In this document: positions 1-34,216 of the stretch, piece after piece
Position numbering within the stretch: position 1 is the stretch's first letter
How the letters are laid out: each line of letters opens with the position of its first letter
Origin: Sedimenticola thiotaurini
GTDB taxonomy: Bacteria; Pseudomonadota; Gammaproteobacteria; Chromatiales; Chromatiaceae
NCBI GenBank assembly: GCA_011051715.1
Contig: DRKP01000076.1
Coordinates: 1 to 34,216 of the forward strand
DNA length: 34,216 bases
Direction of reading: 5' to 3'
Made by a program: the position numbers and the translations under genes
Notes under the pieces: model-generated
Database searches by the model: none
What the model was told of the DNA's origin: nothing
What the model saw: only the letters and a program-made list of their open reading frames with translations

Positions 1-73
1 CGGCGATGCCTTTGCCCGTCACCGTGCGGGAACGGGCCACCGCCCCCCGTCACCGGCCGAGCGGCGGCATGGT

Positions 74-2011
74 CTATTCCGGGTGCCCGATGAAATATCC
101 CTGTGCACCGTCGATATTCAGCGACGGCAGCAGTTTCCACTGCGTCTCCGTCTCCACCGACTCGGCGATCACCTGGATCTCCAGGCCATGCGCGATCTTG
201 GCCAGCGCCTGGAGAAAGAACTGATTGTCCCGGTTCTGTTCCAGCGAGCGCAGGTAGCTGCCATCCAGCTTCAGGTAGTGGGCGCGCAGGGACTGCAGAT
301 AGGCGAACGAACCGAAACTGCGGCCGAAGTGATCCAGCGAAAACCGGGCACCGTGCCGTTCCAGCAACTCGATCAGGCTCCCGATCCGGCCCAGCATGGT
401 CACCGCCCGATACTCCGGCAACTCCACGATCAGACGCTGAGCGGCCTGTGGGTGCAGTTGCAACTGTTCCCCGAGCCAACTGAGAAAACCCGGTGTCTTC
501 AGGGACGAGGGCGACAGGTTGACGGCGTAGCGCCGCTCCGGTCCGTCCGTCGCAGTGGTCAGTACCCTGGCGAGCACCGCCCGGTCGACCTGTGCCGCGA
601 GGCCCCAGCGTTCCACCTGCGGCATGAACAGACCGGCATTGATCAGGTCTTCGCCTTCGCGGATGCGCACCAGCACTTCGTGGTGCATGGGCTCCCCGCC
701 GGGACAGGAGACCACCGGCTGCAGTTGCAGCACCAGCCGGTCCCGGTCCAGGGCCTGCTGCAGAAAATCACGCCACTCGGTGGCACCCCGGATGTGGGGC
801 CGCTCGCTGCGCCGGGGAACGATCAGATGCCAGGCATTGGCCGATTCTCCACGTGCAGCCTGCAGCGCCATGTCCGCCTGGGACAACAGTTCGCTCACCG
901 ACTGACTGCCGTCGAAGCAGGCGATGCCCACGTGCCCCACGTCCAGGCGGTCGGTGTCGCCGCTGTCGTGCAGACGGGCCAGCTGGGCCGACAGCCGCGC
1001 CCCCAGGCTGCGCCCCTCCTCCTCGCTCAGGCCATCCACAAGCAGGGCGAAATCGGCGCCGCTGATCCGGGCCAGATGATGAGCGGGAAGGGTCTCGGCC
1101 ACCTCCTGCAGGCGCACCGCCAGGGCCCGCAGCAGCCTGTCACCGGCCTGGTAACCGTGGGCGTCATTGAACCCCTTGAAGTCATCCAGCTGAATCAGGC
1201 ACAGCAGGCCGGTGGGAAACTCCTCCGGCGAATCCACCAGGTGGGCCAGCATATCCATGAAATGACGTTTGTTGGCCAGCCCGGTGACCGGGTCCTGGTT
1301 GGCCTGCCGCCGCAGATCGTCGGCCAGCTGCTCCGACTCGGTCAGCATCTGCTTCACCTTCAGCGACAGACGGTTCATCGCCTCGACGATCCGCCGCAGC
1401 TCGCGGGTACGGGGCAGCCTGTCCAGTACCGGAAACCTGCGTTCACAGATGGCGCTGGCCTGGTCCTCGACCGACTGCAGCGGTCGCAGCACCAGCTTCA
1501 GCAACAGCACGCCGAGCAGCGACATCACCACGGCGCTTGTCAGAAACCAGCGCAGCATGCCGGTGACATTGGACCACAACTGGGCATAGGCCAGCCCCGG
1601 ATTGCTCTGCACCAGGACCCGGCCGGCCTGGACCCAGCCGTCCATTACCGATGCCTCGCCCAGGGGCGTCTCCAGCGGAAGCATGTGCACGAACCACTCC
1701 GGTACCCCGTCGATGCGCACCGGCAGTTGTCGCTCCACCACCCCGGTGCCATCCATCTTCTCAACCCGAATCGAGCGATAGAACCCGCGATCGAAGATGG
1801 CATCGACCATCGATTCGATGGTGGCGCTGTCACCCTTCGCCAGATGGGTGGAGATGGACAGCCCCAGGGAGGTGGCCGTATCCTCGGCGTGGGACGCAAG
1901 CTGCTGCTGCAGGAACGTGCGGGTGTTGTCCACGCTGATCAGGAAGGTGCCGATGAACACCAACGTGAGCAGCAGCACCAGCAGTACCACCAGTTGTCGT
2001 GCCAGGGTCAT
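74..2011 (-). CDS. lapD: LapD-type inside-out c-di-GMP receptor (degenerate GGDEF-EAL)
   Basis: Inner-membrane protein of 645 residues that senses cytoplasmic c-di-GMP and, when bound, holds the periplasmic protease LapG so that a surface adhesin is retained. Domains in order: TM helix about 5-26; periplasmic LapD/MoxY-type domain about 27-150 with Trp126 in DGWVQAG, matching the tryptophan LapD uses to hold LapG; second TM about 155-177; HAMP about 178-230; GGDEF about 235-395; EAL about 405-645. Both output domains look inactive: the GGDEF signature reads SGADF (318-322), EAL reads EVL (445-447), and the DDFG loop reads DHFG (560-563). That is the LapD pattern of binding without synthesis or hydrolysis. 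The ATG is preceded by a GGCGAGAG-like ribosome site. It lies 18 bp after lapG on the same strand, so one operon is likely. The large LapA-type adhesin and its type I exporter are not in the window. Confidence 0.9.
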   Translation of the reverse strand: MTLARQLVVLLVLLLTLVFIGTFLISVDNTRTFLQQQLASHAEDTATSLGLSISTHLAKGDSATIESMVDAIFDRGFYRSIRVEKMDGTGVVERQLPVRIDGVPEWFVHMLPLETPLGEASVMDGWVQAGRVLVQSNPGLAYAQLWSNVTGMLRWFLTSAVVMSLLGVLLLKLVLRPLQSVEDQASAICERRFPVLDRLPRTRELRRIVEAMNRLSLKVKQMLTESEQLADDLRRQANQDPVTGLANKRHFMDMLAHLVDSPEEFPTGLLCLIQLDDFKGFNDAHGYQAGDRLLRALAVRLQEVAETLPAHHLARISGADFALLVDGLSEEEGRSLGARLSAQLARLHDSGDTDRLDVGHVGIACFDGSQSVSELLSQADMALQAARGESANAWHLIVPRRSERPHIRGATEWRDFLQQALDRDRLVLQLQPVVSCPGGEPMHHEVLVRIREGEDLINAGLFMPQVERWGLAAQVDRAVLARVLTTATDGPERRYAVNLSPSSLKTPGFLSWLGEQLQLHPQAAQRLIVELPEYRAVTMLGRIGSLIELLERHGARFSLDHFGRSFGSFAYLQSLRAHYLKLDGSYLRSLEQNRDNQFFLQALAKIAHGLEIQVIAESVETETQWKLLPSLNIDGAQGYFIGHPE

Positions 2012-2029
2012 ATCGATCTCTCGCCTTTG

Positions 2030-2755
2030 CTATCGGTCATTGTGCTGCTCCCCTTCCCGTTGCAGCCGCTGCTGCAGATCCTGCCACAGGCTGAGGCGGT
2101 CGGACCCGCCCACCCGCCGCCCCTCGCCCCGCCGCTTGGCCAGCCACAGGCTGCTGGCGTTGAAACTGTAGACCGGCGCCAGGTCGGGGCGCTCACTGGC
2201 CGGCAGGATATCGCCATTGATATTGTCCAGCACCAACGGTACCGCATCGGGCGTCGGATAGTAGGTCAACACCATGTGGGCCTGATTCAGTCTCAACGCC
2301 TTGACGTACATGATCTTCAGTTTGCTGTCGGGCACTCCCAGTTCACGCAGAGTGAAGTACTTGGCGATGGAGTAGTCCTCGCAGTCCGCCCCGCGGATGC
2401 TCAGGGCCTCGATCGGGGTGGCCCAGTAGTCCTCCCGTCCCCACAGTTCCTGGTCGGTCTTCCAGGGCAGCCGGTTGAAGAATGCGTTCACCAGGGTCAG
2501 TTTGTCCCGTTCCGGCAGATCCCGCTCGCTGGCCATCAGGTTCCGCCACCGATCCACCCGTTCCGCCGCCGCCCGGCCGTACTTCTGCTCGACCCACTTC
2601 ATCATCCCACCGTCCAGGTCGAGACCACCGGCCACCGCGACGGCGAGCCAGGCCAGCAACGGCAGCCAGACCACATTGCGCCAACGGCCCGGACCGCGAC
2701 GCCTTCCTTCCGGATTGTGCTGTGATTGTATTGGCAACGGCCCAGAACCCGGCAA
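2030..2755 (-). CDS. lapG: LapG-type periplasmic cysteine protease
   Basis: Transglutaminase-like cysteine protease (BTLCP family) that cuts the N-terminus of a LapA-type adhesin to release cells from a biofilm, and is inhibited when LapD captures it. The triad is visible as Cys125 in GADCEDYS, His160 in QAHMVLTYY and Asp177 in VLDNIN. Acidic residues on either side of Cys125 suit the calcium site described for LapG. A hydrophobic stretch at about 27-44 (VVWLPLLAWLAVAVAGG) is the export signal. The first in-frame codon used here is TTG at 2755, which leaves a long basic N-terminus before the signal. No ATG is available before the signal, and an in-frame GTG at about residue 28 is an alternative, so the start is uncertain. 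It is upstream of lapD in the same operon. Confidence 0.88.
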   Translation of the reverse strand: MPGSGPLPIQSQHNPEGRRRGPGRWRNVVWLPLLAWLAVAVAGGLDLDGGMMKWVEQKYGRAAAERVDRWRNLMASERDLPERDKLTLVNAFFNRLPWKTDQELWGREDYWATPIEALSIRGADCEDYSIAKYFTLRELGVPDSKLKIMYVKALRLNQAHMVLTYYPTPDAVPLVLDNINGDILPASERPDLAPVYSFNASSLWLAKRRGEGRRVGGSDRLSLWQDLQQRLQREGEQHNDR

Positions 2756-2856
2756 CGACGAAGAGGGGCCGCGGGGAATCCGGACCCTTCACCGTTGGCG
2801 ACCGCCGGAACCGGTTTCTTGAACCGGCCGGCGGGGATGAGGGGGGCCGGCGCACC

Positions 2857-2865
2857 TGCTAGAAT
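2857..2865 (+). promoter_or_regulatory. Probable extended -10 promoter of proS
   Basis: TGCTAGAAT gives a TG-N extended -10 with a TAGAAT hexamer, about 38 bases before the proS ATG. No good -35 hexamer is seen 16-18 bases upstream, as is tolerated for extended -10 promoters. The same string precedes purM, and TGCTAGACT precedes nth. Confidence 0.5.
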
Positions 2866-2903
2866 GCGGCCTTTCGTCGCACCACCAGCCCCGGTACAAC
2901 GCC

Positions 2904-4637
2904 ATGCGCACATCCCAGTTCCCCCTCCACACCCTCAAGGAAACCCCCTCCGATGCCGAGATCGCCAGCCACCGGCTGATGCTGCGCGCCGGCATGATCC
3001 GCAAGCAGGCGGCCGGTCTCTACACTTGGCTGCCGCTGGGACTGCGGGTGCTGCGCAAGGTGGAGCGCATCGTGCGCGAGGAGATGGACCGGGCGGGCGC
3101 CCTGGAACTGCTGATGCCGGCGGTGCAGCCGGCGGAGCTGTGGCAGGAATCGGGACGCTGGGAGCAGTATGGTCCCGAGCTGCTTCGGTTCCGGGACCGG
3201 CACCAGCGGGAGTTCTGTTTCGGCCCCACCCACGAGGAGGTGATCACCGACCTGGCGCGCAACGAGCTGCACAGCTACAAGCAGCTGCCGGTCAACTTCT
3301 ACCAGATCCAGACCAAGTTCCGCGACGAGATCCGCCCCCGCTTCGGCGTCATGCGGGCACGCGAGTTCCTGATGAAGGACGCCTACTCGTTCCATACCGA
3401 CCAGGCCTCGCTGCAGCAGACCTACGAGGCGATGCACCAGGCCTACAGCCGCATCTTCCGGCGTTGCGGCCTGCGCTTCCGGGCGGTGGAGGCGGACAGC
3501 GGCGCCATCGGCGGCAGCGCCTCCCACGAATTCCACGTCATGGCCGATTCCGGGGAGGATGCCATCGCCTTCTCCAGCGAGGGAGACTACGCCGCCAACG
3601 TGGAGAAGGCGGAGGCCCTGCCCCCGACCGGACAGAGACCTGCGCCGACGGAAGAGATGCGGCTGGTGGACACCCCCGACGCGAAGACCATCCAGGAGCT
3701 GGTGGAGCAGTTCGGGGTACCCGTCGAACACACCGTCAAGACCCTGGTGGTGGCGGCCGCCGAGGATCAGGAGAGCGACTTCATCGCCCTGCTGGTGCGC
3801 GGTGACCACGAGCTGAACGAGATCAAGGCGGAGCAGCTGCCCCAGGTGGCCAGCCCGCTGCGCTTCGCCAGCGAGGCGGAGATCCGCGACGCCATCGGTG
3901 CCGGCCCGGGCTCCCTGGGCCCGGTCAATCTGCCGATTCCCTGTATCGTCGACCGCACCGTGGCGGTGACCGCCGACTTCAGCGCCGGCGCCAACATCGA
4001 CGGCAAGCACTTCTTCGGCATCAACTGGGAGCGGGACCTGCCCCTGCCCCCGGTGGCCGATCTCCGCAACGTGGTGGAGGGCGACCCCAGTCCGGACGGC
4101 AGGGGTGTGCTGCACATCGCCCGCGGCATCGAGGTGGGCCACATCTTCCAGCTGGGGCGCAAGTACAGCGAGGCGATGAACGCCACCGTGCTGGACGAGA
4201 ACGGCCGCGCCCTGACCATGATCATGGGCTGCTACGGCATCGGCGTATCGCGGGTGGTGGCGGCCGCGATCGAGCAGAGCCACGACGACCGCGGCATCGT
4301 CTGGCCCGCCGCCCTGGCCCCGTTCCAGGTGGCCCTGCTGCCGATGAAGATGGGCAAGTCACAACGGGTACGCGAGGCGGTGGAGAGGCTCTACGACGAG
4401 ATGACCGCGGCCGGCCTGGAGGTGCTGCTGGACAACCGCGACGTGCGCCCCGGCTTCATGTTCGCCGACATGGAGCTGATCGGCATCCCCCACCGGGTGG
4501 TGGTGGGCGAACGCGGCCTGGACGAGGGGACGGTGGAGTATCGCGCCCGCAGCGACAGCGACAACCGGATGATCCCGCTGGACCGGATCACGGCGCTGCT
4601 GCAGGAGCAGCTGGCGGACGCGGTTATGGGCGCCTAA
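2904..4637 (+). CDS. proS: Prolyl-tRNA synthetase
   Basis: Class II aminoacyl-tRNA synthetase of 577 residues that charges tRNA-Pro with proline in the cytoplasm. It has the bacterial architecture: N-terminal catalytic core with motif 2 around [16 protein letters not shown] (about residues 140-155), an inserted editing domain around 230-390 that clears Ala-tRNA-Pro ([16 protein letters not shown]), motif 3 around [16 protein letters not shown], and a C-terminal anticodon-binding domain from about 475 ([11 protein letters not shown]). The N-terminus [19 protein letters not shown] matches the family start, so the ATG at 2904 is secure although no strong Shine-Dalgarno sequence is seen. Length is close to the usual 570 or so. 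It is divergent from lapG. Confidence 0.97.
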
Positions 4638-4648
4638 CCTGGCTTTAT

Positions 4649-4654
4649 TTGACA
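4649..4654 (+). promoter_or_regulatory. Possible -35 box upstream of fabA
   Basis: A perfect TTGACA lies 12 bases after the proS stop and 74 bases before fabA. The -10 at standard spacing is poor (GGAAAC), so this may be a regulated promoter or chance. No recognisable FadR or FabR operator was seen. Confidence 0.3.
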
Positions 4655-4727
4655 GCGGCCGGCCTCAGGCAGGAAACTCCCGGCCTTCGCCGCCCGCCGC
4701 GGCAGACCACCGACCCCCGGAACAGAG

Positions 4728-5243
4728 ATGGCAAGAGAAGAGAGCTTCACCTACGAGCAGCTGCTGGAATGCGGACACGGCAGGATGTTCGGCCCCGGCA
4801 ATGCCCAGCTGCCGGTCCCCAACATGCTGATGATGGACCGGATCACCCGGATCGCCGACAGCGGTGGCGCCTTCGGCAAGGGGGAGATCCAGGCGGAGCT
4901 CGACATCCGGCCCGACCTCTGGTTCTTCGAATGCCATTTCCCGGGCGATCCGGTGATGCCGGGCTGCCTGGGGCTGGACGCCATGTGGCAGGCGGTCGGC
5001 TTCTTCCTGGCCTGGATCGGCAATCCCGGACACGGCCGTGCCCTCGGCGTGGGCGAGGTGAAGTTCACCGGCCAGGTGCTGCCATCGGCGGGCAAGGTGA
5101 CCTATCAGCTGGACATGAAGCGGGTGATCAGCCGCAAGCTGGTGCTCGGTGTCGCCGACGGTGTGATGAAGGTGGATGGCCGTCCCATCTACCACGCCAA
5201 GGACCTGCGCGTCGGCCTGTTCATCAACACCGACAGCTTCTGA
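4728..5243 (+). CDS. fabA: 3-hydroxydecanoyl-ACP dehydratase/isomerase
   Basis: Bifunctional hotdog-fold enzyme that dehydrates (3R)-hydroxydecanoyl-ACP and isomerises trans-2- to cis-3-decenoyl-ACP, the branch point for anaerobic unsaturated fatty acid synthesis. It has 171 residues, the usual FabA length. The active site is His70 in [12 protein letters not shown] and Asp84 in LGLDAMWQ, at the E. coli positions. The N-terminus ([20 protein letters not shown]) is typical, fixing the ATG at 4728. The partner fabB, often adjacent, is not here; fabA is instead 90 bp after proS and ends 12 bp from the convergent oxyR. The presence of FabA implies straight-chain unsaturated lipids. Confidence 0.97.
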
Positions 5244-5255
5244 GCCGGACCGGCG

Positions 5256-6191
5256 TCAGGCCGCGGTCCCGACCGTCTCCACCCCCTCCAGGCCCGCCTG
5301 CCGGATCCCCTCGGCCAGCGCCTCGATCGCCTGGGGTCGGGGAAACGAGCGGCGCCAGGCCAGGGCCACCGTCCGGCTCGGCGTGGTCCCCTTGAACGGC
5401 CGCACCGCCAGCAGCCCCTCCGGGAAACAGTGCAGGCCGGCAGCGGTGATCGGCAGCACCGTGATGCCCAGTCCACTGGCCACCATGTAGCGGATGGTCT
5501 CCAGCGATCCCCCCTCGAAGTTCTCCTGCAGTCCCTGCTCCGACGAGACCGGTTTCAGGCAGCCGGGACAGGCCGCCACCACCTGGTCGCGGAAGCAGTG
5601 CCCCGGCCCCAGCAGCAGTACCCGCTCCTCGTTGAGGCGGCGCAGGTCGGTCTGCTTGCGCTTCGCCCACGGATGCCCCGCCGGCAGCAGCACCACGAAC
5701 GGCTCCTGATACAGCGGCATGGTCTCGATGCCGGGCTCGTCGAACGGCAGCGAGATGATGATCGCATCCTGCTTGCCCTGCTTCAGCTCCTCGGACAGCA
5801 CCGCGGTATAGTTCTCCTCGATGTAGAGCGGCATGCCCGGCGTCTGCCGCGCCAGCTGCGGCACCAGGCGGGGAAACAGATAGGGACCGATGGTATAGAT
5901 GGCGCCCACCCGCAGCGGTCCGCGGAGCTGGTCCTGGCCCTGGCGCGCCATCTCCTTGATCGCCTCCGCCTGCTCCAGGATCAGCTGGGCCTGGGCCACC
6001 ACCTGCTCCCCCACCGCCGTCACCGCCACCTCTCCGGTGCCCCGTTCGAACAGGGTCACGCCCAGCTCCTGCTCCAGTTTCTTCACTGCCACCGACAGGG
6101 TCGGCTGGCTGACGAAACAACGTTCCGCTGCGCGGCCGAAGTGCCGGTCCCGGGCCACGGCGACGATGTACTTCAGTTCACTGAGGGTCAT
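5256..6191 (-). CDS. oxyR: LysR-family hydrogen peroxide sensor OxyR
   Basis: LysR-type transcription regulator of 311 residues, activated by peroxide through a disulfide. The N-terminal helix-turn-helix covers about 1-60 (LSELKYIVAVARDRHFGRAA), followed by an inducer-binding domain. The two redox cysteines are Cys199 in GPGHCFRDQ and Cys208 in VAACPG, at exactly the E. coli numbering. The reading frame stays open upstream to about 6242, but MTLSELKYIV is the family start, so the ATG at 6191 is chosen. It is divergent from cpdA across a 184-bp AT-richer gap, the expected location of any self-regulatory site, and convergent with fabA. Nearby peroxide-defence targets such as katG or ahpC are not present. 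Confidence 0.95.
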   Translation of the reverse strand: MTLSELKYIVAVARDRHFGRAAERCFVSQPTLSVAVKKLEQELGVTLFERGTGEVAVTAVGEQVVAQAQLILEQAEAIKEMARQGQDQLRGPLRVGAIYTIGPYLFPRLVPQLARQTPGMPLYIEENYTAVLSEELKQGKQDAIIISLPFDEPGIETMPLYQEPFVVLLPAGHPWAKRKQTDLRRLNEERVLLLGPGHCFRDQVVAACPGCLKPVSSEQGLQENFEGGSLETIRYMVASGLGITVLPITAAGLHCFPEGLLAVRPFKGTTPSRTVALAWRRSFPRPQAIEALAEGIRQAGLEGVETVGTAA

Positions 6192-6375
6192 TTGGGAAAC
6201 TGATTCCTTGGATGAATGCCCGATTCGTGATTCAGTCCACAAAGAACGGGGCGATTGGGATAAAATCCGGTTTTAAATGCCGATGACATAAATACAATAT
6301 CAGACTTCAGGCAGTTGAAATCCCTGTTCCTCTGTCGCCTGTGGCAATCGGCCGGGGACATCGCCCGGACGCCAG

Positions 6376-7209
6376 ATGAGTCACCAAGCCATCGCAACCG
6401 CACATCCACTGCAACCACTGCCACCCGGCGCCTTCCGTATATTACAGATCACGGACAGCCACCTCTATGCGGATCCCCACGGCTGCCTGGCCGGAATCAA
6501 CACCCTGCAGTCTTTCCAAGCGGTGCTGGAGCAGGCCCGTGCGCTGCCTGCGGAGATGATCCTGGCGACGGGGGACCTGGTCCACGACGCCAGCCCCGAG
6601 GGCTACCAGCGGGTGCGTGACGCCTTCGCCGCCCTTGGGCTGCCGGTCTACTGCCTGCCGGGAAACCACGACCTGCCCGCCGTCATGTCCCGCTGCCTGG
6701 ACCGGGATGGGATCACTTCACCCAAACTGGTGAGCCATGGCGACTGGGCGATCTTCCTGCTGGACTCCACCATTCCGGGCGAGGAGGGGGGGCGCCTGGC
6801 CGAAGAGGAACTGGACCGGCTGGAACAGGGGCTGGAGCAGAATCCGGGGAAGCACGCCCTGATCTGCCTGCACCACCACCCGGTTCCGGTGGGCAGCGCC
6901 TGGATGGACCGGATGGCGCTGGAGAACCCCGAACGCTTCTTCGGCCTGCTGCAGCGGTTTCCCAATGTCCGTGGCATCCTCTGGGGCCACATCCACCAGA
7001 CCTACGACGCGACCTACCGGGACATGCGCCTGATGGGCAGCCCCTCCACCTGCATCCAGTTCACGCCCAGGGTCGACCACTTCGCGATCGACAACGAGCC
7101 CCCGGGAATGCGCTGGCTGGAGCTGTTTCCGGACGGCCGCATCCGCACCGGCGTGCAGCGGCTGCAGCGGATGCCGCTGGGGCTGGATCTCAGTTCGGTG
7201 GGGTACTGA
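6376..7209 (+). CDS. cpdA: 3',5'-cyclic AMP phosphodiesterase
   Basis: Cytoplasmic binuclear-metal phosphoesterase of 277 residues that hydrolyses cAMP to AMP and so dampens CRP signalling. The calcineurin-like metal motifs are all visible: Asp27 and His29 in TDSHLY, Asp67 in GDLVHD, Asn97-His98 in GNHD, the HHHP run at about 166-169, and His205/His207 in GHIHQ. The best start is the ATG at 6376, with a weak ribosome site. TACAAT at 6293-6298 in the oxyR-cpdA gap is a candidate -10, but its -35 is poor. No convincing CRP box was seen. Transcription runs toward the convergent sfsA, with a palindromic repeat in the 194-bp gap between them. Confidence 0.93.
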   Translation: MSHQAIATAHPLQPLPPGAFRILQITDSHLYADPHGCLAGINTLQSFQAVLEQARALPAEMILATGDLVHDASPEGYQRVRDAFAALGLPVYCLPGNHDLPAVMSRCLDRDGITSPKLVSHGDWAIFLLDSTIPGEEGGRLAEEELDRLEQGLEQNPGKHALICLHHHPVPVGSAWMDRMALENPERFFGLLQRFPNVRGILWGHIHQTYDATYRDMRLMGSPSTCIQFTPRVDHFAIDNEPPGMRWLELFPDGRIRTGVQRLQRMPLGLDLSSVGY

Positions 7210-7273
7210 GGGGCCGTCGGACACACCGCTCTTCCTCGTTCCGGACCGGGAATCCGCGTGCAAACCCTCACCG

Positions 7274-7340
7274 GTCATTCCGGCGCAGGCCGGAATCCAT
7301 GCTGCCGGTCCGGTTGGATACCGATCCTCACCAGGATGAC
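7274..7340. repeat. Palindromic intergenic repeat, copy A
   Basis: An 8-bp perfect stem (7277-7284 with 7289-7296, tetraloop GCAG) reading ATTCCGGC-GCAG-GCCGGAAT opens a 67-bp block that begins GTCATTCC and ends GGATGAC, so its outer ends are also partly inverted. It lies between the convergent genes cpdA and sfsA. A second copy of the core hairpin is at 22202-22225. Such short GC-rich palindromes are common REP-like intergenic sequences; here copy A may also act as a transcription end for both genes. Confidence 0.6.
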
Positions 7341-7403
7341 GGGGAAACAACGGGATAGCGGGCAATTCAGGTGTTCCGTCGTCCCGTCGTGGCCGACGGA
7401 GGG

Positions 7404-8123
7404 TCAGGCCTCCCCGTCCAGCTCCACCGGTACCAGTTCCGCTCCCTCCATCCCCAGGTCGTGGTGGTGGATGCGCAACGCCAGCACCTCCACCCCCTCC
7501 TCCGCCACCTGACGCAGGCGCTCGGCATAGGCGGGATGGATCTCCCGGGCGGGGGCGAAGACGACCCCTTCCGGGCGGTTGAGGGCGAACAGGAGCACCC
7601 CGCGCAGCCCCTGCTGCAGTACCCCGTGCAGCAGCTCGACGTGCTTCAGGGCCCGCGCGCTCACCGCGTCCGGAAACAGCAGCCGGTCGCCCTCCAGCAG
7701 GGTCACGTTCTTCACCTCCACCAGCGCATCCGGCCGGTCGCCGCCGCTGAGCAGCAGATCCAGCCGGGAGCGGGGATGCCCCGGCAGGTCCCAGGTCACC
7801 TCGCGGCGCAGACCGGTGTAGCCCTCCAGCCCCGGTACCCGCCCGGCGGCGATGGCCTCCGCCACCACCGCGTTGGTACGGGCGGTGTTGACCCCCACCC
7901 AGCCGGCACCCATGTCCACCCGCTCCAGGGTCCAGGCCAGCTTGCGGCGTGGATCGTCGCTGTGGCTCAGTTCCACCGGCGCCCCCGGTTCCCAGCAGCC
8001 GCGCATGCTGCCGGTGTTGGGGCAGTGGGCGGTGACCCGGGTGCCGTCCGCCAGCTCCACGTCGGCCAGAAAACGCTTGTAGCGGCGCAGGATCCGGCCG
8101 CGGGTCAATGCTGGCAACTGCAT
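7404..8123 (-). CDS. sfsA: SfsA family DNA-binding/nuclease-like protein
   Basis: Homologue of E. coli SfsA, 239 residues, named for stimulating maltose metabolism genes when overproduced. The family has an N-terminal OB-like region and a C-terminal PD-(D/E)XK-nuclease-like domain. Conserved stretches are visible: HCPNTGSMRGCWEPG (about 33-47), LAWTLERVDMG, GVNTARTNAVVAEA, and the nuclease-like core SRLDLLLSG followed by ALVEVKNVTLLEGD. Its exact cellular role is not settled. The ATG at 8123 follows a strong GGAGGGAAGGGG ribosome site. A 246-bp repeat element lies in its upstream region. Confidence 0.92.
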   Translation of the reverse strand: MQLPALTRGRILRRYKRFLADVELADGTRVTAHCPNTGSMRGCWEPGAPVELSHSDDPRRKLAWTLERVDMGAGWVGVNTARTNAVVAEAIAAGRVPGLEGYTGLRREVTWDLPGHPRSRLDLLLSGGDRPDALVEVKNVTLLEGDRLLFPDAVSARALKHVELLHGVLQQGLRGVLLFALNRPEGVVFAPAREIHPAYAERLRQVAEEGVEVLALRIHHHDLGMEGAELVPVELDGEA

Positions 8124-8172
8124 GGAAAGCCCCTTCCCTCCTGCCGCTGGACGATGCCCGCGGTGATCACTG

Positions 8173-8418
8173 GCCCGAATATTTCACCCGGTCGCTGGAA
8201 TTATGTTTCAATGTACTGTATTTCATGCGAAATTCTGGAATAGTAGCAAAGTACAAATTGTTGCCGGGCATCGCTGAACGCGCCCTCGCACCGGTCTCGC
8301 CGTCCATCTGCGGTATTTGCTCAATCATCAATAGCTTCGGCTGTTGATTCAATCGCAAATCCGCACCTGAACGCCGATCCCGGTGCGATCATCGCGTTCC
8401 CGGGTGAAACATTCGGGC
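8173..8418. mobile_element. 246-bp MITE-like element, copy 1
   Basis: Bounded by 18-bp terminal inverted repeats: left GCCCGAATATTTCACCCG at 8173-8190 and right CGGGTGAAACATTCGGGC at 8401-8418, one mismatch apart when folded. Copy 2 at 13231-13476 is exactly the same length and aligns without gaps. The element fills most of the 328-bp space between sfsA (-) and the Pro-rich gene (+), so it sits in both upstream regions. Flanks are CTG on the left and TAG on the right; no clean target duplication is seen. It encodes no transposase. A frame on the minus strand (about 8167-8358) stays open in both copies but runs past the left end, and I do not call it a gene. Just outside the right end, TAGTAT (8419-8424) could serve as a -10 for the downstream gene. 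Confidence 0.75.
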
Positions 8419-8451
8419 TAGTATTGAGGCCGGTATACAGAGGACCAGCCA

Positions 8452-9219
8452 ATGAGAACTACGGATTGGGCGATCGCCGCCGCTCTGCTCGCATATCTCC
8501 ACCCCGCCATCGGCGCCCCCCTCGGATACCCGCCTCCACCGGGACCCTACGGAGAGGTGGCCGCGCCTCCTCCGGAGAACGCTGCCGCCCCCGGCGGGGA
8601 GGAGGCGGCGAAGCAGGCGCCGCCAGCGGCGGCCCCTGAGGAGCATGCCGCGGCGAAGGATACGCCCCCCGTGCAGGATGAGGTCCCGATCCCGGCCGGA
8701 CCACCCCCCGCCCCCCCGTCCACCGGCCGGACGGCGACGGAACAGCTCCCGCCACCCCCGGCGCCCCGCTTCCGGCCATGGGACCAGGCCGGCTATCCCG
8801 CGCCACCGGCCAGCGCGGTTCCCGGCCATGGCCGCTATCCCGGCCAGGCGTACGATGGTTACCCGCAGGGGTATCCCCCGGCACCCGCCTCCGTCCACCC
8901 TTACCAGGGCGCCGGCTACTATGGAGGCCATCCCTACCAGGGAGGTGGCTACGGGCGCAATCCCGGCGCCGGCACCTATGGGTACCGGGATAACTATCCC
9001 TACACCGGCGACTACGCCCCCTACTCCGCCTATCCTGCCGAGACTGCCCCGCCGGTGCCCTCCTATGCCCTGCCGCTCTCCCCCTTCGGCGGCGAACCGG
9101 ACTACCAGCGGCGTTACGACACCCCGTATATCCCTGACTACGCGCCGCGCCCCCGGGACGACTGGAACTATCCGCCGGCGGCCGAGCCGCGCTGGCAGCC
9201 GGACCGGTTCCGCTACTGA
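8452..9219 (+). CDS. Exported Pro/Tyr/Gly-rich low-complexity protein
   Basis: I do not recognise a family. The 255-residue product starts with a signal peptide (MRTTDWAIAAALLAYLHPAI, likely cut after AIGA at about 22). It continues with a Pro/Ala/Glu-rich segment to about 105 and then a Pro/Tyr/Gly-rich segment to the end. Short imperfect units recur, such as HPYQGAGYYG then HPYQGGGYG, and GYPQGYPPAP. It has no cysteine in the mature part and no membrane helix after the signal. The sequence suggests a disordered cell-surface or periplasmic protein. Support for coding: AGAGGA ribosome site (8439-8444) seven bases before the ATG, a signal peptide in the correct place, and a clean stop. A longer open frame on the opposite strand (8389-9324) is Arg/Gly-rich and looks like a shadow of the GC-rich codons. 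Confidence 0.7.
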   Translation: MRTTDWAIAAALLAYLHPAIGAPLGYPPPPGPYGEVAAPPPENAAAPGGEEAAKQAPPAAAPEEHAAAKDTPPVQDEVPIPAGPPPAPPSTGRTATEQLPPPPAPRFRPWDQAGYPAPPASAVPGHGRYPGQAYDGYPQGYPPAPASVHPYQGAGYYGGHPYQGGGYGRNPGAGTYGYRDNYPYTGDYAPYSAYPAETAPPVPSYALPLSPFGGEPDYQRRYDTPYIPDYAPRPRDDWNYPPAAEPRWQPDRFRY

Positions 9220-9304
9220 TCCGGCAATACTGCTACCTGGTCCTGGCCGGACCCAGATCCGTAGGAGCGGCGCCCCCGCCGCGAACGACCCACCCCGACG
9301 CCGC

Positions 9305-9574
9305 TCAGCCGACGCTGAAACCACTCAGCCGTTGTTCGTCCACGGTCTCGCAGGCGAGGTTGTCCACCCGCGCCCCGTCGGGGCCGCGGGTCAGCCACGC
9401 CTTGAACTGGTCGACCGCCTCCGGCGTACCGCAGGCGAGCACCTCGACCCGGCCGTCGGGCAGGTTGCGGGCATGGCCGGTGATGCCCAGGGACTGGGCC
9501 TGGTGGCGGGCCGAGGCACGGAAGAAGACCCCCTGGACCCTCCCCGACACCAGACAGCGGATGCAGATCGTCAT
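9305..9574 (-). CDS. acyP: Acylphosphatase
   Basis: Small cytoplasmic enzyme of 89 residues that hydrolyses acyl phosphates such as acetyl phosphate or 1,3-bisphosphoglycerate. The signature GRVQGVFFR (11-19) gives the phosphate-binding Arg19, and Asn37 in RNLPDGRVEV is the catalytic asparagine. Length and the alpha/beta ferredoxin-like fold pattern are standard. GGGAGGGAG precedes the ATG at 9574. It is last in a minus-strand run of three genes, 25 bp after the thioredoxin-like gene. Confidence 0.93.
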   Translation of the reverse strand: MTICIRCLVSGRVQGVFFRASARHQAQSLGITGHARNLPDGRVEVLACGTPEAVDQFKAWLTRGPDGARVDNLACETVDEQRLSGFSVG

Positions 9575-9599
9575 CTCTTCGACTCCCTCCCCATCCCGG

Positions 9600-10079
9600 T
9601 CACTCTTCCGCCGGTGGCCGGTAGTTCTTGATGAATGTCTCCACCATCTCGCCGCTGACCATGCCGATCTGCCTGGCCACCACCTCTCCGTCCGGCGTGA
9701 TCAGATAGGAGGTGGGCAGCGAGCGCACCGGCCCCAGGGCAGTCTTCCAGCCCGGCTTGCCCCGCAGGATGGGGAAGCTGAGGAACTGCTCCTCGACGAA
9801 ACTGCGCAGCCGATCGGCGGAGATCTCCTCCAGGTTGACACCGATCACCACGGCATCCTTGTCCTTGTGGGCATTGTGGAAGGTCTCCAGGTCCGGCAGC
9901 TCCTCCAGGCAGGGGGGGCACCAGGTGGCCCAGTAGTTGACCAGCACCCATTTGCCCCGGAACTCGGACAGGCTGCGCATCCTGCCGTCCAGGTCGGGCA
10001 GGGAGAAGTCCACCGGTTCCGCCCACGCCAGGGTGGAGATCAGCAGCCCCGCCAGCCACAGCATCCATTTTCTCTTCAC
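9600..10079 (-). CDS. TlpA/ResA-like periplasmic thioredoxin
   Basis: Exported thiol-disulfide oxidoreductase of 159 residues. A signal peptide (about 1-20, ending AWA) precedes a thioredoxin fold with the redox motif WCPPC, Cys54 and Cys57, and a cis-proline loop in RSLPTSYLI. The family (TlpA, ResA, CcmG-like) reduces disulfides, often for cytochrome c maturation, but no cytochrome genes are nearby to fix the substrate. The frame stays open to 10118. The GTG at 10077-10079 is preferred because it puts the signal peptide at the N-terminus (KRKWMLWLAGLL) and has GAGGCGATC just upstream. It lies between the YihY-type gene and acyP, probably in one transcript. Confidence 0.88.
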   Translation of the reverse strand: MKRKWMLWLAGLLISTLAWAEPVDFSLPDLDGRMRSLSEFRGKWVLVNYWATWCPPCLEELPDLETFHNAHKDKDAVVIGVNLEEISADRLRSFVEEQFLSFPILRGKPGWKTALGPVRSLPTSYLITPDGEVVARQIGMVSGEMVETFIKNYRPPAEE

Positions 10080-10122
10080 ACGATCGCCTCGTTCTGGGTC
10101 CGGACAGGTGCCGGACACGGGT

Positions 10123-11385
10123 TCAGTCCTGCTCTTCCAGGTAGAGGACAGCCAGCGCCACCCCCATGTTCCGCGCCATGTCCTGGTCCAGCCGTTCCAG
10201 GATCCGCTTCAGGGCCCGGTCCGCCTCCGCCCGGGATCGTACCAGAAGCGTCGGCGATGGCAGTACGAAGGGGCGGGCCTGGTACAGATCGAGCAGGGTG
10301 AAATGGTTCAGATCCCGGGCCAGCGCCCACTCCTCGTCTTCCGACAGCAGCACCAGGCTGGCCTGCTCCAGCTGCTCCAGCAGGCGCTCCAGCCGCTCTT
10401 CCGGCACGTGGCCCAGGCGCAGCGCCAGCTGCTCCGCCGACAGTGTCCGTCCCCCCTGCTGGGCCCACCACAACTCGCGCAGCACCCGGTAGGCGAGGAG
10501 AAAATCGCCCCCCTCCCCCTCGCGCCCGTGCCAGCCCAGGTCGCGGAACACCGACAGACAGTAGGAGAACTCCGCCCCCAGCAATGCCACCACCCAGGAG
10601 AGATAGATCCAGACCAGGAAGATCGGTATCACCGCCAGGGCCCCGTAGATCGCCTCGTAGGTGGGGAAATTGGTGAGATAGAAGGCGAACCCCCGCTTCG
10701 CCAGCTCGAACAGCAGGGCCGCCAGTATGCCGCCGGCAAGGGCATGGCGGAACGGCACCCGCCGGTTGGGGACGATGGTGTAGAGCAGGGTGAAGGCAAC
10801 CATCGAGGAGAGCAGCGGCATCAGTGCCAGCAGCTGGCCGCGCAGCTCCCGGTTCGCCTGGGTCTCCGCCAGCAGCGGCATCGAGACCAGGAACGAGGTG
10901 GCCGCCATGCTGACGCCGATCAGCAGCGGCCCCAGGGTGAGGATGGCCCAGTACATCAGGAACATGGCCAAGTGCGAACGCTTGCGCCGCACCTTCCAGA
11001 TGGCATTGATGGCATGGTCGATGTTGATCATCATCATCACCGCCACCAGGACCAGGAAGGCGAAGCCGACGCCGCTGAGGTGGGAGGCCTTGCTGCTGAA
11101 TTCCTGCAGATAGCGCTGTACCACCTCGCCGGAGGCGGGTACGAAATTGCGGAACACGAAGTCCTGGATCTCCTGGACCACCAGCTCGGAGACCGGGAAG
11201 GCGGAGAAGATGGCCAGGGTCACCGCCATCAGCGGCACCAGGGAGAGCAGGGTGGTGTAGGTCAGGGAGCCGGCATTGAGCAGCCCCTGGTCGGCGATGA
11301 AGCGCGACAGCAGCAGACGCAGGAACGCGATCGTCCGCTGCAGCCGGTACAGGAGCCATTCCACCATCCCCGTCTCCCGCACCAT
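10123..11385 (-). CDS. YihY/BrkB family inner-membrane protein
   Basis: Polytopic inner-membrane protein of 420 residues in the YihY family (once called RNase BN by mistake). About six helices lie between residues 35 and 290; conserved features include LTYTTLLSLVPLMAV near the N-terminus, and FPTYEAIYGALAVIPIFLVWIYLSW followed by GAEFSYCL. The last 120 or so residues form a soluble extension (LSAEQLALRLGHVPEERLERLLEQL) that resembles a winged-helix. Molecular function is not established. The ATG at 11385 follows a strong GGAGAAGGGAGA. First gene of the minus-strand trio and divergent from the arsC-like gene. Confidence 0.9.
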   Translation of the reverse strand: MVRETGMVEWLLYRLQRTIAFLRLLLSRFIADQGLLNAGSLTYTTLLSLVPLMAVTLAIFSAFPVSELVVQEIQDFVFRNFVPASGEVVQRYLQEFSSKASHLSGVGFAFLVLVAVMMMINIDHAINAIWKVRRKRSHLAMFLMYWAILTLGPLLIGVSMAATSFLVSMPLLAETQANRELRGQLLALMPLLSSMVAFTLLYTIVPNRRVPFRHALAGGILAALLFELAKRGFAFYLTNFPTYEAIYGALAVIPIFLVWIYLSWVVALLGAEFSYCLSVFRDLGWHGREGEGGDFLLAYRVLRELWWAQQGGRTLSAEQLALRLGHVPEERLERLLEQLEQASLVLLSEDEEWALARDLNHFTLLDLYQARPFVLPSPTLLVRSRAEADRALKRILERLDQDMARNMGVALAVLYLEEQD

Positions 11386-11428
11386 TCTCCCTTCTCCACC
11401 GTGCTGTTATTCGGCCGCGACCGTTGGC

Positions 11429-11434
11429 TACAAT
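11429..11434 (+). promoter_or_regulatory. Probable -10 box of the arsC-wrbA-hda run
   Basis: TACAAT in the 85-bp gap between the divergent YihY-type and arsC-like genes, about 37 bases before the arsC-like ATG. The -35 at normal spacing (GTTATT) is weak. Confidence 0.4.
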
Positions 11435-11470
11435 AGGCGGCCATCCGTGACCACAGCGAGCCTCCCTGCC

Positions 11471-13136
<1,666 letters not shown>

Positions 13137-13166
13137 CTCATCGGACGCTCCCGCGACGGCCTGTGG

Positions 13167-13226
13167 TCATTCCATCCATGCGAAGGCGATCAGGGCCAGG
13201 CCCAGGGACATGCCGTTCATGAGCAC
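13167..13226 (-). other. Possible truncated C-terminal coding remnant
   Basis: Reading from element copy 2 toward hda, a short frame gives VLMNGMSLGLALIAFAWME then TGA (stop at 13167-13169). It looks like a hydrophobic protein tail cut off by the element's left end at 13231, or a chance 17-19 residue ORF. It lies downstream of the CDP-alcohol phosphatidyltransferase on the same strand. I cannot name a parent gene. The rest of 13137-13230 shows nothing else. Confidence 0.2.
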
Positions 13227-13230
13227 CCTG

Positions 13231-13476
13231 GCCAGAATATTTCACCCGATCGCTGAAATCATGTTTCAACATACTGTATTTCATGCGGAATCCTGGAATA
13301 TTCACGGAGTACGAAATGTTTCCTGGCATCGCTGAACGCGCCCTCGCACCGGTCTCGCCGTCCATCTGCGGTATTTGCTCGATCATCAATAGCTTCGGCT
13401 GTTGATTCAATCGCAAATCCGCACCTGAACGCCGATTCCGGCGCGATCATCGCGTTCCCGGGTGAAATATTCGGGC
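13231..13476. mobile_element. 246-bp MITE-like element, copy 2
   Basis: Same length and order as copy 1. Terminal repeats are GCCAGAATATTTCACCCG (13231-13248) and CGGGTGAAATATTCGGGC (13459-13476). The right 135 or so bases differ from copy 1 at only about four positions, whereas the left 110 differ at roughly eighteen. The last base of the right terminus is also the last base of the TAG stop codon of the phosphatidyltransferase gene read from the other side. Flanks are CCTG on the left and TAGT on the right. No transposase is encoded. It is visibly AT-richer than neighbouring genes. Confidence 0.75.
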
Positions 13477-14030
13477 TAGTCGTGACTGCCGTAGTCGCGG
13501 GCGCGGCGGCTCCAGACCCAGACATAGTCCACTCCGCTGGCGATGGTGGTGACGAACACCAGCCACACCATGCCCTGCAGCACCGGTTGCGGCAGCGCCA
13601 CCAGCCCGCGGTCGAGGACCACCACCAGCACGAGCAGGATCTGGGCCAGGGTGTTGAACTTGCTGATCAGGCTCGGCTCCGCCTCCAGCTCCCGGATCCG
13701 GAAGTTGTAGACCAGGGCGCCGGTGACGATCACCAGGTCACGCAGGATCACCAGCAGCATCAGCGCCACCGGGATCAGCCCCATGATGGCCAGGGTGAGG
13801 TAACAGGAGACCAGCAGCACCTTGTCGGCCAGCGGATCGAGCAGCCCGCCCAGCCGGCTCTGCCAGCCGTAGTGCTTGGCCAGGAAGCCGTCCAGGCCGT
13901 CCGACACGCCGGCCACCACGAACAGCAGCAGGGCGACGTCGAACCGCTGCTCGAGCAGCGCCCACACCACCGGGACGGTGAGAAAGATGCGCAGGACGCT
14001 GATCAGATTGGGGATATCTTCCCTTCGCAT
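13476..14030 (-). CDS. CDP-alcohol phosphatidyltransferase family protein
   Basis: Inner-membrane enzyme of 184 residues that transfers a phosphatidyl group from CDP-diacylglycerol to an alcohol, closest in look to PgsA (phosphatidylglycerophosphate synthase). The metal-binding signature is present: Asp44, Asp47, Asp65 and Asp69 in SDGLDGFLAK and LLDPLADK. The AR of the consensus reads AK (51-52). Several helices surround it (IFLTVPVVWALL, LLLVSCYLTLAIMGLIPVALML, ILLVLVVVLD). The substrate is not certain, since a genome may carry another pgsA. The ATG at 14030 is 25 bp after the DUF2066 gene, likely one transcript. Its TAG stop is formed with the right terminus of repeat element copy 2. Confidence 0.88.
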   Translation of the reverse strand: MRREDIPNLISVLRIFLTVPVVWALLEQRFDVALLLFVVAGVSDGLDGFLAKHYGWQSRLGGLLDPLADKVLLVSCYLTLAIMGLIPVALMLLVILRDLVIVTGALVYNFRIRELEAEPSLISKFNTLAQILLVLVVVLDRGLVALPQPVLQGMVWLVFVTTIASGVDYVWVWSRRARDYGSHD

Positions 14031-14055
14031 CGTGATCGCCGCTGGTGTGACCTTG

Positions 14056-15159
14056 TCAGCGCACCCGGAAATAGAGATCGATCATCTCCGTCTCCCCGCC
14101 CGGGCGCAGGATGCCGTCCGGATCCGGTTCCAGCACACCACCCACACTCAGGATCTGGGCCAGGGACTCGATGCTGTTGCGGCCGTGCAGGTCGATCACC
14201 AGGGCATCCGGCTCCACCAGCACCAGGGACCAGCGTTCGGTGCTGCGCTGGGCCAGCAGCAGGCGTTCGACCGCCGCATACCGTTGCAGTGTGGTCACCC
14301 CGGCGATCCGGATGCGTACCGTGTCGGCCCCTCCGGAAGCGGCCGCCTCCGGCGGTGCGAACAGGGCGGCGAGGCGGTCGGCGAGCTGCTGGATGCCGTC
14401 GGCCGCCACCTGTTGTGGCGATTTCCCCTGGCTCTGGAACCCACTCACCGTCTGCGGCCGGTACAGGCGCCACTCACCACGCCACGCCCCCTTTCCCAAC
14501 CGCACCAGCCGGCCGGTCAGGATCATGTCGGCGGCATAGCGCTCCGAGGCCGCGCGGATGTTCTCCTCGAAATCGCCCCACAGGTCCGCCACCTGCAGCC
14601 GCGCCTGGTCCTCCAGGTCCCCCAGCGGGAACAGGAGCGGCAGGCCGCGCTCCCTGGCCGCCTGCCGGATCGCCTTCAGCACCGGTGACTGGGGATCCGG
14701 TTCCAGCAGCCGGCGCCGGCCGTTGCGCTCGCTGCCGAGCCAGACCAGCACGCTGGGCCGGTTTTCGCTCCACACCGGCAGCCCCGCCTGCTGCAGCAGC
14801 CGCTTGACGGCGGCAGGATCGAAGGAGACCTGCAGCACCCGGCCGTCGCCTCCCCCGGCGGCGTCGGGATCCACCCGGTAGCTGTACTGCAGCACATAGC
14901 CGGGGGCACTGGCGAGTTCCCCCTCGACCCGCTGCAGCAGTCCCGGCCGGCGCACCCCGCTCACCTTCACCAGCACCTGTCTCAGCGCCGTGCGGATCGC
15001 CTCGTTGCGCTGGGCCGCCTCGGTACCCGCCACCGGCACCTCGGTCCGGTAGAGCCCTTCCACGACGGCCGCCGGAAGCGCGCCCGGAAGCAGCGGGAGG
15101 AGCACGGCGAACAGCAGCACGGCGAGATGGCGGAACGGCCGGCAGAGAGGGGAATCCAT
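14056..15159 (-). CDS. DUF2066 domain-containing exported protein
   Basis: Protein of 367 residues with an N-terminal signal (HLAVLLFAVLLPLLPGALPA, cut near residue 30). The DUF2066 region starts at VEGLYRTEVPVAGTEAAQRNEAIRTAL and runs through LVKVSGVRRP and YSYRVD, to a C-terminal part ending in EMIDLYFRVR. Function is unknown; the domain is widespread in gammaproteobacteria next to purM and hda, as here. It is divergent from purM and precedes the phosphatidyltransferase. Start at the ATG 15159 agrees with the signal peptide, though the ribosome site is weak. Confidence 0.88.
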   Translation of the reverse strand: MDSPLCRPFRHLAVLLFAVLLPLLPGALPAAVVEGLYRTEVPVAGTEAAQRNEAIRTALRQVLVKVSGVRRPGLLQRVEGELASAPGYVLQYSYRVDPDAAGGGDGRVLQVSFDPAAVKRLLQQAGLPVWSENRPSVLVWLGSERNGRRRLLEPDPQSPVLKAIRQAARERGLPLLFPLGDLEDQARLQVADLWGDFEENIRAASERYAADMILTGRLVRLGKGAWRGEWRLYRPQTVSGFQSQGKSPQQVAADGIQQLADRLAALFAPPEAAASGGADTVRIRIAGVTTLQRYAAVERLLLAQRSTERWSLVLVEPDALVIDLHGRNSIESLAQILSVGGVLEPDPDGILRPGGETEMIDLYFRVR

Positions 15160-15237
15160 CGTGTATCTAAATGACCTGGAGGGCGGGTGACAGGGGCTGA
15201 TTCTATCCCGCGGGCCGGCGTCTGTCTAAGTACCGCG

Positions 15238-15268
15238 GCGCCCCTCGCGTGCGGCACCGCACGGGCGC
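15238..15268. other. Strong hairpin upstream of purM
   Basis: Two nested stems: GCGCCC (15238-15243) with GGGCGC (15263-15268), and GTGCGG (15249-15254) with CCGCAC (15257-15262), closed by CA and with a five-base bulge CTCGC. It lies before the purM promoter in the divergent gap. It has no U-tract and does not resemble a PurR operator. Role unknown. Confidence 0.5.
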
Positions 15269-15293
15269 GGAAATACCCAGGCCTGCCCGGAAT

Positions 15294-15302
15294 TGCTAGA
15301 AT
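15294..15302 (+). promoter_or_regulatory. Probable extended -10 promoter of purMN
   Basis: TGCTAGAAT, identical to the proS motif, 31 bases before the purM GTG, leaving a leader of about 25 bases that holds the GGAG ribosome site. No clear -35. Confidence 0.5.
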
Positions 15303-15333
15303 CCGAACCAGTCCTTCCCACCCGGAGTCCACA

Positions 15334-16401
15334 GTGGATCACGACGACCAGACCGAGGGTCCCTCCCTCAGCTACCGGGACGCCGGCGTCGACATCGATG
15401 CCGGCAACCGCCTGGTGGAGCGCATCAAGCCCATCGTCCGGCAGACCTTCCGCCCCGGGGTGATGACCGGGCTCGGCGGCTTCGGCGCCCTGTTCGAGCT
15501 GCCCCTGGAGCGCTACCGGGAGCCGGTGCTGGTGTCCGGCACCGATGGTGTCGGCACCAAGCTGAAACTGGCCCTGGCGCTGGGGCGGCACGACACCATT
15601 GGCATCGACCTGGTGGCCATGTGTGTCAACGACATCGTGGTCACCGGCGCCGAGCCCCTGTTCTTCCTCGACTACTACGCCACCGGCCGGCTGGACGTGG
15701 AGGTGGCCACCGAGGTGGTGCGCGGCATCGCCCGCGGCTGCGAGCTGGCCGGCGCGGCGCTGACCGGTGGCGAGACCGCCGAGATGCCGGGCATCTACCA
15801 GGAAGGGGACTACGACCTGGCCGGGTTCTGCGTCGGCATCGCCGAGAAATCGCGCCTGATCGAGCCCGGCCACGTCGGCGAGGGGGACGTGCTGCTGGCG
15901 CTGGCCTCCTCCGGACCCCACTCCAACGGCTACTCCCTGATCCGCAGGATCCTGGAGGTCTCCGGCGCCGATCTGCAGCAGCCCCTCGGCGATACCAGTC
16001 TGGGCGAGGCCCTGATCGCTCCTACCCGCATCTACGTCAAACCGGTGCTGGCCCTGCACCAGTCGATGGAGATCCACGCCATCGCCCACATCACCGGCGG
16101 CGGCCTGCCGGAGAACCTGCCGCGGGTGCTGCCCCACGGCACCCGCGCCGTCGTCGATCCCGCCTCCTGGCGCCGGCCGGCGGTGTTCGACTGGCTGCAG
16201 CAGCAGGGCAACGTCCCGGAGGCGGAGATGCTGCGCACCTTCAACTGCGGTGTCGGCATGGTGCTGTGCGTCCCCGCCGACGGCGCCGATCACGCCATCC
16301 ACCTGCTCCGGGACGAGGGCGAGACGGTATGGCGGCTGGGCCATATCGAGGACAGCGACCGGCCGCCGGAGGTGGTGCTGGCACCGGCGGATGCTCCATG
16401 A
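15334..16401 (+). CDS. purM: Phosphoribosylformylglycinamidine cyclo-ligase
   Basis: AIR synthetase, 355 residues, the fifth step of purine synthesis: it closes the imidazole ring of FGAM with ATP. Family motifs include [13 protein letters not shown], the nucleotide loop [47 protein letters not shown] and [16 protein letters not shown]. The frame is open from 15187, but the family N-terminus and a GGAG ribosome site (15324-15327) point to the GTG at 15334. Its stop overlaps the purN ATG. Transcribed with purN and the DUF3108 gene. Confidence 0.96.
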
Positions 16402-17069
16402 GCGACGTCGGGAAACTGCCCCTGGTGGTGCTGATCTCGGGCAGCGGCAGCAACCTGCAGGCCCTGATCGACGCCGTCCGGGAACAGGCCCTGCCGGTGG
16501 AGATCCGGGCGGTGATCAGCAACCGCGGCGACGCCTTTGGCCTGGAGCGGGCACGCGATGCCGGCATCGAGGCCCGGGTGCTGGACCACCGGGAGTTCCC
16601 GGACCGGGAGAGCTACGACCGGGCGCTGGCGGAGCTGGTGGAGTCGTACCGGCCCGGGCTGGTGGTGCTGGCCGGTTTCATGCGCATTCTCACACCCGCC
16701 TTCGTGCAGCGCTTCCGCGGCCGCCTGATCAACATCCACCCCTCCCTGCTGCCCCGGCACCGCGGCCTGCACACCCACCAGCGGGCGCTCGACGCCGGCG
16801 ACCGGGAGCACGGCGCCAGCGTCCACTATGTCACCGAGGAACTGGACGGCGGACCGGTGATCCTGCAGGCGAAGGTTCCGGTGGAACCGGGGGACGACGC
16901 CGCCACCCTGGCGGCGCGGGTGCTGCGGCGTGAGCACGTCCTCTACCCCACCGTGGTGCGCTGGATCGCCGAGGGACGGGTGCGGCTGGAGGACGGCCGG
17001 GTGCTGCTGGACGGCAGGCCGCTGGCCGAGCCACCCCTGCTCGAGGCGGAAACCGCGCCTGCCCCGTGA
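16398..17069 (+). CDS. purN: Phosphoribosylglycinamide formyltransferase 1
   Basis: GAR transformylase of 223 residues that moves a formyl group from 10-formyltetrahydrofolate to GAR, step three of purine synthesis. The catalytic triad is Asn112 and His114 in [18 protein letters not shown] and Asp150 in ELDGGPVI. The N-terminal phosphate-binding loop is [12 protein letters not shown]. It overlaps purM by ATGA and the next gene by GTGA, so all three are translationally coupled. Confidence 0.96.
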
Positions 17070-17800
17070 GCGGGAACCACCGCATCCGGGGCTGGTTCCT
17101 CACCGGCCTGCTGCTGGCGGCCTTCGCCGGCATCGCCGCCGGCAGCCAGCCGCGACTGCGCCCGTTCAGCGCCGAGTACGACCTGAAGCTGGGTTACCTG
17201 AGCATCGGCAAGGTCCGGGTCACCCTGCACCTGGACCGGCGCGGCCGTTACCGCTACCGCGCCCTCACCGAACCGGTGGGACTGACCGCGGTGCTGCGCA
17301 GTGACGAGATCACCGAGATCAGCCATGGCGAGATCCGTGACGGCACGGTGGTTCCACTCAGCTACCGCTACCGCCACCTGAAATCGGACAACCCGCGCCG
17401 CGTCGACCTCCACTTCGACTGGCAGGCGATGCAGGTGACCAACCGCACGCCCGAGTCGGAGTGGGTGATGCGGATCAAGCCCGGCACCCAGGACAAGTTC
17501 AGCCAGCAGCTGATGCTGATCCTGGCGCTGATGAAGGGAGACCGGTCGATCGACTTTCCGGTGGCCGACGGCGGCCGGTTGAAACGCTACCTCTTTCTTG
17601 TGCAGGAACGGGTCACGGTGGAGACCCCGGCCGGCCGCTTTGCCAGCCTGCATCTGATGCGGCGCAAGCAGGGACAGCGTGCCACCGCCGACTTCTGGAT
17701 GGCCCCGGAGCTGAACTACCTGCCGGTGAAGGTGGAACGAAGGGAAAAGGAGGGGGACTTCGTGATGGAACTGCTGTCGCTGCGCTGGGACGACGAATAG
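17066..17800 (+). CDS. DUF3108 domain-containing exported protein
   Basis: Protein of 244 residues, GTG start overlapping the purN stop. An N-terminal signal (GWFLTGLLLAAFAGIAAG, about 9-26) is followed by a DUF3108 domain of mainly beta-strands: PFSAEYDLKLGYLSIGKVRVTL, YRYRALTEPVGLTAVL, and C-terminal ADFWMAPELNYLPVKVERREK. The family is periplasmic and of unknown function; association with purMN is common in related bacteria. It ends 40 bp from the convergent dcd with no clear terminator between. Confidence 0.88.
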   Translation: MSGNHRIRGWFLTGLLLAAFAGIAAGSQPRLRPFSAEYDLKLGYLSIGKVRVTLHLDRRGRYRYRALTEPVGLTAVLRSDEITEISHGEIRDGTVVPLSYRYRHLKSDNPRRVDLHFDWQAMQVTNRTPESEWVMRIKPGTQDKFSQQLMLILALMKGDRSIDFPVADGGRLKRYLFLVQERVTVETPAGRFASLHLMRRKQGQRATADFWMAPELNYLPVKVERREKEGDFVMELLSLRWDDE

Positions 17801-17840
17801 CCTTCCGCCCCCGGTTGGGAATGGCGGGCTTCCTGCCGCT

Positions 17841-18407
17841 TCAGGGCTTCGGCAGCGTCACCCCCTGCTGCCCCTGATACTTGCCGCCGCGGTCGCGATA
17901 GGAGGTGGCGCACACCTCGTCGGACTCGAAGAACAGGATCTGGGCCACCCCCTCGTTGGCGTAGATGCGGGCCGGCAGGGGCGTGGTGTTGGAGAACTCC
18001 AGGGTGACGTGCCCCTCCCACTCCGGCTCCAGCGGGGTGACGTTGACGATGATGCCGCAGCGGGCGTAGGTGGACTTGCCGAGGCAGATGGTGAGCACGT
18101 TGCGCGGAATGCGCAGGTATTCCACGGTGCGGGCCAGGGCGAAGGAGTTGGGCGGAATGATGCAGACATCCGATTTCACATCGACGAAGCTGTTGGCATC
18201 GAACTCCTTGGGGTCGACGATGGCGGAGTTGATATTGGTGAAGATCTTGAATTCGTCGGCGCAGCGGATATCGTAGCCGTAACTGGAGGTACCGTAGGAG
18301 ATCACCCGCTCTCCGTCGTGTTCCCGCACCTGTCCGGAAACGAAGGGTTCTATCATGTTATGCTCATCCGCCATCCGGCGAATCCAGTGGTCTGACTTGA
18401 TACTCAT
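17841..18407 (-). CDS. dcd: dCTP deaminase
   Basis: Homotrimeric enzyme of 188 residues that deaminates dCTP to dUTP, feeding dTTP synthesis. Conserved parts: [17 protein letters not shown] (36-53), the substrate loop GKSTYARCG with Arg116, and the catalytic glutamate Glu137 in HVTLEFSN. The C-terminal [14 protein letters not shown] is the lid segment that closes over nucleotide. The frame continues open far upstream but the family starts at [13 protein letters not shown], so the ATG at 18407 is chosen. The divergent patatin gene may begin only nine bases away. Confidence 0.96.
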
Positions 18408-18416
18408 CGTGCACAG

Positions 18417-20717
18417 GTGCCCCGGCTCTTGATCAGGTCGCGCATAGTAACAGTCCCGCGAACCGGGGGTAAACACCGGCCCTGCCCGACCCGTGCTGGC
18501 GGCCCGGCCAGCATCCTGCGCCGCCTGCCCCTGTTCTGCTGCCTGGTTTTCGCCCTCCTCGTCAGCGGTACCGCGACCGCGTCCGGACATCCCCGCATCG
18601 GCCTGGTGCTGAGCGGCGGCGGCGCCCGCGGCTTCGCCCACCTCGGCATCCTCGAGGTGCTGGAGGAGCTGCGCATACCGATCGACGCCATCGCCGCCAC
18701 CAGCATGGGTGCCCTGGTGGGGGGCACCTACGCCGCCGGCACGCCGGTATCCGAGGTGCAGCGGAAGGTGATCCGGGCGGACTGGGACCGCATGTTCGAG
18801 GACGACCCGGACCGCGCCGTCTGGCCCACCCGGAGGAAGCAGGCGGAGCAGCGCCCCACCTGGGACTTCACCATCGGCTTCGGCGACGGCCAGTTCAAGC
18901 TGGCGAAGGGGGTCGTGGAGGGGCAGAAGGTCTCCCTGTTCATCGCCGAGCTGGTGCAGCCGTCGGAGGAGGTGGAGGACTTCGACCGGCTGCCGATTCC
19001 GTTCCGGGCCGTCGCCACCAATCTGACCAACGGCAAGATGAAGGTGTTCGACCATGGCCCCCTGAGCCAGGCCCTGCGGGCCAGCATGTCGGTCCCCGGC
19101 CTGTTCGCGCCGGTGGAGATGCCGGACGGCCTCTATGTCGACGGCGGCCTGGTGCGCAACCTGCCCATCGACATCGCGCGCCAGATGGGGGTGGACGTGG
19201 TGATCGCGGTGAACCTGGGATCGAGCTACCTGGGTCGCGACGAACTGGGCACCCTGCTGGGCGTGGCCAGCCAGATGATCGCCATCCTGACCGAGCAGAA
19301 CGTGGAGAAATCCCTGCGCCAGATCGATCCGGAGAAGGACGTCCTCATCGTCCCGAAACTGGGTGACATCTCGTCCGGCGCGTTCGACCAGGTCGAGCGC
19401 ATCATCGAGATCGGCCGCCAGGCGGGACGGGAGGCAGCCCCGCGACTGCGCCGCTACAGCCTGAGCGAGGAGGAGTACCGGAAGTGGCGACAGCAGCATT
19501 TCGGGCCGCCCCCGCCGCCACCGGTCATCGACGATGTGCGCGTGGCCGGCCTGAAACGGGTCAACCCGGAACTGTTCGTACCGCTGGAGCGGGATCTGGA
19601 GGGAAAGCCGCTGGATCGTGCCACACTGGAGCGGGATCTGTCCGTGCTCTACGGTCGCGGCGACTTCGAGCAGCTGAACTATCAACTGACCCGGCACAAC
19701 GGACGCAACCTGCTGATCGTGGACGCGGTGGAGAAATCCTGGGGTCCCGGCTATCTCAGCTTCGGCATCGGTTTCCTGTCCGACTACCAGGGGGATACCC
19801 GCTTCGGTGCCCGCGCCATTTACAACCGCACCTGGGTCAACCGGCTGGGGGCGGAGTGGATGACGGAGCTCACGGTGGGCAACGAATCGAGCCTGTTCAC
19901 CGAGTTCTACCAGCCTTTCCGCCTCGACCGGGCGGGATTCATCGCCCCCTACCTCGACATCGGCGCGAACCCGCTCAGCCTGTTTCTGGACGACACCCGC
20001 ATCGCCCGCTTCGACGTGCTGCGGGGAACCGTGGGCGTCGACATCGGCACCACCTTCGGCGATACCGCGGAACTGCGCCTGGGACCCTATGGGGAGCGGG
20101 TCCGCTTCGACCTGGACACGGGTGACCCCTTCGTGTTTCCGGAGGGCACCGTGAACCTGTCGGGGGTGCGGGCCCGTTTCCTGCTCGACACCCTCGACAG
20201 CCCCTATGTCCCCACCCGCGGCCACAGGATCGACGTGTCAGTGAAACGGCCGTTGACCGCCCTGGGGGCGGACGGGGAGTACACCCGCGCGAGTGCGAGG
20301 CTGGAGAGCGCGTTCAGCCTGAGCAAGCACACCTTCTTCGGTTCCCTGCAACTGGGCAGCAGCCTGGACCGCGAAATGCCCTACTTCGAGCAGTTTCCCC
20401 TGGGAGGATTCCTCAAGCTCTCCGGCTACCCCAACGAGATCTTCCGCGGCAACGACATGGCCTACGCCAACATCCTCTACTACAAGCAGATCAGCACCCT
20501 GCCCGCTCCCCTCGGGCGGGGGCTCTACGTCGGCGGTTCGCTGGAGACGGGCAAGGTCTGGAACACTCCGGGCGACGGTCTCCTCAACCCGGAGAAGATC
20601 CGCTTCGGCAGCAGCATCTTCTTCGCCGTGGACAGCCTGGCAGGACCGTTCTTCGTCGCCTTCGGCCTCTCCGGCGAGGGCGACACCACGGTCTATATCC
20701 TGCTGGGCAAGCCCTAG
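18417..20717 (+). CDS. PlpD-like patatin phospholipase with POTRA and outer-membrane barrel
   Basis: Up to 766 residues, built like type Vd autotransporters. A signal-like hydrophobic segment lies at about 36-56 ([20 protein letters not shown]). The patatin domain covers about 60-330 with oxyanion loop GGGARG (67-72), nucleophile Ser96 in ATSMG and Asp242 in VDGGL, the Ser-Asp dyad. A POTRA-like unit is at about 373-440 ([23 protein letters not shown]), and the rest (about 445-766) is a BamA-type 16-strand barrel with regular beta repeats. Predicted role: lipid hydrolysis at or beyond the outer membrane. The start is uncertain: the GTG at 18417 has no clear ribosome site and gives a 35-residue basic leader before the signal; TTG at 18429 is another option, and no ATG exists before the signal. 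Confidence 0.85.
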
Positions 20718-20821
20718 ACATGATGTCTTGACCCGGGATGGCCGCGACGGAACTTTTTTCCCTGCCGCCGGCCAATCCACTCAAGAAGGCATGCCTCCCT
20801 GCCGCTTCCGGATACAAGGGG

Positions 20822-20850
20822 CCGGGCGGCACGACCGCGTAGCCGCCCGG
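20822..20850 (+). other. Perfect 9-bp hairpin upstream of the 201-residue protein
   Basis: CCGGGCGGC (20822-20830) pairs with GCCGCCCGG (20842-20850) around an 11-base loop, ending 10 bases before the AGGAGGA ribosome site. There is no U-tract after it. It could be a leader structure or the weak end of the patatin transcript. Confidence 0.45.
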
Positions 20851-20872
20851 TGCAGAACCAGGAGGATCGTTC

Positions 20873-21478
20873 ATGACATTCGAATCGCATGAATACCGCG
20901 TCCGTACCGAAGCGTCCCTGCTGGACTATTTCCGCCGGCGCCTCGACAGGTGCGCGGAGCAGATGCACCTCGCCCCTCACGACGACACCCTCTGGTACCT
21001 GGGCACGCTGCTGGAGCGCTTCGGGCGGAGCGAGCAGCTGTTCGAGTACCACGAGGGCCGGCAGCGGATACAGGCCCTGGCCCTGCTCTACCGGGACGCC
21101 TACGAGACCACCGACCAGCGCCTGCGCTGCCAGCTGCTGCAGCGGCTGGGCGACCTGGCCCTGTTCATCGGTGCCTTCTTCCCGGAACGCTACGCCCGCC
21201 GGGGGATCCGCCGGGACTATTTCGTCGGCATGGGCGGCGGCGCCTACGACTACCTGTCGGAACACCTGCCCCGGCAGCGCCATATCTTCGACGAACTCAC
21301 CCGGCAGTTCGGCCGCATGATCGAACTGGTGGCCAAGGCCGGTACCCGCAGTGGCCGGCTGCGGCCCGACGAGATCCTGAGCCTCTATGCCCGCTGGGTG
21401 GAGACCGGCAGCCCGACCCTGGCCGCGCAACTGCGCTCCCTCGGCGTCCAGCTGCAGGTAACCGGCCGCACCCACTGA
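20873..21478 (+). CDS. Conserved-looking cytoplasmic protein of unknown function
   Basis: Not recognised. It has 201 residues, no signal peptide and no membrane helix, is rich in Arg, Leu and aromatic residues, and appears largely helical. Notable segments are LLDYFRRRLDRCAEQ, TLWYLGTLLERFGRSEQLFEYHEG, LQRLGDLALFIGAFFPERYARRG and YDYLSEHLPRQRHIFDELTRQFGRMIEL. Coding is well supported by an excellent AGGAGGA ribosome site 7-9 bases before the ATG and the regular codon bias. Downstream 184 bp to the DsrE-family gene hold a promoter for that gene and little else. Confidence 0.75.
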   Translation: MTFESHEYRVRTEASLLDYFRRRLDRCAEQMHLAPHDDTLWYLGTLLERFGRSEQLFEYHEGRQRIQALALLYRDAYETTDQRLRCQLLQRLGDLALFIGAFFPERYARRGIRRDYFVGMGGGAYDYLSEHLPRQRHIFDELTRQFGRMIELVAKAGTRSGRLRPDEILSLYARWVETGSPTLAAQLRSLGVQLQVTGRTH

Positions 21479-21598
21479 CTTTCCCCGCTCCACGGCGAAG
21501 ACCACATCGAACCGTTCGCCAGTGACCGGCAACGGGTGGCTGCCGGCCGTGATCCCCCGTTCCATCCAATCCGGCCCTGCCAGCCCCTCCCCAGGAAC

Positions 21599-21604
21599 TA
21601 TAAT
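21599..21604 (+). promoter_or_regulatory. Consensus -10 box of the DsrE-family gene
   Basis: TATAAT, the only perfect consensus -10 noticed in the window, in an AT-rich patch 59 bases before the ATG at 21663. No good -35 at standard spacing, so an activator may be needed. Confidence 0.5.
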
Positions 21605-21662
21605 TTAATCAGGAGATATTGAAGGACAGGGAATGTCCGGGAGCAGAGGGGAGGATAGAACG

Positions 21663-22019
21663 ATGTCGAAAGTCCTCTTGGTGTCGACCCATTTCGATGA
21701 CAACCTGGAAATCGCGACCATGCCGTGGGCGGTTGGAAACGCCGCACTCGCAGAAGACGATGATGTGTCCATTTTCCTCCAGGGTCTGTCCGTTCGCGAA
21801 GCCAGGAAAGGGGAGACGAAGGGCCTGCGCTTCCCGCCGTTTCCATCGCTGGATACGCTGAGAGAGGCCTTCATCGAGGGTGGAGGCAGGATCTACGTCT
21901 GCGCTCCCTGCATGAAGGCCCATGCCATCGAGGCCGACGAGCTGATCGACGAAGCCGAGGTGGCCGGAGCGGCCTTTCTGATGCAGCTGGCGGAGGGCTC
22001 GCTGGTCTTCACCTATTGA
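21663..22019 (+). CDS. DsrE/DsrF-like family protein
   Basis: Small cytoplasmic protein of 118 residues with the DsrE-like alpha/beta fold: MSKVLLVSTHFDDNLE, a middle strand DDVSIFLQGLSVREA, and the cysteine pair Cys80 and Cys83 in RIYVCAPCMKA. In this family such cysteines carry sulfane sulfur (DsrE, TusD) or serve as peroxiredoxin-like thiols; the precise job here is not determined. An upstream ATG at 21633 would add ten residues, but GGAGG at 21650-21654 is well placed for the ATG at 21663. No dsr or tus partner genes are adjacent; mrp, an Fe-S carrier, is the next gene and convergent. Confidence 0.82.
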   Translation: MSKVLLVSTHFDDNLEIATMPWAVGNAALAEDDDVSIFLQGLSVREARKGETKGLRFPPFPSLDTLREAFIEGGGRIYVCAPCMKAHAIEADELIDEAEVAGAAFLMQLAEGSLVFTY

Positions 22020-22201
22020 TATTGAGGTGGCGGTGGACTCGCCGCTGACGAGGTGTCAGGAGAGGGAGTGAGGAGGCATCGGCCGGTCCTGCGCCCACTC
22101 CAGGGCGGGCAGGCCGGGGAGGTTGGAAGGATATGAACAGGCCGATCCACAGCGTGATTCCTCTGTGGATCGTATGGAGGGCATGAAAAGGTCCTCTCCC
22201 G

Positions 22202-22225
22202 CCATTCCGGCGCAGGCCGGAATGG
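22202..22225. repeat. Palindromic intergenic repeat, copy B
   Basis: Perfect 10-bp stem, CCATTCCGGC (22202-22211) with GCCGGAATGG (22216-22225), tetraloop GCAG. The core is identical to that at 7276-7296. It lies between the convergent DsrE-family gene and mrp, five bases from the mrp terminator. The remaining gap, 22020-22200, shows no gene; a 17-codon ORF at about 22133 after GGAAGGAT is too short to call. Confidence 0.6.
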
Positions 22226-22229
22226 AGTG

Positions 22230-22253
22230 GAAAAGCCCGCACTGAGGCGGGCT
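22230..22253 (-). terminator. Intrinsic terminator of mrp
   Basis: On the minus strand AGCCCGC pairs with GCGGGCT (22247-22253 and 22234-22240), loop CTCAGT, followed by TTTT. It lies 32 bases past the mrp stop. Confidence 0.75.
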
Positions 22254-22285
22254 GGTGAAGACTGCGGCAGGGGTGTGAACTGCCG

Positions 22286-23377
22286 TCAGTTGTTCTGGAT
22301 CACGATGTTGGGGAACTTCGCCGCATAACTCTTCGACTGCAGCGCCAGCTTGGCCGCGGTCTTGCGGGCGATCTCCCGGTAGATCTCGGCGATACGCGAG
22401 TCCGGCTCGGCCACCACGGTGGGCCTGCCGCTGTCGGTCTCCTCGCGGATGCGGATATCCAGCGGCAGGGCGCCGAGGAAATCGACACCGTACTGCTCCG
22501 CCATGCGCGCACCGCCGCCCTCGCCGAAGATGTGCTCCTCGTTACCGCACTTGGAGCAGATGTGGATGCTCATGTTCTCGACGATGCCGAGCACCGGCAC
22601 CTCCACCTTCTCGAACATCTTGAAGCCCTTGCGCGCGTCCAGCAGGGCGATGTCCTGGGGGGTGGTGACGATCACCGCGCCGGAGACCGGAACCTTCTGT
22701 GCCAGGGTCAGCTGGGTGTCGCCGGTACCCGGCGGCAGGTCGATGACCAGGTAGTCCAGGTCGTCCCAGTTGGTGTCGTTGAGCAGCTGTTCCAGCGCCT
22801 GGGTGACCATCGGGCCGCGCCAGATCATCGGCGTCTCCTCGTCCACCAGGAAACCGATGGACATGGCCTGGATGCCGTAGTTCTCCATCGGTTCCAGGCT
22901 CTTGCCGTCCTTCGACTCCGGCTGGCCGGAGACGCCCAGCATGCGCGGCTGGGAGGGCCCGTAGATGTCGGCGTCCAGCACGCCCACGCGGGCGCCCTCG
23001 GCGGCCAGGGCCAGGGCCAGGTTGATCGCGGTGGTGGACTTGCCCACGCCGCCCTTGCCGGAGGCCACGGCGATGATGTTCTTGACGTTGTCGATCGGCT
23101 TCAGCGCCTTCTGCACCGAGTGTGCCACCACCTTCCAGGTGACGTTCACCTCGGCGCCGGAGACGCCGTCCAGGGCCTCGACCCGCTCCTGCACCGCCTT
23201 CCCGATCTCGTCGACGAAGCCCCTGGCGGGAAAGCCCAGCTCGATGTCGACCTTCACCCGGTCACCATCGATGGTGACATCCTTCACCGATTTGGCCGCC
23301 ACCAGGTCCTTCTCCAGGTGGGGCTCCACGTAGCCCTTGATCGCCTCTTCCACTGCCTCTCTGGTCACTTCAGCCAT
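22286..23377 (-). CDS. mrp: Mrp/ApbC iron-sulfur cluster carrier ATPase
   Basis: P-loop protein of 363 residues that binds and transfers [4Fe-4S] clusters to apoproteins. An N-terminal MIP18-like domain (1-90) precedes the ParA/MinD-like ATPase with deviant Walker A GKGGVGKST (107-115), DADIYGPSQPRMLG, and LPPGTGDTQLTLAQ. The cluster-binding cysteines are Cys274 and Cys277 in ICSKCGN. Two ATGs are close: 23383 leaves only three bases after AGGAG, while 23377 gives a spacing of nine and is preferred. It is divergent from metG, the same arrangement as in E. coli. Confidence 0.95.
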   Translation of the reverse strand: MAEVTREAVEEAIKGYVEPHLEKDLVAAKSVKDVTIDGDRVKVDIELGFPARGFVDEIGKAVQERVEALDGVSGAEVNVTWKVVAHSVQKALKPIDNVKNIIAVASGKGGVGKSTTAINLALALAAEGARVGVLDADIYGPSQPRMLGVSGQPESKDGKSLEPMENYGIQAMSIGFLVDEETPMIWRGPMVTQALEQLLNDTNWDDLDYLVIDLPPGTGDTQLTLAQKVPVSGAVIVTTPQDIALLDARKGFKMFEKVEVPVLGIVENMSIHICSKCGNEEHIFGEGGGARMAEQYGVDFLGALPLDIRIREETDSGRPTVVAEPDSRIAEIYREIARKTAAKLALQSKSYAAKFPNIVIQNN

Positions 23378-23485
23378 CTGCATGCACTCCTGAATGATGA
23401 GGGCCGCTCCCTGGAACGGCCCTGAAACTGGTATCCGGTCGACCGGGGCAGACGCAGCGACCCGGGCCGGTGTCGATGGAGGCGC

Positions 23486-23514
23486 ATTCTACACCAATGG
23501 CCGGCCATTCCCAA
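23486..23514 (-). promoter_or_regulatory. Probable sigma-70 promoter of mrp
   Basis: On the minus strand TTGGGA (23514-23509), 17-base spacer, then TAGAAT (23491-23486), about 109 bases before the preferred mrp start. The best paired -35/-10 found in the window. Confidence 0.5.
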
Positions 23515-23653
23515 GCAAAATGGTTGGTCTTTGGCCGGCATGCCTCCAGGGCGGCCCGGACAGGTGATTTCGCGGGCCGGGTTGTGTGATAATGATACAC
23601 TTTGTCGGCGCACGCGCCGTTTCGACACACACGTAAGGCCCCGCCCCCGAGAC

Positions 23654-25693
23654 ATGGACACCGACGTACGCAACATCCTGGTCACCAGCGCCCTGCCCTA
23701 CGCCAACGGGCCGATCCACATCGGCCACCTGGTGGAGTACATCCAGACCGACATCTGGGCCCGGTTCCAGAAGATGCGCGGCCACCGCTGCATCTACGTC
23801 TGCGCCGACGACGCCCACGGCACCCCGATCATGCTGCGCGCGCGCCAGGAGGGGATCGAGCCGGAACAGCTGATCGCCCGGGTGGCGCAGGAGCACAAGG
23901 CGGACTTCGCCGGCTTCCGGATCGGCTTCGACAACTATCACTCCACCCACTCGGAAGAGAACCGGTTCTACGCCAACACCATCTACGAGCGCAACCGGGA
24001 CAAGGGCCACATCGTCCGCCGCACCATCACCCAGGCGTACGATCCGGTGGAGAAGATGTTCCTGCCGGACCGCTTCATCAAGGGCGAGTGCCCCAAGTGC
24101 GGCGCCGCCGACCAGTACGGCGACAACTGTGAGGCGTGCGGCGCCAGCTACTCCCCCAGCGAGCTGAAGAACCCGGTCTCGGTGGTCTCCGGCGCCACCC
24201 CGGAGCAGCGCGAGTCGGAGCACTACTTCTTCCGCCTGGGCGACTTCGAGCAGATGCTGAGGGAGTGGACCCGCGGCGGCCATCTGCAGGAGGAGGTGGC
24301 CAACAAGCTGGACGAGTGGTTCGAGGCCGGGCTGCAGGAGTGGGACATCTCCCGCGACGCCCCCTATTTCGGCTTCGAGATCCCGGACCATCCGGGCAAG
24401 TACTTCTACGTCTGGCTGGACGCGCCGATCGGCTACATGGCCAGCTTCCGCAACCTGTGCGACCGCACCGAGGGGCTGGAGTTCGACGACTTCTGGGGCC
24501 CCGACTCGACTGCGGAGCTGTACCACTTCATCGGCAAGGACATCATCTATTTCCACGCCCTGTTCTGGCCCGCCATGCTCCACGGCGCCGACTTCCGCAC
24601 CCCCACCGCGGTCTACGCCCACGGCTTCCTCACCGTGGACGGGCAGAAGATGTCCAAGTCCCGCGGCACCTTCATCAAGGCCCGTACCTATCTGGATCAC
24701 CTGAATCCGGAGTACCTGCGCTACTACTTCGCCGCCAAGCTCGGCGCCGGGGTGGAGGACATCGATCTCAACCTGGAGGACTTCAGCGCCCGGGTCAACG
24801 CCGACCTGGTGGGCAAGGTGGTCAACATCGCCAGCCGCTGCGCCGGTTTCCTGCGCAAGCGCTTCGACAACCGGCTGTCGTCCGAGCTGGCGGAGCCGGA
24901 CCTGTTCGCCGGTTTCGTCGAGGCCGGCGCTGCCATCGCCGAACGCTACGAGCGACGCGAGTTCAGCCACGCCGTGCGCGAGATCATGGCCCTGGCGGAC
25001 CGGGCCAACCAGTACATCGACGAGCGGAAGCCCTGGGTGATCGCCAGGGAGGAGGGGCGCGACCGGGAACTGCATCAGGTCTGCTCCATGGGCATCAACC
25101 TGTTCCGGCTGCTGATCGGCTACCTGCGCCCGATCCTGCCCGGCACCGCCGAACTCTCGGAGGCCTTCCTGCAGGTGCCGCCCCTCACCTGGGAGGCCCT
25201 GGCCACCCCCCTCACCGACCACCCCATCGCCCGCTTCAAGCCCCTGCTGACGCGGGTCGAGACGCAGCAGATCGAGGCCATGGTGGCGGCATCGAGGGAG
25301 GACCTGGAAGCGACCCCGGGCCGGCAGCCCGCCGCCGACACGCCGCTGAGCCGGGAGCCGATCGCCGACACCATCGAATATCCGGACTTCGCCAGGGTGG
25401 ATCTGCGCATCGTGCGCATCGCCGCCGCCGAGCGGGTGGAGGGGGCGGACAAGCTGCTGCGCCTCACCCTGGATCTGGGTGGCGAGACCCGCAACGTCTT
25501 CGCCGGCATCAAATCGGCCTACGACCCGGCCGACCTGGAGGGACGGCTCACCGTGATGGTGGCCAACCTGGCGCCACGCAAGATGCGCTTCGGCGTCTCC
25601 GAGGGGATGGTGCTGGCCGCCGGCCCAGGAGGCAGCGACCTGTTCCTGCTCAGTCCCGACCAGGGGGCGGAACCGGGGATGCGGGTGAAGTGA
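23654..25693 (+). CDS. metG: Methionyl-tRNA synthetase
   Basis: Class I synthetase of 679 residues. The HIGH motif is at 22-25, the zinc knuckle uses Cys146, Cys149, Cys159 and Cys162 (CPKCG and CEACG), and KMSKS is at 332-336. The C-terminal 100 or so residues ([20 protein letters not shown] to GMRVK) form the EMAPII-like tRNA-binding and dimerisation domain. The open frame extends to 23531, but the family N-terminus [20 protein letters not shown] sets the ATG at 23654. The gap toward mrp contains TGTGATAAT (23585-23593) as a possible -10. The rnf operon follows 106 bp later. Confidence 0.97.
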
Positions 25694-25799
25694 GAACGGC
25701 CGCCATCGCAACCGCTATGAACGATCATGGCCGGGAGCGGCGGTCACCGGCGACAACCGGCGGCCACCCCGCCACCGACCGGAGAGCGGACCGGAGACC

Positions 25800-26381
25800 A
25801 TGAAAGAGTATGCCCTGATCCTGATCAGCACCGTCCTGGTGAACAACTTCGTGCTGGTGAAGTTTCTCGGCATCTGTCCGTTCATGGGGGTCTCGCGCAA
25901 GCTGGAGACCGCCATCGGCATGGGCCTGGCCACCACCTTCGTCCTCACCCTCTCCGCCATCTGCAGCTACCTGGTCGACGAGTACCTGCTGATCCCCCTC
26001 GGCCTGGAATACCTGCGCACCATCGCCTTCATCCTGGTGATCGCGGTGGTGGTGCAGTTCACCGAGATGGTGATGCACAAGACCAGCCCGGTGCTGTACC
26101 AGCTGCTGGGCATCTTCCTGCCGCTGATCACCACCAACTGCGCGGTGCTGGGCGTGGCGCTGCTGAACGTGCAGGAGAAGCATGGATTCGTGGAGTCCGC
26201 CCTCTATGGCTTCGGCGCCGCGGTCGGCTTCTCCCTGGTACTGGTGCTGTTCGCCGCGGTGCGCGAGCGGGTCACCGTCTGCGACGTGCCGCAGCCGTTC
26301 CAGGGCAACGCCATCGCCCTGATCACCGCCGGCCTGATGTCCATCGCCTTCATGGGATTCGCCGGCCTGGTGTCCGGTTGA
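25800..26381 (+). CDS. rnfA: Rnf electron transport complex subunit A
   Basis: Six-helix inner-membrane subunit of 193 residues in the Rnf complex, which couples electron flow between ferredoxin and NADH to ion movement. Cys26 in GICPFMG and Cys114 in TTNCAVLG match the cysteines that, with two from RnfE, hold an intramembrane [2Fe-2S] cluster. First gene of rnfABCDGE. GGAG lies close to the ATG (three-base spacing), with an earlier GGAGAG further back. The 106-bp gap after metG shows no terminator. Confidence 0.96.
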
Positions 26382-26394
26382 GGAGTCATCGATC

Positions 26395-26967
26395 ATGCTG
26401 ACCGCCATCCTCGTCTTCTCCACCCTGGCCCTGGCCTTCGGCCTGCTGCTGGGCTACGCCTCGATCCACTTCCGGGTCGAGGGCGATCCCATCGCCGACA
26501 AGATCGATGCACTGCTGCCCCAGAGCCAGTGCGGCCAGTGCGGCTACCCGGGCTGCCGCCCCTATGCCGAGGCGATCGCCGAGGGCCAGGCCGAGATCAA
26601 CCTCTGCGCCCCCGGCGGCGAGTCCACCATGCTGGCCCTGGCCGACCTGCTGGGCCGGGACCCGGTGCCGCTGGACGGTGAGGCGGCGGAGGAGAAGCCG
26701 CCATCGGTGGCGGTGATCGACGAACAGCTCTGCATCGGCTGCACCCTCTGCATCCAGGCCTGCCCGGTGGACGCCATCGTCGGCGCCGCCAAGCAGATGC
26801 ACACGGTCATCGCCAGCGAGTGCACCGGCTGCGAGCTGTGCGTGCCGCCCTGCCCGGTGGAGTGCATCCACATGCAGCCCATCGAGGTGAAGCCGGAGAC
26901 CTGGAAGTGGCCCTTCCCCGAGAACCCGCCGCAGCCGGCCGAAGCCGACCACGCCCGGGCCGCCTGA
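26395..26967 (+). CDS. rnfB: Rnf electron transport complex subunit B
   Basis: Membrane-anchored polyferredoxin of 190 residues. One N-terminal helix (1-22) is followed by a cluster domain with Cys46, Cys49, Cys54 and Cys71 ([10 protein letters not shown]) and two [4Fe-4S] ferredoxin motifs: Cys113/116/119/123 ([12 protein letters not shown]) and Cys143/146/149/153 ([12 protein letters not shown]). It passes electrons from soluble ferredoxin into the complex. It has an AGGAG ribosome site and starts 13 bp after rnfA. Confidence 0.96.
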
Positions 26968-26969
26968 CC

Positions 26970-28655
26970 ATGGACGCCAGGGTCGAACAGCGCAGCGAAC
27001 GCCGGCTGTACCGTTTCCACGGCGGCCTGCACCTGCCCGACAACAAGCACCAGTCCACCGGCCAGCCGGTGCGCCCGGCCGCCCTCCCCACGCTGCTGGT
27101 GCTGCCGCTGAGCCAGCACATCGGCGCCCCGGCCAAGCCCCTGGTCGCCCCCGGCGACAGCGTGCTCAAGGGACAGATGATCGCCGCCGCCCAGGGGGCG
27201 GTGAGCGCGCCGGTGCACGCCTCCAGCTCCGGTACCGTGGTCGCGGTGGAGAAGCGCCCGGTGCCCCATCCCTCCGGCCTGCCCGCGCCCTGCATCGTCA
27301 TCGAGACCGACGGCGAGGAGCGCTGGGCCGAGCTGCCCGAGCCCTGGCCGGATTTCGAACAGAGGAGCGCGGACGAGCTGATCCAGCGGATCCGCGACGC
27401 CGGCATCGTCGGCATGGGCGGCGCCGCCTTCCCCACCAGCGTCAAGCTGGACCCGGACCGTCCCATCGACACCCTGGTGATCAACGGTGCCGAGTGCGAA
27501 CCCTACATCACCTGCGACGACATGCTGATGCGCGAGCGCGCTGACCGGGTGATCGCGGGTGTCGCCGTGCTGCGCCACCTGCTCGGGGTGAGGCAGTGCC
27601 TGATCGGGATCGAGGACAACAAGCCGGAGGCGATCGGGGCCATGACCCGGGCGCTGGCGGAGCGGGACCTGCCCGCGACCGAGGTGGTGGTGATCCCCAC
27701 CCGCTACCCCAGCGGCGGCGAGAAGCAGCTGATCCGCGTCCTCACCGGCAAGGAGGTGCCCTCGGGCGGCATCCCCGCCCACGTCGGCATCGTCTGCCAC
27801 AACGTGGGCACAGCGGCGGCCGTGGCCGATGCGGTACTGGAGGGGAAACCCCTGATCTCGCGCATCGTCACCCTCACCGGCGAGGGGATCGCCGCGCCCT
27901 GCAACCTGGAGGTGGCGGTGGGCAGCCTGGCGTCGGAGCTGATCGGCCAGGCCGGTGGCTACAGCGCCCGGGCCTCCCACCTGATCCTGGGCGGGCCGAT
28001 GATGGGCTTCGCCCTGCCTGACGACGGCGTCCCCATCACCAAGGCGGCCAACTGCCTGCTGGCCGCCAGCGAGCGGGAGGATCCGGACCCCGGACCGGCG
28101 CTCGCCTGCATCCGCTGCGGCCGCTGCGCCGAGGCCTGTCCCGTCACCCTGCTGCCGCAGCAGATGTACTGGTACGCGAAGGCAAAGGACCTGGAGAAGG
28201 TGCAGGAGTACAACCTGTTCGACTGCATCGAGTGCGGCTGCTGCGCCTATGTCTGCCCCTCCCACATTCCCCTGGTGCAGTATTACCGCTATGCCAAGAA
28301 CGAGTGCTGGGACCAGGAACGGGAACGCAAAAAGGCCGAGCATGCGCGCCAGCGCCACGAGGCGCGGGTGGCCCGGCTGGCACGCCTGGAGGCGGAGAAG
28401 AAGGCGCGGCTGAAGAAGAAGAAGGCGGCGCTGAAGAAGAAACCGGACGCCGCCGGGGGCGCCGCCGACCCGAAGAAGGCGGCCATCGAGGCGGCCATGA
28501 AGCGGGCGGCGGAGAAGAAGGCGAAACTGGCGCAGGAGGGGGTGACACCGGCCAACACCGAGGCGCTGACCGAGGCACAGCAGCGCCAGATCGAACAGGC
28601 GGAGGCGCGCCGCAAGGAGGCCTCCGACGGGAAACAGACCAGCGAGAGCCCCTGA
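26970..28655 (+). CDS. rnfC: Rnf electron transport complex subunit C
   Basis: Peripheral subunit of 561 residues that exchanges electrons with NAD(H). Features: N-terminal biotin-like fold region (about 40-110), NADH/FMN-binding region including GMGGAAFPTSVKL (148-160) and INGAECEPYITCDD (171-184), an SLBB region, and two [4Fe-4S] motifs, Cys380/383/386/390 and Cys419/422/425/429. Residues 450-561 are a charged Lys/Ala/Glu tail, probably helical, shorter than the long repeat tail of E. coli RsxC. The frame is open upstream, but MDARVEQRSERRLYRFHGGLHLP fits the family start at 26970, two bases after rnfB. Confidence 0.95.
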   Translation: MDARVEQRSERRLYRFHGGLHLPDNKHQSTGQPVRPAALPTLLVLPLSQHIGAPAKPLVAPGDSVLKGQMIAAAQGAVSAPVHASSSGTVVAVEKRPVPHPSGLPAPCIVIETDGEERWAELPEPWPDFEQRSADELIQRIRDAGIVGMGGAAFPTSVKLDPDRPIDTLVINGAECEPYITCDDMLMRERADRVIAGVAVLRHLLGVRQCLIGIEDNKPEAIGAMTRALAERDLPATEVVVIPTRYPSGGEKQLIRVLTGKEVPSGGIPAHVGIVCHNVGTAAAVADAVLEGKPLISRIVTLTGEGIAAPCNLEVAVGSLASELIGQAGGYSARASHLILGGPMMGFALPDDGVPITKAANCLLAASEREDPDPGPALACIRCGRCAEACPVTLLPQQMYWYAKAKDLEKVQEYNLFDCIECGCCAYVCPSHIPLVQYYRYAKNECWDQERERKKAEHARQRHEARVARLARLEAEKKARLKKKKAALKKKPDAAGGAADPKKAAIEAAMKRAAEKKAKLAQEGVTPANTEALTEAQQRQIEQAEARRKEASDGKQTSESP

Positions 28656-28661
28656 CCGCCC

Positions 28662-29705
28662 ATGCACTTCTCCATCACCAACTCGCCCCACACCGACCGC
28701 CCCAACAGCGTGGTCGAGAACATGCTGTGGGTGATCATCGCCCTGGTGCCGGGCACCATCGCCCTGACCTGGTACTTCGGCTGGGGCGTGGTGATCCACA
28801 TGGTACTGGCCGGTGTCGCGGCGATTGCCGCCGAGGCCTTCGTGTTGAGGTTGCGAAGGCGTCCCGTGAAACCGGCGATCGCCGACCTCAGCGCCCTGGT
28901 CACCGCCCTGCTGTTCGCGGTGGCGATTCCGCCGCTGCTGCCATGGTGGATCACCCTGATCGGCATCCTGTTCGCCATCATCGTGGTCAAGCAGCTCTAC
29001 GGCGGCCTCGGCTACAACCCGTTCAACCCGGCCATGGCCGCCTACGTGCTGGTGCTGGTCTCCTACCCGGTGGACATGACCACCTGGCTGGCACCGCGCA
29101 TGCTCGATCCCCATCCCCTCGACTTCCTGCAGACCCTGGGCGTGATCTTCGGCCAGGGCCTGCCCCAGGGCATGACCTGGGACGCGATGACCTCCGCCAC
29201 ACCGCTGGACGTGATGCGCACCGAGCTGGACATGAACAAGATGATCAGTGAGATCCGCCAGAGCCCGTTGTGGGGGGACTTCGGCGGCCGCGGCTGGGAG
29301 TGGGTCGGCAACTGGTTCCTGCTCGGTGGCCTGATCCTGCTGTACAAGCGGGTGATCACCTGGCGCATCCCGGTCGCCTTCCTCGGCGGCCTGCTGGTGA
29401 TGGCGATGCTGTTCCACTTCCTGGACCAGGAGGCCTACCCGTTCGGGCTGTTCCACGTCTTCAGCGGCGGTACCATCCTCGGCGCCTTCTTCATCGCCAC
29501 CGATCCGGTCACCGCCAGCACCACCCCGCGGGGGCAGCTGATCTACGGTGCCCTGATCGGTATCCTGATCTACATCATCCGCACCTGGGGCGGTTATCCC
29601 GACGCGGTGGCCTTCGCCGTGCTGCTGATGAACCTGGCCGCCCCCACCATCGACTACTACACCCAGCCGCGGGTGTTCGGGCACCGGGAGGCGGACGGTG
29701 AATAG
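28662..29705 (+). CDS. rnfD: Rnf electron transport complex subunit D
   Basis: Integral membrane subunit of 347 residues related to NqrB. FMN is attached through phosphodiester linkage to threonine; the flavinylation motif DAMTSAT gives Thr180. Other markers are GGLGYNPFNPAMAAYVL (114-130) and GTILGAFFIATDPVTAS near the C-terminus. About ten membrane segments. Starts six bases after rnfC and overlaps rnfG by eight bases. Confidence 0.95.
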   Translation: MHFSITNSPHTDRPNSVVENMLWVIIALVPGTIALTWYFGWGVVIHMVLAGVAAIAAEAFVLRLRRRPVKPAIADLSALVTALLFAVAIPPLLPWWITLIGILFAIIVVKQLYGGLGYNPFNPAMAAYVLVLVSYPVDMTTWLAPRMLDPHPLDFLQTLGVIFGQGLPQGMTWDAMTSATPLDVMRTELDMNKMISEIRQSPLWGDFGGRGWEWVGNWFLLGGLILLYKRVITWRIPVAFLGGLLVMAMLFHFLDQEAYPFGLFHVFSGGTILGAFFIATDPVTASTTPRGQLIYGALIGILIYIIRTWGGYPDAVAFAVLLMNLAAPTIDYYTQPRVFGHREADGE

Positions 29706-30339
29706 ACATCCGATCGTCCTCGCCGCCATCATCCTCACCCTGTTCGCCGTTGCCGGCAGCGGCCTGGTCGCCTTCACCTATACCCAGACCGCGGATCGCA
29801 TCGAGCGCAACGAAAGGGAGGCGGTGCTGCGCCAGCTGCACGCGCTGGTGCCGGCCGACAGCATCGACAACGACATCCTGACGGACACGGTCACCATCAG
29901 CGCACCGGAGCTGATGGGCGGGGAGAAGACCCTGGTCTATCTGGGCCGCAAGGGAGGCCAGCCGGTGGCCGCGGTGTTCACCCCGGTGGTGCCCAACGGC
30001 TATGGCGGCCCGATCAAGCTGCTGGTGGCGGTGCGGACCGATGGCACGCTGGGCGGGGTCCGGGTGATCTCCCACCACGAGACCCCCGGTCTCGGAGACA
30101 AGGTGGAAGAGCGCAAGTCCGACTGGGTCTACGGCTTCAACGGCAAGTCCCTGCAGGACCCGCCGCTGGAGAAGTGGAAGGTGAAGCGCGACGGTGGCTA
30201 CTTCGACCAGTTCACCGGCGCCACCATCACCCCCCGCTCCATCGTCAAGGCGGTGAAGAACACCCTGATCTGGTACCGGGACCACGGCAGATCCCTGTTC
30301 CAGGCGGAGAGCGGGAAGGGAAAGGGAAAGGAAGCGTGA
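29698..30339 (+). CDS. rnfG: Rnf electron transport complex subunit G
   Basis: Subunit of 213 residues with one N-terminal helix (about 5-27) and a periplasmic FMN-binding domain. The covalent FMN site is Thr176 in QFTGAT. ETPGLGDKVEERKSDW (128-143) is also typical. The GTG start at 29698 lies inside rnfD, so translation is coupled. The 151-bp gap that follows is the only large one in the operon. An ApbE-type flavin transferase, needed for attachment, is not in the window. Confidence 0.95.
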   Translation: MNRHPIVLAAIILTLFAVAGSGLVAFTYTQTADRIERNEREAVLRQLHALVPADSIDNDILTDTVTISAPELMGGEKTLVYLGRKGGQPVAAVFTPVVPNGYGGPIKLLVAVRTDGTLGGVRVISHHETPGLGDKVEERKSDWVYGFNGKSLQDPPLEKWKVKRDGGYFDQFTGATITPRSIVKAVKNTLIWYRDHGRSLFQAESGKGKGKEA

Positions 30340-30490
30340 CCGGGCCATCGCCACAGAGGGCGGGGAGCGCTGCGTGATCCCGGGAAACCCGGTCACCGGC
30401 TGCATCTCCGACGGTATCGAAGGACACTGTGCTCTCTATGGCGTTGTGGTTCACTTGCCAAAGCAGGCATGACCTGCATCGAGTCGCGAA
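30336..30490 (+). other. Structured rnfG-rnfE intergenic gap
   Basis: An otherwise tight operon opens by 151 bp here. GTGACCGGG (30336-30344) is exactly inverted at CCCGGTCAC (30388-30396); inside that, CCGGG-AAA-CCCGG makes a small hairpin. A further stem GCAGG/CCTGC (30463-30477) lies just before the rnfE ATG. No U-tract and no convincing ORF. Possible roles are partial attenuation, RNA processing or a decayed insertion. Confidence 0.4.
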
Positions 30491-31186
30491 ATGAGCAACG
30501 AAAGCTACGGCAGACTGATCAAGGACGGACTCTGGAGCAACAACCAGGCGCTGGTGGCACTGCTTGGCCTGTGCCCGCTGCTGGCGGTGACCAACAGCGC
30601 CGTCAACGGCATCGGCCTGGGACTGGCCACCGCCGCGGTGCTGACCCTGTCCAACGCCACCGTCTCGCTGATCCGCAACTGGGTGCGGCCGGAGGTACGG
30701 CTGCCGGTGTTCGTCATCGTCATCGCCTCCTTCGTCACCGCCGTGGAGCTGAGCATGAACGCCTGGTTCCACGAGTTGTACAAGATCCTCGGCATCTTCA
30801 TCCCACTGATCGTGACCAATTGCGCCATCATCGGTCGCGCCGAGGCATTCGCCTCCAAGAACACCCTGGGCCGCTCCATCGTCGACGGACTGGCCATGGG
30901 CATCGGCTTCACCCTGGTCCTGGCCACCCTCGGCAGCCTGCGGGAACTGGTCGGGCAGGGGACCCTGTTCGACCAGGCGGACCTTATGTTCGGCCCGGCC
31001 GCCGCCGGACTCACCATGAGTGTGGGGGCGGGATACAAGGGCATGCTGCTGGCGATCCTGCCGCCCGGGGCCTTTCTCGGCCTCGGTTTCCTGATCGCGC
31101 TGAAGAACGTCATCGATCAGCGCCAGGCGGCCGCCGCCGAGAAGGCGCCGGCCACAGAGGCGACCGCACAGCCCAGCGCCGGCTGA
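30491..31186 (+). CDS. rnfE: Rnf electron transport complex subunit E
   Basis: Six-helix membrane subunit of 231 residues, homologous to RnfA. Cys28 in [17 protein letters not shown] and Cys111 in [17 protein letters not shown] complete the four-cysteine set for the intramembrane [2Fe-2S] cluster. The Ala-rich tail ([19 protein letters not shown]) is dispensable-looking. The ribosome site is weak. Its TGA (31184-31186) overlaps the edge of the solo repeat end, after which the convergent kinase gene ends 40 bases later. No rnfH is seen. Confidence 0.95.
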
Positions 31187-31227
31187 TCCCGGCGCGATCA
31201 TCGCGTTCCCGGGTGAAACATTCGGGC
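31185..31227. mobile_element. Solo right end of the 246-bp repeat element
   Basis: 43 bases matching the right ends of copies 1 (8376-8418) and 2, ending in the terminal repeat CGGGTGAAACATTCGGGC (31210-31227). The left 200 bp are absent. It fills the whole space between two convergent genes: its first bases fall in the rnfE TGA and its last base is part of the kinase TAG. It folds as CCCGG-CGCGAT (31188-31198) with ATCGCG and CCGGG (31200-31205, 31209-31213), an 11-bp stem with a three-base bulge. It may act as a transcription end for both genes. Confidence 0.65.
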
Positions 31228-32912
31228 TAACGCTCATCCGGCTCCTTGGCAAGCAGGGCCGACACCGCCTGCCACAGTGGTTCGACCGTCACCGGCTTCA
31301 CCAGGAAGCCGGTATGGGGGGTATCCGGGATCAGATGGCGCCCCCGGTAGCCGATGAAGAGCACCGGCAGGGAGGTCCCCAGGTGCTCCCGGATCACGTC
31401 CGCCAGTCGCCGGATATCGACCCCCTCGGGCGTGTCGGAGATCATCGCCAGGTCGATCCCCTCCTCCGCTTCGCCGATGGCTGCGACCACCCCGGACAGA
31501 TCTGCAATCCGCGCCACCGGCCGGCACAGGATCCGCAGCTCGGTGCAGGCATCGCGCAGGGTCCGCAGGCTGCGTTCGTCGACCTCGAACGCCAGCGCCC
31601 GCAATGGCCGGTCGTCATTGAGCTGTATCCGTTCCGAGAACTCGGCCGCCAGCAGCGGCAGTTCGAGCCAGAAGCAGGAACCCTCGCCCGGCCGGCTGTC
31701 GAAACCGATCCGGCCCTCCATCAGGTGGACCAGGCTGCGGGCCACCGTCGTGCCCAGCCCGGTGCCGCCGGCTGCGGGATCGGCCTGCCAGAAACGTTCG
31801 AACACCCGGGAGCGCTGCTCCGCCGCGATGCCGATCCCGGTGTCGCGCACCTCGATCCGCAACCATCCCTGTCCATGCCGGTCACGCCGTTCCAGTGGTC
31901 GGACCACCACCTCCACATGGCCCCTGTCGGTGAACTTGATGGCATTGCCCACCAGGTTGAACAGGATCTGCTTCAGGCGCAGCTCATCCCCCACCCCCAC
32001 CCGGGGCAGGCGGGCATCGATATGGCAGATCAGCTCCAGTCCCTTGTCCAGGGCGCGGTTGGACAACGCCTCGCAGACATCACGCACTGCCGTGCGCAGC
32101 TCGAACGGTGTCCATTCCAGGCGCAGGTCACTGGACCCGATGCGGGAAAAATCGAGCACGTCGCCGATCAGCGCGTTCAGCAGAACCGCCGACGAGGCGA
32201 TGGTCTCCACGTACTCCTCCTGCTGGCGTGTCAGTGGCGTCTCCTGCAGTTTCCGGGCGATGCCACGGATCCCTCCCAGAGGCCCCCGCAGTTCCTGGGT
32301 CATGGTGGAGAGGAACAGCTCCCGCGCCTGGGCCGAGCGCTCCGCCTCCAGCTGCGCATGGTAGAGTCTGCCGAGCAGCTGGCGCTGGTACAGGGGCAGG
32401 GCGAACAGCACCAGCAGGTAGAAGGCGGCCTCCAGGGGCGCGGCAGCCCAGCCACCGGTCAGCAGCAGGACCACACTGTAGGAGACGATACTCACCACCG
32501 AGGCGACATTGAGGTAATTGCGTCCATAGCGGGCACCGTAGCCGACGAAGATCCAGATATAGAGCAGAAAGAAGGGGCTGAAGGCCTGTCCGGTCAGGTA
32601 GATCGCGGCACTCACCGCGCTGATGTCGGTCAGCAGTCCCAGGTAGATCCTGGCCGGCCAGTAGGGACGCCGGATCACGCTGAACAGGAAGCCGAGCGAA
32701 GTGCCGAGATAGATCCCGAACAGCCAGAAGATGCCCCTGCTGTCCCCCTGGTAGTAGCCGGCATAGGAGGCGACCCCGAAATAGAGCGAAGCGAACAGCC
32801 ACATGCCCATGCGGATGATCGCAGACTTGAACTCGGGACTGCCGGAGAGGGAGCGGACCGGACGCTCGGCCGCCGGTTGTCCCGCGCGATCGGACCCGGG
32901 CCAGTTGATCAC
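31227..32912 (-). CDS. Degenerate RpfC-like hybrid sensor histidine kinase
   Basis: Membrane protein of 561 residues. About five to six helices lie between 30 and 176, resembling the sensor region of RpfC-type kinases; then comes a dimerisation/H-box segment (about 190-255), a HATPase_c domain (about 270-420) and a receiver-like C-terminus (about 436-556). The ATP-binding boxes are intact: N box NLVGNAIKF (Asn323), G1 DTGIGI (357-362), G2 GGTGLG (382-387). The H box reads FLSTMTQELRGPL: the phospho-accepting His is replaced by Gln206 (codon CAG). In the receiver, acidic Asp445-Glu446 and Lys539 remain, but the phospho-Asp position reads Ser492 (or is shifted to Asp493). Autophosphorylation in the normal way is therefore unlikely. 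GTG start after GGGGGG. Its TAG overlaps a repeat terminus. No partner regulator is adjacent. Confidence 0.85.
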   Translation of the reverse strand: MINWPGSDRAGQPAAERPVRSLSGSPEFKSAIIRMGMWLFASLYFGVASYAGYYQGDSRGIFWLFGIYLGTSLGFLFSVIRRPYWPARIYLGLLTDISAVSAAIYLTGQAFSPFFLLYIWIFVGYGARYGRNYLNVASVVSIVSYSVVLLLTGGWAAAPLEAAFYLLVLFALPLYQRQLLGRLYHAQLEAERSAQARELFLSTMTQELRGPLGGIRGIARKLQETPLTRQQEEYVETIASSAVLLNALIGDVLDFSRIGSSDLRLEWTPFELRTAVRDVCEALSNRALDKGLELICHIDARLPRVGVGDELRLKQILFNLVGNAIKFTDRGHVEVVVRPLERRDRHGQGWLRIEVRDTGIGIAAEQRSRVFERFWQADPAAGGTGLGTTVARSLVHLMEGRIGFDSRPGEGSCFWLELPLLAAEFSERIQLNDDRPLRALAFEVDERSLRTLRDACTELRILCRPVARIADLSGVVAAIGEAEEGIDLAMISDTPEGVDIRRLADVIREHLGTSLPVLFIGYRGRHLIPDTPHTGFLVKPVTVEPLWQAVSALLAKEPDER

Positions 32913-32934
32913 GGCACAAGAACCCCCCGTTGAA

Positions 32935-32943
32935 TGCTAGACT
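32935..32943 (+). promoter_or_regulatory. Probable extended -10 promoter of nth
   Basis: TGCTAGACT, one base from the proS and purM motifs, 38 bases before the nth ATG and just upstream of the divergent kinase start. No clear -35. Confidence 0.45.
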
Positions 32944-32980
32944 GCGCTCCATTCTACTGTGAGGCAGGGCATTTCAGTAC

Positions 32981-33637
32981 ATGAACCAGGAAAAACGCCG
33001 CCAGATCTTCGAGCGTCTGCGGGCGGCCAACCCCACCCCGACCACCGAACTGAACTACCGGACCCCGTTCGAACTGCTGATCGCGGTGATCCTTTCCGCC
33101 CAGTCCACGGACCGGGGCGTCAACAAGGCCACTGCGAAGCTGTTCCGGGTGGCCAACACCCCCCAGGCGATGCTGGAGCTGGGGGAAGAGGGCCTGCGAC
33201 AGTACATCCGCACCATCGGCCTGTACAACACCAAGGCGAAGAACATCATCCGCACCTGTGCCATCCTGGTCGAGAAGTACGGTGGCGAGGTCCCGGCGGA
33301 GCGCCGGGCGCTGGAGTCGCTGCCAGGCGTGGGCCGCAAGACCGCCAACGTGATCCTGAACACCGCCTTCGGGCATCCCACCATGGCGGTGGACACCCAC
33401 ATCTTCCGTGTCGCCAACCGCACCGGCCTGGCCCGTGGCAGGACCGTGTTGGAGGTGGAGAAGAAGCTGCTCCGCTGGATCCCCAAGGAGTTTCTGCAGG
33501 ATGCCCACCACTGGCTGATCCTGCATGGTCGCTACACCTGTACCGCCAGGAAACCCCGCTGCGGCTCCTGTGTCATCGAGGACCTGTGCGAATACAAGGA
33601 GAAGAACCCGGGGCCTGTCGACCAGGCCCGGGACTGA
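32981..33637 (+). CDS. nth: Endonuclease III
   Basis: Bifunctional DNA glycosylase/AP lyase of 218 residues that removes oxidised pyrimidines in base excision repair. The helix-hairpin-helix LPGVGRKTANVILN contains the catalytic Lys120; Asp138 is in VDTHIFRVANR. The [4Fe-4S] cysteines are Cys187, Cys194, Cys197 and Cys203, the E. coli positions. In E. coli nth directly follows the rsx (rnf) genes; here the antisense kinase gene separates them. No strong ribosome site. DUF1841 follows after five bases. Confidence 0.96.
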   Translation: MNQEKRRQIFERLRAANPTPTTELNYRTPFELLIAVILSAQSTDRGVNKATAKLFRVANTPQAMLELGEEGLRQYIRTIGLYNTKAKNIIRTCAILVEKYGGEVPAERRALESLPGVGRKTANVILNTAFGHPTMAVDTHIFRVANRTGLARGRTVLEVEKKLLRWIPKEFLQDAHHWLILHGRYTCTARKPRCGSCVIEDLCEYKEKNPGPVDQARD

Positions 33638-33642
33638 AGCCC

Positions 33643-34074
33643 ATGTTTGGAAACGACCGTACCGGCATGCGCCGGGTATTCACCGAGGCCTGGCGCAAAC
33701 AGCAGCAGGGGGAGGCGATGGATCCGCTGGAGACCCTGATCGCCGACATCGTGCGCCAGCATCCGGAATACCATGAACTGCTGCAGGACCCGGAGCGGGC
33801 CCTGGAGCGGGATTTCTCGCCCGACGGCGGAGAGACCAACCCATTCCTGCACCTGGGCATGCACATCAGCCTGCAGGAACAGGTCGGCACCGACCGACCC
33901 GCCGGCATCACCCTGCTCTACCGCCGGCTGGTGATGAAGACCGGCGATCCACACCAGGCCGAGCACCGGATGATGGAATGCCTGGGCCGGATGCTGTGGG
34001 AGGCCCAGCGCGCCGGCCGCATGCCCGACGAGGCGGCCTATCTGGCATGCGTGCGGCGATTGGTCGAGGGGTGA
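33643..34074 (+). CDS. DUF1841 family protein
   Basis: Cytoplasmic protein of 143 residues, function unknown. The family pattern is clear: N-terminal FGNDRTGMRRVFTEAW, the central NPFLHLGMHISLQEQVGTDRPAGI (the best-conserved block), and C-terminal HQAEHRMMECLGRMLWEAQR. No signal peptide or membrane helix. The frame is open to 32959, but the start at 33643, five bases after nth, fits the family. Linkage to nth is common in related bacteria, hinting at co-expression rather than proving a repair role. Confidence 0.9.
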   Translation: MFGNDRTGMRRVFTEAWRKQQQGEAMDPLETLIADIVRQHPEYHELLQDPERALERDFSPDGGETNPFLHLGMHISLQEQVGTDRPAGITLLYRRLVMKTGDPHQAEHRMMECLGRMLWEAQRAGRMPDEAAYLACVRRLVEG

Positions 34075-34216
34075 GGGCCTGCGGCCGAGGGCCGAGGAAC
34101 TACAGGGCAGTGGGCCGAGAAATATTAACCCGGCAACCTAATATGTCGTATTCAGAGCCTCAGGCATCTTCCCTGTCAAGGCGCGTGCCGCAGGCAAGGG
34201 TGGTTCCCGTGGCAAG
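34075..34216. other. Non-coding right edge of the window
   Basis: No gene is seen in these 142 bases. GGCAAG occurs twice (at about 34193 and 34211), and the last 35 or so bases have the look of a dispersed repeat, but no second copy is in the window and the edge cuts it off. Confidence 0.3.

Follow-up and report, generated by a model that had tools for sequence, protein, structure and literature searches.

A 34,216-nucleotide stretch of Sedimenticola thiotaurini DNA (the window) holds two repeats of equal length and the right end of a third, and these raise the question of what kind of element they are, which enzymes could have moved them and why they contain a long hairpin.

Boundaries, copies and host range

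Copy 1 lies at 8174..8417 (CCCGAAT...ATTCGGG) and copy 2 at 13232..13475, both on the plus strand. Their cores, delimited by BLAST and pairwise comparison, are 244 bp each and 91.4% identical with zero gaps, against 107 of 244 identical positions in the best random pair of 244-bp window stretches (up to 20,000 pairs), which bears out the preliminary description of two gap-free copies of equal length. The unit of 246 bp given there was too long, as its outer G and C are one base of a 4-bp target on each side. The 18-bp terminal inverted repeats (TIRs) that it reported are present (8174..8191, plus, and 8400..8417, minus, in copy 1), with agreement at 17 of 18 bases in copy 1 and 16 of 18 in copy 2. 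By sequence comparison, CTGG stands on the left of both copies (8170..8173 and 13228..13231) and CTAG on the right (8418..8421 and 13476..13479), so the target duplication is imperfect at both. The right end of 43 bp that had been placed at 31185-31227 is also real, with limits that now run from 31182 to 31226 on the plus strand; 43 of its 45 bases equal copy 1, and CTAA follows at 31227..31230.

All three sit between genes: copy 1 between sfsA (minus) and a 255-aa open reading frame (plus) that has no family match, copy 2 between hda (plus) and a pgsA-like gene (minus), and the right-end fragment between rnfE (plus) and a histidine-kinase gene (minus), two convergent genes whose gap it fills, a point overlooked earlier. 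The name pgsA is provisional, because the TIGR00560 match of 88 bits is under the cut-off of 109. Two stop codons fall in the target site, that of the pgsA-like gene being the TAG that the right CTAG of copy 2 presents on the minus strand and that of the histidine-kinase gene the complement of CTA at 31227-31229. A simple scan found neither a terminator nor a promoter around copy 1, and that candidate role was rejected. A weak nhaA-I match at 16096-16144 (30 bits, gathering score 37) is probably chance.

The host genome, a 3.39-Mb draft in 194 contigs, contains 27 BLAST places of the element, which bears out the expectation of many more copies: 9 are full-length, each exactly 244 bp long, 5 are copies truncated at contig ends, 9 are fragments, 2 are short forms with both ends (152 and 138 bp) and the last 2 rows are the right ends of these short forms. 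Allowing up to 3 mismatches, the TIR pattern matches this genome 39 times, versus once for a reversed-pattern control. In three right-end fragments, each about 40 bp long, the break falls at a near-identical element position (window 31182-31230, L025 1501-1543 and L024 1498-1540); those in the window and L025 take up almost all of the space separating the stop codons of two convergent open reading frames, and TGATC is found at both breaks.

BLAST matches occur in 2 of 55 genomes, the host included, the other being G029. Scanning named genomes for TIRs yielded 99 stretches, most of them from Sedimenticola, Candidatus Thiodiazotropha and Chromatiales MAGs, and together with the host, G029 and G389 these contain 81 distinct sequences bounded by TIR pairs, 36 of them exactly 244 bp long; inspection shows three of the pairings to be false (L086, 309 bp; L093, 244 bp; L131, 269 bp), leaving 35 of 78. 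G389 alone carries members of 244, 231 and 145 bp. At E <=1e-5, a covariance model built on the right 145 bases of the element, for which E-values are rough, matches 24 of 210 genomes from the order, spread over 10 of 61 genera. Matches fall below 1e-13 in 7 of these 10; of the other 3, two are represented by diverged sister elements of 159 bp (G440, G444) and the third by a hairpin-less form (G580). The family occurs in sulphur-oxidising bacteria. There was no match in the plasmid or phage collections, from both of which records near the window's genome are possibly absent, and a plasmid or phage repeat was rejected on this ground. Single TIR matches in Brevundimonas (L121) and Comamonadaceae (L184) records are probably chance, and in three Thiodiazotropha MAGs (L120, L139, L164) two outward-facing TIR-like sequences, always 606 bp apart, probably mark an orthologous locus.

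The site of copy 2 was compared with pgsA loci from 26 genomes, 3 of which were left out. The 22 other loci with a pgsA match all lack a TIR in the 420 bp that follow pgsA, versus both ends in the window. In 8 of the 22, hda is a close convergent neighbour of pgsA, and all 8 lack the element, with 18-169 nt between the matches versus 346 in the window; hda lies more than 1 kb away in 3 loci and outside the locus in 11. This presence and absence concerns one site, and the compared loci belong to other genera, not to sister strains.

Ends and target sites shared with IS1380 elements

By their dispersed copies, TIRs and 4-bp duplications, the repeats are, as judged from sequence, a MITE, as had been proposed from the lack of a transposase; 244 bp is too short for a transposase gene. 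It is very probably non-autonomous DNA mobilised by IS1380-family transposases at YTAR sites. IS1380-type mobilisation, earlier only a guess, gains support from ends and a YTAR target common to the MITE and IS1380 elements; the preliminary description had missed this target. The clearest case is in G389, where an intact IS1380-family element (L210; 1578 bp including both CTAG copies) ends in CCCGGATATTTCACA and CCCGGATATTTCATTC, its TIR core and CTAG duplication matching those of the MITE; its 453-aa open frame matches PF13701 (1.3e-161) and the IS1380 family model NF033539 (1.5e-120). A second copy in the same genome is broken by stops.

PF13701 was searched in 16 genomes that each have one or more TIR matches, mostly draft assemblies; 7 have the transposase, 6 of them over the family cut-off. 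Ten IS1380 loci outside G389 were inspected, and 5 have a clearly matching end. Relics with both MITE-type ends are L218 in G400 and L220 and L224 in G408, and one such end is found at L227 (G400) and L228 (G408); the other 5 loci (L217, L219, L221, L222, L225) have no clear one. G400, a Thiodiazotropha, is a MITE host, while G408, of the Methylothermaceae, has a single TIR match that could itself be an IS end. The same search found no IS1380 transposase in G029 or in the 194 contigs of the window's own draft genome, so that we infer the driver in this host, in which an IS1380 element may formerly have been present. Among the 99 TIR-scan loci, TIR-like pairs 350-3300 bp apart enclose no transposase recognisable by eye among the starts of open reading frames, and a full-length IS at these loci was rejected on that basis.

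Relatives on plasmids, whose ends were read de novo and whose names come from transposase annotation, extend the comparison. An ISPosp7-type element begins with CCTGAATATTTCACC... between two copies of CTAG, an ISMaq4-type element with CCCGGATTTCTCA... between two copies of CTAG, and an ISPa33-type element with CCCGGATTTCTCA... between two copies of CTAA. An Azotobacter element, the fourth of these plasmid relatives, has MITE-type ends and the unequal flanks CTAC and CTAA. These IS1380 elements (ISPosp7, ISMaq4, ISPa33) thus have the TIR core and a CTAG or CTAA duplication in common with the MITE; they differ in being about 1.6 kb long with a transposase gene. In a comparison with four IS1380 elements along their whole length, the MITE has only the terminal 13-18 bp in common with them. 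Beyond these there are only short matches, so descent by internal deletion is not supported, and a MITE interior derived from the transposase gene was rejected.

The flanks of the TIR-bound sequences point to the same target. Identical 4-bp flanks occur in 50 of the 81 rows, mostly CTAG, a share that is biased because the scan pattern demanded TAG before one TIR. The other identical pairs are CTAA/CTAA, TTAG/TTAG, TTAA/TTAA, CTAC/CTAC and CCAG/CCAG; non-palindromic direct repeats of this kind are not explained by the TAG requirement alone, and since CTAA/CTAA, TTAG/TTAG and CTAC/CTAC are direct duplications, the flanks are not merely extended TIR. The remaining 31 rows, both window copies among them, have no identical 4-bp flanks, in part through false pairings, offset ends or contig ends. 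In four copies of the host genome (L001, L005, L006, L009) the two target copies are one transition apart (CTGG/CTAG, CTAG/CCAG), a difference that very-short-patch repair of CTAG could presumably yield.

Target sites also overlap stop codons more often than CTAG sites do. In the named loci, with a simple ORF rule used to define genes, 15 of the 49 target sites that could be reconstructed overlap a stop codon versus 23 of 336 CTAG sites (Fisher p 8e-6), and with intragenic sites excluded the figures are 15 of 42 versus 23 of 139 (p 0.016). The stop codon adjoins either end of the element, the left in 9 cases and the right in 6. In the mechanism that we propose, IS1380-family transposases, acting in trans, would bind the terminal repeats of about 13-18 bp (core CCCGRATRTTTCACC), excise the element and insert it at YTAR, mostly CTAG, duplicating 4 bp. 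Insertions would persist mainly between genes and at stop codons, the latter because CTAG holds TAG on both strands.

Two other accounts of the repeats fare much worse. They could be a fixed regulatory or structural RNA element and not mobile DNA, as the strong covariation described below and the common fixed length might suggest, and the preliminary description had named a lack of further copies, with conservation at orthologous places, as the pattern that would point to fixed DNA. The many dispersed copies at 27 places in the host genome, the TIRs with their target duplications, and the hda-pgsA site that is empty in other genera contradict this account and make it extremely improbable. The IS5 group, which the preliminary description had guessed alongside IS1380, and IS701 also use a 4-bp YTAR target, and the target sites by themselves would suit mobilisation by one of these families. 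The matching ends, however, sit on IS1380 elements, and IS701-type DDE_5 transposases were found in 2 of 8 genomes, at loci that both lack matching ends; IS701/DDE_5 was rejected as driver on this basis, and a driver from any such family seems very unlikely.

The hairpin and what may keep it

With mobilisation by IS1380-family transposases as the preferred reading, there remains the interior of the MITE, where a covarying hairpin that the preliminary description had missed forms a block (columns 109-235 of alignment A1) covering 8274..8400 in copy 1, as delimited by alignment, folding and covariation, and 13332..13458 in copy 2, both on the plus strand. The RNA fold of copy 1 reaches -107.9 kcal/mol (z -8.9; none of 200 shuffles as good) and its DNA fold -57.6 (z -7.0). 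RNAalifold predicts 48 pairs on the 48 aligned copies of A1, 14 of them with changes on both sides in at least one row, a count reached by 39 of 500 shuffles. In total 96.6% of cells pair, versus 26-48% with slid partners; 163 cells have changes on both sides, versus 56 in shuffles, and the score for covariation is 0.205 versus 0.094, values that none of 500 shuffles reached. Further pair types are not above shuffles (493 of 500 as high).

The pairing extends to relatives. In 29 rows fetched by the covariance model, and hence selected by a model carrying that structure, 901 of 971 cells pair (92.8%) versus 22-43% with slid partners; 4 of these are identical to training rows, and 16 come from genomes without a training row. 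In these 16, 463 of 544 positions pair when gaps are counted as unpaired, and in the six most divergent rows (L280-L285) 11-28 of 34 pair in a forced alignment. Two of the six, L284 and L285, span 159 bp (element strand, 1485-1643), are flanked by CTAG and have a TIR of CCCGCATTTCTCACC or close to it, and each folds alone into one long hairpin; their CCTCGC and GATCATC segments are kept despite different stem sequences. A 244-bp, CTAG-flanked element in G455 (L286, 1401-1644) likewise folds alone into one long hairpin; BLAST matches its interior to none of the training rows. For L280, L281 and L276 paired ends could not be located, and Rfam has no match at the MITE elements. Besides the sister families of L284, L285 and L286 there is a 400-bp CTAG-flanked sister element (L128, 252-651). 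A Thiodiazotropha contig carries a TPP riboswitch above the gathering score (L102, 344-449).

Among majority sequences of the host, G029, Thiodiazotropha 3502H_Th1 and bin2008, the hairpin block diverges by 0.16-0.24 between genomes versus 0.37-0.45 for the left arm. Within genomes, singletons number 94 in 5578 site-copies of the hairpin versus 120 in 3325 of the left arm (Fisher p 4e-8; the copies are not independent), and in most genomes variation in the hairpin is roughly half that in the left arm. The exceptions are Thiodiazotropha 3502H_Th1 (pi 0.105 and 0.118 for hairpin and left arm) and Sedimenticola M2 (0.031 and 0.035), where the two are alike. Mismatches comprise 70 G-T and 45 A-C cells, 39 of the G-T cells in one column pair; they have no clear strand bias, so no single RNA strand is favoured.

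Hairpin-less forms of 124-152 bp recur in the host, G029, G389, Thiodiazotropha, bin2008 and D96SM.bin.13, including one of exactly 150 bp with 7 copies, 6 of which have CTAG on both sides. Movement therefore probably does not depend on the hairpin, and a strictly functional reading is the weaker for it. Apex variants also occur. In a 316-330-bp class from one Sedimenticola MAG (L112, L116, L122, L150, L153) the hairpin apex is swapped for a palindrome, GGGGTCGGAGTCAAAT..., which we take to resemble the ends of REP/RAYT elements, and in one 244-bp copy (L170, 637-880) the apex is inverted relative to other copies.

The interior is a long imperfect palindrome. Most likely it would act at the level of DNA, aiding mobility or persistence, for instance by drawing together both ends of a short, stiff element. 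A more specific proposal, which we hold only tentatively and regard as rather doubtful, is that the hairpin is a selected functional module and that high mobility or host tolerance depends on its folded DNA or RNA; at least 7 genera, ten with the weak, divergent matches, keep an architecture of end stem, GATCATC segment, long stem and apical stem, often at exactly 244 bp, in which the stem sequences are replaced. The hairpin could quite possibly be kept with no function at all, through arm-to-arm correction by template switching in replication, which would give compensatory changes and low divergence without selection. The even spread of G-T and A-C mismatches over the strands fits this, as do the inverted apex of L170 and the recurring loss of the hairpin, as palindromes behave, whereas the two segments that L284 and L285 keep although their stems differ do not. 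A role as RNA, in which hairpins in 3' untranslated regions serve RNase III processing or stabilise the mRNA, has been proposed for Correia/NEMIS (in the available part of PMC2229807) but is unlikely here. That precedent, the strong RNA fold of copy 1 and the insertions adjoining stop codons speak for such a role, but there is no G-U strand preference, no Rfam match at the elements and no terminator-like site around copy 1, and the stop codon abuts either end.

Relation to known elements and significance

Short, intergenic, strongly base-paired MITEs are a well-known kind, as far as the part of PMC2229807 that we used goes. The same part describes the RUP of pneumococcus, also a MITE with ends that match an IS, IS630-Spn1, whose action in trans has been proposed to move it; RUP differs in its 107 bp, IS630 ends and TA target. 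Correia/NEMIS and ERIC, there too short, intergenic and with a long stem-loop, have other TIRs, whereas the MITE here has a 4-bp YTAR target and IS1380-type ends. In the portion of PMC10813416 available, IS1380 transposases are the outgroup of piggyBac trees, and piggyBac transposons and their MITEs have a 4-bp TTAA-type target, comparable to the 4-bp target here; piggyBac is eukaryotic and nearly always uses TTAA, while this family mostly uses CTAG. MITEs of Candidatus Thiomargarita nelsonii, a large sulphur bacterium, have long hairpins too; their parent IS was not found, and IS1380 goes unmentioned in the text of PMC4853749 as far as it was available. Among the papers listed by our literature search on MITEs, IS1380 and piggyBac, none has a title or abstract start that describes a structured MITE paired with IS1380, and the present family was not met in the papers searched.

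Unusually, IS1380 ends occur here together with a length of 244 bp that recurs in several genera and with a hairpin architecture that outlasts its sequence. Through common ends and target sites, the family links structured bacterial MITEs to IS1380/piggyBac-related transposases, and it illustrates how an element that targets CTAG can lodge at stop codons while doing little harm. Its natural forms with and without the hairpin, which have the same ends and occur in the same genomes, make it possible to test why long hairpins are kept in MITEs.
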